This document shows positions 1-64,000 of a DNA stretch of 64,000 bases, piece by piece. A model generated the notes under the pieces. That model was not told where the DNA came from. It saw nothing but the letters and a program-made list of their open reading frames with translations, and did not search any database. Source of the DNA: Kiritimatiellia bacterium. GTDB taxonomy: Bacteria; Verrucomicrobiota; Kiritimatiellia; UBA8416; JADHWI01. The position numbers and the translations under genes are program-made. The stretch covers positions 1 to 64,000 of the forward strand of contig JASLPY010000011.1 of the NCBI GenBank assembly GCA_030744755.1. The letters are read 5' to 3'. Each line of letters starts with the position of its first letter. Position 1 is the stretch's first letter.

Positions 1-147
1 TTGCATTTTCTCGGATGCCAATTCCCAAAATCATCAAAAACAACTGCAATTTCACGATTTTTAACCGGACACTAGTGATTATTAGAGAGTTGAAAAACAA
101 GTGTGGGGTGGGGCTATACCCACTTACCTGGGATTTTTCCGTTAATC

Positions 148-177
148 AGGCGCACGCTGCCGCTGGAACGTGCGCCT
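148..177. terminator. 9-bp stem-loop upstream of the giant secreted protein
   Basis: AGGCGCACG at 148-156 pairs perfectly with CGTGCGCCT at 169-177 across a 12-nt loop, and is followed by TTTAAA. It could end a transcript from upstream of the window or form a leader hairpin for the next gene, which starts just after it. No long T-tract follows, so the terminator role is uncertain. Confidence 0.4.
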
Positions 178-194
178 TTAAAGGCATGATGAGA

Positions 195-3100
195 ATGTCA
201 GTAGAGAGACTCTCACCGGCTACGTGCGAGCGTCGAATGAAGCTCGTCGCATTGGTCTCGAACAGGACGCGTCTACTCTCCTTCCTCCTGACAAGCTCCC
301 TACTTCTCACCGCACCGAATGCCCTGGCCAACTGGGGAGATGTAACATCCTGGAAAAGCGACGCCGGCGATGGTGACTGGAATGACACCCACTGGTACGA
401 CGTTACACAAGGATGGGACAACCACAACCCCAACTACGAAGGTTATCGGGACCTCACTTTCGACAACAACAACCAGACAACGATGAACAATGACTTCTCC
501 GGCAACGGAACGAATATGTGGCGTATTACGTTCTCCTCCAACGCCACTTTAGCTCGCACCATCGGCGGCAGTACCGAGAACAGTTTCCAGGTTGTATCAA
601 GCACGATTCCAAGGATTCAGAACGACTCAGCCGCCAATCACACAATCAATTTCCCGATGAGAATCGGTTACTCCGGCGGGATGGAAATCAATCCGGTTGT
701 CGGTGACATGACTATTGGCGGTGATATCGACAACAATGGCTACGATGTTCACGTATACGGTGACAATCAGAACTCGCTCACGCTCAGCGGCGTAGTCTCG
801 GGTGGTGGGAAGCTGATAGTTGAGCAGTACAGCAAAGTTATAATCTCTGGATCATCGACTTTCTCCGGGGATGTCGAGATTGATGAAGGCGAGCTACGGA
901 TTGACCAGGGCGGTTCTTTGAGCAGCGGCCGCATTTACGTGGGCAATTCGGGTCAGCAGACCGACACTACAAAGCTGCTTATCGTTGACAGCAACGGCGG
1001 CACGGCCGTGGATGAAGACATCACGGTACGGCAGTCCGGTGGCGCACAGTACCGCGTGATCGGCGCGGCGCATGGCAGCGGTACAACAAATACTTTCAGC
1101 GGCGACATAACGCTGGCCTCTTCTTTCATGCAGGTGACACAGGCATCCGGTGGTGTAGTGGTGTTCTCGGGCGCGATCGGCGAGAGTGGCGGCAGCCAGG
1201 GCATCACCAAGGTGGGTGATGGCCAGGCGCGCCTTGCCGGAAACAGCACATACTCGGGACAGACTTCGGTCGACGATGGAATCCTCTCCCTGGATGCGGC
1301 GGACCGCATCTCGGACTCCTCCGGCCTGTACGTGGCATCGGGCGCTACGTTTGCCCTGTCGAACTTCAACGAGACGGTCGCCTACATTGACGGAACGGGA
1401 ACGATTGCCCTGGGGTCTGCCGATCTGATCGCAAATCAGGGCGTTGCCAAGACATACTCGGGGGCCATCACCGGAACAGGCTCTTTCGTGAAAAAGGGCA
1501 GTGGAATCCTCACCCTGGACAACACGGGGCCCGGTTATAGTGGAAGCACATATGTTGTCGGCAGTGAGCTTCGTTACAACGTCAGCCCCGGGGCGGGTTA
1601 CAGCGGCACGATCTATCTGGGCGAGACGAACGGTTCTGACGAGGCTACACTCGGTATAGGCGTCGGCGGCGTGACCGTGGCCAACGACATTACGGTCCGC
1701 AGCGGCAGCAGCGGCACGAAGTTCATCGTCGCAAACAACTCCTCTGGTGTAGCAACCTTCAGCGGCGACGTGACGATGCAAGATCCGGTTTCGCTGCGCG
1801 CCACGATCGGAACCGGCACGTTGGTCATGGGCGACATCGCGATGGGCGCCAACAACCTTTACGCCGAAAACTTTAACGACTTGACAGTCGGCGCTGTCAC
1901 GGGTTCCGGAATACTGCAGAAATCCACGGGCTATGGCGGCACACTGATCATCACAGGGGCCTGCAATTACGGTGACACCTATTTCAACGACGGAACGATC
2001 CGTATCGCAGCCGGCGGCGATATTCAAGGCGGCACATTCCATTTGGGATCAAACGTTCACCAGAATGACACGATCCTGGAACTGGCCGCCGACGGACTGG
2101 ATATCAACCGTACGATCGACGTCGAAGATGCGGGCGGAATCGAGGTGAAGACCATCTCCTGCACCGCAGCGGGAACCACCACCCTGAGCGGGACCATTAA
2201 CCTGAGGAACCAGGACCTGATCCTCACAGCATCCAGCGGCGGTACACTGGCACTGACCTCTACGCTGGACATGAACGTCCTCGCCGGCGACATGGACTTG
2301 ATAGTGCAGGGCGATGGTGACACCACGATCAGTGGCACAATCGATGCGGATAGCGGCAATTCGGAGATAAAGAAGCAGGGGGCGGGGACACTGACACTGT
2401 CGGGGGATAACTCCGGAAAGTCCTGGATGCTCAGGCCGTCCGCGGGCACAGCGTACTTGAATTCCGCGAATGCACTCGGCACGGCCTATAGCGACAAGAT
2501 CCAGTTCGACGGCAGCGCCACGCTGCGCGTGGGGCAAACCATGGCCCCGGCCAGCCTCGGCATGAAAATCAACGGCGACTACACGTCAACATTCAACGTC
2601 GACAACGGAGTGACCTTCACGGTGCCTGGCGTGATTGACGACGGTGGAAATACGGCCAACGTGGTAAAGAGCGGCACGGGTACGCTCGTGCTTCAGTCGA
2701 TCAACACGATCGACGGCAACACCACGGTCGAGGCCGGTACACTGAAGATGGATAGCGGATCGAGCATCGGCCCCACCTTTACCGTTAATCAAGATGGGAC
2801 GGTGGCCGGACAGGGGACTGTCGGGAAGCTTGCCGTCTATGGATCAGTGGCCCCGGGCGCCAGCGTGGGAACTATCGAGGCCGGGTATACCACTTGGCAG
2901 ACCAACGGCACGTATGTCTGGGAGATCAACGACTTCAACGGCACGTACGGGACCGATCCCGGTTGGGACAAGCTTAACATCACCGGCGACCTGACCAACT
3001 CCGCTACTGCCGCCAACCCGTTCACGATCCGTATCGCATCCCTCAACGGTTCGAATCCGGGCGATGCCGCCAACTTTGACAACACCAAGGGCTGGACGGG

Positions 3101-5756
3101 AGAGATTGCCACTGTGAGTGGATCGATCGTTGGATTCGATTCTACCAAGTTCCAGGTCGATATGAGCTCCTTCTCCAACGACGCCGCGCGCGGGACATTC
3201 TACGTTTCCACCAATGCCAGCAGTATCCTGCTCTACTTCGAAGTCGCGACCTACGAGTGGGACGCCGGCGGCGGGGCAGACACGGACTGGAGCAACGGCA
3301 CGAACTGGACGGCAGACGCCGAGCCCGACACCGGCAGCACCGCTTACGTGAGCGGCGGCTATACGGCAGTTGTTTCTGAGGCCGATGAAGTTGCGTACAA
3401 GCTTTTTGTCGGCGATGACACCGGCGAACAGGGAACTCTGAACATCAGCAGTGGCGGATCGCTGGCTATCCACAACGAATTGCGCCTCGGTAATTCTGCC
3501 AACGCAACAGGCACGGTCAACGTGACCGGAGGCCTGCTTGACGTGGCCACGAACGGCACGCCGGCACTCACGGTCGGCTATGAGGGTCAAGGCGTATTGA
3601 CCATCTCCGGTGTATCAACTGTCAGGGTAAATGCTGCTGCTGATCTGGTCATCGGCGACAGCAGTTCCGATGACAACGCAGTCAATGTTCACGGCGGTTT
3701 GCTGGACGTTGGCGACAATATTATTATTGGCAATAACTTGTTCACTAGCGGCAAACTGAGTGTCACGAACGGGACAGTGACCGTGGCGGATAATCTTCAG
3801 ATCGGCGACGCTGCTGCCGCGACAGGAACAGTCTCCGTTTCCGGGGGGTCCGTCACGGTTGGTGCTAACATGGCCGTAGGAAACGCGGGCCTTGGAACAA
3901 TCACCGTGTCAGGCGGAGCCGTGACTGCCGCAACTATCCGGGTCAGTGACACAAGTGCGGGGGACGGTTCTTCGCTGACGGTTTCGGGCGGCCGGGTTAC
4001 CACCAGTGGCGGAGGGAATTTCACCGTGGACTATGACGGAACCGTCAACGTGTCGTCAGGCGAACTTGTTGGGGATATTTTCTACATGGGTGTGGCGGGA
4101 GAGGCGACAGTCAACCTGTCCGGTGGCACGATCCAGGCCGAGAACGACTTTAACGTGGGCGGTGGTGACGGCGGGACTGGTCGTTTAACACAGACCGGCG
4201 GGACGCTGGACATCAACGGAAACAACCCTCTTAACATCGGCGGCCAGGGATCTACGAACCGGTTTGGCTACTATACCATAACAAACGGCGTAATCGACAT
4301 GAACGCGGGGGGGGACGCAAGCGACCTGCTGATCGGCGAGACTGCCACCGGTGGCGGCACGGGAGTCTTCCACGTTGTCGGAGGAAAACCGTCTATAACT
4401 GTGGGTGACGATCTCCAACTCTCGTCTCACACGAACTCCGTACTGGCGGTCACTATTGTAGATGACGATCTGGCAACGATCCAGGTTACTGATGACATCA
4501 AGATAGATGGCGCGCTCTCGGTCAGCAACGTTGGCGCCACCGTGGCCGCAGGCACGTACGTTGTGGCCACAAGCCTGAACGCCAGCGCCGTGAGCGGTGT
4601 GTTCAATACGACCAACTGGCTCGGTACTGTTGAAGGGCGGGTTTTCTATGACGATTATCGCGTCTCTGTAATGTTCGGGGCCGAAATGGGTGTACTGGGA
4701 ACCAACGTGTCGCAGTCTGTAACGAACAACGACGACAGTGCGACAACCGCAGACGGCACTGATTTCGGAACGGTCCGCATGCCGGCTTATACCGAACATA
4801 CTTTCACCATTACAAACCGCGATTCCACATATACGCTCAGCCTCTCCGGCTCCCCCCTGGTAGACATAAGCGGAGTACACTCGGATGATTACTCCGTTGT
4901 CACAGCGCCGGTTGCAAGCATCCCTCCAAACTCGAACACAACGTTAAAAATACGATTCACTCCGTCCGATGCCGGTGTGCGGACAGCGCTGGTGAGCATC
5001 GCCAACAATGACGCGGCCGCCAATCCGTATACCTTCACGATTAACGGAACGGGTGAATTCGCGCCCGAACCTACGATGCATGCCAGCAACCTCGTCTTCA
5101 AGGCTGTCACGAATGTGCAGATGAAGGTTTGCTGGGATAAAGGAAACGGAACGAACCGTATCGTCGTCGCCAAGCAGGGCACCGCCGTCTCCAATGACCC
5201 GGTGGATGGATCCAACTACACCGACAACGCGGCGTTCGGAAGTGGTCACACGGTGGGCGCGGGAGAGTTTGTTATATACAACGGAACCGAAACGAGTGTC
5301 GTGATGACAGCCCTGTCGCCCGGAACTACCTATTACTTCAAGGTGTTCGAGTACAATGGGACCAGCTATGGCGTCAACTACTACACCACGGACACGCCGC
5401 TGAATGGAAACCAGGCAACCGCCAGCTATGCGCCGGTCATCACGGAAGGTGTGTCGACGAATATCACCATGTCCGAAAACGGGAACACCGCTGTATTCAC
5501 TCTTCACGCAACAGATGCCGATCCCGGTGACACCATCACGTGGTCGATCAAGAACGCAGCGTTCCACGGAACCGCGACTGTTAGCGGAACGGGAACAAGT
5601 AAGGCGGTAAGCTACACGCCACCTCTCTATTTTTCAGGGTCGGACAGCTTCATAGTTCAGGTTAAAGACACGTATGGAAACACTGATTCAATCACGGTGC
5701 TGGTGAAAGTGAATGCAGTAAATGTGCCCGGTAAAGCGGTGTTCATATTCGAGTAA
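195..5756 (+). CDS. giant secreted protein with autotransporter-associated beta-strand repeats
   Basis: Exported protein of about 1,850 residues, rich in Gly, Thr, Ser, Asn and Asp. The signal peptide ends in a hydrophobic stretch (LLSFLLTSSLLLTAPNALA) before NWGD. The body repeats a pattern like GTGTLVL..NT-DGNTTVEAGTLKM, typical of passenger-associated transport repeats (TIGR02601), and a second array of NVSGG/TVSGG repeats fills the middle. The last 400 or so residues look like Ig-like/choice-of-anchor and fibronectin type III-like modules. There is no C-terminal beta-barrel, so it is not a classical autotransporter, and no sorting tail is visible. In-frame ATGs at 186, 189, 195 and 237 are all possible; 195 has AAAGG about 10 nt upstream, while 237 gives the most standard signal peptide. 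Likely a cell-surface or extracellular adhesin or matrix protein; ligand unknown. It opens a run of four further exported proteins. Confidence 0.8.
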   Translation: MSVERLSPATCERRMKLVALVSNRTRLLSFLLTSSLLLTAPNALANWGDVTSWKSDAGDGDWNDTHWYDVTQGWDNHNPNYEGYRDLTFDNNNQTTMNNDFSGNGTNMWRITFSSNATLARTIGGSTENSFQVVSSTIPRIQNDSAANHTINFPMRIGYSGGMEINPVVGDMTIGGDIDNNGYDVHVYGDNQNSLTLSGVVSGGGKLIVEQYSKVIISGSSTFSGDVEIDEGELRIDQGGSLSSGRIYVGNSGQQTDTTKLLIVDSNGGTAVDEDITVRQSGGAQYRVIGAAHGSGTTNTFSGDITLASSFMQVTQASGGVVVFSGAIGESGGSQGITKVGDGQARLAGNSTYSGQTSVDDGILSLDAADRISDSSGLYVASGATFALSNFNETVAYIDGTGTIALGSADLIANQGVAKTYSGAITGTGSFVKKGSGILTLDNTGPGYSGSTYVVGSELRYNVSPGAGYSGTIYLGETNGSDEATLGIGVGGVTVANDITVRSGSSGTKFIVANNSSGVATFSGDVTMQDPVSLRATIGTGTLVMGDIAMGANNLYAENFNDLTVGAVTGSGILQKSTGYGGTLIITGACNYGDTYFNDGTIRIAAGGDIQGGTFHLGSNVHQNDTILELAADGLDINRTIDVEDAGGIEVKTISCTAAGTTTLSGTINLRNQDLILTASSGGTLALTSTLDMNVLAGDMDLIVQGDGDTTISGTIDADSGNSEIKKQGAGTLTLSGDNSGKSWMLRPSAGTAYLNSANALGTAYSDKIQFDGSATLRVGQTMAPASLGMKINGDYTSTFNVDNGVTFTVPGVIDDGGNTANVVKSGTGTLVLQSINTIDGNTTVEAGTLKMDSGSSIGPTFTVNQDGTVAGQGTVGKLAVYGSVAPGASVGTIEAGYTTWQTNGTYVWEINDFNGTYGTDPGWDKLNITGDLTNSATAANPFTIRIASLNGSNPGDAANFDNTKGWTGEIATVSGSIVGFDSTKFQVDMSSFSNDAARGTFYVSTNASSILLYFEVATYEWDAGGGADTDWSNGTNWTADAEPDTGSTAYVSGGYTAVVSEADEVAYKLFVGDDTGEQGTLNISSGGSLAIHNELRLGNSANATGTVNVTGGLLDVATNGTPALTVGYEGQGVLTISGVSTVRVNAAADLVIGDSSSDDNAVNVHGGLLDVGDNIIIGNNLFTSGKLSVTNGTVTVADNLQIGDAAAATGTVSVSGGSVTVGANMAVGNAGLGTITVSGGAVTAATIRVSDTSAGDGSSLTVSGGRVTTSGGGNFTVDYDGTVNVSSGELVGDIFYMGVAGEATVNLSGGTIQAENDFNVGGGDGGTGRLTQTGGTLDINGNNPLNIGGQGSTNRFGYYTITNGVIDMNAGGDASDLLIGETATGGGTGVFHVVGGKPSITVGDDLQLSSHTNSVLAVTIVDDDLATIQVTDDIKIDGALSVSNVGATVAAGTYVVATSLNASAVSGVFNTTNWLGTVEGRVFYDDYRVSVMFGAEMGVLGTNVSQSVTNNDDSATTADGTDFGTVRMPAYTEHTFTITNRDSTYTLSLSGSPLVDISGVHSDDYSVVTAPVASIPPNSNTTLKIRFTPSDAGVRTALVSIANNDAAANPYTFTINGTGEFAPEPTMHASNLVFKAVTNVQMKVCWDKGNGTNRIVVAKQGTAVSNDPVDGSNYTDNAAFGSGHTVGAGEFVIYNGTETSVVMTALSPGTTYYFKVFEYNGTSYGVNYYTTDTPLNGNQATASYAPVITEGVSTNITMSENGNTAVFTLHATDADPGDTITWSIKNAAFHGTATVSGTGTSKAVSYTPPLYFSGSDSFIVQVKDTYGNTDSITVLVKVNAVNVPGKAVFIFE

Positions 5757-5760
5757 TGTA

Positions 5761-6384
5761 ATGAAAGAGACAGGGAACATAACCAAACTATCTTGGCATC
5801 GCCCGCTCCTGCGTGCGTTGGCCCTCTGCCTGGGCGTAGGATTGCTTGTGATTGCGGCCCTGGCCCAGGATGTCCCGTTCGTCGAGACGTTTGAGAACCG
5901 CAGTGAAGGCGTACTCCACAACCAGAACAGCTGGCAGGCGTACAGACAGAATGACGCCCAGGTCCAGACTTCCACTGTATACAACGGATCAAAAGCAGGA
6001 ACGGTTGCAACGAATACCACTGCATGGCGCAGCTTCACCAACAGCTCTGCCACCAACGTGTGGGTAGATTTCTATTCCCGTGTGGAGTATCCGACGAACA
6101 GCACTCCTCCGGCCCTGACGGGAACCGTGGCAGCCGCCTTCTTTGTCGATGAAGATGGAAAGATCCGGGCCGTAAGCAACAGCACGTGGGTTGTGCTGAA
6201 TTACACGGTGCCATCCAATACGTGGCAGCGTTTCTCAGTCAACCTGAACTATGATACGTCAAAATGGGCACTCCATATTGCGGACGACACTCCTAACAAG
6301 CTGTCAACAGCTCTTGCCACTAACCTGTCGTTCTCATCGTCATCAACGAACACATATTTCCGGAGATTCAGGATAAAGAACTAG
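5761..6384 (+). CDS. secreted hypothetical protein, jelly-roll-like
   Basis: Exported protein of 207 residues starting 4 nt after the giant gene stops, so probably co-transcribed. The N-terminus has basic residues, then LLRALALCLGVGLLVIAALAQ, a clear signal peptide with cleavage near AQ-DV. The mature part (VPFVETFENRSEGVLHNQNSW...) resembles the start of LamG/concanavalin-like or choice-of-anchor jelly-roll modules common in secreted proteins of this phylum. No catalytic motif or sorting tail was found. Function unknown; probably a carbohydrate- or surface-associated companion of its neighbours. Confidence 0.7.
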   Translation: MKETGNITKLSWHRPLLRALALCLGVGLLVIAALAQDVPFVETFENRSEGVLHNQNSWQAYRQNDAQVQTSTVYNGSKAGTVATNTTAWRSFTNSSATNVWVDFYSRVEYPTNSTPPALTGTVAAAFFVDEDGKIRAVSNSTWVVLNYTVPSNTWQRFSVNLNYDTSKWALHIADDTPNKLSTALATNLSFSSSSTNTYFRRFRIKN

Positions 6385-6392
6385 ACACTGAA

Positions 6393-9089
6393 ATGAACAC
6401 GCATTGTCATAGACTGGCCGCAAGGTGGCTTACAGCCGGAGCGTTAATGCTCTCTGCCATCTCCTTGTCGAGAGCCGAAATCCTGGTCCAATATGGCTTC
6501 GAGGGCCAGGTGCTGTCTCCGGCAAGCACGCATGCCAACGCGTCTGCTTCCGATTTCAGCTATACCGGCCCCAGCACGGCGACTAATTTCGTCCTGGGAT
6601 CGGGAGGTTCAGGAACATATGCATATTCTTCTCGGTCGTGGACCGGCAGTGTAACGAACGGCTACTTCGGCTTCTCCGTATCAATAGACCCGGGGTTCAT
6701 AGTTGACGTATCAGACCTGTCATTTGAGGAGCAGCGGTCCGGTAGCGGTCCCACGAACTGGAGTGTATTCTACAGCACCAACGGAACGGCATTCCTCCCC
6801 CTCGGGGCAGGTGACTCTGGTGCCGCCGGCAGCTTCCACTCCCAGCAGGGCAATGATACTGAACCCTACGACCTTTCAGGTACAGTTTACTTCCGAATCT
6901 ATGCCATCAATGCCTCCGACGGCAACGGGACATGGCGTCTGGATGATGTGACCCTCAACGGAACACTTGAGGTAGACGACGGAACACGAGTACTGCGGTT
7001 TCAGGGATTTGATGGCTCTGTCTGGGATAACTGGGCCGTGACCACTAATACTTCCGGAACTGCGGTCGTCGAAACATCCGCCGACAGGTCTTACCAGGGA
7101 ATCAGATCTCAGAAGATTGCGGGTTCCAACGCGGAAGATGTTGATCCTTACATTCAGCTCGCCAATACGGCCATATCCCCGGACGCCAGCAATGTTGTAT
7201 TCTCAATAGCGTATTCGGCCGATGGTCCCGACTCGGGCGACGATCTGCATGCGTTCATTGCTTACGATGGCGGAAGCATATGGGCAGGGGCAGGCAGCAC
7301 CAAGCTTGTAGACGGTTACAGCCAGGCAGATGTGGCCTTCGGAGCAACCAATGCCTCCAACCCCACAACTGAGAGCTCCAATCCATACAGCTTCAGCGTG
7401 TCCGGGAGCGAGACGCAGATAGCCGTTCAGGTCCAGTTCCACGAAACGTCCGGCAACGACAATACGAACGATTTCTACTACGTCGATTCTGTGAAGCTCG
7501 AAGGTATCCCTGTACCCTCAGATGAAGCTCCAACCATAAACAACTATACCGGCGCCTCTGGAGAGACGGCGAGCCAGGCTATCCTCAGCGGTCAGGTTGT
7601 AGGCGGTTATCCCTATCCCAACGTGACGGTTTACTGGGGGCCTGCGGATGGCGGAATGACCAATTCGGGTTGGTCCGGTTCTACCAACCTTGGTGTCAAA
7701 ACATGGGGCAATTTCTCTGCCACTATTACCGGACTGACTCCCGGACAGGTCTATTACTACAGGTGCTTTGCCGAGAACTCCGGGGGCTCCGATTGGTCTG
7801 ATGATGTCACCAGTTTCAGTACTGATGCGAGCGCTCTTGGATCGGCAGGAAGGATCTTCATAGACAGCTTTGCGGTAGGTACAAACATGCCAATGTCTAT
7901 CGATGTGGACGGCAATGGATTGTCCGATCGATGGGAAGACGAGTTCCTCGGCGGCACAGGAAACGCGGCAGGAGGAGATGAGGATGGAGACGGCGTAAGC
8001 AACGAACGTGAGGGGTGGGCGGGAACCGATCCTGATGACACGAACTCTTACATGCGGATAGGATCGTTTGACCTGTCGAGTGAAACATCCTCGGATATCC
8101 GGATCGAGGTGTATGCCGGGGACAGCCAGGTTTCCAGCATGTTCGCAGGAGATACAGCCACAAACAGGTTGTTTACCATCCGGGCGGCAAACAACGATTC
8201 AACTTCTGGCAAGAACACAATCGGATCTGTCCAGGACAACAGCACCGGGACCAACGTTTATACTGATTCCAACGCTGTGAACCTGTACAGCAGCAGGTAC
8301 TACAACGTGAGCGTTGCTCTCGGTGGAAACAGTTATACGAACACCCAGGAATGGGCCATGTACGTTCAGGATCGAGCTGCGAATGAACGATTCCTCATGT
8401 CGGTTCCTGTTGATTATTCCTCGTCGAGCGAGAACAACCTCAATTCATCGCTTGGACGGCAGCTTGCGCGTGGCCTTCACGCGGACACCACGACAAATGC
8501 TGCCGACGTTCTCCGATTCCTCAGCGGGACCGGAACATGGGAGGAGTTCTACCTCTTCACCAATGCTTCCGGTATGTACTGGTATGATCCCGACACGCTA
8601 ACCACGGCCGATGTTCAGGTCACCGCGGGACAGGCGTTGTGGATCAAGAGGGGGAGCGGGAGTGTGATACGGCCCAATGCCGTCTTTGCCGCAGGTTCGT
8701 TCAGCGATCTGACAGTAACGAACTTCACTTTCAATACGAACTACGGCGGATGGACGATGTTCGGTTGGCCCCTGGGAGAAACCCGGGGACACAGCAGTAC
8801 AAATGCCGCCACGGATCAGTTGGGATTCTATTCGCTTGGAGTGGGGGGGCATTTCAACCCGTCACGCACCAACGAAATCGGCGACCAGATATGGGTCTGG
8901 AAGGATAACACATGGAAGAACTTCTACATGTTGCTGGACAATATTGGTCCCGGATGGAATGGCCGTTGGTACAATTACAATAAGCAGAAGCTTGCGGACT
9001 TCCAGTTTGAACCGGGTGGAGGATATTACTATAGGCATTCGACGAATTCCGGAGGAACCAACTTCACATGGACGCCCGAGATCCCCTAG
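6393..9089 (+). CDS. secreted multidomain protein with Ca-binding thrombospondin-3-like motif
   Basis: Exported protein of 898 residues, 8 nt after the previous gene. The signal peptide is at residues 1-28 (ends AISLSRAE). Two jelly-roll/choice-of-anchor-like modules occupy roughly residues 30-370 (both with SDGNGTWRLDDVTLNG-like or YYVDSVKLEG-like strands). A fibronectin type III-like module follows at about 380-475 (GLTPGQVYYYRCFAENSGG). A calcium-binding stretch DVDGNGLSDRWEDEF...DEDGDGVSNE lies near 505-545, of the thrombospondin type 3/dockerin-like kind. The C-terminal 300 residues are unassigned. No catalytic motif was recognised. Likely an extracellular, calcium-stabilised binding or structural protein. 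Confidence 0.7.
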   Translation: MNTHCHRLAARWLTAGALMLSAISLSRAEILVQYGFEGQVLSPASTHANASASDFSYTGPSTATNFVLGSGGSGTYAYSSRSWTGSVTNGYFGFSVSIDPGFIVDVSDLSFEEQRSGSGPTNWSVFYSTNGTAFLPLGAGDSGAAGSFHSQQGNDTEPYDLSGTVYFRIYAINASDGNGTWRLDDVTLNGTLEVDDGTRVLRFQGFDGSVWDNWAVTTNTSGTAVVETSADRSYQGIRSQKIAGSNAEDVDPYIQLANTAISPDASNVVFSIAYSADGPDSGDDLHAFIAYDGGSIWAGAGSTKLVDGYSQADVAFGATNASNPTTESSNPYSFSVSGSETQIAVQVQFHETSGNDNTNDFYYVDSVKLEGIPVPSDEAPTINNYTGASGETASQAILSGQVVGGYPYPNVTVYWGPADGGMTNSGWSGSTNLGVKTWGNFSATITGLTPGQVYYYRCFAENSGGSDWSDDVTSFSTDASALGSAGRIFIDSFAVGTNMPMSIDVDGNGLSDRWEDEFLGGTGNAAGGDEDGDGVSNEREGWAGTDPDDTNSYMRIGSFDLSSETSSDIRIEVYAGDSQVSSMFAGDTATNRLFTIRAANNDSTSGKNTIGSVQDNSTGTNVYTDSNAVNLYSSRYYNVSVALGGNSYTNTQEWAMYVQDRAANERFLMSVPVDYSSSSENNLNSSLGRQLARGLHADTTTNAADVLRFLSGTGTWEEFYLFTNASGMYWYDPDTLTTADVQVTAGQALWIKRGSGSVIRPNAVFAAGSFSDLTVTNFTFNTNYGGWTMFGWPLGETRGHSSTNAATDQLGFYSLGVGGHFNPSRTNEIGDQIWVWKDNTWKNFYMLLDNIGPGWNGRWYNYNKQKLADFQFEPGGGYYYRHSTNSGGTNFTWTPEIP

Positions 9090-9103
9090 GCTGAATTACT
9101 CAC

Positions 9104-9127
9104 GTAGCTGAATCCGCGAGGATTCAG
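9104..9127 (+). repeat. REP-type stem-loop, GTAG class, copy 1
   Basis: GTAG followed by a perfect 8-bp stem CTGAATCC/GGATTCAG closed by loop GCGA, 24 nt in all. The layout of a 5' GTAG/GGAG tetranucleotide plus hairpin is that of REP elements mobilised by RAYT (TnpA-REP) transposases. With the inverted copy at 9165-9188 it forms a REPIN-like pair. Confidence 0.7.
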
Positions 9128-9164
9128 AAGGGCAATCGGGAAATGCGAGCACTCGGCAGGAGAG

Positions 9165-9188
9165 CTGAATTCTAACGAATCCAGCTAC
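9165..9188 (-). repeat. REP-type stem-loop, GTAG class, inverted copy 2
   Basis: Read on the minus strand: GTAG, stem CTGGATTC/GAATTCAG (one G-T wobble), loop GTTA. It is inverted relative to the copies at 9104 and 9201, as in REPIN doublets. Confidence 0.65.
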
Positions 9189-9200
9189 GGGAGGAAGAAT

Positions 9201-9224
9201 GTAGCTGAATCCGTGAGGATTCAG
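9201..9224 (+). repeat. REP-type stem-loop, GTAG class, copy 3
   Basis: Same stem as copy 1 (CTGAATCC/GGATTCAG) with loop GTGA; the only change from copy 1 is within the loop. The three copies fill most of the 190-bp gap between two secreted-protein genes. Confidence 0.7.
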
Positions 9225-9279
9225 AGCATACCGTTCCGAGTCGATGAGAAGGATCGTTGATATAGGTTGGGTTTAACAG

Positions 9280-10233
9280 ATGATCATGAAACTACAGATC
9301 GCGGTAACCGTGATGGCATGTGCCGTTCTGGCCTTTGCCCAGGATCCGGTGGATACCTCTGAGACCTGGAACAGTGGCACCACGGCCGGCTGGACAAACA
9401 ACTCCAGCCAGGTAGCCGTTTCGAATCCTTCCGACTACTTGAACATGGCTCACCTCAAGCAGGGAATGCCCGCCGTCGAGTCCGATATAGTGCGAGTTGC
9501 TATTGACCCCGGTATTCGCCTGACAAACGTTTCGTTCAGATTCAAGGCTGATAATGTGTTCCCCAGTGCAGTCAGGCTTTATCTCCACGCGGCCCAGAGC
9601 AGCAATCTCTGGTACTCTCCCCTGGCACCTCCCGACACCGGAGAGGAGAAATCCTACGACGTCGCGGTTGATTTCGAGGACGCGTTATGGGGAATGGGGC
9701 CCAACAGCACCGCCGTGGAGTTTGACCAGGACGTCCAATTGATTGACTGGGTCGGTATATATGTCAGGCGGCACGGGGACACTGCCAAGCAGAACTATGC
9801 CATAGACGACTTCCGGATGCAGGGAATCTACTACTCCGACGTCGATGGCGACCGCATTCCGAATGCGTGGGAAATGACTTACGGACTCGATCCTCTCAAC
9901 GCCGGAGATGCGTTGGCAGACGACGATCAGGACGGAATGAACGGCTTCGCCGAATACTGGGCAGGAACGCATCCATTGAACGCGGCTTCGGTGTTCGAGG
10001 TGGAAATAGGCGTGACAAACCACCTTTCAGGCGATAAAGGTGTCATCTTGCTTTGGGATTCGATCCCCGACAGAACATACGCGGTGTGGAGTACACCAAG
10101 CCTTGATTCTGGTTTTGTGACACTGGTTTCGGGCCTGCCCGCCACGCCATACACGAATGTATATGAAGACGTGACGGCAACTAACGGGCTACCAAAGTAC
10201 TACATGGTAGAGGTTGAAGTTCCAGGAGAGTAA
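9280..10233 (+). CDS. secreted protein with thrombospondin-3-like Ca-binding motif
   Basis: Exported protein of 317 residues. A signal peptide of about 20 residues (KLQIAVTVMACAVLAFA) precedes QDPVDTSE. A jelly-roll-like N-terminal module (to about residue 180, ending DDFRMQGI) is followed by a calcium-binding stretch DVDGDRIPNAWEMTYGLDP and DDDQDGMNGFAEYWAGTHP, the thrombospondin type 3-like repeat seen in many secreted PVC proteins, and then a C-terminal beta module. ATG at 9280 and 9286 are both possible. It lies downstream of the REP cluster and just before the PEP-CTERM gene. No enzyme motif seen. Confidence 0.7.
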   Translation: MIMKLQIAVTVMACAVLAFAQDPVDTSETWNSGTTAGWTNNSSQVAVSNPSDYLNMAHLKQGMPAVESDIVRVAIDPGIRLTNVSFRFKADNVFPSAVRLYLHAAQSSNLWYSPLAPPDTGEEKSYDVAVDFEDALWGMGPNSTAVEFDQDVQLIDWVGIYVRRHGDTAKQNYAIDDFRMQGIYYSDVDGDRIPNAWEMTYGLDPLNAGDALADDDQDGMNGFAEYWAGTHPLNAASVFEVEIGVTNHLSGDKGVILLWDSIPDRTYAVWSTPSLDSGFVTLVSGLPATPYTNVYEDVTATNGLPKYYMVEVEVPGE

Positions 10234-10289
10234 GAACGGTTTTGAAAAAAACTGCACGCTGTGATATGCTGCTCCGTAGGAAATGTTTT

Positions 10290-10982
10290 ATGAGAATGTT
10301 GTCAAACATGGGAACAAGGGCAGTGGCCGGAAGACTGCTGTATGTCCTGGCAGTCTGTATCTTTGCATTCCCCCTGTGTTCTATGGCCGGCGTTATCCTT
10401 GGCGAAATGGACTGGGACTCGGGTGCTGAGGGCTGGTCGAGCAGCTACACAACGCTGGATGACGGCGTATCCCAGGACTGGTTGGCTATTACTTTCCCCA
10501 CAACCGTCGAACCTGAATCGGGGCAGGATGAATGGTCTGACGTGATCTACGTTCAGGCCGAAGATCTTTTCGCGGGAACCTGGACCACTGACAGTTTCAT
10601 AGAATTTGACTTCTGGGCGGAAGACGAGACACCGGGTGCTCTCCAGGTGCAGTGGTCTTCCGACACGAATAGCGAGGTCTGGGCCATGGTTATCACGCCG
10701 CCTTCGTCAACCCAGGAGTGGACGACTTACGAGCTGTCGCTGTCGGACTGGGAAGACTGGATGTACCCGGGTTCCACTGAGGATCAGTATCTCTCGGATC
10801 TGTCGACGGTGGATTGGATAGGTATCTATATTTACCGCGACGGCCCGGACGAGCAGACATACGGGCTCGATAACTTCAAGCTGACGATTCCTGAACCTGC
10901 CGAGATATTCATGTTGGCCTCTGCTTTCATTGCGTCTGCAATGTCTATGCGAAAGAAGAAGAAACGCCTGGAGAAGGGATAA
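10290..10982 (+). CDS. PEP-CTERM exosortase substrate protein
   Basis: Secreted protein of 230 residues with signal sequence at both ends of the export pathway. The N-terminal signal peptide has core LLYVLAVCIFAFPLCSMAG. At the C-terminus, IPEPAEIFML carries the Pro-Glu-Pro motif, followed by a hydrophobic segment and a basic tail (RKKKKRLEKG), the tripartite PEP-CTERM sorting signal. The body resembles the jelly-roll modules of the upstream genes (DWDSGAEGWSS, YGLDNFKLTI). The start at 10290 is chosen for AGGAAA about 8 nt upstream; a TTG further upstream is less likely. The exosortase gene ends 7 bp away on the other strand, so substrate and enzyme are tail-to-tail. Confidence 0.85.
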   Translation: MRMLSNMGTRAVAGRLLYVLAVCIFAFPLCSMAGVILGEMDWDSGAEGWSSSYTTLDDGVSQDWLAITFPTTVEPESGQDEWSDVIYVQAEDLFAGTWTTDSFIEFDFWAEDETPGALQVQWSSDTNSEVWAMVITPPSSTQEWTTYELSLSDWEDWMYPGSTEDQYLSDLSTVDWIGIYIYRDGPDEQTYGLDNFKLTIPEPAEIFMLASAFIASAMSMRKKKKRLEKG

Positions 10983-10989
10983 CGAAAGG

Positions 10990-13900
10990 CTACGTTCCGC
11001 TATCCCTCAGTTCCTGTTCGGCCTTTGCAAGTTCGGCCTCATCGATAAGGCGCGTCAGAACCAGCACGTCGTCATCGGGCATACCTGCGGAATGATGAAT
11101 CAGGGTATGGAGATCTTTCAGGGCCGCTTTCGCATCTCCCCGCAGAAGCTTAACCTCCGCAGACCTGGTGCTGGCACGGAACCAGGAGCGGCTGCCTTCC
11201 TCGACCTTCAGAAGGATCTGTTTCAGAATTGTCTCGGCATCGTCGAGGAGACCCGAGCGCGTGTAAACAACCGATGCCGTATCCAAAACCTGCAGGCTGT
11301 TCCGCGCTTGCTGCATCAGGGCCGGCAGGCGATCCAGGGCTTCCTCAATGCCTTCCGGTGCGAGGGAAAGGGTAAAGACCAGGTTATTCATCATGCCCAT
11401 ATCATTGGGGTACCTGGAAAGCCCCTCGCGCAAAAGTTCAGTGGCTCGATCCAACCCGTCCAGAAGCCTCGCGGATTCGGCCGCGATAACATAAGGTGTA
11501 CGGTTTGTTGCACCGTACTCGATGGCCGTGGTCATCTGTTGGAGAGCATCGATCACTTCCCAACCTCCACGTTGAAACCGGACATAACCCAGAATCTGAG
11601 CCCACAATGGATTCTCGGAATCATCCCGCCGAAGGACTTTCAGCGCTTCTACCATCTCGTTATCGATATCGATCGGCTCTGTGTCGCTCTTCAGGCGAAC
11701 GAATCTCTCGTAGAAGACGGTCGGAGGGCGCAGGGCGGATGCTATTGCGCGCTCTGTACAATCAAGTGCCCAATCCTTGTCTTTCTCCACGATAGCACAA
11801 CGGATGGCGAGAACGTACGCGGGAAGCAAGCTTCTTGCCTTGGCATCGGCATCCCGTGCGACAACGCAGGCCGCCTTTGTAAACCCACCTCTGAACAGGT
11901 AATCACCGGCACGAGTCATAGCGGCAGGCGAAAAGGCCTGCGACGCTTCTGCATCCTTTACTGCACCGAGAACCCACTGCTCCATGTTGCCGGGCAAGTC
12001 GACAGTCGTACTGTGCTGGCCGTTGGTTGTTGAGGACGCGTCCGGGCCGTCTGAATCACCAGAAAACACGTTGACCGGAGTCGCAATTCCCTTGGCGATC
12101 TGAGTGGTAACGACCAGGTCAGCCAACCAGAGATCGGAATCACTGGGACAGGCATCCCTGGCAGCACGAATCAGGGCAAGGTCCGGACCGCAAAGGCTTG
12201 CCGCGAACCGCCAAACCTGCGGGGATTCCGGAAAGATCTTTACGGCGCGGATCGCCACTTCCCGCGCTTGCGAATAACGGTATTCCCGGCAAAGCAATAC
12301 AGTCAGCTGGTTCAGGAGGATAGCTTTTTCCTGGTTGTCCCGGCCTCCTTCGACCCACTTCTCAATATCAACCGGAGCATCTCTGTCCCGCCTCCTGTAA
12401 TGCGCAAGCCATAGATCTGTCAAGTTACGTATAAACGGACTGGTCGTGTCATCCCTGTTTCTTTCCAGCATTTCGGCGTTCCATTTAAAATGGTCTTCGG
12501 ACGGGATAAACACGCGGTGCCTTAACATGGAGACTTCAGCACGCGGCAGATAGGGCCGCTGAACCGTTCCCGGGGACATATCCGGGGGGGAAATGAAAGA
12601 AGCGCGGCAGAACCTGTCCAACTCCTCAAATCTCTGACTCGCGTGCAGGGTTTGGGCTTCCAGAACATCAAGCGCCCTGCTCTGCCTTACCCGCGGCTTC
12701 GAAAGGAGAAACAGCGCCTCCTCGGGAGAATCGAAACGCTTCAGTGCGGATGCCAGTCTTTCTATTGCCTGTGTTGACGAAGGAAACAGGGCGAATGCTT
12801 TTCTTGCGGTATCCACGGAGGCTATCCCCAGGCGCAGGTGAGCCTGGGCACGCGAAAGGCGGAGCAGTGGGGCAAGATGCAGAACATCTTCATCGACGTA
12901 TTTCCGCAGGGTTTCGTAGACCTGTTGCCAGTCACCTCTGCGTTCATGAATCTCGGACAGGACAATCCTGGTTCTCGTGCGCTGTCCAGGGAACTTCACG
13001 GCAATGTGATCCAGCTGGCGCTTGGCCCATTCAATCTCGCCGGCCATCTCCAAAGCCTTAACGTATTCGTACTTCATTACAAGCGACAAGGCATCCGCCG
13101 CGTCACGTTTGCGGAATTCCTTAATCGCCTCATCAAGGTAACTCTTGCGTATCTGCACGGTCCTTTCGGGCGACAGATCCTCTCCACAGGGGATTCTCGC
13201 ACATGTTCCTTTCCATGCGTTCAGGCCCGAGGCAAGTCGATACAAGCTGCGCAGATCGATCCTGTCCACGGCTTTTGGTGCCTGCATTCCGAGATAGCGT
13301 TTTCGAAACGAGAACCATTGACGGGCATTTACGACTGCATTCATCTTCAGGCCCGGATAGGAAGGATCAAGCTCTTCGATTCGCAAGTGCAGCGCCCACA
13401 GAAGATCGGCTCTACCCAGGTGCAGGCACCGCCGAAACAGAACATAGAGTGTGTCAGCATCCTCAGCCTGCCTGGCACTTCGTCTCAACTGCGAAGCGAA
13501 GCGAGGTTCCCACTGGCTTTCAACCTTCTTCGAGGCCAGGAAGAAGAGCGGCTCAAGCGTCCGGGGGTCATTCGGCCACATCCGCAACATGTACAGGGTC
13601 AGAGACGCCACACGGGGAACTGCATTCAGGTTCATATGGGCCTCGATTGCGCAGAGGGCCAGTGTGGGATCCCGGTAGGGCACGTTCACATCGGTTGCTG
13701 CGATGGCCCGCCATTTACGACCCGCCCTGAGATAGGGATACATCGCCCTTACCCTGTTGATGTTGGGGCGCCATTTCATGGCAGTTGTGACGTTGTTGGC
13801 CACCCCTTCGATGTCACCAGAGAAATGGGCCATCTCGGCAAGAATCATTGCGGCACGCGGGTCATTCTTCTGAGTCTGCTCCGGAAGAGTGCCAACATAC

Positions 13901-15162
13901 CGGGCTGCCGTTTTGAGATCCCCCAGGCCCATGTGGCAGTAGGCTGCCAATATGTTCTTCTGTATCACCAGCATCTCGTCTTCAGAGGGAATGCTGTCAA
14001 GCCCCTTGAGAACACGGTCGTATTCACCTCTCATTAACAGGAGCCGAAGAATTGCCATTTCCCAGTCCACGCTGTAAGGCACGAGACTGCGAACGTCTTC
14101 TGCCGCCTTCTGCGCAAGCTCGAGCTGACGGGTATCTCTCAAGATTTCAACGACGCCCTTGATCATCTCCGCGCGGTGCGATATGCGGCTCCTATGGGCG
14201 AGTTCTGCAGCAAGGAAGCCGAACGCTATGACAGAAAGAAACACCCACTTGTACTCCAGGACTATCCGCCAGATTGGCGGGTGTTCGGTTAACACCTTCA
14301 TCCAGAATGGATTGAGCTCCCCCTGGAGTTCTATCCGCTTGCGTTCCCTGTATTCCAGGTACAGAAGTTCCAGGTACACAAGGAAGACGCCGGCAAGCGA
14401 GATTATACCCGTTGTGTCGTGAAGGAAGACTGCGTTCGAGCCGCCTCCGACCTTGGGGGCAAAAACAACCATCGATGAAAGGCGGATGATGTTGAGGAGG
14501 AGAGACTGAAACAGGGCAACGATAACGAGAATAACGCAGTGTCGCGGTCTAAGCCGCTTTATGAATCCCAGTCCGGCCGCCACGAGAACCACGGTTGTTG
14601 CCGTACGCATTCCGCTGCACCAGTGCGGCACATCGTACACGTTGACTCCCGTGTGAAGAACAAAACCATCGGCCCATACCCTAACGTTGAACAGGTGCAG
14701 AAACCATTCGGTTCCCTCTACCGAGAGAAACTGCATGCCGTACTGCATGGGTGTGAACACCTGGCTCGGAAGGGGATGCGCCCAGTAGAGAAGAGCCAGA
14801 GCCAGCAGCGAGTCCCTGGAATGGGAGGCAGGCAGCGACCATTGGAGGCAGGACAGCAATACGAGGATCAGGCCCAGCCACTCCAGCTGGGCGACCGGCA
14901 GAATAATCCCCGCGATGGTTGCACATGTGCCCCCGATCGCCGAAACCAGAACCGTCCATGTCGGCAAAAACGGGGTTGCCCTTCCCTCCTTCTTACGCAG
15001 CAATATGAGCAGTGCGAAAACCAGGCACAGAGAGAACCGTATGAACCCGTTCTGGGTTAAGACAAGATGCCCTATATTGAGCGCCAGCCAGATACCAAAC
15101 AGCAGTGTAGCAAGCCAAAGGACAACCCGTCTCAGAGGGCCGAGTCGTTGCGTGCCTTTCAA
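10990..15162 (-). CDS. exosortase fused to a long TPR-like domain
   Basis: A 1,390-residue protein. Residues 1-275 form a multi-pass exosortase (EpsH/XrtA family) that cleaves and anchors PEP-CTERM proteins. The catalytic triad is visible: Cys182 in WCSGMRTA, Arg227 in LNIIRLSS and His248 in FLHDTTGI. A further membrane segment (about 305-320) leads into some 1,050 residues of degenerate helical repeats (ALxLLLMRGEYDRVLKGLDSIP, AAYCHMGLGDLKTAARYV) that look like TPRs. Ordinary exosortases are about 280-300 residues or carry a small EpsI domain, so the length is exceptional. The TTG start at 15162 has AAGGAG 6 nt upstream; an in-frame TTG at 15198 lacks this. The TPR part may dock substrates or secretion machinery (inference). 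Confidence 0.85.
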   Translation of the reverse strand: MKGTQRLGPLRRVVLWLATLLFGIWLALNIGHLVLTQNGFIRFSLCLVFALLILLRKKEGRATPFLPTWTVLVSAIGGTCATIAGIILPVAQLEWLGLILVLLSCLQWSLPASHSRDSLLALALLYWAHPLPSQVFTPMQYGMQFLSVEGTEWFLHLFNVRVWADGFVLHTGVNVYDVPHWCSGMRTATTVVLVAAGLGFIKRLRPRHCVILVIVALFQSLLLNIIRLSSMVVFAPKVGGGSNAVFLHDTTGIISLAGVFLVYLELLYLEYRERKRIELQGELNPFWMKVLTEHPPIWRIVLEYKWVFLSVIAFGFLAAELAHRSRISHRAEMIKGVVEILRDTRQLELAQKAAEDVRSLVPYSVDWEMAILRLLLMRGEYDRVLKGLDSIPSEDEMLVIQKNILAAYCHMGLGDLKTAARYVGTLPEQTQKNDPRAAMILAEMAHFSGDIEGVANNVTTAMKWRPNINRVRAMYPYLRAGRKWRAIAATDVNVPYRDPTLALCAIEAHMNLNAVPRVASLTLYMLRMWPNDPRTLEPLFFLASKKVESQWEPRFASQLRRSARQAEDADTLYVLFRRCLHLGRADLLWALHLRIEELDPSYPGLKMNAVVNARQWFSFRKRYLGMQAPKAVDRIDLRSLYRLASGLNAWKGTCARIPCGEDLSPERTVQIRKSYLDEAIKEFRKRDAADALSLVMKYEYVKALEMAGEIEWAKRQLDHIAVKFPGQRTRTRIVLSEIHERRGDWQQVYETLRKYVDEDVLHLAPLLRLSRAQAHLRLGIASVDTARKAFALFPSSTQAIERLASALKRFDSPEEALFLLSKPRVRQSRALDVLEAQTLHASQRFEELDRFCRASFISPPDMSPGTVQRPYLPRAEVSMLRHRVFIPSEDHFKWNAEMLERNRDDTTSPFIRNLTDLWLAHYRRRDRDAPVDIEKWVEGGRDNQEKAILLNQLTVLLCREYRYSQAREVAIRAVKIFPESPQVWRFAASLCGPDLALIRAARDACPSDSDLWLADLVVTTQIAKGIATPVNVFSGDSDGPDASSTTNGQHSTTVDLPGNMEQWVLGAVKDAEASQAFSPAAMTRAGDYLFRGGFTKAACVVARDADAKARSLLPAYVLAIRCAIVEKDKDWALDCTERAIASALRPPTVFYERFVRLKSDTEPIDIDNEMVEALKVLRRDDSENPLWAQILGYVRFQRGGWEVIDALQQMTTAIEYGATNRTPYVIAAESARLLDGLDRATELLREGLSRYPNDMGMMNNLVFTLSLAPEGIEEALDRLPALMQQARNSLQVLDTASVVYTRSGLLDDAETILKQILLKVEEGSRSWFRASTRSAEVKLLRGDAKAALKDLHTLIHHSAGMPDDDVLVLTRLIDEAELAKAEQELRDSGT

Positions 15163-15299
15163 GAAGTGCTCCTTGTTTCGATTTCCCTCAAACTGCAATT
15201 ATAACAAACAATAGCCAAACGCGTAATCCTTATGCAAAACTATTCCAGCCCGTGGGAGTATACCCGTATTGATCAGAACCCGGGGGAAATGGCCATAGC

Positions 15300-17087
15300 A
15301 TGGACGCTGAAACTGAAACCGCACTTCGAGAGACGCTTGCAAACGCTGAGGCGGCGCTGCTGAATGAACGCTGTTCCGAAGGACACTGGGAAGGTGAACT
15401 ATCGAGCAGCGCGCTGTCAACCGCGGTTGCAGTATTTGCGCTCGGAACGGTCGACCCCCGTCACCACGGTGAAGATATTACAAAAGGGTTGGAATGGCTG
15501 TCCAACAATGTCAATGCGGACGGTGGGTGGGGGGATTCTCCCGGCAGCCCCAGCAACATCAGCACGACCCTCCTTTGCTGGTCCGCCTTCACGATCGATT
15601 GCGCCCCGGAGCGGCCCCCTGCCGAAACGCACGCCGCCGAATGGCTGACCTCGAGAATCGGCGGGATTGATCCGGAATCTATCGAGCATGCATTGTCTGA
15701 CTACTACGGGAAGGATCGCACCTTTTCTGCTCCGATTCTCACGATGTGCGCACTTGCCGGGCGCTTGGGCCCAGGCTCCGCGGCATGGCGGCTGGTGCCT
15801 CAACTTCCTTATGACCTGGCCATTCTGCCCCGCTTTCTTTTCCGATGGCTGCACCTTCCGGTAGTCAGTTATGCACTACCGGCACTCATCTCCATCGGAT
15901 TGATTCGATACAAGAAGATGCCGGATGCCAATGCCCTTGTGCACGTTCTCCGCAAGCTCACCGAAAAGGAAGTCTTGAGCGTTCTTAAAGGGATTCAGCC
16001 CGGTGACGGAGGCTTCCTTGAAGCTATACCGTTGACTTCGTTCGTCGTTATGAGCCTGGCCGCCAGCGGCTACGGGGATAACGCTGTGACCCGAAAGGGC
16101 GTCGATTTCATAAAGTTGACCGTCCGTAAAGACGGGAGCTGGCCAATAGACACTAACCTGGCAACCTGGCTTACAACTCTTTCAATCAACGCCATGCTGC
16201 CGTCCGGCAATGCACAGGGGCACCTGTCGACGGAAGAAGAGAAATCACTCGCAGAATGGCTTCTTGCCCAGCAATACCGGAAGAGACACGCCTACACGGG
16301 TGCAAGCCCGGGAGGATGGGCATGGACCAATCTTCCCGGGGGGGTCCCGGACGCGGATGACACCGCCGGTGCATTATTGGCCCTGAAGGGTCTGCAGCCT
16401 GCTTGTGATGAGACACGAAGCGCGGCGGAAAGCGGCCTTCAATGGCTCATCGACTTGCAGAACAGGGACGGCGGATTGCCGACGTTCTGTCGCGGATGGG
16501 GCAGACTTCCTTTCGACAGAAGCTGTCCGGATATCACGGCTCATGCGCTGCTGGCATTCGAGGAATGGTATGACTGGATGGCTCCGCGCATGCAGGTCCG
16601 CATCAATGCCTCCATGCACGCGGCAGTTGCCTACCTCGAGTCTTCACAGTCGGAAGACGGGTACTGGTTGCCGCTCTGGTTCGGCAACCAGAACAGTCCC
16701 TCAAGGGAGAATCCTGTTTACGGCACCTCGCTGGTCGTGTTTGCACTCAAGTCAATCTCCCCGGAACGGCTCCCCCGCTCCGATGTGCTGCTCGAGAGAG
16801 GCCGGCACTGGATCATCGATGCCCAGAACGAAGATGGCGGATGGGGCGGAGGCAAGGGAGGAGAATCCTCTATTGAGGAAACCGCCCTCGCCGTGCGGGC
16901 GCTCGCCGTCACCGGAGACACGAATGTAGCCAGTCGTGGGGCAACGTGGCTAGCCCGGGCAACGGAGTGCGGAAGCGTCTTCCCCACGACACCCATCGGC
17001 TTATACTTTGCAAGCCTGTGGTATTCGGAAAAGCTCTACCCAATGATATTCACCGTTTCAGCACTTAACCAGTTGCTGGAAATATGA
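15300..17087 (+). CDS. squalene-hopene cyclase-like class II terpene cyclase
   Basis: A 595-residue alpha-alpha barrel enzyme of the squalene/hopene cyclase superfamily. The class II catalytic acid motif DxDD is present as DADD at residues 351-354 in VPDADDTAGALLAL. Several QW-type repeats are visible: ADGGWGDSPGSPSNISTT near 73, DGSWPIDTNLATW near 278, NRDGGLPTF, and EDGGWGGGKGG near 520. The length is slightly below bacterial SHC (about 630). The likely role is cyclisation of squalene or another polyprenyl chain; no squalene-synthesis genes are nearby, so the substrate is open. It is divergent from the exosortase gene with a 137-bp gap. Confidence 0.8.
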   Translation: MDAETETALRETLANAEAALLNERCSEGHWEGELSSSALSTAVAVFALGTVDPRHHGEDITKGLEWLSNNVNADGGWGDSPGSPSNISTTLLCWSAFTIDCAPERPPAETHAAEWLTSRIGGIDPESIEHALSDYYGKDRTFSAPILTMCALAGRLGPGSAAWRLVPQLPYDLAILPRFLFRWLHLPVVSYALPALISIGLIRYKKMPDANALVHVLRKLTEKEVLSVLKGIQPGDGGFLEAIPLTSFVVMSLAASGYGDNAVTRKGVDFIKLTVRKDGSWPIDTNLATWLTTLSINAMLPSGNAQGHLSTEEEKSLAEWLLAQQYRKRHAYTGASPGGWAWTNLPGGVPDADDTAGALLALKGLQPACDETRSAAESGLQWLIDLQNRDGGLPTFCRGWGRLPFDRSCPDITAHALLAFEEWYDWMAPRMQVRINASMHAAVAYLESSQSEDGYWLPLWFGNQNSPSRENPVYGTSLVVFALKSISPERLPRSDVLLERGRHWIIDAQNEDGGWGGGKGGESSIEETALAVRALAVTGDTNVASRGATWLARATECGSVFPTTPIGLYFASLWYSEKLYPMIFTVSALNQLLEI

Positions 17088-17161
17088 CACAATGATTTAA
17101 GCTGGAAAGCTACCATTTTACTCGATTCATAACTCTTTTTGATTTATTTGTACGAGTGTCT

Positions 17162-18607
17162 ATGTCGAAGAAAACAAACTATGCACTGGCTTGCCTGGCA
17201 TTCCTGATCACCACAATGGCATTCGGGTATGCCATCGTGTGGTGGATCTCTGTCCCGGCTTCGCACGACATAGGCAGGCGGGATCCCAAGGTGCACCCGG
17301 GCCTCGATACCGCAGAAGGCGGCTCAAGCGCAGTACTAGTGGATATAGAAGGTTCATTCCGTCGTGGCGAAGGAACTCCGTCTCTCATCAGATCCTCGTG
17401 GCCCGCATTTCGTGGTGAAAGATTCGACAACATAAACCGGGAGAACGTTCCCCTTGCGGATAAATGGGGAAAGAACGGACCGCCGGTTATATGGTCACTG
17501 GCAGTAGGCGACGGACATGCAGCCCCCGCCGTTCACAATGGCCGACTGTACATACTCGATCATGACGAAAAGATTCATGCCGATGTCCTCAGGTGTCTTT
17601 CCCTGGATGATGGCAAGGAAATCTGGCGGCGATGGTACGATGTTCGGATAAAGCGCAACCACGGCATAACCAGAACTGTGCCTGCCGTGACAGATGACTA
17701 CGTGGTTTCCATTGGCCCCAAGTGCCACGTACTGTGCGCAACAAGCGATGAAGGAAGTTTCCTGTGGGGGATTGATCTTGTCCGCGAGTTTGGTGCAAAA
17801 GTTCCCCTCTGGTACACCGGTCAGTGTCCGTTGATCGATAACGGCGTTGCTGTCCTCGCCCCCGGCGGAGATTCGCTCCTGGTGGGTGTGGAATGCAGTT
17901 CAGGGGATGTCCTTTGGAAGACTCCGAACCCCAAGGGCTGGAAGATGTCACATTCTTCTGTAACGCGAACATCATTGATGGGGCGGGATATGTACATATA
18001 CTGCGCCATAGGCGGCATAGTGGGGGTCGCGGCAGAAGGAGAAGACAGGGGCAGGATTCTCTTGGAGTGCGCAGAATGGAATCAATCGGTTTTTGCACCC
18101 TCTCCCGTTCCGGTGGATAGCGGCAAGGTATTCCTGACCGCGGGCTACGGCGCGGGCAGCATGATGCTGAGAATCAGTAAGGATGGCGACAGCTATTCGG
18201 CCGTCCCCGAGTACCTTCTTGATCGAAAGGTGTTCGGGTGTGAACAGCAAACGCCGATCCTCTATAGCGGTCACCTGTTCGCGGTCCTTCCCAACGACGC
18301 TGGAGAAATGAAGAAGCAACTTGCCTGTATCGATCTTGCCGGCAATAGGATCTGGACCAGCGGACAAGAAGATCTTTTCGGATTAGGCCCTTTCCTCCTT
18401 GCCGGCAACAAGATGTTCATCATGGATGACGAGGGTCTTCTTACCATGGCGGAAGTGTCGCCCACAGGATACCGCCGGCTAGACAGGGCACAGATTCTTC
18501 AAGGTCGGGATTCATGGGGCCCACTGGTGCTGGCCCAGGGAAGACTACTCGCCCGAGACGACAAACGGATGGTCTGCCTGGACGTACGGGCCGAAACCCA
18601 AAAATGA
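17162..18607 (+). CDS. membrane-anchored PQQ-like beta-propeller protein
   Basis: Protein of 481 residues. An N-terminal hydrophobic segment (ALACLAFLITTMAFGYAIVWW) acts as signal anchor, and an eight-bladed-type PQQ-like propeller follows from about residue 75. The propeller begins WPAFRGE and has blade signatures such as LYILDHDEKIHADVLRCLSL, DGKEIWRRWYD and CSSGDVLWKT. No methanol-dehydrogenase catalytic motif was recognised, so it may be a BamB-like scaffold or an electron-transfer partner. GTG at 17156 is an alternative start. A second propeller of the same kind (WPSFRGP) is encoded at 23791-25515, which ties this gene to that redox operon. Confidence 0.7.
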   Translation: MSKKTNYALACLAFLITTMAFGYAIVWWISVPASHDIGRRDPKVHPGLDTAEGGSSAVLVDIEGSFRRGEGTPSLIRSSWPAFRGERFDNINRENVPLADKWGKNGPPVIWSLAVGDGHAAPAVHNGRLYILDHDEKIHADVLRCLSLDDGKEIWRRWYDVRIKRNHGITRTVPAVTDDYVVSIGPKCHVLCATSDEGSFLWGIDLVREFGAKVPLWYTGQCPLIDNGVAVLAPGGDSLLVGVECSSGDVLWKTPNPKGWKMSHSSVTRTSLMGRDMYIYCAIGGIVGVAAEGEDRGRILLECAEWNQSVFAPSPVPVDSGKVFLTAGYGAGSMMLRISKDGDSYSAVPEYLLDRKVFGCEQQTPILYSGHLFAVLPNDAGEMKKQLACIDLAGNRIWTSGQEDLFGLGPFLLAGNKMFIMDDEGLLTMAEVSPTGYRRLDRAQILQGRDSWGPLVLAQGRLLARDDKRMVCLDVRAETQK

Positions 18608-18614
18608 TCTCATA

Positions 18615-18770
18615 ATGACAATCCATACGACCTCACCCCCATTGCCCAATTCATCCCACAAGCTCAATGCCGCTGATCTCTACCACTACGGCTTGCGCTA
18701 CTACAGCCCTGGGTTACGGAAGTGGCTGAGAAGGGGTCTGATGGGTAGGAAGGTGGAGCCCGTCGCGTGA
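18615..18770 (+). pseudogene. RHS-repeat core relic
   Basis: Translating from the ATG at 18615 gives 51 codons, including DLYHYGLRYYSPGLRKWLRR. This matches the RHS-repeat-associated core signature (YxxRYYxPxLGRWL) that ends polymorphic toxin and wall-associated RHS proteins. Everything upstream of the core is missing and the invariant G-R-W-x-x-x-D-P is degraded. It is probably a stranded C-terminal fragment, not an expressed gene. Confidence 0.5.
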
Positions 18771-18806
18771 TGGGATTTCTCTGTTGCCACCTCGAAACCG
18801 CCCCTG

Positions 18807-20348
18807 TTACCACTGTTCCCGGTGGCGTGTTACCCCATCAGTCCTGGCGACGGTTTTGATCGCCGCGGGGCCACGTTCTTCGCCTTCTCGGCCACCGCCG
18901 TTGATAGGGCAGGCAAACTCGCACCAGCCGCATCCCACGCAGCGATCCTTGTTCACCTCAACGCGCAAGAACCCTTCGCTCGGTTTCAGGCGGATGGCAA
19001 CGTGACCCGTCTGCACACAGACATTGCGGCAGATGTTGCACATTCTTCCCGAAGAAAGGAGACACGTTTCATGGTCTACTTCTGCCAGCCCGATGCAAGC
19101 GCGGTTCTTCCTGCGCAGTGGTAGCGGCGGTATCGCCCGCGTCGGACACACCAGCCCACAGCCGTTGCACTCCGGGTGACACCCTGCATCGCGCATGCGG
19201 AAGTGAGGACTGCCTATCCCCGCCAAACCGTTCTCCGAACGTACCGGTTGCAGCGCTCGTATGGGGCACACCTTCATACATTCCCCACAACGAACACAGC
19301 GCTTGAGAAAGATCGACTCGTCAGACACACCCGGAGGACGCAGCAGCGTCTCCCCGCGTCCCATTCGCAGGGACGCATGCACGGGGAGGTGCGTCGCCGC
19401 AGCCACCGCTGCGGCAGACGTGATCGTTCGCATGAACCGGCGACGCGACCATGTGTCATTCGAGTCAGCAGCCCGCACCTGCACAGGCTGTATGCCCGTT
19501 GCCCAGTCCACGGCCTCCACCGGGCAGACGACTGAACAACGCATGCACTGGTGGCATTCCGCATTCGAAACCCGGATACTCTCCGCATCGATCGCACCCA
19601 TGGCACAGGTCTCAACGCAGCGGCTGCAACGGACACATTCATCGGTCACCCAGGGAAGTCTGCCGCGGCGACCGACCACGGCCAACAGCGCACCCAGCGG
19701 ACATAGGTTGCGGCACCAGAAGCGGGACTGGATGACAGTCGGCAGCAGCAGCACCACCAATAGAGCAAACGTCACGGCGTCATACCGAATGACCGGCATT
19801 TCTTCCGCAGATTCCGCAGCCAGCCGCGCCGCCACGGGTGTATAGGCAAATTGGGTGGCAAATCGTGTCGCCATGCTCAGCGGGTCGAGCCATAGAAACT
19901 GCACGGAACCAAACAGGGCGCATACCAGAATGACTGCCATGAGAAAGAACTTGGTGCCACGGAGCGCCGGGGGAATACGGATGGGCATTCGCTTGCGAAT
20001 GGAACGGGTCAGCACGTCGACACCGTCAATCAGCACGCCAATCGGACAGATGTATCCGCAAAAATACCGGCCCAGGAAGAAGGTGCCCAGAAGCAGAACA
20101 CACGCCGCAAGAAGGCCGGGGGGAAGCCGCCAGTCCGTCAACACGGTACAAAGGGCAATCAGAGGGTCCATGGTCAGAAACCGCTCAACTGAGAAGGGGG
20201 AATCGAAGGGGTAAGCGGTACGGGCAAAGCAGTATATGAAGAGTCCGAGGCAGCACCATTGGCTGACCGGTTTGATCCACCTTCTGAACCAATTTCTGGG
20301 ACCCGCAACTGGCCTTACTCGCGATCTCTCATTCTCAACCTTCGACAC
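18807..20348 (-). CDS. NapH-NapG-type fusion: membrane polyferredoxin with internal Tat-like signal
   Basis: A 513-residue protein. The N-terminal half is NapH-like, with membrane segments and the CxxxCP motifs FCGYICPIG (about 97-104) and CRNLCPLG (212-219), then two 4Fe-4S sites (CVRCSRCVETC at 238-248 and CHQCMRCSVVC). An internal twin-arginine-like signal SRRRFMRT followed by AAAVAAATHLPVHA (about 301-326) starts a NapG-like half with four more Cys clusters, ending CVGCGWCEFACP. NapH and NapG normally are separate proteins passing quinol electrons to periplasmic nitrate reductase; no napA is seen here, so the acceptor is unknown. GTG start with GGAGGG 5-6 nt upstream. Confidence 0.8.
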   Translation of the reverse strand: MSKVENERSRVRPVAGPRNWFRRWIKPVSQWCCLGLFIYCFARTAYPFDSPFSVERFLTMDPLIALCTVLTDWRLPPGLLAACVLLLGTFFLGRYFCGYICPIGVLIDGVDVLTRSIRKRMPIRIPPALRGTKFFLMAVILVCALFGSVQFLWLDPLSMATRFATQFAYTPVAARLAAESAEEMPVIRYDAVTFALLVVLLLPTVIQSRFWCRNLCPLGALLAVVGRRGRLPWVTDECVRCSRCVETCAMGAIDAESIRVSNAECHQCMRCSVVCPVEAVDWATGIQPVQVRAADSNDTWSRRRFMRTITSAAAVAAATHLPVHASLRMGRGETLLRPPGVSDESIFLKRCVRCGECMKVCPIRALQPVRSENGLAGIGSPHFRMRDAGCHPECNGCGLVCPTRAIPPLPLRRKNRACIGLAEVDHETCLLSSGRMCNICRNVCVQTGHVAIRLKPSEGFLRVEVNKDRCVGCGWCEFACPINGGGREGEERGPAAIKTVARTDGVTRHREQW

Positions 20349-20766
20349 AGCTTCCCTCCATCACGATGTATACCCATCTAACCGGACCGTTGTGAGCGTG
20401 ATTAATCCCTGTCTCCCCACCACCCAACACAACCCTTTTCATCACCTGGAAACCCAAATAATATAGTGATCTTGCCAACCCTGACAAGCCCTGCCGCCAC
20501 GTCCGGTTTCACAATTACATTAAGAATAAGAGATATGTCCTTATTCTGCATCGCTAAGCGTTGCCGTAATCGGGACTATTCCTATCAGGGTGGGAAGAGC
20601 TTCTGCACTCTCCTATGCGGGTGTTTTGACATCCTTGCCCCGCGCGTTCGCTCAGTGTACTCTCTCTCGGTGGATCACGGTATGTTTGTCCACGGATGCC
20701 AAGAACGCCATTGAGCATCTGTGGTGCAATGTGAGATAATGAGGTTTTTAGGGAATACCATGTGAT
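20349..20766. other. 418-bp intergenic region, divergent control region of the redox genes
   Basis: No credible gene. It separates the NapH-NapG fusion (minus) from the NHL-protein operon (plus) and so should hold both promoters. The only clear structure is the inverted repeat at 20523-20547. Confidence 0.5.
20523..20547. promoter_or_regulatory. 8-bp inverted repeat, possible operator
   Basis: AGAATAAG (20523-20530) and CTTATTCT (20540-20547) are perfect inverse complements with a 9-nt spacer in the divergent redox-gene control region. An AT-rich dyad of this size could bind a dimeric regulator, but no regulator can be named. Confidence 0.35.
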
Positions 20767-21789
20767 ATGAGATCTTCGTCCGGCAGATTATTGGGAATGA
20801 TGATCGGGCTCTCTGTGGCTGGAGCTGCTTTGTGGGCGATTTACTCGCTTCTCGGGAAAGTTCACAATCACAAGAAGTCGAAACAGGTGGAGAGCCTGCA
20901 GTACAGCGTACAACAGTACCGTGACGTCGATGAGGCCCAGATTCTTTTTGTCCAGGCATCGACGATTGATCCATCGCTGGAGAAACTCCATGCCATAGCC
21001 CTGGTCGGAAACGACGCGATTGCAGTGGCCGGAGATAGAGCCATTGTTCTCATGGATCCGACCGGCAAGGAAACGGGGCGGATAACGCTCGACGAACCGG
21101 CCACATGTCTCGCATCGGAGGGCGGAAATTCTCCGCGTCTTTTCGTGGGAATGAAGAATCATACAGAAGTTTACGGATTAACGGGAGAGAAGGAGGCATC
21201 ATGGACATCGCTCGGAGAACGGGCTGAAATCACCTCCATCGCCGTTACCAGTAACGAGGTCTTCATCGCTGATGCGGGCAACCGCATGGTGTGGCGCTTT
21301 GATTCGTCCGGCGCCTTACGAGGGCAGTTCGATGGCAAGAGAGAAACTGGGGGGGGCAGTAGTTTCGTAATACCCAGCCCGTACTTCGACCTTGCCATTG
21401 GGACCAACGGAAAACTATGGATAGTCAACCCGGGAAAACAGAGAATCCAGAACTACTCGTATGACGGGAATCCGCGCAAGGCATGGGGCCGGTCCGGAAT
21501 GCGGGTTCAGGATTTCTGCGGCTGTTGTAACCCGAGCCACCTGGCAATCGGTCCTGCCGGTGACTTCGTCACCAGCGAGAAAGGAATCCCGCGGGTCAAG
21601 TTCTATGACAGGAACGGGAAGTTCGCCGGAGTGGTGGCGGCACCCGAAGTTTTTGACGAGGACACGACGGATTTGGATCTTGCTGTAGATTCACAGAGCC
21701 GGGTGTACGTATTGGATCCCGGGGCCGGAGTAATACGGATCTTTGAACGGAAGTCTCCCAAAGGGGGGAATAGTGAAACAGAATCGTAG
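20767..21789 (+). CDS. membrane-anchored NHL-repeat propeller protein
   Basis: A 340-residue protein. One transmembrane segment (about residues 9-29, GMMIGLSVAGAALWAIYSLL) anchors an extracytoplasmic six-bladed NHL-type beta-propeller. Blades are recognisable in ITSIAVTSNEVFIADAGNRMVWRFD, PYFDLAIGTNGKLWIVNPGKQRIQNY and TTDLDLAVDSQSRVYVLDPG. A Cys cluster CGCCNPSHLA at 251-260 is striking for this fold and may bind a metal or form a disulfide. Its 3' end overlaps the next gene by 17 bp, which indicates translational coupling with a Tat ferredoxin. The function is unknown; the context says electron transfer. Confidence 0.7.
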   Translation: MRSSSGRLLGMMIGLSVAGAALWAIYSLLGKVHNHKKSKQVESLQYSVQQYRDVDEAQILFVQASTIDPSLEKLHAIALVGNDAIAVAGDRAIVLMDPTGKETGRITLDEPATCLASEGGNSPRLFVGMKNHTEVYGLTGEKEASWTSLGERAEITSIAVTSNEVFIADAGNRMVWRFDSSGALRGQFDGKRETGGGSSFVIPSPYFDLAIGTNGKLWIVNPGKQRIQNYSYDGNPRKAWGRSGMRVQDFCGCCNPSHLAIGPAGDFVTSEKGIPRVKFYDRNGKFAGVVAAPEVFDEDTTDLDLAVDSQSRVYVLDPGAGVIRIFERKSPKGGNSETES

Positions 21790-22432
21790 AGAATTCATCA
21801 GAAGCTGTGCGCGTAATCTCGCCATAGCCGGACTTGGGGTCTCGGGCACGCTCCTTGCCGTGAGACCCGTAAAATCTGGACAGGGATGCGGCGGACCATC
21901 CCGGTGTGCCGGTTGCCCTGGTCGGGATGGTTGCTCCACCTGCGAAACAGGGAATAGTCGCGCAATGTCCAGCCGTCGGTCCGTATGGCAGATCGATCCA
22001 ACCAAATGCACCCAGTGCGGCAGGTGTGCAACTGAGTGCGTAGTTAATCCTTCCGCGGTAAAATGTGTCCATGAATTCAAAATGTGCGGGTACTGTAAGC
22101 TCTGTTTCGGGTACTTTCAGCCCGGCGCCGGCAAGCTGGACGAAGGGGCCGAGAACCAGCTGTGCCCAACCGGAGCCATCGACCGCACGTTTGTAGAGGA
22201 TCCCTATTTCCAGTATGAGATCAAAGAGGATCTGTGCATCGGGTGCGGAAAATGCGTGAAGGGTTGTAACTCATTTGGTAACGGGTCTCTATTCCTGCAG
22301 GTTCGACACGACATCTGCCTCAACTGTAACGAGTGCGCAATCGCCCGTACCTGTCCTTCCGAGGCCTTCAAGCGAGTGCCGTCGAACTCTCCATACATCT
22401 GGAATGGCGAAGAAACGGAAAAGAAGGCCTAG
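21773..22432 (+). CDS. Tat-exported multi-cluster ferredoxin
   Basis: A 219-residue iron-sulfur protein. The GTG start at 21773 has AGGGGGG a few nt upstream and gives a twin-arginine signal, NRREFIRSC, with hydrophobic core LAIAGLGVSGTLLAV. The mature protein carries cysteine clusters CGGPSRCAGCPGRDGCSTC, CTQCGRCATEC, CGYCKLC, CIGCGKCVKGC and CLNCNECAIARTC, i.e. at least three 4Fe-4S centres of the kind found in DmsB/NrfC-like or NapG-like subunits. It would act in the periplasm, probably between the adjacent membrane polyferredoxin and an unseen oxidoreductase. Confidence 0.8.
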   Translation: MKQNRREFIRSCARNLAIAGLGVSGTLLAVRPVKSGQGCGGPSRCAGCPGRDGCSTCETGNSRAMSSRRSVWQIDPTKCTQCGRCATECVVNPSAVKCVHEFKMCGYCKLCFGYFQPGAGKLDEGAENQLCPTGAIDRTFVEDPYFQYEIKEDLCIGCGKCVKGCNSFGNGSLFLQVRHDICLNCNECAIARTCPSEAFKRVPSNSPYIWNGEETEKKA

Positions 22433-22474
22433 AAGTCGACCGGCGTCCTTTAACCCATTTGACTACGTAATGAG

Positions 22475-23791
22475 ATGAATGTACGGACATCAAACAGAAT
22501 ACTGATCGTTTCTGTATTTCTGCTTTGCGCCATGCCCTTGTTTGGCCATAGTGCGTCAAGGTTTCCCCAACCGGATTTTGAGAGCGGTCATGTACTCCCA
22601 TCCTCAACCCGTCCGGAACCTGCAGGAATGCTGGTTGAACACATGGATGTTCTGCTCCTGGTGGCAGCGCTTTCCATGGCGTCTTTCCTGGCACTTAAGA
22701 AGCGTTCTCGCATCGGAATGTTCTGGCTGGGAGTCGTCTGTCTTGGCTACTTCGGATTCTGGCGTGAGGGTTGTATCTGCCCCGTGGGGTCAACGCAGAA
22801 CATAGTGGCTGCATTTTCCGTCCCTGGGTATGCCGTTTCTATCTCCGTCGTCGCTTTCTTCTTCATCCCGCTTCTGTTTTCTCTCCTGTTCGGCCGGGTA
22901 TTCTGTGCCGCGGTCTGCCCGCTGGGCGCGATACAGGACATGGTGATACTGCATCCCGTGAGAGTCCCCAGGCCTCTCTCCAGGGCACTTGGAGTCATAG
23001 CTTATGCATACCTCGGGCTGGCCGTGTTGTTCGTCATTAACGGTGCAGGCTTCATCATCTGCCGGTATGACCCTTTCGTCCCGCTTTTCCGTCTCAGCGG
23101 CACACCACAGATGTTATTCCTCGGAGCCAGTTTTCTTGTAATCGGAATCTTTGTGGCCCGGCCATATTGCCGTTTCGTGTGCCCGTACGGCGTGCTTTTG
23201 AACTGGACATCGAAGCTGTCGCGACGACACCTGACGATCACTCCAGATGACTGTATACAGTGCAAACTGTGCGAGGATTCCTGTCCGTTTGACACTATTC
23301 TGGCGCCAACGGATTCACATTACAGGGAGACAGAAGGTGTTGCCCGACGGCGCCTTTCAATTCTTCTTGCCGCTGTTCCTGTAATCGCATTGCTCGGTTA
23401 CCTTGCCGGTGGTCAACTCGGGAGGCCATTGGCCAGATTCCACCCAACCGTGGCGCTTGCCGAATCTGTACTTGAGGAAGATGCGTCCGGAAAAATCGAT
23501 GAGACGATCGAAACGGAGACATTCCGTGCATCCGGAGAGTCGGTCGGGGTGTTGCGGAAGAACGCTATCGATGCCAGGTCTGGTTTCAAGCGCACCGGCC
23601 ATTTCCTCGGCCTTTTCTTCGGCCTCGTGATCGGCTGCAAACTTGTGAGTCTGTCGGTAAGAAGGTCACGGACGGATTATGTGCCCGACCGTGGAACGTG
23701 TTTGAGCTGCGGCAGGTGTTTCGCATACTGTCCAGAGGAACTCGAAGGCCGGAAAGGCCTGACCAATAAAGAGCGTATGAAGGGATGCTGA
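22475..23791 (+). CDS. membrane polyferredoxin, NapH/NosR-like
   Basis: A 438-residue integral membrane protein with a leading signal-like helix and at least five more membrane segments. CxxxCP motifs typical of NapH/NosR/CcoG proteins appear as CICPVG, FCAAVCPLG and YCRFVCPYG. Two ferredoxin-type clusters follow, CIQCKLCEDSCP near 250 and CLSCGRCFAYCP near the C-terminus (about 413-424). In NosR and NapH such proteins carry electrons from menaquinol to the periplasmic side. It sits between the Tat ferredoxin and a membrane propeller protein, and its stop codon overlaps the next start (TGATG). Confidence 0.8.
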   Translation: MNVRTSNRILIVSVFLLCAMPLFGHSASRFPQPDFESGHVLPSSTRPEPAGMLVEHMDVLLLVAALSMASFLALKKRSRIGMFWLGVVCLGYFGFWREGCICPVGSTQNIVAAFSVPGYAVSISVVAFFFIPLLFSLLFGRVFCAAVCPLGAIQDMVILHPVRVPRPLSRALGVIAYAYLGLAVLFVINGAGFIICRYDPFVPLFRLSGTPQMLFLGASFLVIGIFVARPYCRFVCPYGVLLNWTSKLSRRHLTITPDDCIQCKLCEDSCPFDTILAPTDSHYRETEGVARRRLSILLAAVPVIALLGYLAGGQLGRPLARFHPTVALAESVLEEDASGKIDETIETETFRASGESVGVLRKNAIDARSGFKRTGHFLGLFFGLVIGCKLVSLSVRRSRTDYVPDRGTCLSCGRCFAYCPEELEGRKGLTNKERMKGC

Positions 23792-25515
23792 TGAAACCGG
23801 CCAACAGATCTTTTGAAACATCAGGGACTGCCTACCAGCTTGCAAAAGGTGTTGCCATTGCCGGCAGCATCTTCTGTCTGACTATATGTGTATTGATGAT
23901 AATCGGTGTTGTACAAACGAAGACGGCCGACCCGCTTGACATGCCGGAGATGATCGAGCTGCGTGATTCGCTCAAAACTCAGCCCGACAACGAGTCGTTG
24001 CGCGAGCAGGTTCGCCTGCTGGATACGGTCGCAAGAAGGGCTTACTTCTCCAGTTTGAAGTCTACACGCACGGGGGCGGCGCTCCTGCTGGCCGGAGTGA
24101 TACTCACTTTCGCCGCCCTGAAAATAATGTCGGTTGCATCGGTGGATGTGCCGGCGCCGGGAGCTTCGCCGGATCGTGACAATGAGACCGTCGCCGGAAA
24201 GTCCAGGGTGGCAGTGACCGCGGCCGGCGCTATTCTCGTGGTCGTTGCGGCAGGGATGCTCCTGCTAAAGACAAGGCTTGATGATGCGCCGGTTCCTCCG
24301 TCTGAAGAACCCCTCCCCGAAGAGGTCACCATTGCACCGTCCTCGCGTGAAGACTTTCTCAAGAACTGGCCCTCGTTCCGTGGGCCCGATGGGCTGGCGA
24401 TCGCTCACGGGACGGATTCTCCTACGAGCTGGAATGGCGAAACAAAAGAGAACATTCTCTGGCACCGTCCTGTCCCGAAACACGGGTTCAACTCGGCCGT
24501 TGCCTGGGGCAACAAGGTCTTTCTTACCGGTGCTGATGAGGTATCACGGGAGGTGTACTGTTTTGATGCGGGAAGTGGCAAACTCCTGTGGCGGCATTTG
24601 GCCGAGGGGATTCCGGGTTCTCCGTCAAAGCTCCCCGAGGTAATGGAGGACACCGGCTTCGCAGCAGCCACCGCGGCCACCGATGGACGTTACATCTTCG
24701 CGATTTTTGCTACCGGCGATATTGTCGCTGTCGACTTTGACGGCACGCGGAAGTGGGCACGAAACCTGGGAGTCCCCAAGAACCCGTACGGACACGCATC
24801 CTCGCTCATCACGTACGGCGGGCGTGTCCTTGTGCAGTATGACCAGGAGGAAGACCAGCAGCTCCTGGCGCTCAACGCGGACACCGGGGCTACGGACTGG
24901 AACGTCGAAAGAGACGTTCACGCATCCTGGGCATCGCCCATCGTGGTAGTAAGGGACGACGGGGCTGACGTGGTTCTCAACGCACGCCCTATAGCCGCGG
25001 CCTATAACGCTCTCAACGGCGAGGTCAAATGGACCATGGACTGTATGTCGGGAGAAGTTGCTCCATCTCCCGCCTACGCTGACGGGATAGTGTATGTCAC
25101 AACTGAATACGCGCTTCTCGCGGCCATAGAGCCCGGGTCTCCTGCCAAGATAATATGGGAAACAGACGAAGAGCTTCCCGACATCGCCAGCCCGCTGGCG
25201 GTCAAGGGACTTCTGATCCTGGGCAATTCAGGCGGCGTGGTGACGTGCTTTGATTCCCTGGACGGTAAGCTGCTTTGGCAGCAGGAATTCGACGACGGAT
25301 TCCACTCATCCCCGGTGTTCTCATCCGGCAATGTGTACCTGATGGATATGGAAGGCTCAATGCACATATTCAAGGCCGAACGTGAGTACGCCCCTGTCAA
25401 CAAATGTGCCCTGGGGGAGGAATCCCTATGCACGGCAGCATTCACGGGGCAGCGGATATTCATCAGGGGAAAAGAAAGCCTGTACTGCATTGGCAAAAAG
25501 CAGGAACAGCCATAG
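23791..25515 (+). CDS. membrane protein with PQQ-like beta-propeller
   Basis: A 574-residue protein with three predicted membrane helices in the first 160 residues (GVAIAGSIFCLTICVLMIIG, an AALLLAGVILTFAALKIM segment and VTAAGAILVVVAAGMLLL). A PQQ-like propeller runs from about residue 190 to the end, opening WPSFRGPDGLA, with blades such as VYCFDAGSGKLLWRH, LLALNADTGATDWN and VTCFDSLDGKLLWQQ. ATG at 23791 overlaps the previous stop codon and has AGGG 6 nt upstream; ATG at 23785 is possible. No catalytic PQQ residues could be confirmed, so whether it binds a cofactor is open. Confidence 0.75.
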   Translation: MKPANRSFETSGTAYQLAKGVAIAGSIFCLTICVLMIIGVVQTKTADPLDMPEMIELRDSLKTQPDNESLREQVRLLDTVARRAYFSSLKSTRTGAALLLAGVILTFAALKIMSVASVDVPAPGASPDRDNETVAGKSRVAVTAAGAILVVVAAGMLLLKTRLDDAPVPPSEEPLPEEVTIAPSSREDFLKNWPSFRGPDGLAIAHGTDSPTSWNGETKENILWHRPVPKHGFNSAVAWGNKVFLTGADEVSREVYCFDAGSGKLLWRHLAEGIPGSPSKLPEVMEDTGFAAATAATDGRYIFAIFATGDIVAVDFDGTRKWARNLGVPKNPYGHASSLITYGGRVLVQYDQEEDQQLLALNADTGATDWNVERDVHASWASPIVVVRDDGADVVLNARPIAAAYNALNGEVKWTMDCMSGEVAPSPAYADGIVYVTTEYALLAAIEPGSPAKIIWETDEELPDIASPLAVKGLLILGNSGGVVTCFDSLDGKLLWQQEFDDGFHSSPVFSSGNVYLMDMEGSMHIFKAEREYAPVNKCALGEESLCTAAFTGQRIFIRGKESLYCIGKKQEQP

Positions 25516-25547
25516 GAATCGAATCTCCGTAGCGTGAGAGTATTTTG

Positions 25548-27923
25548 ATGACGGATGAAATTGACATAGCCGAGGTGGATGCCATCGTCGAGGCCGCAGG
25601 CTCCGGCCCCGCGGCCACGATACCCATACTCAGGGCGGTCCAGGACCGTTTCAACTACCTTCCCGAAGCCGCACTCCGCAGGATACCCGAAATCACAAGC
25701 ATTCGACCCGCCGACATTCTAGGAGTGTCGTCGTTCTACTCCCATTTCAGGCTTTCCCCGGCCGGACAGCATACCGTGAAAGTGTGCGTCGGAACGGCAT
25801 GTCACGTTAAGGGATCAGCACGTATTGTTGACGCCGTTCGCCGTTACCTTGAGATTCCGCAAGGTGAGGACACGGATTCCGATCGCCTTTTCACCGTTGC
25901 GCCGGTCTCGTGCCTGGGATGCTGCACGTTGGCTCCGGCAGTGCAGATCGATGATGTGACGTACGGCCACCTCACGCCCTCAGGTGTCGGACGGATGCTG
26001 GATGACTTCCTTGATCTGCAGAAGAGGACCTCAGAAAAGGGCAAGCGGATCAAGAAGGACGTCGATATCTATACCGGCCCCTCCGAAGTTCGCATCGGGC
26101 TGGGGTCATGCTGCATTGCCGGGGGAAGTTTAAACGTGCGCCACGCCCTTGAGAAAGCTATCGGCGATAGCGGTGCCGCAACGAAGATCAAGACCGTGGG
26201 ATGCGTGGGGATGTGCCACCAGACTCCCCTGGTGGAGGTGGTGGACGAACAGGGAGATTCGACCCTGTACGCGAAGGTAACGCCGGCCGAGACGCGACGC
26301 ATCATTCGAAAACACTTTAAGCCGGCAGGCCCCGTGCGCAGGATCAAGACATCCATCTCCTCCGCCCTGGAGCACGTGCTTACCGACGACGTATGGGATC
26401 CGATAACTCGTCATTCGATCGATGTGCGCGATGCCCCGGTGTGTGCGTTCCTCGGTCGTCAGAAGCACATAGCTGCTGAGAGTTGCGGAATCATCGATCC
26501 TATTGTCCTTGAAGAGTATCGCCGCCACGAGGGGTACGTTTCCCTGCGGAAGATTCTGGATGACAAAGATCCAGCCGGCGTTGTTGATACCGTAACCCGC
26601 TCGGGGTTGAGGGGAAGAGGTGGTGCCGGATTCCCGGTAGGAAAGAAATGGTCAATCGTCCGGGCGGTGGTCGGAGAACACAAATATGTTGTCATGAACG
26701 GAGACGAAGGCGATCCCGGGGCATTCATGGATCGCATGCTCCTGGAAAGCTACCCGTACCGGGTTCTTGAAGGGATTGCCATCGCGGCCTTTGCCATCGG
26801 AGCTTCCGAAGCCGTCCTGTATATCCGGGCAGAATATCCCTTGGCCGTGCGCCGAATCCGGGAAGCCATTGAGAAGGCCGAGAACGGCGGGTTCCTCGGC
26901 GCAAACATTATGGGCAGTGACTTCTCCCTGGACGTTCGGATCATGGAGGGGGCCGGCGCATTTGTGTGCGGAGAGGAAACGGGGCTTCTTGCTTCCATCG
27001 AAGGCCGTAGGGGCATGCCGCGATACAGGCCTCCGTTTCCGGCGGAGAGCGGCCTTCACGGATTACCGACTCTCATTAACAACGTGGAAACGTTTTCCTG
27101 CCTGCCATGGATATTCCGGCACGGCCCAGGAGAATTCGCCGCGTTGGGTACTGGCGAAAGTAAGGGCACCAAGGTCTTCTCGCTGGCGGGGAAGGTTGCC
27201 CGCGGGGGGCTCATAGAAGTTCCCATGGGCATCACTATCCGGGAAATCGTCGAAGAGATTGGCGGGGGAGTTGCCGGGGACAGGGAATTCAAAGCCGTTC
27301 AGATTGGCGGACCCTCGGGGGGCTGCATCCCTGTCGAGCAATCCGACACCCCCATCGATTACGAAGCGCTTGGGCTGGTTGGTGCGATTATGGGGTCGGG
27401 TGGGCTGGTTGTGCTGGATGACTCCGACTGCATGGTCGATATCGCCCGTTACTTCATGTCCTTCACTCAACTGGAATCTTGCGGCAAGTGCACTCACTGC
27501 AGGTTGGGCACAAAACGCATGCTCGAAATCCTTGACCGGCTCTGCGAAGGCAAGGGCACAAAACGCGACATCGACAGCCTGGAGCAGCTTGCGATAACCA
27601 CGCGCAAAGGCAGCCTCTGCGGGCTGGGCAAAACCGCGCCAAACCCAATTCTTACAACGTTGCGTTACTATCGCGATGAGTACGAAGCCCACGTGGAAGG
27701 AAGATGTCCGGCAGGAAGATGCAAGGCCCTGATATCTTACGTTGTCACCGAGAAGTGCATAGGCTGCACCCGTTGCGCGCAGGGCTGCCCCGCCGATGCC
27801 ATTCAGATGAGACCTTACGAGCAGCATGAGATCGACGCAAATAGATGCGTGCGGTGCGATACCTGCAGGCAGCTTTGTCCCGCGAATGCGATCTCTATCA
27901 CGTCCGGATCACCTGCCGCATGA
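25548..27923 (+). CDS. NuoE-NuoF-ferredoxin fusion, NADH-oxidising flavin/Fe-S subunit
   Basis: A 791-residue fusion of modules that are separate in complex I and bifurcating hydrogenases. Residues about 1-155 are NuoE-like (2Fe-2S; CVGTACH, CLGCC). Residues 175-260 are a second thioredoxin-like 2Fe-2S domain (GSCCIAGG, CVGMC). The NuoF module follows, with NADH/FMN signatures GLRGRGGAGFPVGKKW, NGDEGDPGAF and GAFVCGEETGLL, and the 4Fe-4S motif ESCGKCTHCRLG. The C-terminus is a two-cluster ferredoxin (CIGCTRCAQGCP, CVRCDTCRQLCP). This is the domain set of HydB/HndC-type subunits with HydC/HndA fused on. No hydrogenase or NfnB partner lies in the window. ATG at 25548 is preferred over the adjacent TTG at 25545. 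Confidence 0.88.
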   Translation: MTDEIDIAEVDAIVEAAGSGPAATIPILRAVQDRFNYLPEAALRRIPEITSIRPADILGVSSFYSHFRLSPAGQHTVKVCVGTACHVKGSARIVDAVRRYLEIPQGEDTDSDRLFTVAPVSCLGCCTLAPAVQIDDVTYGHLTPSGVGRMLDDFLDLQKRTSEKGKRIKKDVDIYTGPSEVRIGLGSCCIAGGSLNVRHALEKAIGDSGAATKIKTVGCVGMCHQTPLVEVVDEQGDSTLYAKVTPAETRRIIRKHFKPAGPVRRIKTSISSALEHVLTDDVWDPITRHSIDVRDAPVCAFLGRQKHIAAESCGIIDPIVLEEYRRHEGYVSLRKILDDKDPAGVVDTVTRSGLRGRGGAGFPVGKKWSIVRAVVGEHKYVVMNGDEGDPGAFMDRMLLESYPYRVLEGIAIAAFAIGASEAVLYIRAEYPLAVRRIREAIEKAENGGFLGANIMGSDFSLDVRIMEGAGAFVCGEETGLLASIEGRRGMPRYRPPFPAESGLHGLPTLINNVETFSCLPWIFRHGPGEFAALGTGESKGTKVFSLAGKVARGGLIEVPMGITIREIVEEIGGGVAGDREFKAVQIGGPSGGCIPVEQSDTPIDYEALGLVGAIMGSGGLVVLDDSDCMVDIARYFMSFTQLESCGKCTHCRLGTKRMLEILDRLCEGKGTKRDIDSLEQLAITTRKGSLCGLGKTAPNPILTTLRYYRDEYEAHVEGRCPAGRCKALISYVVTEKCIGCTRCAQGCPADAIQMRPYEQHEIDANRCVRCDTCRQLCPANAISITSGSPAA

Positions 27924-28035
27924 TGGGAGAACACTCACGTGAGTCGGCGTATAAATACGTGTTGTCTGGTCTAACCTCGACCGCTCGGAGACAGGGCATC
28001 AATTGTTCGTTGTCCCGAGGAGAGGAGATCTGCGA

Positions 28036-28896
28036 ATGAGAGTTCTGACTTGCTATAATTGCGGATCGGATGGACGTGCTTTCTACGCCGAAGAAAACGG
28101 CTTCTCACTGGTCCGGTGCAGTGCATGCGGCCTCCTGTATGTTGAGGAACGCCCGGATGACAAAGAAATCGCCGAGGCTCACAAGCAAGGGAAGCATAGT
28201 GGGCTGAAAGAGCTCAACATGACAGGACGGTTCAATGCAGCGAAAATATCCCGGTATCTCAAGGTCTTGGAGGACATGTTCGAAGGAGGGCTGGGTACCA
28301 AGGCGACATGGCTCGACGTAGGGTGTGGTCATGGGGAATTCATTGCTGCGGTTAAAGAATATGGTTCCGGGCGGATTGCCGTGAGAGGAACTGAGCCGAA
28401 TATACACAAACAGGAATCTGCGCGCAAAAGGGGCCTGGATGTCAGCTATTTCGACATAGAGTCGCACAAAGAGAAATATGATGCCGTTTCGCTGTTGAAC
28501 GTATATTCACACCTTCCAGATCCTCCGGCTTTCTTGGAACTACTGAAGAAACGACTGAATCCAGAAGGCGAGATAATCATTGAGACAGGAGATACGGCTT
28601 GCTTTCCGGCCAAGCAACACTACAGGCCTTTCTATCTGCCCGATCACTTCAGTTTTGCATCCGAGAGTATCGTTGTTGACATGTTGAGGCGTCTGGGCTT
28701 CGAGATCATAATCGTAAACAAGTACCCTTCTCTTCCGTTCGACTTCCGGAACATCGCCAAGGAAGTTGTCAAGGCCTTCTTGCCTCGGTACCGTTCGTCT
28801 CTTCGCTACTACGCCAAGTGGTGGCGCTACACCCAGACGGACATGTTCATCAGGGCAAAGGTCAAGGCTTCCTCGTGCTGCACGTCTGCCATGTAG
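28036..28896 (+). CDS. SAM-dependent methyltransferase with N-terminal zinc ribbon
   Basis: A 286-residue class I methyltransferase. The N-terminus has a CxxC...CxxC ribbon (CYNCGSDGR, RCSACGLLY), often seen in surface-polysaccharide methyltransferases. The SAM site is ATWLDVGCGHGEFIAAV near residue 92, with a later VSLLNVYSHLPDP motif (Methyltransf_23-like). The ATG at 28036 is preceded by GGAGAG. Substrate unknown; the fold suggests a sugar or secondary metabolite. It stands alone after the redox operon. Confidence 0.75.
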   Translation: MRVLTCYNCGSDGRAFYAEENGFSLVRCSACGLLYVEERPDDKEIAEAHKQGKHSGLKELNMTGRFNAAKISRYLKVLEDMFEGGLGTKATWLDVGCGHGEFIAAVKEYGSGRIAVRGTEPNIHKQESARKRGLDVSYFDIESHKEKYDAVSLLNVYSHLPDPPAFLELLKKRLNPEGEIIIETGDTACFPAKQHYRPFYLPDHFSFASESIVVDMLRRLGFEIIIVNKYPSLPFDFRNIAKEVVKAFLPRYRSSLRYYAKWWRYTQTDMFIRAKVKASSCCTSAM

Positions 28897-28953
28897 GACT
28901 CATTACGCCTGAGGCGATCCAGCGTGGAGGGCGAGACTGCACCGCACCGTCTC

Positions 28954-29988
28954 CTATTTCTTGCTCTTCCAGGGCAACTTAAGTTTGCGCAGTTTGGGCG
29001 TGATGTTGACCCGGCAATAGGGCGCATCCTGGTTTCGCTCAAAGTAGTCCTGGTGATAATTCTCAGCCTTGTAGAAAACCGTTGCTTTGGATATCTCGGT
29101 GCTGACTGTTTTCCCAAGGGCTTTGGCCACAACCTTCTTCGATTCTTCTGCTGTCTTGCGTTGCGCGTCGGAATGGTAGAATATTGCAGACCGGTACTGG
29201 GTTCCAACGTCAGCGCCCTGTCGGTTGGGCGTGGTGGGATCGTGCATCTTCCAGAACAATTCGAGAAGCTGGTCGTAGGAAATCACCGCAGGATCGAATT
29301 CCACCTGGAACACCTCGGCATGGCCGGTCTTGCCCGAACACACCTGCTCGTAGGTCGGATCTTCCTTCGCTCCCCCGGTGTAGCCCACCATCACGTTCTT
29401 AACACCATCAGCACGGGTGAACACTGCCTCACCGCACCAGAAGCAACCGGCACCAAAAGTAGCCGTCTCCGTCTTTCCAGAGACGAAAGACAGCGATGCG
29501 GAGTTCACACAGTAGCGCAGCCCCGTGGGCTTGGGCCCGTCCTTGAAAACATGACCAAGATGCCCGCCGCACTTGCTGCACAGAATTTCCGTCCGCACCA
29601 TTCCGAGACTGCGATCCGCATCCGTTTCCACGTTGCCTTTTATCTCTTCTTTCCAGAAGCTGGGCCAACCACAACCGGAATCGTATTTCGCGTCCGACGA
29701 GAAGAGAGTAGTCCCGCACCCGACACAGACATAAGTGCCAGGGTTGTGGTGCTTGGTGTACTTCCCGCTGTGCGGCGCCTCGGTACCTTTCTGCCGCAGT
29801 ACGCGATACTGCTCGGAAGTCAGTTGTTTCTGCCATTCAGCTTCCGTCTTGGTTACTTCGTAATTCATATTCGCCTCTTTCTCTGCAACCACTTCGAACT
29901 CCAGGAAGAGGGATGCCAACAGAACGAGCACCAGGCCAACAATCCAGCCTGCAGCTCTTCTTTTCTTCTTCGCCGCTGGTTCGTTCAT
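28954..29988 (-). CDS. msrBA: bifunctional methionine sulfoxide reductase MsrB-MsrA, membrane-anchored
   Basis: A 344-residue fusion in the order MsrB then MsrA. The N-terminal helix [22 protein letters not shown] exports or anchors it, so it repairs oxidised methionines outside the cytoplasm. The MsrB half has the zinc CxxC pairs ([17 protein letters not shown]) and catalytic [10 protein letters not shown]. The MsrA half has [12 protein letters not shown] with the catalytic Cys, YTGG and the NYHQDYF region. Most bifunctional forms are MsrA-MsrB, though B-A order is known. The start at 29988 has GGGAGAA just upstream. It fits the oxidative-stress theme of the 39-47 kb region. Confidence 0.92.
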
Positions 29989-30054
29989 GTTCTTCTCCCG
30001 GTCTAAGTCCATGCAGGTCTACTCTGCAGTGCCTTTATTGTCTCATAACGATTA

Positions 30055-30822
30055 CTACTCATCAAGCAGGTGCGACATCTCGAGGTCGTCACGTATTCCA
30101 AACCTGGTGAGCGCGAAATCGTACTTCACCGGGTCCGATGGACAGAATCGGGCAAATGCACGCGTGATCTCGATGGCCATTTTCATATCCGCCGACTTTC
30201 TTTCCGAGAAGCCCAACCCCCTGCCTATTGTCGCCATGTGAATATCGAGCGGAACAACCAGCAGACGTTTTGGTATGCCTTGCCACCCGCCGGGATCCAC
30301 GCGATCTTTTCGCACCATCCACCTCAGGAACAAGTTCAACCTTTTGCAGGCACTCCCTCTTGAGGGCGAAGGAAGGAGATACCCTGCATTGCAGGCGATG
30401 CTCGAAACGAACTGGTCCAGCGCCGGTAAGACAGTCTTGTCGGAACGCGCAAGTCCCGACACAAAACACTCGTTCAGTGATCCGTATTCACGGACAGCCC
30501 CCCGTACACCCAAAAGCAGGGATGCCATGTGTTCACCCGTTGTGAAACGGTGCTTAAAGGCCGCAAGTGACGAGGAGAGCTTCTTGGGTGAGGTGCTGTC
30601 GAGAAACTCGCTGGGCGATGGCCCCATTTTGTCGAGAATCTTGCGTACACTCTTGAGAATCTGGGCCACCCGGCCATAGGCCAACGCGGAAGCAACTATG
30701 CCCACAATCTCACGGTCGCAAGGATTCTTGTAATCGTAAAGAAACTCCAACGGGTCGGGATGCACGTATTCCCGCTTGTTGTATTTACGGTAGAGTGAGT
30801 TCAGTTTTCCCTTGTCGGTCAT
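30055..30822 (-). CDS. TIGR02757 (DUF2400) family protein
   Basis: A 255-residue cytoplasmic protein matching the TIGR02757 pattern: YVHPDPLEFLYDY near the N-terminus, IASALAYGR near 45, RFFLRWMVRKD-like NLFLRWMVRKDRVDPGGW near 170 and LVVPLDIHMATIGRGLGF near 190. The family is conserved in Bacteroidetes, Lentisphaerae and delta-proteobacteria, and its helical fold recalls DNA glycosylases, but no reaction is proven. It stands between msrBA and a repeat-bearing gap. Confidence 0.85.
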   Translation of the reverse strand: MTDKGKLNSLYRKYNKREYVHPDPLEFLYDYKNPCDREIVGIVASALAYGRVAQILKSVRKILDKMGPSPSEFLDSTSPKKLSSSLAAFKHRFTTGEHMASLLLGVRGAVREYGSLNECFVSGLARSDKTVLPALDQFVSSIACNAGYLLPSPSRGSACKRLNLFLRWMVRKDRVDPGGWQGIPKRLLVVPLDIHMATIGRGLGFSERKSADMKMAIEITRAFARFCPSDPVKYDFALTRFGIRDDLEMSHLLDE

Positions 30823-31240
30823 AGGTTCTTAATGTACAGGTTTCAGGGATTCAACCTGAAGTCTATTTGGGGAGAAAGTTGCACTTAATCATGCGTTCCC
30901 GCCTGATGATGGCGTACATCTCGCTGCGCACAGGCCAATCTCGGGCACGAGCCATCTGCGTTGTGAAACAGATCAACGGGGGCAGGGTGAAACGGGGGTA
31001 CGAGATTCTGTTTACCCCACAGCACAAGGGGTTAGGCGCTAGGTGTTAGTAGCTAGGATTCTGGGACAGCGCAAATCGACCCCACCGTTTTGAGTGGGAT
31101 ACGAGGCAGGCATGGCTCCGCGGACGGCGGACCTTCCCCGCTAACGCCTAGCGCCTAACCCCTAACCACTGCGTTCTGCGCTCAGAACGCTCGGCACACT
31201 TTGGTTGCAGACCCGGGGTGCGGTGGGATAATGTTCCCGG
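30823..31240. other. 418-bp intergenic region with a long inverted repeat
   Basis: No recognisable gene. A reading frame at 30867-31049 has no recognisable homology and runs into the repeat. The main content is the 22-bp inverted repeat pair at 31028-31162. Confidence 0.5.
31028..31162. repeat. 22-bp inverted repeats bounding a 91-bp core (MITE-like)
   Basis: The left arm at 31028-31049 (begins GGGGTTAGGCGCTAGG) and the right arm at 31141-31162 (ends CTAGCGCCTAACCCC) are inverse complements with one mismatch. The 91-bp core includes a small CCAC/GTGG dyad. No coding capacity. It could be a miniature inverted-repeat element or a remnant of a dispersed repeat family. Confidence 0.6.
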
Positions 31241-31960
31241 ATGACCACAATAGATGTAGAGCGGCGGTTGCATTGGATACAGCATGTTCCTTTTGAAGGA
31301 CTCGGCTGCATTGAGCCATGGGCTACGCATCAAGGCTATCGGTGCACCAGGACAAGACTGTACGATGGCGAGAACCTTCCGGAACTGGATCCTATCGACA
31401 TGCTTGTAATCATGGGGGGGCCTATGAACATCTACCAGGATTCAATGTTTCCGTGGCTTACCGCAGAAAAAGGATTTATCGAGAACGCTATTGATAAACG
31501 AATACCTATCCTTGGAATCTGCCTCGGAGCACAGCTTATCGCAGATGTTCTTGGCGGCAAAGTTCGCAAGGGGGAACATGCAGAGATAGGGTGGCACGAT
31601 GTTCAGATGTCGGGAGACTGCACGAGCGCAAGCACCGTGAGTGTGTTCCCAGAATCCTTCACCCCTTTTCACTGGCATGGTGATACCTTTGACCTGCCAT
31701 CCGGCTCCATTCACCTTGCATCAAGTGCAGGGTGTGAGAACCAGGCGTTCGAATACAGGGAAAACGTGGTGGGACTACAGTTTCACCTGGAGTCAACAGG
31801 CAGCAGCATTGACTCACTGATCACTCACTGCGGGGACGAGATCATAGGGGGCCGGTACATTCAGAGCCCCGGAGACATTCGCCAGGGGAACAACGGGATT
31901 GGTGAGGCTAACAACCTGATGAAACGGCTGCTGAACAACATGAGCGGCTGCAACGTGTGA
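31241..31960 (+). CDS. type 1 glutamine amidotransferase-like protein
   Basis: A 239-residue class I glutamine amidotransferase domain of the GMP-synthase-like stand-alone type. The catalytic nucleophile lies in GICLGAQL (Cys near 93) and the His in VVGLQFHLES. An N-terminal MGGPMNIYQD loop forms the oxyanion region. No synthetase domain is attached or adjacent, so the ammonia acceptor is unknown; related proteins act on gamma-glutamyl compounds. Convergent with metXW. Confidence 0.82.
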   Translation: MTTIDVERRLHWIQHVPFEGLGCIEPWATHQGYRCTRTRLYDGENLPELDPIDMLVIMGGPMNIYQDSMFPWLTAEKGFIENAIDKRIPILGICLGAQLIADVLGGKVRKGEHAEIGWHDVQMSGDCTSASTVSVFPESFTPFHWHGDTFDLPSGSIHLASSAGCENQAFEYRENVVGLQFHLESTGSSIDSLITHCGDEIIGGRYIQSPGDIRQGNNGIGEANNLMKRLLNNMSGCNV

Positions 31961-31977
31961 CAGCGCCTTTGTGTGTC

Positions 31978-33807
31978 TCATCGAGAGACGCGGCAGCTCG
32001 GGGCAGACCGGTCTATTGTTCCCTTCCCCGTAACCCTCACAAACACTTTCTCCGCACCCAGATTGCACAAGTTCATGGACACCAACAACCGGTTCAAGAA
32101 CTTATCCCCCGGCAGGCAAGCTACATCTACGATCCTGATATCTTCAAGACAGCATAGTTCAATGAAATCTTTCAGCGTAGTCAGGTGAATGTTCGGAGTG
32201 TCGTACCACTCGTGAGGAAGAGTATCGGACTTCGGCATGCATCCACGCAGCGCGAGTGTGACACGATTACTCCAGGTTCCGAAGTTGGGAAAAGTTATTA
32301 TTCCTTCCCTGGCTACTCTCATCATCTCGCGCAGAACCGTTCTTGGTTTCCTTACTACCTGCAGGGTACTTCCGAGTATCGCATAGTCGTACATTCCATC
32401 AGGAATCCTCGACAGCCCTTCGTCCAGGTCCATTTGAAGTACGTTATGACCTTTGTCCATAGACGTAATCACACGGTCCACGTCTATGTCCACACCAAAC
32501 CCGCGAACTCCCTTTTCTTCTTTCAGAAGTGACAGCAGGGTTCCATTCCCGCAACCAAGGTCGATGACTCTTGATCCTTTTGCAACGGTTTCGAGGATGA
32601 GATTGAAGCTCTTCGCTTTCGACTCGTCCAATTCGAGACGTTCCTGTTTGGCTGGCTTCGAGTTAATCGTCACCCAGGGCAGGAAGGCCCTTACGGCTTC
32701 CGCAAGGTGTTCGATCTCGATAAGAAAGGCATCGTGCCCGTGCGGGGCCTCCAGCGTGCAACGGGAGACGTCTTTGCCTGCCCTGTGCAGGGCCTCGGCC
32801 AGTTCGATCGACTGTTCCTCGGGAAACAGCCAATCCGTGCTCAAACCTATGATCAAGAACTTGCACTTCGCGGGTTCGAAAGCTTTCTCGAGAGATCCGA
32901 ATTCCTCGGCTAGATCGAAAGCACCGACCGCCTGTGTTATCTGAAGATACGAGTTGGCATCAAAACGCTTGACCAGTTTCTTCCCCTGGTAGTCAAGGTA
33001 GCTTTCCACCTGGAAGTAGTGCCGATTCTTGCTCCGTGGCTCTTGCTCGCGTTTCTCGCGGCCAAACTTCTGTTGCATGCTTTCGGGTGAGAGATACGTG
33101 ATATGGGCGATCTTGCGCGCATGGGCCAAGCCCCAATCCGGACCGTTATCACTTTCGTAGTAATCCCCGCCCGCCCATGCAGGATCCGAAACGATTGCAT
33201 CCCGTGCAACCGCGTCGAAGGCTAGCGCCTGCGTGGACAGCGTGGCACCCGAAGCTACACATATGCAGCAGTCAACGAGGTCGGGGTAGAGAATACTCCA
33301 TGCCAGTGCCTGCATTCCTCCCAGTGATCCGCCAACAACCGCAGCCAGACGATTTACATTCAACTCGTCAATCAGCAGTTTCTGAACGTGAACGATATCA
33401 GCGACTGTTACATCGGGAAAAGATGAACCGTAAGGCTTCCCCGTGTCCGGGTTGATCGATGAAGGCCCCGTGGTCCCCATGCAGCCTCCAAGGACATTGG
33501 CGCAGATAACGTGGTAGTAGTCCGTATCGATTCCCTTGCCGGGACCAACCATCTCGTCCCACCAGCCCGCCTTACCGTCATCAGCAGAGTGGTACCCGGC
33601 TACATGGGCATCCCCCGTCAGGGCGTGGCAAATGTACACGACATTATCGCGCCCGGAAGAGAGCTTCCCGTAGGCTTCGTAGGCCACTCTTACTTCGCGA
33701 AGGACGCCCCCGTTCCTTAACTTGAGCCCCCCGTCCGGGAGAGTAAGATCTACGACCTCGGTGGCAACAATGCCAATGCTGTTTGGATTTGTGGTTTCAT
33801 CTGCCAT
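31978..33807 (-). CDS. metX: homoserine O-acetyltransferase MetX fused to MetW
   Basis: A 609-residue fusion. Residues 1-378 are MetX, an alpha/beta hydrolase-fold acyltransferase that activates homoserine for methionine synthesis: CHALTGDAHVAG, the nucleophile elbow GGSLGGMQALAW and the final HGHDAFL histidine are present. Residues about 390-600 are MetW, a SAM-type methyltransferase-like protein (VIDLGCGNGTLLSLL, LGSTLQVVRKP) that often is encoded beside metX and supports its activity. The downstream member of a run with cysE, cupin and ferredoxin genes on the same strand, pointing to sulfur amino-acid supply. Confidence 0.93.
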   Translation of the reverse strand: MADETTNPNSIGIVATEVVDLTLPDGGLKLRNGGVLREVRVAYEAYGKLSSGRDNVVYICHALTGDAHVAGYHSADDGKAGWWDEMVGPGKGIDTDYYHVICANVLGGCMGTTGPSSINPDTGKPYGSSFPDVTVADIVHVQKLLIDELNVNRLAAVVGGSLGGMQALAWSILYPDLVDCCICVASGATLSTQALAFDAVARDAIVSDPAWAGGDYYESDNGPDWGLAHARKIAHITYLSPESMQQKFGREKREQEPRSKNRHYFQVESYLDYQGKKLVKRFDANSYLQITQAVGAFDLAEEFGSLEKAFEPAKCKFLIIGLSTDWLFPEEQSIELAEALHRAGKDVSRCTLEAPHGHDAFLIEIEHLAEAVRAFLPWVTINSKPAKQERLELDESKAKSFNLILETVAKGSRVIDLGCGNGTLLSLLKEEKGVRGFGVDIDVDRVITSMDKGHNVLQMDLDEGLSRIPDGMYDYAILGSTLQVVRKPRTVLREMMRVAREGIITFPNFGTWSNRVTLALRGCMPKSDTLPHEWYDTPNIHLTTLKDFIELCCLEDIRIVDVACLPGDKFLNRLLVSMNLCNLGAEKVFVRVTGKGTIDRSAPSCRVSR

Positions 33808-33865
33808 GAATCAACGTCCCTTGAGTTGCTCATGATCCAAAGGTTTTCGGACCGACACTTCAAGG

Positions 33866-34780
33866 CTATGTTACACGCGTATTGGGTTGGATGTTGTGAA
33901 CCTTGCTGTGAGGTGGCACAGAATGTGTAAGCCAGACGTTTCCACCTATCTCCGAACCCTCTCCGATCACCGTATCTCCACCCAGGATTGTGGCTTCGGC
34001 ATAAATGGTGACGTTATCGCCCACGTCCGGATGACGCTTGATGCCCTTTATGGGTTTTCCGTTTTCGCCCTTCGGAAAACTCAGTGCACCAAGGGTAACG
34101 CCCTGGTAGATCTTTACGTTCTTCCCAATTTCCGTTGTCTCGCCTATGACAACACCCGTGCCGTGATCGATGAAGAAACTCGGGCCGATCTGCGCACCGG
34201 GGTGAATGTCGATTCCCGTGCGTGAATGGGCAAGCTCTGTCATGATCCTGGGAATCAGGGGCACCTTCTGTACATAGAGAAGGTGAGCGATCCGGTATGT
34301 GGCTATTGCCTGGATGGCCGGGTAGCTCATGACGACTTCCATCGGCGACTTTGCCGCCGGGTCGCCGTCGTACGCTGCCTGGATGTCGCCCTGCAGCTGA
34401 GATTGAATGTCGGGAAGAGATTCTACGAGTTGCCTGGCCGCTGCACTCGCTTTTTCGTCGCAGTCGTTGCAATCGTTGCAGTCATCCAACTCGCACTGGT
34501 ATTCGAAAGCCTTGGAGATCTGTCCCTCAAGCGCGCGGAAAGTATCCCTGAGCTGTTCCTTGAGACACGCCTCGGAATTCTCATCGGCCGCAGGCCCATG
34601 ACCATGACAACCGGGAAACAGTACACCGATGATGATATCAAGCACGTCGTGGACTGCCCTCCGGCTCGGAAGGTCGTAGTTGCCCCTGCCGCTTCTTCTT
34701 TTCAGATGACAGCGATTACAGGATTGGAGCTGGTCCACTACGTTGCTTATAGCATTATCAATCTGGTCTTCATCGCTCAT
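33866..34780 (-). CDS. cysE: serine O-acetyltransferase
   Basis: A 304-residue serine acetyltransferase for the first step of cysteine synthesis. The left-handed beta-helix is clear in IDIHPGAQIGPSFFIDHGTG, VVIGETTEIG and TILGGDTVIGEGSEIGGNVW, with the catalytic His/Asp region HGTGVVIGE. The N-terminal region is longer than in E. coli CysE, as in the EpsC-type or plant-like forms, and has an odd Cys-rich linker CDDC-type (CELDDCNDCNDCDEK) near residues 96-110 that might bind metal. Start at 34780 chosen for GGGGAAG upstream. Confidence 0.9.
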   Translation of the reverse strand: MSDEDQIDNAISNVVDQLQSCNRCHLKRRSGRGNYDLPSRRAVHDVLDIIIGVLFPGCHGHGPAADENSEACLKEQLRDTFRALEGQISKAFEYQCELDDCNDCNDCDEKASAAARQLVESLPDIQSQLQGDIQAAYDGDPAAKSPMEVVMSYPAIQAIATYRIAHLLYVQKVPLIPRIMTELAHSRTGIDIHPGAQIGPSFFIDHGTGVVIGETTEIGKNVKIYQGVTLGALSFPKGENGKPIKGIKRHPDVGDNVTIYAEATILGGDTVIGEGSEIGGNVWLTHSVPPHSKVHNIQPNTRVT

Positions 34781-34867
34781 GTTCACTTCCCCCAGAGAAC
34801 CCGCCGTACCCAACTATCACGGCCCAAGTCTACCACGCCATGGCAACTCTTCAACTGTTCAGTTGGC

Positions 34868-35200
34868 CTAAGAGGTCTTTTCGCGAATCATGATGAGGAG
34901 CATCTTGAAGCGTTCTTTTGCTCTCACGTCGTGTGGAACATTGGCGGGCATGATAACGAGCTCACCTGTACGGGCAGCAACAATCTCGCCACCTATAACA
35001 AGTTCCGCTTCTCCATCAAGAATCATTACCGTGGCATCGTACGGAGACGTGTGCTCGCTCAACCCCTGCCCGGCGTCAAAAGCGAACAATGTCAGAGTCC
35101 CGGCCTTCTTGTTGAGCAGCGTCTTACTGACGACAGATCCGGCACTGTATTCGATGGTGGTCGCAAGCTCCAACGGCTGTCCTTTGTAGTCATCTGTCAT
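34868..35200 (-). CDS. cupin-domain protein
   Basis: A 110-residue single cupin. Motif 1 appears as SEHTSPYDATVMILDGEAE and motif 2 as GELVIMPANVPHDVRA, giving a beta barrel with His/Glu-type metal positions partly kept (H in SEHTS and PHDV). Such small cupins often bind metals or act as regulators or isomerases; no substrate can be named. It lies between the ferredoxin and cysE genes. An upstream ATG in frame at 35221 is possible. Confidence 0.8.
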   Translation of the reverse strand: MTDDYKGQPLELATTIEYSAGSVVSKTLLNKKAGTLTLFAFDAGQGLSEHTSPYDATVMILDGEAELVIGGEIVAARTGELVIMPANVPHDVRAKERFKMLLIMIREKTS

Positions 35201-35239
35201 TGCGGTTTGCCTTTCGTTCATCCGTGAATTCATCCCTCA

Positions 35240-36043
35240 TCACAGGATATCGCCATTTAGTCGAACTGTCACTTCTTCCACTTCCAAGTCCGTCCTGCCG
35301 CTAAGGCGAGCCGCCTCTTGCACGATAGATGTGAGCCCACCACAACAGGGAACTTCCATTCGTACAATAATGACCTTGGGAATACTTGGATCGCTGAGAA
35401 TGGTACCCAGCTTTTCCGCGTAGCCTTCCGTCCTGTCCAGCTTGGGGCAGCCAACCACGACTGACCGTCCCCGCAAGAATCGCCAATGGATGTCAGCGGA
35501 GGCTATCGGGGAACAGGTACTGAGAACCACGAGTTCGCGGTTCTTGAAGTACGGGGCTTCCGGGGATACCAGGTGAATCTGTACAGGCCACTGATCGAGC
35601 TCCGGCTGGTTGACTCGTGGGGGCATTCCCGCTCCTTCCGCGGGTGCCGCGGCCGGTGTTTCTTTCAATGATTCCATCATCCGCGACCCGGGACACCCCC
35701 CTGCGGGCGGCATGGTGGGAGGGGCGGTCGCAGGCTCCGGGTGCTTACCCTCTTCATGTGCCTTATTGGCTGCTTCCATTCTTGCAACGGCATCGGGTCC
35801 TTGCGTTTGCATGAGATGCTGTTTTGTCGCCTCAATACTGAATGCCTGGCTTTCGCGTTCCTCTATCTTAAGGGCGCCTGTTGGACAGGTACCTATGCAG
35901 TCGCCGAAACCGTCACAAAACTGTTCTTTGACAAGTTTGGCCTTCCCGTCCACGAGTTGTATCGCGCCCTCGGCGCAACCCGTGATGCACTCTCCGCAGC
36001 CGTTACAGAGTTCTTCATCGATTGAGAGGATCTCACGTTTCAT
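35240..36043 (-). CDS. two-cluster ferredoxin-domain protein, possible redox regulator
   Basis: A 267-residue cytoplasmic protein. The N-terminus holds a complete 4Fe-4S motif (CNGCGECITGC) and a second motif CDGFGDCIGTC in which the second cysteine is replaced by Phe, a change typical of this family and suggesting a 3Fe or site-differentiated cluster. A Pro/Ala-rich linker follows, then a C-terminal domain with VVLSTCSP, VVVGCPKLD and VEVPCCGGL-like cysteines that may bind another cofactor. It heads the likely operon with cupin, cysE and metXW, divergent from a Crp/Fnr gene. Start at 36043 has GGAGACGG upstream. Confidence 0.78.
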   Translation of the reverse strand: MKREILSIDEELCNGCGECITGCAEGAIQLVDGKAKLVKEQFCDGFGDCIGTCPTGALKIEERESQAFSIEATKQHLMQTQGPDAVARMEAANKAHEEGKHPEPATAPPTMPPAGGCPGSRMMESLKETPAAAPAEGAGMPPRVNQPELDQWPVQIHLVSPEAPYFKNRELVVLSTCSPIASADIHWRFLRGRSVVVGCPKLDRTEGYAEKLGTILSDPSIPKVIIVRMEVPCCGGLTSIVQEAARLSGRTDLEVEEVTVRLNGDIL

Positions 36044-36141
36044 TTTACCGTCTCCGTTCTTTCTGCGCTTACGTTGTTGATTCATCAGTTCCTGTTCTCA
36101 ACTTACACGTGCAATTATGCAGCAATGCGGCACCTTGATTC

Positions 36142-36157
36142 CTTGACCCGGGTCAAG
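36142..36157. promoter_or_regulatory. 16-bp perfect palindrome, Crp/Fnr-type operator
   Basis: CTTGACCCGGGTCAAG is a perfect palindrome in the divergent gap between the ferredoxin operon and the Crp/Fnr gene. Its TTGAC-N4-GTCAA core has the spacing of FNR/DNR-family boxes. The adjacent regulator is the natural candidate to bind it, controlling both directions. Confidence 0.7.
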
Positions 36158-36201
36158 TTTAGACTAGATACTGTTGAGAGCATTCAGTGGGACTAATAAT
36201 C

Positions 36202-36858
36202 ATGGATCACGTTGCCTTCCAGGCTATTTCAGGATCGCCCTTTTTCAAGGGCCTTGCAAAGGAGGCCCTTAAGGATCTAGCCGGCGTCTGTCGAAGGCAG
36301 GAGCTGAAGAAGCGCGACGTTCTTTTCTCCGAGGGGACGAAAGGAGGTTCACTGTTTCTTCTTGCGAGCGGATGTATACAGCTCCAGAAGACGACTGCTG
36401 ACGGACGTGAAGTCGTGATCAGGACCATTAAGAAGGGCGAAGTTTTTGCCGAGGTAATACTCTTCGAACAGGACCGGTACCCGGTAACAGCGGTTGCACT
36501 GATTGACTCAGTCGTTATTGCCATCGCGAAGGGGGATATACTGTCGCTTCTCGACAGGCCGCTGTTCCGTAACGAGTTTATGGCTTCACTCATGAGAAAG
36601 CAGAGATACCTGGCCGAGCGCGTTCACTATCTTACATCGAGAGATGTGGAGGAGCGTTTTTTCCTTTTCATACGACAGCACTACGGCGAAGACAAAGCTG
36701 TCAAGCTGGATCTCTCAAAGAAAGACATTGCCGCTGCGATCGGCGCTTCCCCGGAAACATTCAGCCGCTTGATCAAGAGACTTTCCGATTCTGGAACCCT
36801 CTCGTGGGAACAGAAAACCATGAGAATCCATCCAGGAGTCTGGGCCGGGCTGAGTTAG
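36202..36858 (+). CDS. Crp/Fnr family transcriptional regulator
   Basis: A 218-residue regulator. The N-terminal cyclic-nucleotide-binding-like domain (FFKGLAKEALKDLA, GSLFLLASGCIQLQ, GEVFAEVILFEQDRYPVTAVAL) lacks the N-terminal FNR cysteine cluster. The C-terminal HTH_CRP domain has LSKKDIAAAIGASPETFSRLIKRL as recognition helix. The sensor ligand (haem, cAMP or other) cannot be read from sequence. The gene is divergent from the ferredoxin operon with the perfect palindrome in between. ATG at 36202 preferred; GTG at 36187 possible. Confidence 0.88.
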   Translation: MDHVAFQAISGSPFFKGLAKEALKDLAGVCRRQELKKRDVLFSEGTKGGSLFLLASGCIQLQKTTADGREVVIRTIKKGEVFAEVILFEQDRYPVTAVALIDSVVIAIAKGDILSLLDRPLFRNEFMASLMRKQRYLAERVHYLTSRDVEERFFLFIRQHYGEDKAVKLDLSKKDIAAAIGASPETFSRLIKRLSDSGTLSWEQKTMRIHPGVWAGLS

Positions 36859-37076
36859 CCTACACGGCTGGAGATCTCCGAGATTTCCTCCGCGGAAAGT
36901 CCGTCGGCAAAGTCTGCGCTAACGCTGGATATCACACTCCTGGCAACGGCATCCTCTCCCTTGGCGTCGCGTATACTCACGACCTCATCCGGCATCAAAT
37001 CAACCTTGCTTCCGTCATCTTTGATGATTGAGCAGATTCCGGTCTCAGGACATAATTCCACTTTCAGTTCGCTCAT
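36855..37076 (-). CDS. small conserved-looking hypothetical protein
   Basis: A 73-residue acidic protein with two cysteines early on (ELCPETGICSIIKDDGSKVDLM). No known domain recognised; the start resembles a small beta hairpin and the rest is helical. A good Shine-Dalgarno (GGGAGGG) stands before ATG. Its stop overlaps the stop of the convergent Crp/Fnr gene. Possibly the last gene of the zupT-mntP unit. Confidence 0.55.
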   Translation of the reverse strand: MSELKVELCPETGICSIIKDDGSKVDLMPDEVVSIRDAKGEDAVARSVISSVSADFADGLSAEEISEISSRVG

Positions 37077-37094
37077 TCTCTTTCCCTCCCAATT

Positions 37095-37135
37095 GGGGCT
37101 TCAGCCCCTGGTTTCGCCGAGTCTCTTGCTCGGCG
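37095..37135. terminator. paired hairpins between mntP and the 73-residue gene
   Basis: Two adjacent perfect stems: GGGGCT/AGCCCC at 37095-37108 with a 2-nt loop, and CGCCGAG/CTCGGCG at 37115-37135 with a 7-nt loop. They follow mntP on the minus strand and may attenuate or end its transcript; there is no long U-run. Confidence 0.45.
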
Positions 37136-37195
37136 TCTCTCGGTAAGACCACTGTCTCCAACTCAAGAATAATGCACAACTCGTGCCAACCCGGC

Positions 37196-37753
37196 TCACA
37201 TGGTGTGATCAACAAGAATCTTGATCCCGATTCCTATGAGCAACAATCCTGCGGCTATTTCAACTTTCTTTTCCAGGATGTGTCCCGTTTTGGCGCCTAT
37301 TCCGACGCCGATGAATGATAATACGAAGGTTGTGACACCAATCGCTATCAGGGGAACCAGGATGTGCTCATTCAATACCGCAAAACTTATTCCGGCCGCG
37401 AGGGCATCAATGCTCGTTGCAATGGCCAAGAGGCACAGTACGCGCGGGCTCAGTGGATGGGCCACTTTCTCAATGGCTTCAATCTTGAACGACTCGTAAA
37501 GCATCTTGCAGCCAACGGCGGACAGAAGACCAAAGGCCAGCCAATGATCGATTCCGCAGATCAGGTCCATTATCTTCATGCAACAGAGCCACCCGATCAG
37601 CGGCATGACCGCCTGGAACGAACCGAACCAAAGGGCCACGATGAGAGCGTGCTTTCTGGTGGGGGTCTTGATTGCAATTCCCGTGGCAATAGAAGCGGCA
37701 AATGCGTCCATGCCCAAAGCCATAGCTATAATCAGAATCGTCGGACAGCTCAT
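37196..37753 (-). CDS. mntP: manganese efflux pump MntP
   Basis: A 185-residue, six-helix membrane protein of the MntP family, exporting Mn2+. The two inverted half-repeats carry the family signatures ALGMDAFAASIATG (residues 11-24) and ATSIDALAAGISFA (about 113-126), whose Asp residues line the transport path. Starts 4 bp after zupT stops, so the two metal transporters are one operon, pairing uptake with export. Confidence 0.92.
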   Translation of the reverse strand: MSCPTILIIAMALGMDAFAASIATGIAIKTPTRKHALIVALWFGSFQAVMPLIGWLCCMKIMDLICGIDHWLAFGLLSAVGCKMLYESFKIEAIEKVAHPLSPRVLCLLAIATSIDALAAGISFAVLNEHILVPLIAIGVTTFVLSFIGVGIGAKTGHILEKKVEIAAGLLLIGIGIKILVDHTM

Positions 37754-37757
37754 AATC

Positions 37758-38561
37758 CTACATGAACAACAGCAGGCTTAACGCCATGACTGCCATTCCC
37801 ACGATTGTGCCGACTATTGCAATGTGCCCTGTACCGTACTCCCGGGCTGCCGGCAGGAGTTCATCCAGCGAAACGTAGACCATTATCCCGCCAACCGATG
37901 CAAACAGTATACCGAACGTGTTGTCTGAGAAAACCCATTTCAGCACGGTGTAACCCACGATGGCTCCGATAGGCTCAGATACACCGGAAAGAAACGACAG
38001 CCAGAAGGCCTTCTTCCGGCTTCCCGTGGCAAAGTAGATGGGTATCGACACAGAAATCCCTTCCGGGATATTGTGGATGGCTATTGCGATGGCAATGGAA
38101 ACACCTATTGTCGGATCCTTAAGTGCCGCCGCAAACGTTGCAAGTCCCTCGGGGAAATTGTGGATACCAATTGCGAGTGCGGTAAATATTCCCATACGCA
38201 GAAGACGTTCGTCGTGGTGATCTTCGGACATCTCTTCAACGCAATGGAGCTCGTGCGGGTTCTCAAACGACGGGATGAGCAGGTCTATCACCATGATGAC
38301 AAGGATGCCGCCGAAGAAGGACAGGACTGCAACCCATGTGCCCTGCACCTCTCCCATGGACGAAACTAAGGCGTCACGCGCTTTCACGAGGATTTCGACA
38401 AAAGAAACGTAGAGCATCACTCCGGCTGAAAAGCCAAGCGCCGCAGACAGGAATTTCTTGTTTGTGCGTTTCGTGAAAAATGCAAGCGCACTGCCAATTC
38501 CTGTTGCCAGCCCGGCGAGGGCCGTAAGGGAAAATGCCAGTAGAACATTACCTTCTTCCAT
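37758..38561 (-). CDS. zupT: ZIP-family zinc/divalent metal uptake permease ZupT
   Basis: A 267-residue ZIP transporter with eight predicted helices. The metal-binding motifs are present in helices IV and [13 protein letters not shown] and [13 protein letters not shown] His/Glu-rich loop ([17 protein letters not shown]) lies before helix IV, as is usual. It imports Zn2+ and related metals across the inner membrane. First gene of the zupT-mntP unit. Confidence 0.92.
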
Positions 38562-38630
38562 ATCATTCCTCTCGAGAAACGCTTCTCCAGCATGCTATCG
38601 ATGGCATAGAACTCTTGCAAATCCAAAAAT

Positions 38631-38705
38631 GGAAGCCCCGAAAGGGATAAACAAACAGCCCACGCATTCCTTCAGGGCCTGTATGTTCACCCTTTCAGGG
38701 CTTCC
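38631..38705. repeat. 16-bp inverted repeat between zupT and the peroxiredoxin gene
   Basis: GGAAGCCCCGAAAGGG (38631-38646) and CCCTTTCAGGGCTTCC (38690-38705) are inverse complements with one mismatch around a 43-nt spacer. It could be a factor-independent terminator for the peroxiredoxin transcript or a dispersed repeat. Confidence 0.5.
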
Positions 38706-38775
38706 TCAACCATCTCTATTCATTAACTCATTAAGTGCCGTATCGGACACTGAGTTCATACTGTCGGCATATGCA

Positions 38776-39363
38776 TTACGCGTGCTTTGCAAGGTATGCA
38801 GCTACGCCGTCCGCCGTAGGCGTCATCGCCTCCTCGCCATCTTTCCAATTGGCAGGGCAAACATCGCCGTGTTCTTCGGTGAACTGCAATGCGTCCAGTA
38901 TTCGCAGCGCTTCGTCAACGTTTCTGCCCAGTGGCAGGTCGTTTACTATCTGGTGCCTGACGATTCCTTCTTTGTCGATCAGGAATAGCCCCCTCAGTGC
39001 TACGGCTTCGTTGAAGAGTACATCGTATTCGCGCGAAATGCTCTTGCTCAGGTCCGCAACCAGAGGATAACCAATCTGTCCGATTCCTCCCTTCTCAGGC
39101 GGTGTGTTCCGCCATGCGAAGTGAGTGTACTGCGAGTCCACCGATACTCCCACTACTTCGGCGTTCTTAGCGTTGAACTTCGATAACGCCTTGTCAAAAG
39201 CCAGGATTTCCGAAGGGCACACGAACGTAAAGTCCAGCGGGTAGAAGAAGAGCACCACATATTTTCCTCTGTAGGACGATAGCGTCACTTCCGCGATGCT
39301 GTTGTCAGGCAGCACTGCCTCTGCAGTGAAATCCGGGGCCTCTTTAGTTACCAACACACTCAT
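38776..39363 (-). CDS. 2-Cys peroxiredoxin (AhpC/Prx1 class)
   Basis: A 195-residue thiol peroxidase that reduces H2O2 and alkyl hydroperoxides. The peroxidatic Cys lies in [15 protein letters not shown] (near residue 50) and the resolving Cys in HGDVCPANW near 168; [13 protein letters not shown] matches the GGLG-type loop of typical 2-Cys enzymes. Its promoter is a sigma54-type site 60 bp upstream, divergent from Ni-SOD. No ahpF is adjacent, so the reductant is probably a thioredoxin or NADH-rubredoxin route. Confidence 0.93.
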
Positions 39364-39424
39364 GTAGTTCCTCCTTTGGTTTGGTCTTTAATAGAGTGCA
39401 CCATTGCACATGCAAATGGCCATA

Positions 39425-39440
39425 TGCAGGAGGCATGCCA
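39425..39440 (-). promoter_or_regulatory. sigma54-type -24/-12 promoter of the peroxiredoxin gene
   Basis: Minus strand TGGCATG-CCTC-CTGCA: GG and GC are separated by exactly 10 nt, as in the TGGCACG-N4-TTGCW consensus. The start codon is 62 nt downstream. Confidence 0.65.
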
Positions 39441-39514
39441 GAACCGCCCAATTGCTGCATCCAGGACAAATAAACCCTCAAGTTCCCTTCATGAGGTACT
39501 TAAGATGAGAATTC

Positions 39515-39590
39515 CTGCCAGTAATGTCTCATCTAGCGATAACCCCAGTGAAACATGCAGCACTATTAACGAGACATAATTTCAGGGCAG
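39515..39590. promoter_or_regulatory. dyad candidate upstream activating sequence
   Basis: CTGCC...TAATGTCTC (39515-39530) is mirrored by GAGACATAA...GGCAG (39571-39590), centred between the two divergent sigma54 promoters. The position fits an enhancer-binding site shared by both genes. Confidence 0.4.
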
Positions 39591-39699
39591 GTCACCGTTT
39601 CCTGCGGCTTGTTCGAGTTCTCATCCTCCACTCTATAGGCTCCAGCCGTCAGCATGGCGTCTGACCCGAATGACATGTGGCTATTCTGGATAGGGTCAC

Positions 39700-39715
39700 T
39701 GGCACGTTTCGTGCA
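39700..39715 (+). promoter_or_regulatory. sigma54-type -24/-12 promoter of the Ni-SOD gene
   Basis: TGGCACG-TTTC-GTGCA: the -24 element matches consensus fully and GG-N10-GC spacing is exact; the -12 element has one mismatch. The start codon is 75 nt downstream. Confidence 0.7.
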
Positions 39716-39789
39716 TGCATAGGGTGAAAAACCAAGTACAAATACACGAAAGGCAGGAACACTGCAAAAAGTCAGAGAAAGGAAAGATT

Positions 39790-40272
39790 ATGAAAGAAGG
39801 TAGAGCGTTGACAGTGAGAAGTTTGTATGTGTGGTCCTTGATGCTGATGGCGGGAACAGCCCTTGGCCATTGTCAGATTCCGTGCGGGATATATGGAGAT
39901 GCAACAAGGATAACCATCCTTCACGAACATGTTACAACCATTGAGAAATCCATGAAGCTTATCGGCAGTCTCTCCGGGGAGAAGCAGCCCGACAACAACC
40001 AGATTGTCCGATGGGTCGTCAACAAAGAGGAACATGCGGACAAGATTGCCCATATAGCTACGCAGTACTTCCTTGCGCAACGTACGAAACCCGTCTCGAA
40101 AGATGACAAGAAGGCTTATAATGAGTATTCAGACAAGCTTACCGTGCTTCACGAGATTATCGTTGCCAGCATGAAATCGAAGCAGTCCCTGGACTCGGCC
40201 AACGCGGCCAAGCTCCATGCGCTGGTTGATAAACTGGCTGCCCTGTACGGAATAAAACAACATAAGCATTAA
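39790..40272 (+). CDS. sodN: exported nickel superoxide dismutase
   Basis: A 160-residue Ni-SOD family protein converting superoxide to H2O2 and O2. The nickel hook appears as HCQIPCGIYG; ligands His1, Cys2 and Cys6 of the mature enzyme correspond to His27, Cys28 and Cys32. Uniquely informative: the hook is preceded by a standard Sec signal peptide (SLYVWSLMLMAGTALG), so signal peptidase cutting after Gly26 would directly expose the N-terminal His. In Streptomyces-type enzymes a dedicated peptidase removes the leader; none is encoded nearby. The helical remainder (NKEEHADKIAHIATQYFLAQR) fits the four-helix bundle. Confidence 0.88.
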   Translation: MKEGRALTVRSLYVWSLMLMAGTALGHCQIPCGIYGDATRITILHEHVTTIEKSMKLIGSLSGEKQPDNNQIVRWVVNKEEHADKIAHIATQYFLAQRTKPVSKDDKKAYNEYSDKLTVLHEIIVASMKSKQSLDSANAAKLHALVDKLAALYGIKQHKH

Positions 40273-40295
40273 CATGTTCGAACGGTCTGTGGGCC

Positions 40296-40336
40296 CTTTG
40301 TGTGGGCGGGCCACCCCGTGGCCCGCCCACACAAAG
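40296..40336. terminator. perfect 19-bp hairpin after Ni-SOD
   Basis: Arms 40296-40314 (CTTTGTGTGGGCGGGCCAC) and 40318-40336 are perfect inverse complements around loop CCC. There is no downstream T-run, so it may be a processing or repeat element rather than a simple terminator. Eighteen nt of it (40301-40318) recur exactly at 63601-63618. Confidence 0.65.
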
Positions 40337-40381
40337 CTTCATGCCTTGTCATCATGGATAGACCGAAGAAAGAAGTTCGGG

Positions 40382-40576
40382 ATGCCTTTTGTCAGAGTTT
40401 CAGGGATCGAGGGGCTGGTTTACGTTCCCGATGAAGAGAGCGGCCCGAAGAAACACAATTGCCCGGACTGCCTGTCCTGCGGATGGTGCAGCGATAACCG
40501 CTGTGACGCCTGCCTCGCAAAGAAGAACTGTGGCGGATCCAAAAGCGTGCAATGTAAGCGAAAGCGCAAGGGATGA
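40382..40576 (+). CDS. small cysteine-rich protein
   Basis: A 64-residue protein with eight Cys between residues 24 and 47 (CPDCLSCGWC, CDACLAKKNC) and a basic tail. The spacing suggests a metal-binding knuckle or zinc ribbon. ATG at 40382 follows the hairpin; an ATG at 40274 would read through that perfect stem and is less likely. No family recognised. Confidence 0.5.
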   Translation: MPFVRVSGIEGLVYVPDEESGPKKHNCPDCLSCGWCSDNRCDACLAKKNCGGSKSVQCKRKRKG

Positions 40577-40606
40577 CGGCCATCTACATCGCTGGTTCTC
40601 TTAAGC

Positions 40607-41365
40607 TCAGTGTTCACCCGTAGATGCCAGGCTTTCCTTGCGCTCTTCCACGGCGGTCTTGTGAGCGTCATCACCTTGCGGACCGCAGCATCTCTGATCA
40701 AGCTCCTTTAGGAGCGAGTCCCTTCCATACATAAGCAGCACGTCTCCCGCCCCGATTTCCGTCTGGCCCTTGGGGGCGCCAATGTAACTGCCCGTGGCGC
40801 GTCTTATGCCGATTACCATGACACCCTCGTCCGACAATCTCATGTCACCCAGTGATCGTCCAGCCAGCCAGTTGTCCTCTTCTACGAACAACTCCTGGAT
40901 CTGGTGGTTCTCGGACAGATGCAGAAGACTCGCGTAGTCCCTGACCTCGATGTCTGTCCATCTCTTCAGGGCCCATGTTATAACCCGCGACAGCCACTGA
41001 TCCAGTGCTTTGCTTGTGGACATGAACCACAGCACAAGGAGACCGATTACCAACAATCCGATTCTCAGGGGCAAGGAATACGGGGACGTCCCTTCGTCCA
41101 GGAATGCGAGAAGCAAAGAGGCAATGGCGGAGATGATTCCCGCGTTCCCGGTAAGCATGAGGACCATCACCACCCGGCGCCGGACGGGATGATTCACGAT
41201 GCTCTCTGACTCATGCGTCGTGAAGCCAACGCCCGTAAACGCTGACCGCGCCTGGAATCTTGCCATCTCGCGCGAGAGTCCGGTATGGACAAGCGCGACT
41301 GTCGCCACCCTGGTAACTATCAGCAGTATTGTTAGAATCGTCAGTAGCGATAGAATCGAAATCAT
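40607..41365 (-). CDS. membrane protein with TrkA-C domain and TrkH-like loop
   Basis: A 252-residue protein with three to four membrane helices in the first 120 residues and a TrkA-C/RCK-C ligand domain at the C-terminus (GRSLGDMRLSDEGVMVIGIRR, IGAGDVLLMYG). Between helices 1 and 2, ARFQARSAFTGVGFTTHESE resembles a TrkH/KtrB pore loop, yet only one such loop is present. It may form oligomers or regulate cation flux; transport is not proven. Start at 41365 overlaps the stop of the ArsR gene (ATGA) and has GAGGGGA upstream. Confidence 0.75.
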   Translation of the reverse strand: MISILSLLTILTILLIVTRVATVALVHTGLSREMARFQARSAFTGVGFTTHESESIVNHPVRRRVVMVLMLTGNAGIISAIASLLLAFLDEGTSPYSLPLRIGLLVIGLLVLWFMSTSKALDQWLSRVITWALKRWTDIEVRDYASLLHLSENHQIQELFVEEDNWLAGRSLGDMRLSDEGVMVIGIRRATGSYIGAPKGQTEIGAGDVLLMYGRDSLLKELDQRCCGPQGDDAHKTAVEERKESLASTGEH

Positions 41366-41697
41366 GTGTAATCCCCTCGAAAACTCTTTCTCCCTTTTCT
41401 CATGCAATTCAGAATAGTGAGCGAATTCGCGTCCGCTATGCTGTACCAGATCTCTCTGCCGCGTCTATTTGAACGAATTAGCCCGGCTCGTTTCATCCGA
41501 TTGAGGTGATGCGAGACGGTTGCCTGTGGAAGGCCTATGTTCTCAATCAGCACGCGAACGGGGCTCTCTCCCAGCAGGTCAAGCAACTCCACGATTCGCA
41601 GCCTGTCGCGGTGTGCAAGCACCTTAAGTGATTCGGCCATACTTGCCATGAAGTCTGGCGGAAGGGTTTCCGGATTGTGATTTCGGTTTGAGTTCAT
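41362..41697 (-). CDS. ArsR-family winged-helix repressor
   Basis: A 111-residue ArsR/SmtB-type regulator with HTH_20 features: MAESLKVLAHRDRLRIVELL, then IGLPQATVSHHLNRMKRAGLI as recognition helix and GREIWYSI wing. The metal-binding ELCVCD motif of ArsR/SmtB is absent, so it probably senses something else. The stop overlaps the start of the TrkA-C gene, so the two proteins are made together. Palindromes at 41708-41737 just upstream are probable operators. Confidence 0.88.
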   Translation of the reverse strand: MNSNRNHNPETLPPDFMASMAESLKVLAHRDRLRIVELLDLLGESPVRVLIENIGLPQATVSHHLNRMKRAGLIRSNRRGREIWYSIADANSLTILNCMRKGRKSFRGDYT

Positions 41698-41707
41698 GCG
41701 GCTTCTT

Positions 41708-41737
41708 ATACATCTATGTATCTAGATATTGCAATAT
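41708..41737. promoter_or_regulatory. overlapping AT-rich palindromes, ArsR-type operator
   Basis: Three dyads within 30 bp: ATACA-TCTA-TGTAT (41708-41721), TATCTAGATA (41719-41728) and ATATTGCAATAT (41726-41737). They sit 10-40 bp before the ArsR gene start, suiting autoregulation by a winged-helix dimer. Confidence 0.6.
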
Positions 41738-41790
41738 ACAAATGCACAGAAATAGCGGCCTCTGAAATGGTCGGTTCTTCATCCGCCTGT

Positions 41791-41967
41791 CTACTTGCCT
41801 AGAGGCATTGGATTGCAGAGATTCCTATCGGAGTTGGCGACCCTGCCGCAGTTGAAGCAAATGAATCTCGGCTCGTTTACGAGTTCGCGAATTTCATCAA
41901 ACTTGCCCTTGCTCACAAGAACGCAGAGATGCCCGATATGGTCCCCTTTGCACGCTGAATCTGCCAC
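41791..41967 (-). CDS. 58-residue CxxC small protein
   Basis: Short gene. GTG start with GAGGAG 8 nt upstream, reading MADSACKGDHIGHLCVLVSK and then a CxxC (FICFNCGR) and NLCNPMPLGK ending. Six Cys-type positions and the compact lysine-rich middle recall small conserved proteins of delta-proteobacteria and related anaerobes with the same GHLCVLVS/FxCFNCGRVA pattern; no function is assigned. It lies between zwf and the ArsR pair on the same strand. Confidence 0.7.
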   Translation of the reverse strand: MADSACKGDHIGHLCVLVSKGKFDEIRELVNEPRFICFNCGRVANSDRNLCNPMPLGK

Positions 41968-42040
41968 GGCTGTTATCTCCTCTTCACTTCGTCACTGCTT
42001 GTGGCACCGGGATATTCTTGTCCCTGTGCCTGTCTATCAC

Positions 42041-43489
42041 TCACAAAATCCTGTCTATCGCCGGGCCGAGCGAACCGAATTCATATTCTGCAGGCATTAC
42101 ACGCTCTTCACTGAACCGCTGCAAGACTGGAGTGAAGATATCCCAAGCGGCCTCCAGTTCATCGGAACGGATAAACAGACTCTTGTCCCCTTCTATCACA
42201 TCCATCAGGAGACATTCATATGCATCCGGGATGGACGCGCCGAAAGCCAGCTGGTAGCGCAGGTTCAGGTCCGTCTTCTCCAACACGACATCCAGACCGG
42301 GCTGTTTACTTACAATACTCAGGAACACGCCTTCGTCCGGTTGAATTCTTATCACAAGTTCGTTCGATGGAAGATGCCTCGCACCCATACCGAAGATGTT
42401 ATCCTCAACATCCCGGAACTGCAACCGCACCTCGTTCTCCCTTCTATTCATCCCCTTACCTGCCCGAATGATAAACGGTACACCTTTCCATCGCTCGTTG
42501 TCGACGTAAAGACGTGTTGCGGCAAACGTTGGGGTAATGGAGTCGGCCGGAACGCCGTCCTCCTCTTTGTAACCGATCCGTTGTTTGTCTTTCCATTTGG
42601 AAGCTGTGTACTGTCCCAGCACAACGTCTGCCTTGGAAACGAAGTTTATACTCTTGAGTACCTTAACCTTCTCATCCCGTATGTGCCTTGCGTCTGAGAT
42701 CTTCGGCCTCTCCATGGCTATCATGGCAACAATCTGCAGAAGGTGATTCTGAACTACGTCACGTATGATTCCGTAGTTGTCGAAGTAACCGGCCCGGCCT
42801 TCGATCCCGATATTCTCACGCCAGTCCACCCACACTCTTTCTATGTACTTTCGGTTCCAGATCGGCTCAAATACGAGATTTGCGAAGCGCAGCACCATCA
42901 GGTTCTGGATTACTTCTTTTCCCAGGTAGTGGTCGATACGGTAGGTCTGTTCCTCTGTGAATACGTTCGCCAGTTCGTGGGTTAGATGATCTGACGATTG
43001 TCTATCCCGCCCGAACGGCTTCTCTATGACAACCCTGGACCAGGGATCACCTCCACCACACCGTACGAGTCCTGCATTCCCTATTGACCTTGCCACATCA
43101 ACAAATATGGCCGGAGGAATGGCCAGGTAGAAAACCATGTTCGGCAGCTGGGGACCTCCTTCCTCCCGCATGAGCTGAAAAAGTGACAGAAATGAATCAG
43201 CAGAATCGTATGCCCCCGAGAGATAGTGACACCTGTCCAGAAACTTCCTGATGTAGTCCCCGCAGGAATGTCCCGGAACGTATCGGCAGGTCAGTGCCGA
43301 CGAGATTCGCTCCCTGAATTGATCGTTATCCATGGCCGACCGTGCAAGCCCGTATACGCTGAACCGCTCCGGCAGCAGGCCCTGGCAGTACAATGAGAAC
43401 AACGCAGGATATATCTTCCGCCGTGCAAGATCACCTGAGGCGCCAATTACGATAAAATCCAGGGGATCCCTGCCTACTTCACTCATCAA
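42041..43489 (-). CDS. zwf: glucose-6-phosphate 1-dehydrogenase
   Basis: A 482-residue enzyme making NADPH and 6-phosphogluconolactone from glucose-6-phosphate. The NADP site reads IVIGASGDLARRK and the substrate/catalytic motif RIDHYLGKE lies near residue 190, with EKPFGRD before it. It ends the antioxidant series, starting with an ATGA overlap on dsbD, which suggests that NADPH supply is co-ordinated with peroxide defence. An ATG 3 nt later (43486) is equally possible. Confidence 0.95.
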   Translation of the reverse strand: MMSEVGRDPLDFIVIGASGDLARRKIYPALFSLYCQGLLPERFSVYGLARSAMDNDQFRERISSALTCRYVPGHSCGDYIRKFLDRCHYLSGAYDSADSFLSLFQLMREEGGPQLPNMVFYLAIPPAIFVDVARSIGNAGLVRCGGGDPWSRVVIEKPFGRDRQSSDHLTHELANVFTEEQTYRIDHYLGKEVIQNLMVLRFANLVFEPIWNRKYIERVWVDWRENIGIEGRAGYFDNYGIIRDVVQNHLLQIVAMIAMERPKISDARHIRDEKVKVLKSINFVSKADVVLGQYTASKWKDKQRIGYKEEDGVPADSITPTFAATRLYVDNERWKGVPFIIRAGKGMNRRENEVRLQFRDVEDNIFGMGARHLPSNELVIRIQPDEGVFLSIVSKQPGLDVVLEKTDLNLRYQLAFGASIPDAYECLLMDVIEGDKSLFIRSDELEAAWDIFTPVLQRFSEERVMPAEYEFGSLGPAIDRIL

Positions 43490-45117
43490 CCTTTCCCCTT
43501 CGTTTTAGGCAACAACACCACGTATGTGGGTAGGCCTTTTACTTTCAAGTGATCCAGCACGGCTTTTGTGTCCGGATCACTCATGTTCTCTGCCCTGTAC
43601 TTCACCTTGACGAATGGCTCGAGCCGGGCGCGCACATCGTCGTTTTTGAACGTCGTCTTCTCCATCTTCAGGCAGCTTTTGCAGGAGCTTGCCCAGAAAT
43701 CGAGAAAGACGGGATTCTCCGTGTACCTGGCCTTGACCAGTGCCGGTTCCAGGGATGTGAGCCAGTCCCCTGCTTCAACAAGCGCATGCTGAGCTGCAAC
43801 AACCGATTCCCGGCTGGAAGCGGACCTGTTACGCACCAGGGTTGACCCGAGCAACGCATACCTGATAGCAAAGACCAGGATAAGGACCCCAAACCCGTAT
43901 TTAACCTTCTCCATCCATTTGCCCGGCTTTGGAAGAAAGGACAACCCGGCCCCCGCAAATGGCCATGGTAAGGCCATACCAACCCCCAACAGGAAGGGAA
44001 GAAGCAATCCGGCAACGCTGCCCTTGGAGTAAATATCAGCAGACAGAAGGAGAACGGAGATCACTACAGGTGCCACGCAGGCTCCGGCCAGCAGGGCCGC
44101 TACTGCACCCAGGATAAATGCCGTGACAAATCCGCCGCGCTGCCCGGATGTGCCGCTTTTCTGAAATCGTGAGAAGTCAATGTTCAGAATCCCGAACATT
44201 GCGAGGGACATAACAATGAAAAGCGCAGCGATCGAGAAGTTGAACCATGGAGAGGTGTTAAGGGCGCCGAAAGTCGACCCCGTCAAGACAACTGCCAGGC
44301 CAAGGGCCCCATACACGAAGGCGATTCCCAATCCGTACGTCCCTCCAAGCGCAAATCCCCTTCCGCGGGATCCGGCCTGTGCTCCGGCACCAATGATCGC
44401 AATGTTGATGGGAATCATCGGGAGAACACAAGGCGTCAGGTTCAGCGTCAGACCACCAGCAAGTATTATCACGAGAACCAACCACATTCCCCGGTCCTTA
44501 AGGGTTGAGGCGAGCGAGTCTCCCGCAGCGGCACTCCCTGCCTCAGCACTGTCGAGGAACGCAATGAACTTCTCCGGCCCTGAGTAACCGACCATCGATC
44601 CGCCAACCGTAAAGCCTTTCATCAGTTCCTTCCAGGTGCCGCTCGTAGCAGGTGCTGGAGATCCGTTTTCTTCGACCGGCGGCTCTTTTTCCTCGCTGAC
44701 GCCATCAGCGGAAATGACAAAGGTCTTCGTAGAAGGCAGAAAACAGAGCATGGGGGATTTGCTGCATCCCTGGTAGGACACACTGATTCTGAGGGGTAGC
44801 TGCGTTCCCGCCTTAACTCCATACAGGAACTTAATGTCCTGTTCGTATATCCCAACCACCTTGTCGAAAAAACTGTCATACTGTTCCTTCGGCGTCGGAG
44901 ACTGCCTGACAACCAGGGCGTCCCCGGCATCAGCTTTCACGACAACCTGGTCAGCATAGACATAGTGATTCGATGGAATCATAAGGCCTACAGATAAAGA
45001 TCTGTCGCCTTCAGTTACCGAAGTTTCAACCGTAACCGAGAACGGATCCTGCATCTGCGCCAAAGCCGCGTGCGCGAGCACAAAAGTGCCCAGCATTGAG
45101 ACGACTAATCTTCTCAC
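43486..45117 (-). CDS. dsbD: thiol:disulfide interchange protein DsbD
   Basis: A 543-residue three-part protein that moves reducing power from cytoplasmic thioredoxin to the periplasm. Signal peptide MRRLVVSMLGTFVLAHAALA. The alpha domain keeps a Cys pair (QGCSKSPMLCFLP). The membrane domain of eight helices has the redox cysteines in NLTPCVLPMIPI and LAGACVAPVV. The C-terminal thioredoxin-like domain has WASSCKSCLKME (CxxC = CKSC). The GTG start at 45117 has GGAGG 6 nt upstream; longer frames lack this. Likely reductant source for MsrBA and exported thioredoxin-fold proteins. Confidence 0.9.
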   Translation of the reverse strand: MRRLVVSMLGTFVLAHAALAQMQDPFSVTVETSVTEGDRSLSVGLMIPSNHYVYADQVVVKADAGDALVVRQSPTPKEQYDSFFDKVVGIYEQDIKFLYGVKAGTQLPLRISVSYQGCSKSPMLCFLPSTKTFVISADGVSEEKEPPVEENGSPAPATSGTWKELMKGFTVGGSMVGYSGPEKFIAFLDSAEAGSAAAGDSLASTLKDRGMWLVLVIILAGGLTLNLTPCVLPMIPINIAIIGAGAQAGSRGRGFALGGTYGLGIAFVYGALGLAVVLTGSTFGALNTSPWFNFSIAALFIVMSLAMFGILNIDFSRFQKSGTSGQRGGFVTAFILGAVAALLAGACVAPVVISVLLLSADIYSKGSVAGLLLPFLLGVGMALPWPFAGAGLSFLPKPGKWMEKVKYGFGVLILVFAIRYALLGSTLVRNRSASSRESVVAAQHALVEAGDWLTSLEPALVKARYTENPVFLDFWASSCKSCLKMEKTTFKNDDVRARLEPFVKVKYRAENMSDPDTKAVLDHLKVKGLPTYVVLLPKTKGKG

Positions 45118-45167
45118 TGTATACCTCCAATTGGCGCACCACCCCCTTTTAGTCTCAGACGGCAATT

Positions 45168-45641
45168 CTACTGTTCCATCAGAACATGATCGTCGTATTC
45201 CGTCTCGAAACGCAATTTGTGCTTGGCCTCTTCCTGCGCAAGCGCAAGCAGGGCATCGCGCAGGTCTTCCTGCTCCGTAGCCGCAGCAAGATCTTCGTAA
45301 AGCTTGCATGCCGCGTCTTCGCGCTTCATGGCAATTATCAGCAACTCCTGGTAACTCATATCGGGAGACGGCTCGATGTCCACGAGATAGTCGGAAATCC
45401 GCAGGTTAAGAACTTTCGACGATGCAGGTTCAAGGTGGCCATCGGCTTTCAGTTTCGACAACTTCATCTTGTGGCCATCTTCTTCCCTGATATAACCGTC
45501 AAGCGCCGACACGATGCCTGGATTTGTACTCATTTCCTTCAAGGTCGTGTAGAAGTCGACAGCGTCCTGCTCCCTTTGCACGGCGAAGTCAAGCATCTCT
45601 CCGACCGAATTCCATCTCCCCGAATTGTCAACATCTGTCAT
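45168..45641 (-). CDS. ferritin-like diiron protein, rubrerythrin type
   Basis: A 157-residue four-helix-bundle protein with the diiron pattern: ExxH in EEDGHKMKL and EEAKHKLRF, and glutamates in QREQDAVDFY and KREDAACKLYEDL. It has no rubredoxin domain of its own, but a rubredoxin is encoded just upstream, so the pair may work as peroxide reductase and electron donor. ATG at 45641 is preceded by a GGGGG-rich Shine-Dalgarno. Confidence 0.78.
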   Translation of the reverse strand: MTDVDNSGRWNSVGEMLDFAVQREQDAVDFYTTLKEMSTNPGIVSALDGYIREEDGHKMKLSKLKADGHLEPASSKVLNLRISDYLVDIEPSPDMSYQELLIIAMKREDAACKLYEDLAAATEQEDLRDALLALAQEEAKHKLRFETEYDDHVLMEQ

Positions 45642-45694
45642 GTCATGCCCCCTAAATCCTCCTCCTTGAATCACAACCCTCCGAAACCTGGCGC

Positions 45695-45856
45695 TCAAAC
45701 CACGGGAGAGAAACCTTCTTTGCCCACACCACACTCCGGGCAAGCCCAGTCATCCGGAATATCGCTGAAGGGCGTTCCCGGTACTATGCCACTGTCGGGA
45801 TCGCCAATCGACGGATCATAAACGTATCCACACACGTCACACACGAATCTCTGCAT
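45695..45856 (-). CDS. rubredoxin
   Basis: A 53-residue rubredoxin missed by length-limited gene finding. The two Fe-binding knuckles are [10 protein letters not shown] (Cys6, Cys9) and [11 protein letters not shown] (Cys39, Cys42). AGGGA lies upstream of ATG at 45856. Flanked by ferritin-like genes, dfx and ftn on the same strand; its likely role is to donate electrons to desulfoferrodoxin, rubrerythrin-type proteins or the flavo-diiron protein. Confidence 0.93.
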
Positions 45857-45872
45857 CAGTCATTTCCCTTTC

Positions 45873-46358
45873 TCAGCTTAACTGATCGTTCAACCACCTT
45901 ATGTGGATCATCTCTTCTCTTATCAGATCATCGATCTTCTCGTTGCCCATGTTGGCGGGAATGAGATCCTTCAGGCCGACAAAGAAGGCTATCGAGTCCT
46001 TCTCCGCCTGGAGCGCAATCCGAATGATGTCTTCAAGGGTTTCATCCCCTTTGAGGATCTTTGTCGGATCATCTCCCCGGAGGTCAAAAACATGGCCGTC
46101 AGCCATGGCCTTGAGGTACAGGACTGCTTCGCCGTAGGGATCAAACGCAGTCAGCTCGACCTCAGGGCCGCTCACTTGTTCGCGCATCCTCTCGAAGAGT
46201 GCCAGGTGGCAATCTTCCTGCTCCGCAATTTTCAGGAGAAGGTCCTTTCCCTCGGGGCTTGATTCGCCGGCTGCCGCCGCCCTGTAGAACGTTCCCCCGT
46301 TGCGCTCGATTTGGGCGGCCATGGCAAGGACCTCGTCTATGTTAAACCTGACTCCCAT
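45873..46358 (-). CDS. rubrerythrin-like ferritin-family protein
   Basis: A 161-residue four-helix-bundle protein. Diiron residues are seen in AQIERNGGTFY, EQEDCHLALF (ExxH), QAEKDSIAFF and REEMIHIRWL (ExxH). The second rubrerythrin-type paralogue in this operon, again without a rubredoxin domain. It probably reduces peroxides or stores iron. Start supported by GGAGACAG upstream. Confidence 0.78.
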   Translation of the reverse strand: MGVRFNIDEVLAMAAQIERNGGTFYRAAAAGESSPEGKDLLLKIAEQEDCHLALFERMREQVSGPEVELTAFDPYGEAVLYLKAMADGHVFDLRGDDPTKILKGDETLEDIIRIALQAEKDSIAFFVGLKDLIPANMGNEKIDDLIREEMIHIRWLNDQLS

Positions 46359-46382
46359 AACTACTGTCTCCGTTCCCCGGTG

Positions 46383-46895
46383 CTATTCCGCGCCTGCAGG
46401 CACTGTCAAAACTCTGGCAGCAAGCTCGCCGTCAACCATGAACAAGCCCGGTCCGGTATCCCCAGCCAGTTTCAGTCGGTCAACTATTTCCTGTGCTGTT
46501 TCTTCTTCTTCAACCTGTTCAGTGATGAACCACTGTAGAAAGATCTGCGTAGCATGATCCTTCTCATCGTGGGCCAGGTTCGCGAGATCGGCAATTCTAC
46601 CCGTCACCATCTTCTCGTGAGCCAGCGTTTCCTCAAACGCATGCAGGAGAGATTTAAAATCCGACGGCGGCTGATCAATGGCATAGAGAGCCGGTCTCGA
46701 TCCCTGGCTTTCGATGTAGTCATACATCTTCTTGGTGTGGGCCATCTCCTCCTGCGCCTGGATGTAGAACCAGTTTGCGGCCCCCTTGAGAGCTATGGCG
46801 TTGGCGTACGATGCCATTGACAGATACAGATACGCTGAATAGAACTCGGCATTGATCTGCCGACTCAGCGCCTCGGACATTTCTTCAGTTATCAT
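46383..46895 (-). CDS. ftnA: non-haem ferritin
   Basis: A 170-residue ferritin, storing iron as Fe(III) mineral with ferroxidase activity. Ferroxidase-site residues: NAEFYSAYLYLSMA and EEMAHTKKMYDYI, with Glu in EETLAHEK and a QVEEEETAQEIVDRL helix. Keeping free iron low limits Fenton chemistry. It starts 5 bp after the dfx stop, so it is in the same operon. GGAAGGGG precedes the chosen ATG. Confidence 0.92.
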   Translation of the reverse strand: MITEEMSEALSRQINAEFYSAYLYLSMASYANAIALKGAANWFYIQAQEEMAHTKKMYDYIESQGSRPALYAIDQPPSDFKSLLHAFEETLAHEKMVTGRIADLANLAHDEKDHATQIFLQWFITEQVEEEETAQEIVDRLKLAGDTGPGLFMVDGELAARVLTVPAGAE

Positions 46896-46899
46896 AGAT

Positions 46900-47277
46900 T
46901 CACCCCTTCCAAAGTCCGTGAACCGAACAGTACTCGCGAGCAACAAGGCCGTCAGCCGAAAGTCCGGCAAAAACTGCCTCGGGCGCTTCGCCCGGCTTGA
47001 GGAAGACCTTTTCCACTGCACCATTGGCCTGCACTTCAATCCATTCAATATAGTGTTCCGGCTCCATGGGATGGGGAACGCTGCCTACGGCAACTTTTAC
47101 GCCACCTTCTGTCGCGTCCACCACCGGCACGTGCTTCTCAGTCGCCGCATCCGCAGTCTTCTCTTCCTGCAGCGCCATTGGCTGATTGCAGCACGTAAGC
47201 TCTCCATCTCCGGCATGCACTACTTCTACTATGTTTCCACAGAGTTCGCACTTATATACCTGTAATGTATCAGCCAT
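46900..47277 (-). CDS. dfx: desulfoferrodoxin (superoxide reductase)
   Basis: A 125-residue 2Fe-type superoxide reductase, lowering O2- to H2O2 without making O2. Centre [11 protein letters not shown] and LTCCNQPM (Cys4 desulforedoxin-type site). Centre II ligands: H in [22 protein letters not shown] (His) and EYCSVHGLW (Cys and His). First gene of the dfx-ftn series; GGAGGAC precedes ATG. A weak sigma54-like sequence 75 bp upstream is noted under rejected items. Confidence 0.94.
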
Positions 47278-47708
47278 TTCGTCCTCCGTTCTGTTCTGTT
47301 GATTCTAGTTCAGGGCCTCTTTCTACTACCAATTCTCTCGCATGTTGAATGCAGTTTGCATTCCTTCAAGACCCATTGAGACTCCTCCTTCTTGCTCTGA
47401 CCGAGCGCATGGATTACACAGAACACCCTTTTACAAACCTTGGTTCACCTTATACTCGCGTATCTACTAGCCAAATCCATACCAAGTCAACGTATTTTAT
47501 CTGCGCCTGCAACATAATGGCTTGGCCCCCTTAGACTTGCAATAACTCCACAGTCGCATGTTGAGTGCTCAGTATGTCTCTTATAGCCTCTCAATGCCAC
47601 CACAAAACGAGACACCTGAGACTCCCGGCTACCTAATGAGACAGTTTCCTTGCCAGCACTTCCCGCGCATAAGCCGCCATTTTACCTGTCCCCGGTCTCC
47701 ACTCCCAT

Positions 47709-47732
47709 GTAGCCGCGAGCGCCAGCTCGTGG
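47709..47732 (+). repeat. REP-type stem-loop, GTAG class
   Basis: GTAG, stem CCGCGAGC/GCTCGTGG (one G-T wobble) and loop GCCA. The copy at 61614-61637 shows a compensatory pair change (A-T to G-C). Confidence 0.6.
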
Positions 47733-47754
47733 AGGGCCCGGCTCCGTCCGGGCC
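47731..47754 (+). repeat. REP-type stem-loop, GGAG class
   Basis: GGAG, then a 7-bp perfect stem GGCCCGG/CCGGGCC around a 6-nt loop. Overlaps the preceding element by 2 nt. Confidence 0.5.
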
Positions 47755-47897
47755 GCGGATTCCCCTGAGCCGCAGAGGTCTTCCCGTCGAAGCATGAAGC
47801 ACTCTTTAAACATATTTCCACAAGTTCTTTGCACAACCATGACAATGTCTCGCGGTCAATTGCCTACAATTGCATCGAACTTCGTAGTGGAGCTGTC

Positions 47898-48662
47898 GTG
47901 AAACAGGTTGTCTGGAGTCTAGTGTTGTTTGCGGCCTTGGTATCAGCAGGGCAGGAGACACGTATCACAGGGATTGCATTCGAGGGTGAGCACATAACCT
48001 GTGAAGTGTCGACCGAGCATCGCTTTGTCGGATTAGAGATGGCTTATGATCTGAATCAGAACTGGCTCGCCCTCAGCGAGAACACGTGGAACTCAACCGT
48101 TTCAAATGGGGTATGCTCCCTTGTGGATTCAGGCAGACTGGACTATGCGGAGCTTGCAATCGTATTCCCGAAGCTCTCAGGCATGGAGAAAAATCGATTC
48201 TACAGGGCGCGCAGCTCTGACGAACCGCTCGCCTTACCGGTCGTGACAAACTGGATTTGCATAACTAATGGGGCCAACGTCGCAGTTAGTAACGTGATTG
48301 TGAGCATGGACGGCACAATCTCCTTCATAGCGTTCGAGACAAACTGTCTCCCGCCCGGAACGGGAAATATAAGAGTGCCGGTAGCGGATTCGATTACACT
48401 GGAACAGTTCATGACGGTAATTGACGAATGCACATGTCAGATGCCAGAGGAGTGGGAACTGAGGTGTGAAGTTCTCGGGACAGGTGCAACGCTACGCATT
48501 CCGCTGATTCCTTTTGGTACAGAGCCGAAGGAAGTCGCGATCGTACTCCGCGACGATGAACTTGATATCGATCTTGACTGGCTGGGAATTGATGCCACCC
48601 TGACCTATGATGTCCTCGCCATCACCCCCCTTCCGAGTCCATGCCCCATACACAATAAGTAG
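47898..48662 (+). CDS. secreted hypothetical protein
   Basis: A 254-residue exported protein. GTG at 47898 with GGAG upstream gives signal peptide KQVVWSLVLFAALVSAG. The mature part begins QETRITGIAFEGEHITCEV and is beta-rich, reminiscent of the Ca-motif and choice-of-anchor neighbours in the 6-10 kb region (ANVAVSNVIVS). No catalytic motif. It lies between REP elements and the Wadjet operon and is convergent to jetD. Confidence 0.55.
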   Translation: MKQVVWSLVLFAALVSAGQETRITGIAFEGEHITCEVSTEHRFVGLEMAYDLNQNWLALSENTWNSTVSNGVCSLVDSGRLDYAELAIVFPKLSGMEKNRFYRARSSDEPLALPVVTNWICITNGANVAVSNVIVSMDGTISFIAFETNCLPPGTGNIRVPVADSITLEQFMTVIDECTCQMPEEWELRCEVLGTGATLRIPLIPFGTEPKEVAIVLRDDELDIDLDWLGIDATLTYDVLAITPLPSPCPIHNK

Positions 48663-48675
48663 CCACGCAACTCCT

Positions 48676-49539
48676 TCACACCGATTCCCGCAGCAGGAGG
48701 GCCTCCTGTTCGAGCCCACAACCCGATGTATCCATCAGATTGACAATAGTTCGAACGGCACGGTCAGAGCCATGACGGAGGCGCGCGAGGATGGCTTCGG
48801 AGTCGCGGAGCAGTTCTCGTTTGCCGTAGCGCTCAAAGAGTTCCGTGAGATTATCAGGAACGTGAAGAGTGACACGGTCGTCAAGGCGTGTACGCAAACG
48901 CAGGTACTCGTCCAATCCCACGGGATCATAATCTCCACAATGAATGAAGGTGCACCGGCTCATGCTATCAGACGCGAGCCAATCAAGAACGCGCCTGGAA
49001 AGTCTGCCGCCAGCGTAGAGTGCAACGGCTGCCTTAAGCGACAATCTCTCGAAGTGCAGAAAGGCCTCCAGATTCTCAACGATGGCAACGGCCTCTTCTA
49101 AATGCCATGCCGGCTCCTGACCAATCAGCAGGCAAGCGGCACCCGTAAGGCGTGTCATGTGGCATAAGTTCACCGTGTCGACACCGCGTGATGCCGTGAC
49201 ATCGCATACCGCACGAAGCAATACCGGCTCACCGGTGGTAGTGAGAGCACGCTTTGCATCCCGATGCAGTGCGATGGCTTCGCTACGTGGAGGTATCGGG
49301 CCACTATCGTCGGGCACGGGCAAAGTCTCACCGTGCGGGAAATGCCGTTGCTTGAAGGCTTGGAGGGCGATGGAGTCTGCAACGGCAAACACCATACCGC
49401 GACCCTGTCTTCGGCGAACCAGGGCGCCGGAATCGAGCAAGGGGCGTATGCGTTGTTCCGTACGTCCGCTGACGGTCGAGTATGGGACGGAATGCTCAGC
49501 CTCGAGTCTCACCAGCAATCGGTACAACCCGTCACTCAT
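48676..49539 (-). CDS. jetD: Wadjet nuclease subunit JetD
   Basis: A 287-residue Toprim-type nuclease of the Wadjet anti-plasmid system. Residues 1-60 look like a winged-helix DNA-binding part, and the C-terminal half carries the Toprim acid residues: Glu155 in VENLEAFL and Asp203/Asp205 in HCGDYDPVGLDEY. It is shorter than the 380-400 residues usual for type I JetD. It overlaps jetC by 8 bp and is last in the operon. Cleaves plasmid DNA that JetABC has extruded (known for the family). Confidence 0.85.
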   Translation of the reverse strand: MSDGLYRLLVRLEAEHSVPYSTVSGRTEQRIRPLLDSGALVRRRQGRGMVFAVADSIALQAFKQRHFPHGETLPVPDDSGPIPPRSEAIALHRDAKRALTTTGEPVLLRAVCDVTASRGVDTVNLCHMTRLTGAACLLIGQEPAWHLEEAVAIVENLEAFLHFERLSLKAAVALYAGGRLSRRVLDWLASDSMSRCTFIHCGDYDPVGLDEYLRLRTRLDDRVTLHVPDNLTELFERYGKRELLRDSEAILARLRHGSDRAVRTIVNLMDTSGCGLEQEALLLRESV

Positions 49540-52273
49540 TTACGACGTCCTCTTCCCGTGAGATCTGAACCAACGCGGATTTTGGATCCAACACCACCCG
49601 ACCATTGTCACTTTCTTCGAGGAAGTAGAGCTGTTCAGCAGCATCCATGGCATCGGGACTTGCCAGGACGGCCACGAAGCCCATGCTTCGGGCTGCGTTG
49701 ACAATGCCTGCGAGGTTATCGCGATCCAGACTGGAGCATTCATCCAGGTAGAATGGGATTCTCACACTGGCTCCCTCCAGAAGCCCGCGCAACAGCACCA
49801 GGTTAACAAGCACCTTGATGGTGATTGTGGTGCCGTTGGATTCGATGGCATCAAGGTGTGCGTGCTTTCGGATCTTGTCATCAGAAGTTCCGACCTCAAA
49901 CTGCAGATCAAACAGATCTTCCAGTGTCACGCGAGGATGCTCAGAGAGTAATCGTCCGAGATCATCAAAAGACTGATCTACAGCCTGTGCATCCACGAAC
50001 AACGGCATATCCTCGTTTAGACTAATACCCCGGATGTGGCGCACCCAATTATGTCGTTCCTGTATCAGCACGCGAAGAGACGTAAGATTTGAGATAGCCA
50101 CGCTGCCGATCTGCTGGTTCAGGCGCTGAACCAATGCTTTGAGCGTTTCCAGATCGTGGGCGATATTGCTGAGTGCCTTCTTTATTCCAACGGCGATACT
50201 TGTCCAGAGCTGTTGAACGGCCTTCTCTTTCTCCGGAATACTTTCGAGCTGTTCTTTCAGAGCCTGAACGGTTGCCGCCTCGTCATCTGCCACGTAGCGG
50301 GCATAGGTTCTTGCCTCGATTCTTCCCAGGATCTCGGTCACATGCTCCTGTTGATTCTGTTGGTCCCCGTTGGTGCGTTGATAGCGAACTACAAGTTCAT
50401 CAAGATCGCAGGGGAGGTCTTCAACCGGTACAAGCGGCCAGTCCACCGGTGGGCGCTGCAAGTCTTTGACCATTTCGGAAAGGTGGCCTCTGCGCTCTTC
50501 CACACGGCCCAGTTCATCCTTTAGGCGTTCAATATCACGGACGATCTGAACGTGCTCCTCGTTGCAGGCTGCCAACTCTTTGTCCTTGTCCGCTGCCTGC
50601 TTTTCCAATGCGCTTTTCTCGGTACGCCATTCTTGCTCTCGTAGCTTCAACTCGGAAAACCTGCCGTAGTCACTCAGCTCGCGTATGAGCCCATCCAGCT
50701 CCAGCTCGAGCGCCCGTTTCTCCGTGCGGAGACGCTCGGCATCACGTGCTGCCTGGAGGATCTCCTTGTACTCCTGTTGTTGATGCTCCAGGGCGGTCAG
50801 CTCTTCCTGAATTACGGCCTGGTTGACATAGCGCGCCATATCCGGGGATTCGAGAGCGCCAAGGTCAATGTCAACCCCGGGCGCATGCAGGACTTGCTTA
50901 TCACGCCATGCCAGCAATGCACGGAGCAGCACTTCGGCTCGTTCATCATCATGGACACTGCCCCGTGCATGCTCACCACTGATCGGCACATCGAGAAGCG
51001 CAGGATTGAGGATGCGGAACATGTCGGCCATGTCTTCATCACTGAACCTGCCATGCAACCATTGCACGGCTGCATCAGCCAGCCCCTTCAAGCGGCGGCG
51101 GCGCTCTTGAATATCCCGCTCAACCCTCTGGAGCCGTGCTCGAACCTGTGCTTCAGGCGTGCGTTCGGATTGCCCGAGCTGGAAAGCCAGTTTGTCGATC
51201 TGTGCTCGTACATCTTTTTGCCTCTGCTCAGCCCAATCAGGAATGAACTCGGCGAACCGTTCTGCTTCCTGGTCAAGACGTTGCAGGTCAGCGGTCACTT
51301 TGCCGAGCGTTGCAGCGATATCACGCATCGTCTTTCCCATGGTGTCAATCCGTTGCGAGAGATCTTGACGCTGCATCTCACCGGCTTTCAGGCGGACGCC
51401 GATGTCCTTCTCTTCCTGGGCCAGCGCAGCCAAAGCTTCTGCTCTTGCACGTCCGAGCGCCTGCCACAATGCGGGCAACATACGTCGACATTCATCGCGA
51501 CGCTCAATATGTTTCAGAAGTGCCTCAATCTCGCCCTGCAGTTGCTTGAGCTCCTGGACCTCGCGTGAGTCCCGTTGGACCTTATCGAAACCCTGTGCGT
51601 ACGTTTCCGCAAGGTCTATGCTCCTCTGCTGAAATTCACCTTCAAAGATATCCAGGATGAGCTGTTTCAGTTCGTCCTGTTTCAGGTGTGACAAACGCAG
51701 GATATTGTTAAACACCTTCCGAAAGCGCTTATACGTGGCCCCATGGCGCGCAGGCACAAGGCGAAGATCCACACCGCGGTTGTCCCCAACTCCGGTAAGC
51801 GCGGCTCGTAACTGTCCCGGAGTCAGGCGAGTGAAGTTTCGCGCGGATAGCTCTCGAAAGATTTCTTCATGTGCACGCACACGCCGGTCAGCATCAAGAT
51901 AGTCGGACGCTTCAAGGCGCCCGGTGTAGGCGAAGCGCTCAAAGTCATACTGCTTCACGGGGCCGAGACCATGAATGCCGAGAACTTGAAACCCGGTGGG
52001 CGTCAGGCATTCAAAAAGCGCATAGCTGTATATGTTGGGGAAGTAGTACTTGCGTGTTTCCGCAAGAGCGCGGGAGAAATGCATCTGCCGCTGATCGTCG
52101 ATGTAGAGTAATTGAAGCAGAGCAATGAGAGACGTCTTGCCAACATTGTTGGGACCAATCAGGTGCAGGGGAGCGGCCAGTTCTACCTCAGCGAAATCAA
52201 ACTTCCCGCAATTGAGCAGAAGCACTTTGGACGGGCCGACGTCCGCAACAAAGCTATGGCTGGTTTTGCCCAT
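49532..52273 (-). CDS. jetC: Wadjet SMC-like ATPase JetC
   Basis: A 913-residue MukB/SMC-type ATPase motor. Walker A at about 40-48 (GPNNVGKTS), a long coiled coil through residues about 230-700, and Walker B at the C-terminus (IPFYLDECSSLD) with the following LASPDAMDAA. Loop-extrudes DNA with JetA and JetB and senses small closed circles. Starts 3 nt after jetB. Confidence 0.92.
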   Translation of the reverse strand: MGKTSHSFVADVGPSKVLLLNCGKFDFAEVELAAPLHLIGPNNVGKTSLIALLQLLYIDDQRQMHFSRALAETRKYYFPNIYSYALFECLTPTGFQVLGIHGLGPVKQYDFERFAYTGRLEASDYLDADRRVRAHEEIFRELSARNFTRLTPGQLRAALTGVGDNRGVDLRLVPARHGATYKRFRKVFNNILRLSHLKQDELKQLILDIFEGEFQQRSIDLAETYAQGFDKVQRDSREVQELKQLQGEIEALLKHIERRDECRRMLPALWQALGRARAEALAALAQEEKDIGVRLKAGEMQRQDLSQRIDTMGKTMRDIAATLGKVTADLQRLDQEAERFAEFIPDWAEQRQKDVRAQIDKLAFQLGQSERTPEAQVRARLQRVERDIQERRRRLKGLADAAVQWLHGRFSDEDMADMFRILNPALLDVPISGEHARGSVHDDERAEVLLRALLAWRDKQVLHAPGVDIDLGALESPDMARYVNQAVIQEELTALEHQQQEYKEILQAARDAERLRTEKRALELELDGLIRELSDYGRFSELKLREQEWRTEKSALEKQAADKDKELAACNEEHVQIVRDIERLKDELGRVEERRGHLSEMVKDLQRPPVDWPLVPVEDLPCDLDELVVRYQRTNGDQQNQQEHVTEILGRIEARTYARYVADDEAATVQALKEQLESIPEKEKAVQQLWTSIAVGIKKALSNIAHDLETLKALVQRLNQQIGSVAISNLTSLRVLIQERHNWVRHIRGISLNEDMPLFVDAQAVDQSFDDLGRLLSEHPRVTLEDLFDLQFEVGTSDDKIRKHAHLDAIESNGTTITIKVLVNLVLLRGLLEGASVRIPFYLDECSSLDRDNLAGIVNAARSMGFVAVLASPDAMDAAEQLYFLEESDNGRVVLDPKSALVQISREEDVVNE

Positions 52274-52276
52274 GTG

Positions 52277-52855
52277 TCAGTCGGTATCCTCTGGTTGTTC
52301 TGCAGTGTCTTCATCGTCGCCGTTGCCATTGTCAGCAGCCATTTGCAGACAAAGATCAAGAAAGCGGTAAGAGGGAGAACGGAACGAGAAACTCTCGTCC
52401 TGTAGTCTTTCAAGGAATCCAAAGCGCTCCATTGTACGGATGAGATGCTCGATCTCGACTTGGTCCGTAACGCCTGCCTCGCGCATGAGCCTGCGATAAC
52501 GATCTCCCACCAGGTGCGGCAATTCGGAACAACGAAAATGGCGGGACATAAGCGTTTCCTCGATCGCGTCACCGCGATCCGCCAAGTCCTCGATCAAAAT
52601 GAACATGAAGACAGACATGCGTGCCGACAGCTCAGTAAAATTCCCCCGGTCCACAAAGTAGAAAAAGTCGCGCGGGTGATGCTGCAGTTCAAACCCCAGT
52701 TGCAAGAACAATACGCGAAACTCTTCCGCGTGCGACTTGAGGGCCGCATACAGAATGCCATCGGACATGCAGATATGACGACCACGCCGCAGTGTTTCAA
52801 ACACGGCAGCCAAGTTTGGCAGATCCACAAGCTGGTCCTTTTCCTGCGTTGTCAT
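52277..52855 (-). CDS. jetB: Wadjet kleisin-associated subunit JetB
   Basis: A 192-residue MukE-like subunit made of winged-helix repeats (LLRRGRHICMSDGILYAALKSH; SVFMFILIEDLADRGDAIEETL). It bridges JetA and JetC. The start overlaps the jetA stop (ATGA), and the stop precedes jetC by 3 nt. The acidic tail (NGDDEDTAEQPEDTD) is weakly conserved. Confidence 0.88.
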   Translation of the reverse strand: MTTQEKDQLVDLPNLAAVFETLRRGRHICMSDGILYAALKSHAEEFRVLFLQLGFELQHHPRDFFYFVDRGNFTELSARMSVFMFILIEDLADRGDAIEETLMSRHFRCSELPHLVGDRYRRLMREAGVTDQVEIEHLIRTMERFGFLERLQDESFSFRSPSYRFLDLCLQMAADNGNGDDEDTAEQPEDTD

Positions 52856-54117
52856 TCGTTATGCTCCTCAGCAACCCCATTGCCATCGTCGTCATGGTCA
52901 GTTTCTCCAGCGACAGCCATGGGATGCGCTGACAATACCAGATCCCTCGCGCGATAATCACGTTTTCTATCCGCAAACGAAGTCGCCCCGTATCGGCCGG
53001 TATGCAAGCGCCCGTACAGGCGTAGCGTGACAACGGGTGACGTATCGGGGTACGAGTCAATCAGCCATGCCAAAGCATCTTCGATGGGAAGGGAAGCCTT
53101 AACGCCGGCTTCGAATGCATCTGCGTCAATGTGTGACTGTGATGCCGTGCCCTCGTGATGGGCCAAAGGTTCTGGTGGGCGGGGTTCATACCCCCGGAGG
53201 TCAAACAGATAGGCCTCCAGTGCCAAGTCACTGAACAAGCCGCGCTGCTGCCAATTGCACACGCCCATGGTACGGGGCAGGTTCAGACTGGTTAGACCAT
53301 TCTTCCCTATCTGTTCCAGCGCATGAGATGCGCCCCGCGCCATGGCCGTCTCCTGGCGCAGTTCTTCATACAGAGGTGTCACTTCACGGATGGTTTCGTG
53401 GAAATCATCAAGCACATCCCTGCGTAAGCGCCGGAGTCGTGCGTCACCGCTGCTCACAACCTGTTGCACCGTGCCATCGTCGGCAAACTGAAGTTGGGCA
53501 TCAGCGTAGATTCGGTCCAAGCGATCGAGCGCGCCATCCATCGCCTTTTGAGTATCGATGATGTCACGAAGCGGGATGATGTACCGCGTCCACAAGCGGT
53601 TTATTACTTCATATCTCTGCCGTGGCGGCATATGTTCGTGGTTGGTCTTAATCCGGATGACGTCGGATATGACTTTCTCGCGATTGTTCCGTGAGTTGTG
53701 GCGCATCTGTTCAACGTGGTCTTCCAGCTCGCCGTTGACGAGTACGAGCAGTTCGCTGTTTCCGCTATCGGAAGCAGCAGCGAGGTCGGAGGCAAGAGTG
53801 TCGATGGCTTGGAAATAGGACTGGATAACCTTTACGCTTGTGAAGCAGAACTCCTGAAGGAGGTAACCAACCAGCGATGCCACGGGCCGCGTCATTTCGA
53901 ATTGCGCTGTCGCCTGCGGGGAGTGCTCCAGAATACCCAATTCGACCAACCGGTCACGCATATAGACCGCACTCGGTGACTGCAGATCACCATACCGCCG
54001 GATAAGCGCAAGCAACTCGGCCTCCAGCAATCCCTCGCGCTTGTAATACAGTTCCGTCAGCAACGCATGGTGATCCGCCGCAAATCGAAAGAATGTTTGT
54101 GGGTTAACTGTGGGCAT
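52852..54117 (-). CDS. jetA: Wadjet kleisin subunit JetA
   Basis: A 421-residue MukF-like kleisin. N-terminal winged helix (FFRFAADHHALLTELYYKREG; MRDRLVELGILEH), a helical middle with REKVISDVIRIKTNH, and a C-terminal winged-helix region that closes on JetC. First gene of the jetABCD operon on the minus strand. Acidic ending DHDDDGNGVAEEHNE. Confidence 0.88.
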   Translation of the reverse strand: MPTVNPQTFFRFAADHHALLTELYYKREGLLEAELLALIRRYGDLQSPSAVYMRDRLVELGILEHSPQATAQFEMTRPVASLVGYLLQEFCFTSVKVIQSYFQAIDTLASDLAAASDSGNSELLVLVNGELEDHVEQMRHNSRNNREKVISDVIRIKTNHEHMPPRQRYEVINRLWTRYIIPLRDIIDTQKAMDGALDRLDRIYADAQLQFADDGTVQQVVSSGDARLRRLRRDVLDDFHETIREVTPLYEELRQETAMARGASHALEQIGKNGLTSLNLPRTMGVCNWQQRGLFSDLALEAYLFDLRGYEPRPPEPLAHHEGTASQSHIDADAFEAGVKASLPIEDALAWLIDSYPDTSPVVTLRLYGRLHTGRYGATSFADRKRDYRARDLVLSAHPMAVAGETDHDDDGNGVAEEHNE

Positions 54118-54169
54118 AACGTCTCACCGCGTCATTGTTCATCTTCCGTGAGAATAACTTTCGAGTTCA

Positions 54170-54232
54170 TTACACCACCTCTACATCCGGATGTTTCTCC
54201 CAAAACGCCCGCAACATACTCCGGACGACCAT
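54170..54232 (-). pseudogene. HigB-toxin N-terminal stub
   Basis: Twenty codons reading MVVRSMLRAFWEKHPDVEVV and then a stop. The LRAFWEKHPD phrase matches the conserved N-terminus of HigB-type mRNA interferases, but the rest of the toxin is gone. An antitoxin is not apparent. Just upstream of jetA, it is a sign of past toxin-antitoxin content. Confidence 0.5.
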
Positions 54233-54652
54233 CCGCGTGTAATGCTCTCATAGAGAAACATAACAGTCATCATATGTTTTTCCATAATGGGAACATTGTA
54301 TTGTGCCTCGTTCTTGATCGAAAAGGTGTTCACAGTTTCCATATTCTTCCGGATACTATACGCGGAGAACGACCAAACAAGAGATTTGTCTGTTTTCTCT
54401 GGATCGATTTGCCGCTTCTTGCGGACGGCTAACGCGGCGGTTGGTTTCCAGATTCTCCCGGATTATAAGCAGCCAGGAAATCGCCTGCGCGTCAACCGTT
54501 GGCATACTTCATCATCTCACCGGTTGCTTGCGATCTGTGTTGCCCACACCCGTTGCAGCGTGACATCCCAAGCGTGTGAGCTACTGCGCTCGGGAATACT
54601 CATAGAGCTCCGAGGCACCAAGATCGTACTGTTCCTCGCACAGGCACAGTAG

Positions 54653-54853
54653 TGCCTTACGGAACTCGTCGCAGATAGTTGCTCCAGCCAGGATGTGTCT
54701 GAACGTGAGGTCCTGGAAGTTGTTATGGAGTGGAAAAAGCGTCATCGTCCACCTCTTGATGAAGTTGACGTGGCGGAAGCGGTTCGGAACCTCGGCATTC
54801 TAGACTGGATCCACGTGAAACCCACGCCAGACCTTGTTCCGGAATCGGCATGA
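54653..54853 (+). pseudogene. fragment of a small unknown protein
   Basis: Open after a stop codon at 54650-54652; reads EREVLEVVMEWKKRHRPPLD and then AVRNLGILDWIHVKPTPDL to a TGA. The pattern resembles the C-terminus of a small uncharacterised family in other bacteria (recollection, not searched). It may be truncated; an ATG at 54725 would give only 42 residues. Confidence 0.35.
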
Positions 54854-54960
54854 TCTTATTCTCCGCGCTGGTCCGGCACGGAATAGACGATGCTTATGCA
54901 GAGGTGCGCATATGCACTTCCCGACAAGTTACTTGGTCCCAGAACCCAACAATCCATTCC

Positions 54961-54990
54961 CATCCGCGTTCATCCGCGCCCATCCGCGGT
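54961..54990. repeat. three tandem decamers
   Basis: CATCCGCGTT, CATCCGCGCC and CATCCGCGGT stand in tandem, differing at the last two positions. They lie in the gap before the PEP-phosphotransferase gene. Confidence 0.6.
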
Positions 54991-55018
54991 TAAACTCTCT
55001 GTTTATGAGATGTTCGGG

Positions 55019-56680
55019 CTAGATCGAGAATGTGACGGGGGAGCCTGGGATTTCGATGCCTTTGAGCTCGGCGATAGCGTGTCTTACATCCGGGATTCTT
55101 CTGGGGCTGACGCTGACCCGGTTTATCCCCGCGCTTACCAGCCGGTCGATGAATCGGGGGTAACCTGCCAGTTCCCCACACACGGAAAGTGGCTTGCCCG
55201 CCTCCTCCGCCGCAATGGAAATGGTGCGAATCAGGTTCCAGAATACCGGACGGTCCGGGTTGTAGTCGTAGGAAACCAGATCGTTTTCGCGGTCTACCGC
55301 GAATAGGTACTGGGTGAGATCGTTCGTCCCGATGCTGGCAAAATCTGCGTGCATCATGATTTCATCTGCCTGCAGGCAGGCCGACGGAACCTCGAACATG
55401 GCTCCATGCCGTATAACTCCGAAAGGAATATCGCAGATCGAATCCATAAACGCCTGTTTCATGTCGAGAAACTGACGCGCATCCACGATCATGGGATACA
55501 TCACGTGCACTCGACCACCAATCGAGGTTCTTGCGAGCGCCCTGGCCTGGGTTCTCAGGATGTCCTTCTTCCCCAGCAGAAAACGTGAACCACGCCACCC
55601 CAGTGACGGATTCTCTTCTTCCGGAATGCCCATAAACGGGAGCTTTTTATCGCTGCCGAAGTCGAACAGTCTGAAGACAACCATCTTCCCTGCCATAGCA
55701 CTGGCTACGGTGAGGTACCTATCTAAAAGCTCGTCTTCTGTCAGGAGTTGACCGGCGGCAATGATCTCAAATTCCGTCCGGTAGAGGCCTATCCCCTCGG
55801 CCTGCATTTCAACACATGCCTCAATATCGGAGGCCCAGTTGATGTTGGCCTGTACCTTGAAATCATCCACCGGCGCGACGGCTTCGGGAACCCCGCGTTT
55901 CTGCAGATCCTCGGCCCTCGCGTTCGACATGGTATCGTCGCTCGGCCAGATCACGACTTCGCCGGATTCACCGTCCACCAGGAGCTCCGTGCCACAACCC
56001 ACCATGTCACGAATTCCGTGCAATCCGCTGACGGCAGGAATGCCAAGAGAGCGCGCCAGGATCGCCGCGTGCGAGTTGACTCCACCGTGTTCCGTCACAA
56101 ACGCGATGGTAAGATTGGGGTCTACGTCCACGGTCAGGCTCGGAGTAAGCTCTCCCGCAACAATGACGCGATTGCGCCCCCGCCGGCACTGACCACTATC
56201 ACACTTCAGGGTCGGACGAATATCACCCATGACATCAAGAAGACGACGCCTTATCTCTCCGAAATCGCTCGCCCTGGCCTTGATGTACTCGTCATCCAGC
56301 GCCATCAGCTTCGACTCATACGTGTCGAGGACATGGGCGATCGCAAACTCGGCGTTCACGCCTTCCTCGTTCACCGCCTTGATGATGTCATCCAGAAGTT
56401 GTGGATCCTCAAGGATCATCTTGTGCGCTACGAAGATCTCAGCTTCCGCAGGTCCGATGTTCTTCTCCACTTTACCCCTGATTTCCTCGAGCTGCCCGCG
56501 GGAAATCTCCATGGCCCGCTTCACCCTGACTATCTCGAGATCGATACCCGTCCCTTCAACCTTGTACATGGGCATGGTTCTGTGGCGGTTCTCGTTGAAC
56601 ATGCACACTTTGCCCACGGCGCAACCCTTGCTGAGCGCCAGGCCTTCAAGTGTGGTTTCGCGATGTATCGTCTCAGCCAT
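55019..56680 (-). CDS. ptsI: phosphoenolpyruvate-protein phosphotransferase (enzyme I)
   Basis: A 553-residue enzyme I of the PTS family. The active His lies in EHGGVNSHAAILARS near 190, the PEP-binding region is FRLFDFGSDKKLP near 300, and the C-terminus has IGTNDLTQYLFAVDR and SVCGELAGYP. HPr and permease genes are absent locally, so it may serve a regulatory or nitrogen-type PTS. The start at 56680 overlaps the flavo-diiron gene by 8 bp. Confidence 0.9.
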   Translation of the reverse strand: MAETIHRETTLEGLALSKGCAVGKVCMFNENRHRTMPMYKVEGTGIDLEIVRVKRAMEISRGQLEEIRGKVEKNIGPAEAEIFVAHKMILEDPQLLDDIIKAVNEEGVNAEFAIAHVLDTYESKLMALDDEYIKARASDFGEIRRRLLDVMGDIRPTLKCDSGQCRRGRNRVIVAGELTPSLTVDVDPNLTIAFVTEHGGVNSHAAILARSLGIPAVSGLHGIRDMVGCGTELLVDGESGEVVIWPSDDTMSNARAEDLQKRGVPEAVAPVDDFKVQANINWASDIEACVEMQAEGIGLYRTEFEIIAAGQLLTEDELLDRYLTVASAMAGKMVVFRLFDFGSDKKLPFMGIPEEENPSLGWRGSRFLLGKKDILRTQARALARTSIGGRVHVMYPMIVDARQFLDMKQAFMDSICDIPFGVIRHGAMFEVPSACLQADEIMMHADFASIGTNDLTQYLFAVDRENDLVSYDYNPDRPVFWNLIRTISIAAEEAGKPLSVCGELAGYPRFIDRLVSAGINRVSVSPRRIPDVRHAIAELKGIEIPGSPVTFSI

Positions 56681-57863
56681 CGTCACCTTTCGCCGCAATG
56701 TCCGCAAGCTCCCTGCCGGCAACCCTGCATTCTTCCAATATCTCTTGAGTCGGAGCGAACTGGGACTGTATCGGCTCCCTGATGATATTGAACTTCATAT
56801 CGTTCAGGTAAGTCTCGATGTCTTTTGCGGCTCCCTTCGACCATCCATATGACCCGAATACAACACAGGATTTGTCCGATGGTCTCAGGCCCTTGAGATA
56901 CGTCAGTGCGGCGGCCATCTCCGGCATCAGGGTCTGGTTCAAGGTTGGAGATCCGAAGGCAACCGCCGCGGAATCGAGAACTTCCGTTGCAATGTTGGTT
57001 ATGTTCGTGGCGCGCACGTGGATAAGCCTTGCATCGATTTCTCTCTCCTGTGCGCCCCTCAGCACGGCAATGGCCATCTTCTCTGTGCTTTTCCACATTG
57101 TGTCGTAGATCACCAGCACCTTTGCTCGGTTCTTGTGGGCCACCCAATCCTCGTAGGCCGTAATAATGTCGCCGATATTCTTCTGCCAGATCACCCCGTG
57201 GCTGGGCGCGATCATCTCGATCTGCATCTCGGCTGCTCTCTCAAGCACACGGGCAATCGGACGCGTGTAAAGCATCACGATGTTGGCGAAGTACTTCTTC
57301 GCCTCTTCCATCACGGTATCCAGCGGCTCCTGGTAGTCAAACCTGTAGGCAGAAGCCAGGTGCTGACCAAAAGCGTCCATGGAAAACAGGATGTGATCTT
57401 CCTGAACATACGTGAACATGGATTCAGGCCAGTGCACCATGGGAGTATTCATAAAGCTCAGTGTCCTCTTGCCGAGGGACAGGGTATCTCCATCGGTGAC
57501 AATCTTGAATTTCCATGACGCCGTATCGAAATGCTTGGCAAGCGAATCACGGCATTTCGCATTACAGACCAGCTCGGCATCCGGACAAATCTTCATTACC
57601 TCCGGCAGGGCCCCTGAGTGATCGGGCTCCGCGTGATTGCACACCACGTAAGAGATCTTCTCCGGCTCAACAAAATCAGAGATGTGCGCCAGGAGTTGAG
57701 CGGCAAATCGATCCTTAACGGAATCGATCAATGCAATCTTCTCATCCCTTATCAGGTAGGCATTGTACGAGGACCCGCGCTCCGTTGCATAACCGTGAAA
57801 GTCACGTACAGTCCAGTCAATATGACCAACCCAGTCAATTCCTTCTACAAGACTAGTTCTCAT
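56673..57863 (-). CDS. A-type flavo-diiron protein (oxygen/NO reductase)
   Basis: A 396-residue FprA/Roo-type flavoprotein. The metallo-beta-lactamase-like domain carries diiron ligands CNHAEPDHSGA and VHWPESMFTY, with SHG near 225. A flavodoxin domain follows (VLVIYDTMWKSTEKMA, FGSPTLNQT). It reduces O2 to water, or NO to N2O, taking electrons through rubredoxin, which is encoded 11 kb away. Its 3' end overlaps ptsI, an unusual partner. Confidence 0.92.
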   Translation of the reverse strand: MRTSLVEGIDWVGHIDWTVRDFHGYATERGSSYNAYLIRDEKIALIDSVKDRFAAQLLAHISDFVEPEKISYVVCNHAEPDHSGALPEVMKICPDAELVCNAKCRDSLAKHFDTASWKFKIVTDGDTLSLGKRTLSFMNTPMVHWPESMFTYVQEDHILFSMDAFGQHLASAYRFDYQEPLDTVMEEAKKYFANIVMLYTRPIARVLERAAEMQIEMIAPSHGVIWQKNIGDIITAYEDWVAHKNRAKVLVIYDTMWKSTEKMAIAVLRGAQEREIDARLIHVRATNITNIATEVLDSAAVAFGSPTLNQTLMPEMAAALTYLKGLRPSDKSCVVFGSYGWSKGAAKDIETYLNDMKFNIIREPIQSQFAPTQEILEECRVAGRELADIAAKGDDG

Positions 57864-57922
57864 TTTTTATCCAGTTCTCCAAGTATGCTTGACAACACCG
57901 ACTCTAGGTTGAGCGCCCGGGA

Positions 57923-60106
57923 CTACCCGTCGGGTTGTCCGCGGAACTTCTTCTCGCGGAGGAATGTAGCAAGTTCAGCCGCGTCGGTCATAGGTTTTTT
58001 GCACGCATAGTTCTCGCACACGTAGGCCGTTGCAACCCCGCCAACACTATTTCTGCCTTCAAACAGTGGTGTATCCATACGCCCGTCAGACGCGGTATCA
58101 AGCAACGCCACAACGCGGTTCGGGTTATACGTGCCCCTTACGGCCCGCAGCATTTCTTCGGTATCCTTGGCGCCTTTCTTGCCAACTACTACGATCTCGG
58201 TGGAAGGCGACAGGTATGCATCGGCAACTGCGACGAGATTGTGACATGCCGAAGGGTAACTGTTTATGACCGTGCTGAAGACCTCCAGCGTCTTTTCGGC
58301 CAACTCCACATACTCCTTCTTTCCAGTGACCCTTCCCAACCTCAGGCATGCCTTTGCCGCCACGGCATTACCGGAAGGAGTTGATCCGTCGAAGTAGGGT
58401 TTGGTGCGAACGAGCAGGTTGTCATGCTTCCCCGAGGTAAAGAAGAAGCCCCCGGACGTTCCATCCCAGAACAGGTCCTTCATTTGTTCCACCAGTTTCT
58501 CCGCTACGGCAATTCTGTCGGGGTTAAAGTCGGCCTCGTACAGGTCAATAAGCGCATTGATCAGATTCCCGTAGTCATCCAGGTATCCGTCCACACTTGC
58601 CTTGTCGCCCCGGAATGTATGACGAAGCTGGCTTCCATTCATCATCCTGGTCAGTATGTGTTGTGCCGCCTTTTCGGCACCTTCGAGAAAGCGCTTCTCC
58701 CCGAACACCTGGTAGCCCCGCGCCAGGCTCGAGATCATCAGCGCATTCCACGAAACCAGTATTTTGTCATCCCGGCCCGGGGCTATCCTCTTCGCACGCT
58801 CGGGAACGAGTTTCTCACGCAGCAAGTCGATACGTTTCAGCAGTTCGCCCTGCTTCAGCTTGTGCTCTTCTGCGAATCTGGCGGCCGACACGGGAATGTT
58901 GAGGATGTTGTGTTCCTCGAAGTTTCCTTCTTCCGAGACCCCGAAGTACTCGCAGAACAGTTTTGAATCACCGGCGCCCAGGGTCTTGTCTATTTCGCCC
59001 TTGGACCATACGTAGTACTTGCCCTCTACGCCTTCGCTGTCAGCATCTTCGGCGGAATGAAATCCCCCGGTGTTGTCGCGCATCTCGTTCAGAACGTAGT
59101 CCATCACTTCTCTTGCTATCCGGCGATACCAGTCATCACCGGTAACAAGGTAGGCGTCGGTATACGACGAGCTCAGGAGTGCGTTGTCATAGAGCATCTT
59201 CTCGAAATGGGGAACCAGCCATTCATGGTCCACCGAGTAACGATGAAAACCTCCACCAAGCTGATCGTACATTCCTCCCTGGGCCATCTTGTCGAGCGTG
59301 TGGGTGACCATTTCGAGAATCTTTGCATTGCCGGTGCCCCGGAAATCTCGCAGCAACAGACCGATTCCCGCACTCGGGGGAAACTTCGGAGCCCTTCCGA
59401 AACCACCCCAGACCGGGTCGAATTGCGTCTCAAGTCCGGATACTGCGTCCTTCAATGCTGATTCGTTAAGGCTCCCGCTGCCTGGCGGAACCTCTTCGCG
59501 CTGCTTTAACGCCTCGGTAAGCCGAGTTGCGTCCTTTAGAACATCCGCATTCTGTTCTTCCCACACCTTGGCGACCTGCGTGAGAAGCGACTTGAAGCCC
59601 GGTCGACCGTACATGTCCTCGGGAGGGAAATAGGTACCACCGAAAAACGGTCTGAGATCGGGCGTCAGGAAGACCGATAAGGGCCACCCTCCGGAGCCCG
59701 TGAGCATCTGGACGGCTTTCATGTATATCGCGTCTACACCGGGGCGCTCTTCACGATCCACCTTGATTGAAATGAACTTGTTGTTCAGGATAGCCGCAAT
59801 CTCGTCACTCTCAAACGATTCACGTTCCATCACGTGACACCAGTGGCAGGACGAGTATCCTATGGAAAGAAAGATCGGCTTGTTCTCTTTTTGCGCCTTT
59901 TCGAATGCTTCACTTCCCCACGGATACCATTGCACCGGATTGTACGCATGCTGTAGCAAGTACGGACTGGTCTCTCCTATCAGATGATTTGGACGCCTAT
60001 CCGATTTGCCGTGCCCTTCTCCCGGGCTGACAACTGTTGACTCAGCACACGACGTCACGATAGCCGCCATTCCGATTCCGGCCAGTAGTATGGTGAATCT
60101 GCACAC
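57923..60106 (-). CDS. DUF255 thioredoxin-domain lipoprotein (SSP411/YyaL family)
   Basis: A 727-residue protein. GTG at 60106 with GGAGG 8 nt upstream gives a lipoprotein signal, [14 protein letters not shown], with Cys20 as lipid site. The thioredoxin-like domain shows [18 protein letters not shown] and is followed by an alpha-toroid region ([35 protein letters not shown]), as in SSP411/YyaL proteins. Those are usually cytoplasmic, so an exported lipid-anchored copy is notable. The reaction is unknown. Confidence 0.88.
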
Positions 60107-60130
60107 AAAACTATCCTCCGATCTGTTCAA

Positions 60131-60451
60131 CGAAAACCGGGCGAGACCGCATGGCCCCGCCCCTCTTCACTTTCAACTTCCCGCCTCTTGTGCCCGAAAC
60201 CGGATGATCGGCTACAGATTCAATGCTGTGCGCTATCAATTGGCATTGATTCTGCCGTCCAGTCACACGGTCCGCGAGGCCGCGGACCCTCCCCTGCAAA
60301 GCACCTCTGCCGCTCCTGTTTGTCCCTTATTTCACTCGCTCTCGTCGCAAGTTCTTCGGTGCCCTTTCGGTTCTCCATCCGACATGAGTATGGTTCCTTG
60401 TGACTATCTCTCTGAGGCCCTTGTTACGGGCTCTTTTTCGCGCCGTAGTTC
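60131..60451. other. 321-bp intergenic region
   Basis: No convincing gene. It contains the REP-type hairpin at 60269-60292. A 42-codon basic frame overlaps the stop of the thioredoxin gene but shows no recognisable pattern. Confidence 0.5.
60269..60292 (-). repeat. REP-type stem-loop, GGAG class
   Basis: Minus strand: GGAG, perfect 8-bp stem GGTCCGCG/CGCGGACC, loop GCCT. It has the same 4+8+4+8 nt layout as the other elements. Confidence 0.55.
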
Positions 60452-61009
60452 TCATTCTTTCCCACCTTTCACAAGACTCTTGATATGTTTAACGTAGGCC
60501 TCGGGTCCACCGGCCTGATATCCGGTGCGGGCCAGAACTTTGCCATCTTTATCAAGTAACAGCACGGTGGGGTATCCCCTGATCCCGTACTTTTCCGCCA
60601 ACTCCGCGTTCTGCTTTACAACATTATCGGCAAGCTTCTTTCTCGCCGGGAAGTCGGCAAGAAACAGTACGAGATTTGATTTAGCATATTCCTGAAATTC
60701 CTTCTTCGAAAATACCTCGTTGTCCAGTTTGATGCACCAGCCACACCAGTCGGATCCGGAGAAATCTGCAAGGATGGGAATATTCTTCTCGGCAGACCGT
60801 TTTTTTGCTCCTTCAAAATCTGTAGACCAACCCTCGTCCGCCGAGATTTCGGTCTTGGTTTCGGCCTCAGGCTTGGTTTCGACTTCGGTCTTGGTTTCGG
60901 CCTCAGGCTTGGTTTCGACTTCGGCCTTGGTCTCGGTCTCGGTCTCGGTCTCGGTCTGACAACCCACAATAAGTAATCCAGCCACTGCTATTAAAAACGC
61001 TTTCCTCAT
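60452..61009 (-). CDS. thioredoxin-fold lipoprotein with Glu/Thr repeat linker
   Basis: A 185-residue protein. Lipobox LLIVGC with Cys17, then a linker of TETETETETKAEVETKPEAE type made of two near-identical 12-residue repeats, then a thioredoxin domain with GSDWCGWCIKLD (CxxC) and a cis-Pro in GIRGYPTVLLLD. Likely exported disulfide or peroxide reductase, perhaps served by DsbD. The linker DNA is a microsatellite-like tract (GGTCTC units) and may change length. GGAGGAGG precedes ATG. Confidence 0.85.
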   Translation of the reverse strand: MRKAFLIAVAGLLIVGCQTETETETETKAEVETKPEAETKTEVETKPEAETKTEISADEGWSTDFEGAKKRSAEKNIPILADFSGSDWCGWCIKLDNEVFSKKEFQEYAKSNLVLFLADFPARKKLADNVVKQNAELAEKYGIRGYPTVLLLDKDGKVLARTGYQAGGPEAYVKHIKSLVKGGKE

Positions 61010-61093
61010 TGGTCTTTCCTCCTCCTTTTTACCGTAGTGCTTTCTTCGACCCGGCCAATCCCTCGTTTTTCGCCGGGCAGTTCCAGCTTCTGC

Positions 61094-61357
61094 TTAGAAC
61101 CACAGGCCCGAGGCCTGGTGCGACATCTTTTCCTTCTTTGCCTGCGCCCTCATCTTATATGCGCAATCCCTTACCACGCCGTACAATACAGCGCATCCGT
61201 CATCCTTACTCGCAGCTTCTCCTTCATCTGCAAGGATAGTGAGCTCCCTGGCCAGGTCCAGAGTTTTTCGGATGTTTTCGTTACACACTCTAACGGCTCG
61301 ATCAGTCGCTACATTTTTTGACCTTGTATTATTCAAAGTGGTTGTCTCCATAGCCAT
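61094..61357 (-). CDS. small conserved-looking helical protein, sigma54-controlled
   Basis: An 87-residue helical protein (AVRVCNENIRKTLDLARELT; CAVLYGVVRDCAYKMRAQAKKE). Three Cys residues are present. Similar small proteins occur near sigma54 regulators in related anaerobes (recollection, not searched). The promoter is a sigma54 site 37 bp upstream of the ATG, and the sigma54 activator gene lies just beyond. Function unknown; a candidate sensor or effector of the circuit. Confidence 0.65.
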   Translation of the reverse strand: MAMETTTLNNTRSKNVATDRAVRVCNENIRKTLDLARELTILADEGEAASKDDGCAVLYGVVRDCAYKMRAQAKKEKMSHQASGLWF

Positions 61358-61393
61358 TGTAGTTTACTCCCCACAATTCTGCCGTAGGTCTGA

Positions 61394-61409
61394 TGCTAGA
61401 GTCGTGCCA
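61394..61409 (-). promoter_or_regulatory. sigma54-type -24/-12 promoter of the 87-residue gene
   Basis: Minus strand TGGCACG-ACTC-TAGCA: a full -24 match and GG-N10-GC spacing; the -12 element has one mismatch. The start codon is 37 nt further on. Confidence 0.68.
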
Positions 61410-61613
61410 ACTTGGCGGGGCTCTGACCTTCAGGCGCTGTAATATACTGGGAATAAGTCGGTTATGGCGGCCGGAGCGCCTCGAGAAACCCGTCTATGTA
61501 TCACTTAGGTGGTGTCAGTCGGGACAATGAGACACGAATTCGGAGGTCGGAGGACAGAGGTCAGAGATCGGAATTGGGGCCTTGGACGCCAGGTAGAGAT
61601 CTATCTTCTCCAT

Positions 61614-61637
61614 GTAGCCGCGGGCGCCGGCCCGTTG
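61614..61637 (+). repeat. REP-type stem-loop, GTAG class
   Basis: GTAG, stem CCGCGGGC/GCCCGTTG (two imperfect pairs), loop GCCG. 27 of 31 nt match the copy at 47707-47737, and a stem pair has changed on both sides. Confidence 0.55.
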
Positions 61638-61674
61638 AGGGGAAATGGGAGAGACCGGTTGAATCCAGCTTGGC

Positions 61675-63441
61675 TCAGCCATCGACTTCAATGTCATCAA
61701 GAAAGCGGTACAACGTGGCCCTGGATACTCCCAGTAGCTGTGCGGCCTCGACTTTGTTGCCGTTAGTTTCGTCCAGTGCGGCCCGGACGGATGCGACATC
61801 CAGCTTCCGCTTGCGTCGCTTGATGGGCGCTGCAGCGTGCATGTCGATGCCGCGTCGTGGGGGAGGAAGGTGTTCGGGCCTGATAACGTTATCCTTGCAC
61901 TTTATCATGGCGAACTGAATCCAGTTCTGCAGCTCGCGGATGTTCCCCGGCCATTCGTATCCCAGCATCAAATCCAGTGTCTCCGGAGCCACGGTTACTC
62001 CTTCGCGACCGGTATCTTCGCAGGCTCTCTTCAGGATGTGATCGACAAGAAGCGGGATATCGTTTCTTTTCTCTCTCAGGGGAGGGAGCCATAGAGGAAC
62101 AACACTCAGGCGGTAGTAGAGGTCTTCACGGAATCTCCCCGCCTCAAGTTCTTTCCCTATATCCTTGTTCGTGGCACTGATAACCCTGACGTCTACCTTT
62201 ACGGTGGTCTCGCTGCCGACACGTTCAAACGTGCCATCCTGCAGAACTCTCAGTAGCCGTACCTGCATAGCCGGAGATATATCACCCACTTCATCCAGGA
62301 ATATCGTTCCGCCGCCAGCCAGCTCAAAGCGCCCCTTTTTGTCTCTTATCGCCCCCGTAAAGGCCCCTTTCACATGACCAAACAGCTCGCTCTCCAGCAG
62401 AGACTCGGGAAGCGCACCACAGTTAACGGGAACAAAAAGCTTGTTCGCGCGCAGGCCTTCGTTATGAATCGCTGCAGCAACGAGTTCCTTCCCCGTTCCG
62501 CTTTCGCCCTGCACCAGGACCGGGGCATTGGAGTCGGCAAGGTCACGAATCAGATCGAATACCTCGAGCATCTTGTCGTTTCGGCCAATTATTCCAGAGA
62601 AACTGTGTACGTTGCCGAGCCTGCGCGCCATTCGGCGCTCTCTCGTGACATCCTGGAACGTGGCGAGAATGCCTGTCTCCGTACCGTCGTTATCGATCAT
62701 CTTTTTGACGGACATGGTTACTACGCGCTTCTCGCCGGCCTTGGTGACGATATTCATTTCCTGGCCGGAGACCTCCGACACTGATTCGCTTACCTCACAG
62801 AACTGGCATTTTCCGCCGCAGAAATTCCCGGGAAACGCGTCGTGGCAATCATGGTTTATGACCTCATCACGAGAGTACCCCGTGATTTCCTCGGCCGCCG
62901 AGTTGAAATAGAATATCCGCCTGTCCATGTCGTGCGCGATGATGCCGTCGCTGATGTTGTCGACAATCATATCCGCCTGGCATTTGGCCCCCGCAAGCGC
63001 GTGGGCATAGCCGCGCGCGAACAGGTCTTCCACGAGACGCGCTATTTCGTCGCGCGTGCGCCGAAATACGGCCAGATCCTTCTCGTCAATGTCTCCACTC
63101 ATGGGTCCATGGTATGACACCTGGGAAGCGGGGTCCTCGAGATTCCAGTTCACCTTTATGGGGTTCCCGGCGAGGATAGGGCAGTCCCGGTTTGATTCTC
63201 TGCACATTGTGATGACCAGGTCGATGTCCTGGTTTTCCAAATCCGAAAGTTGCCGCGACTGTTGCTGCGAGATGTCTATGCCGACTTCCGACATCACCTT
63301 CACCGCTATCGGGTGGATCCTGCCCGCATGGGTTCCGGCACTCAACACCTCGGTATTGGGCTCGTTCCTTGCCCGGGCAAAACCCTCGGCCATATGGCTT
63401 CGTGACGAATCACTTGTGCAGAAAAGCAGCACCCTTGTCAT
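61675..63441 (-). CDS. sigma54 activator with ArsC-type phosphatase, PAS and Fis HTH domains
   Basis: A 588-residue enhancer-binding protein. Residues 1-140 are a low-molecular-weight phosphatase/arsenate-reductase domain: P-loop CTSDSSR (Cys8, Arg14), Cys80 and Cys87 in TMCRESNRDCPIL, and Asp-Pro in LEDPAS near 103. This is the three-Cys set of thioredoxin-coupled ArsC. A PAS domain follows (about 155-275) with an extra Cys knuckle CGGKCQFC. The AAA+ domain has Walker A GESGTGKE (312-319) and GAFTGA (359-364), the sigma54 contact. A Fis-type HTH ends the protein (KVEAAQLLGVSRATLYRFL). ATG at 63441 has GGGAG upstream. Confidence 0.92.
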   Translation of the reverse strand: MTRVLLFCTSDSSRSHMAEGFARARNEPNTEVLSAGTHAGRIHPIAVKVMSEVGIDISQQQSRQLSDLENQDIDLVITMCRESNRDCPILAGNPIKVNWNLEDPASQVSYHGPMSGDIDEKDLAVFRRTRDEIARLVEDLFARGYAHALAGAKCQADMIVDNISDGIIAHDMDRRIFYFNSAAEEITGYSRDEVINHDCHDAFPGNFCGGKCQFCEVSESVSEVSGQEMNIVTKAGEKRVVTMSVKKMIDNDGTETGILATFQDVTRERRMARRLGNVHSFSGIIGRNDKMLEVFDLIRDLADSNAPVLVQGESGTGKELVAAAIHNEGLRANKLFVPVNCGALPESLLESELFGHVKGAFTGAIRDKKGRFELAGGGTIFLDEVGDISPAMQVRLLRVLQDGTFERVGSETTVKVDVRVISATNKDIGKELEAGRFREDLYYRLSVVPLWLPPLREKRNDIPLLVDHILKRACEDTGREGVTVAPETLDLMLGYEWPGNIRELQNWIQFAMIKCKDNVIRPEHLPPPRRGIDMHAAAPIKRRKRKLDVASVRAALDETNGNKVEAAQLLGVSRATLYRFLDDIEVDG

Positions 63442-63675
63442 TTCACAAGTCTCCCAGATATGAACCGCCAATCGGTATCACCATGTTACCCGGTGGCACC
63501 GTCGGCTATCGTGGCAGACTGTATTACAGCAACTGCCCTCCTACCAGCAATAAAAGATCTGAATCCGCCGGCTCAAGTCCTCTTTTTCTTCTCAGGCATA
63601 TGTGGGCGGGCCACCCCGCCGTCCAGCTGGAAAACGGGCCATCCCTGTGGGTCGCCTACATTGGAGAGATTCATG
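63442..63675. repeat. intergenic region with GC-rich repeat, shared 18-mer
   Basis: No gene. The stretch at 63601-63618 repeats exactly 18 nt of the hairpin at 40301-40318, and surrounding sequence up to about 63659 can fold back imperfectly (GTGGGCG with CGCCTAC), so it is a diverged copy of the same element. Confidence 0.45.
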
Positions 63676-64000
63676 TCATGCCTTGCTTCCACATTTAACG
63701 ATCTTGCTCCTTACCAACCCTATGTGCAGTCGGAGGTTGTATAGTTGATCGGCATAGCCCAGGGGGACATGGACACGGGTTACCTCGCGCTCGATGCGGT
63801 CAATCTCCGAGGCAAACTCTTCCAGGCGCGACCCCGCACTCTCTTCATTCAGCGCCACATCCAAGGCCTGGATCTCCCTGTACCAGCGAATGATTTTTCG
63901 CCTGATCTTCCACCTCAAGGTCGGTGGCACAATCTTAAGGAGAGGTATAAGGAGCACGATGAGGGGCAGCATCAATACTTTGAGGCGGTCAACAAGCGTG
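63676..64000 (-). CDS. TAXI-family TRAP transporter solute-binding protein, C-terminal part
   Basis: A partial gene whose 5' part lies beyond the window edge; about 108 residues are visible. A hydrophobic stretch (VLMLPLIVLLIPLLKIVPP) is followed by WKIRRKIIRWYREIQALD and RVHVPLGYADQLYNLRLHI, the C-terminal membrane and helical module typical of TAXI-type TRAP solute-binding proteins of this length class. The ligand cannot be judged from this part. Confidence 0.75.
   Translation of the reverse strand, partial: TLVDRLKVLMLPLIVLLIPLLKIVPPTLRWKIRRKIIRWYREIQALDVALNEESAGSRLEEFASEIDRIEREVTRVHVPLGYADQLYNLRLHIGLVRSKIVKCGSKA

Follow-up and report, generated by a model that had tools for sequence, protein, structure and literature searches.

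The gene at positions 61675 to 63441 of the window, by which we mean the whole stretch of 64,000 nucleotides analysed here, encodes an ArsC-like domain and a PAS domain fused to a sigma54 activator. Taken as a whole, the protein is probably a one-component sigma54 activator of an oxygen, ROS and thiol-defence regulon in anaerobic bacteria. The assignment of the regulon to this kind of defence is very likely right; for a Cys/His cluster in the PAS domain as the main sensor the chance is somewhat better than even. On our best reading the ArsC-like domain would be an accessory thiol sensor, intact in the window copy and decayed in many relatives. The regulator is made up as follows:

61675..63441, minus strand: ArsC-PAS-sigma54 activator (EBP), 588 aa (ORF, Pfam, NCBIfam)
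63019..63432, minus strand: ArsC/LMWPc-like domain, aa 4-141 (Pfam LMWPc, E 2e-17; structure match)
63418-63420 (C8), 63400-63402 (R14), 63202-63204 (C80) and 63181-63183 (C87), minus strand: ArsC-domain residues
62644..62967, minus strand: PAS domain, aa 159-266 (Pfam, AlphaFold model)
62797..62847, minus strand: PAS Cys/His cluster C199-H200...C208...C212..C215, near-invariant in the family
61858..62592, minus strand: sigma54-interacting AAA+ domain with lid, aa 284-528 (Pfam)
61705..61785, minus strand: Fis-type HTH, whose core GNKVEAAQLLGVSRATLYRFL is conserved in relatives with the same upstream site

The open reading frame is real; it extends from an ATG at 63441 to a stop at 61675, and a TTG 10 codons 5' of the ATG is also open. 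Pfam divides the AAA+ region into Sigma54_activat (aa 284-450, E 1e-69) and an AAA lid (aa 456-528), and it locates HTH_8 at aa 553-579 (E 2e-8). These assignments bear out an earlier note, made from the sequence alone, in which an ArsC-type domain was placed ahead of PAS, AAA+ and Fis modules. The protein has what is expected of a sigma54 EBP, namely an AAA+ domain with both the Walker A motif GESGTGKE and the GAFTGA loop, and a Fis-type HTH. The genome from which the window comes contains rpoN as well as -24/-12 boxes with paired predicted upstream sites. The scores against the NCBIfam equivalogs are below cut-off (nifA 358 vs 529 bits, NorR 312 vs 476).

The best sequence match to the regulator in the PDB is B. 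subtilis ArsC (1jl3, E 1e-19). An AlphaFold model of aa 1-277 has a mean pLDDT of 92, and its top fold matches are 1jl3 and pI258 ArsC, with a TM score to the target of ~0.85. The NCBIfam model arsC_pI258_fam (TIGR02691) matches with an E value of 1e-29, albeit with 103 bits below its curated threshold of 174; the same holds for the ArsC model NF010053 (90 bits, cut-off 215). In an alignment with B. subtilis ArsC the residues C8, R14, C80 and C87 as well as D103-P104 superpose on C10, R16, C82, C89 and the Asp-Pro of the enzyme, as the earlier note had proposed. Judged by alignment and predicted fold, aa 1-141 belong with the thioredoxin-coupled ArsC proteins rather than with ordinary LMW phosphatases. 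The further statement that only Asn13 and the fourth P-loop Cys are changed turned out to be too narrow. Both substitutions are present in the window copy (ArsC Asn13 to D11, Cys15 to S13), but in our reading of the alignment R63 also stands where ArsC has Asp65, which in pI258 belongs to the potassium site, and a loop of ~8 residues is inserted directly after D103-P104. The domain is moreover part of a regulator for which no ars neighbors were found, and not the free-standing enzyme in an arsenic-resistance context that is expected of thioredoxin-coupled ArsC.

The superfamily includes phosphatases, and the domain could be an LMW-PTP or a YwlE-like arginine phosphatase, and would then act on the regulator or on a partner. 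The CX5R(S) loop and the Asp are present, and YwlE appears among the weaker matches. However, the domain is much closer to ArsC than to LMW-PTP or YwlE, C80 and C87 are in place, and no arginine-kinase or tyrosine-kinase gene was noticed nearby. We find a phosphatase hardly credible.

The ArsC-PAS-sigma54 architecture is shared by 57 or more non-redundant proteins of several phyla, and related genomes have it too. Among the matches listed in a contig scan, the MAGs with the fusion are labeled Lentisphaerae/Kiritimatiellae/Verrucomicrobia, LCP-89, Zixibacteria, Deltaproteobacteria/Desulfobulbaceae, Sedimentisphaerales and Calditrichaeota; the fusion is spread over at least these groups. The viral contigs scanned contained no relatives. 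A plasmid search returned mainly ordinary ArsC, and no record covered 80% of the query.

The two candidate sensor sites differ in their conservation. Of 55 non-redundant fusions, 23 retain C8, 23 R14, 22 C80 and 25 C87, and 12 retain all four; with L008 and L016, two intact sequences outside this set, the complete site is present in 14 of 57 and is a minority state. In the PAS domain, 54 of the same 55 sequences have C199, 50 have H200, 52 have C208, 52 have C212 and 47 have C215. Three members have lost the PAS cysteines and still keep the module. On a tree of the PAS-AAA-HTH part, which was built by a quick method with no bootstrap, the intact ArsC state is scattered; it takes 8 parsimony changes, of which at least 3 are forced by well-supported branches. 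This pattern fits an ancestral intact ArsC site that was lost many times. Close relatives with no detectable ArsC domain also exist, and in one locus (L114) a GAF domain replaces the ArsC-like domain while the small gene and the upstream site described below are unchanged. The N-terminal domain can thus be swapped or lost, and it is the PAS cluster that stays constant.

These data could mean that the ArsC-like domain is vestigial, or purely structural as a dimer contact or an inhibitory surface, and that PAS alone senses, with the Cys set as a leftover. The small number of complete sites and their repeated loss are in line with this, as are the relatives that lack the domain, or have GAF in its place, and retain the small gene and the site; the same upstream site is also used where ArsC is broken, e.g. 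in G026, G014 and G004. Yet several deep clades that are separate from one another, Kiritimatiellota and LCP-89/Zixibacteria among them, retain the full set, the ArsC-like fold is well predicted, and the residues are kept or lost together (C8-C80, Fisher p 3e-8; C80-C87, p 2e-4; the sequences are related and not independent). We consider a vestigial domain rather unlikely; whether the ArsC cysteines of the window copy take part in sensing is evenly balanced. In any case the emphasis that the earlier note gave to the cascade of three cysteines was too strong, with the full set in a minority, a PAS cluster that is near-invariant and a binding-site code that persists past the loss of the ArsC site.

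In most loci a small ORF lies directly 3' of the regulator, and a -24/-12 sigma54 box directly 5' of this small gene. The arrangement in the window is:

61528..61534, minus strand: TGTCTCA, half-site upstream of the sigma54 box (-125)
61497..61503, minus strand: TGATACA, half-site upstream of the sigma54 box (-94)
61395..61409, minus strand: sigma54 -24/-12 box TGGCACGACTCTAGC, just 5' of the small gene
61094..61357, minus strand: 87-aa protein modeled as a helical hairpin, from a conserved family that has no name and is linked to the regulator

The small-protein family has 47 unique members in all, and neither Pfam nor NCBIfam provided a family for those examined. Their alignment shows A43, D52, D64 and E76 as shared residues, with C55, R63 and H80 present nearly always. 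The protein is modeled by AlphaFold as a two-helix hairpin (pLDDT 94). A fold search gave no significant match; encapsulated-ferritin hairpins came up at E ~2, a weak and non-significant resemblance of the sort that any helical hairpin might show. The linkage to the regulator is evident from the 95 related genomes, in which the fusion and the small protein each occur in 24 and both together in 19 (Fisher p 3e-11). The fusion and the small gene are on separate contigs in G004, G005 and G011, and the small gene there retains its promoter and sites.

Within the 64 kb window, TGGCACGACTCTAGC is the sole match on both strands to TGGCA[CT][AG]N4T[TA]GC[AT]. The 7-mer most widely shared upstream of the boxes is TGTCTCA/TGAGACA, which is present in 25 of 34 sequences, whereas 300 single-letter shuffles averaged 0.97 and reached 4 at most; the loci are related and the motif was counted in its own discovery set. 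In the Kiritimatiellota set the half-site pair is oriented, with the second half-site placed near -94. The HTH core GNKxxAAxxLGVxRATLYRFL is equally shared, and this includes members from other phyla.

Beyond the small gene, the site pair occurs one more time in the window, in the intergenic region between a peroxiredoxin and a Ni-SOD gene. The predicted targets and the genes of the neighborhood are:

38779..39363, minus strand: peroxiredoxin (AhpC/TSA), predicted second target
39426..39440, minus strand: sigma54 box TGGCATGCCTCCTGC preceding the peroxiredoxin gene
39525..39576, no strand assigned: half-site pair TGTCTCA (39525-39531) and CGAGACA (39570-39576), common to two divergent promoters
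39700..39714, plus strand: sigma54 box TGGCACGTTTCGTGC preceding the Ni-SOD gene
39790..40269, plus strand: Ni-superoxide dismutase (PF09055), likely start 39790, predicted target
60452..61009, minus strand: thioredoxin-like lipoprotein, encoded by the gene that comes next in the putative operon
57923..60130, minus strand: DUF255/thioredoxin-domain protein
56673..57863, minus strand: flavodiiron protein (ODP beta-lactamase and flavodoxin)

The divergent peroxiredoxin and Ni-SOD genes (38779-40269) thus have one half-site pair between two sigma54 boxes, and the pair is at -136/-91 from the peroxiredoxin box. The thioredoxin-like, DUF255/thioredoxin and flavodiiron genes are located 3' of the regulator on the same strand. 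Another good sigma54 box, TGGCACGAGTTGTGC at 37174-37188 on the minus strand, lies just beyond the end of an MntP-like gene and is without half-sites.

The same code was searched for in 31 genomes from the order to which the window belongs, the one with the Kiritimatiellae/Lentisphaerae MAGs. As a pattern, TGAGACA-N75-104-TGGCAY-N7-GC gave 34 matches vs 4 for a backward control, and it was found in 16 of 20 genomes with the fusion vs 3 of 11 without. About ten of the matches are before the small gene and its thioredoxin-like lipoprotein. Other genes behind matches encode superoxide reductase, hybrid-cluster protein, a redoxin, a thioredoxin with DUF6132 and a rhodanese. A looser scan of the loci found 46 sites, mostly at the small gene, compared with none in reversed sequences; it adds rubrerythrin, named by its likeness to L043|4, to the targets. 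Some scan matches (e.g. L164, L165, L172 and L188) look like chance, and so do those at C498 (within an ORF) and C502 in the window's own genome. At L161 (G000:C12:7879-7984) a site and a sigma54 box precede a gene for a small secreted Cys-rich protein (MRKSRVFVALMILTLGVSLAVPAFAKCGSCSSCGARAKKKACAAACAKACC...). In L174 and L175 (G025 and G017), where the regulator is without the PAS cysteines, matches are found before Hsp20 and ClpB genes; these two cases possibly reflect a rewired signal.

The neighborhoods of the fusion vary between phyla. In Desulfobacterota relatives a peroxiredoxin, Ni-SOD, rubrerythrin or CydAB gene adjoins the module (Ni-SOD and CydAB were named by eye). In LCP-89/Zixibacteria and many Desulfobacterota the neighbors are mainly DsrK/Hdr-like proteins, cytochrome b and histidine kinases and not classic ROS enzymes; in LCP-89/Zixibacteria the DsrK/Hdr-like and cytochrome b genes could serve disulfide-linked electron transfer. 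Loci L065-L078 and L099, from LCP-89/Zixibacteria and relatives, have the fusion and the small protein followed by macro-domain-like, NarI-like cytochrome b and DsrK/Hdr-like genes. Overall, one of the defence genes examined is within reach in only 16 of 53 fusion loci.

The earlier note had suggested direct sensing of arsenate, or of thiol redox state or peroxide. The thiol and peroxide part of this suggestion agrees with the predicted targets, which are defence genes, while the arsenate part does not stand up to the genomic context. A sensor that turns on arsenic resistance upon binding or reducing arsenate would suit the clear descent of the domain from thioredoxin-type ArsC, the presence of the catalytic residues and the one pattern match, in a relative, before an ArsP_1-family permease gene. 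However, no ars gene is among the gene families common to the fusion loci. The canonical, free-standing ArsC of the window's genome (C409) and its ACR3 (C58) are encoded on other contigs; the 350 bases before the former and the 175 before the latter contain no half-site. The arsenate site is moreover lost in most relatives, and the window copy itself has N13D, D65R and the loop insertion. Together, these results make an arsenate sensor very improbable.

Our preferred reading, a one-component activator of oxygen and thiol defence, would work as follows. In anoxic cells the N-terminal PAS and ArsC-like sensor would keep the AAA+ ring inactive. The main signal, which we infer to be an activating one, would be oxidation of the PAS Cys/His cluster, either as a putative metal or Fe-S site or as a thiol switch. 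In members with an intact ArsC site, including the window copy, oxidation of C8 leading to a C80-C87 disulfide may provide a second input, which thioredoxin could reset. The relieved activator would then bind the TGTCTCA...TGAGACA pair ~90-135 bp upstream of the -24/-12 boxes and open the sigma54 promoters of the small hairpin protein, of the thioredoxin-like lipoprotein operon, of peroxiredoxin, of Ni-SOD and of other O2-defence genes. A more specific version, which we regard as unlikely, is a dual thiol sensor, in which the PAS cysteines respond to oxygen and the ArsC cascade to peroxide or to the reducing power of thioredoxin, while the small protein, usually the first target, feeds back on the activator or handles metal or thiols. 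If it were true, an enzyme would have become, in the ArsC fold, a sensor that is read by thioredoxin, and that degenerated time and again where it had become dispensable.

Little is known of oxygen sensing in the strict anaerobes of phyla with few cultured members (Kiritimatiellota, LCP-89, Zixibacteria, many Desulfobacterota). What the present analysis offers is a sigma54 regulator that can be tested and for which binding site and targets are predicted; the unnamed small protein marks the system across phyla, and the intact and broken copies form a natural series of an enzyme-derived sensor domain. The open-licence literature searched does not describe a sigma54 activator that contains an ArsC or LMW-phosphatase domain, nor sigma54 control of Ni-SOD. 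Neither the D. vulgaris sigma54 regulome (PMC4641369) nor a cross-phylum sigma54 survey from 2025 (PMC12316311) mentions a TGTCTCA-type site or arsenate. A one-component sigma54 regulator is a known kind of protein; its combination of sensors, the small protein and the site are undescribed in the open literature searched.

With the thioredoxin-coupled ArsC of S. aureus pI258 and B. subtilis (TIGR02691) the regulator shares the fold, the CX5RS loop and the equivalents of Cys10, Arg16, Cys82, Cys89 and Asp-Pro. It differs in its fusion to PAS-AAA+-HTH, in N13D, C15S, D65R and the loop insertion, in a score below the NCBIfam cut-off and in the lack of an ars context. NreB is a redox or Fe-S PAS sensor with clustered Cys in the context of the oxygen response. 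The regulator resembles it in having clustered Cys in a PAS domain and in the oxygen-response context; unlike NreB it has the spacing C-H-x7-C-x3-C-x2-C, is not a histidine kinase, and has at most a putative cofactor. In overall plan the regulator is like the one-component sigma54 EBPs of the NifA, NorR, PrdR and DhaR type, with PAS or GAF, AAA+ and Fis HTH, and with upstream sites and a sigma54 promoter; a flavodiiron protein is likewise guarded by NorR. Unlike these known EBPs, the regulator is below every NCBIfam equivalog cut-off shown. It adds an ArsC-like domain, a Cys/His cluster in the PAS domain and a distinct TGTCTCA site, and its predicted targets are genes of O2 and thiol defence together with the unnamed small protein.
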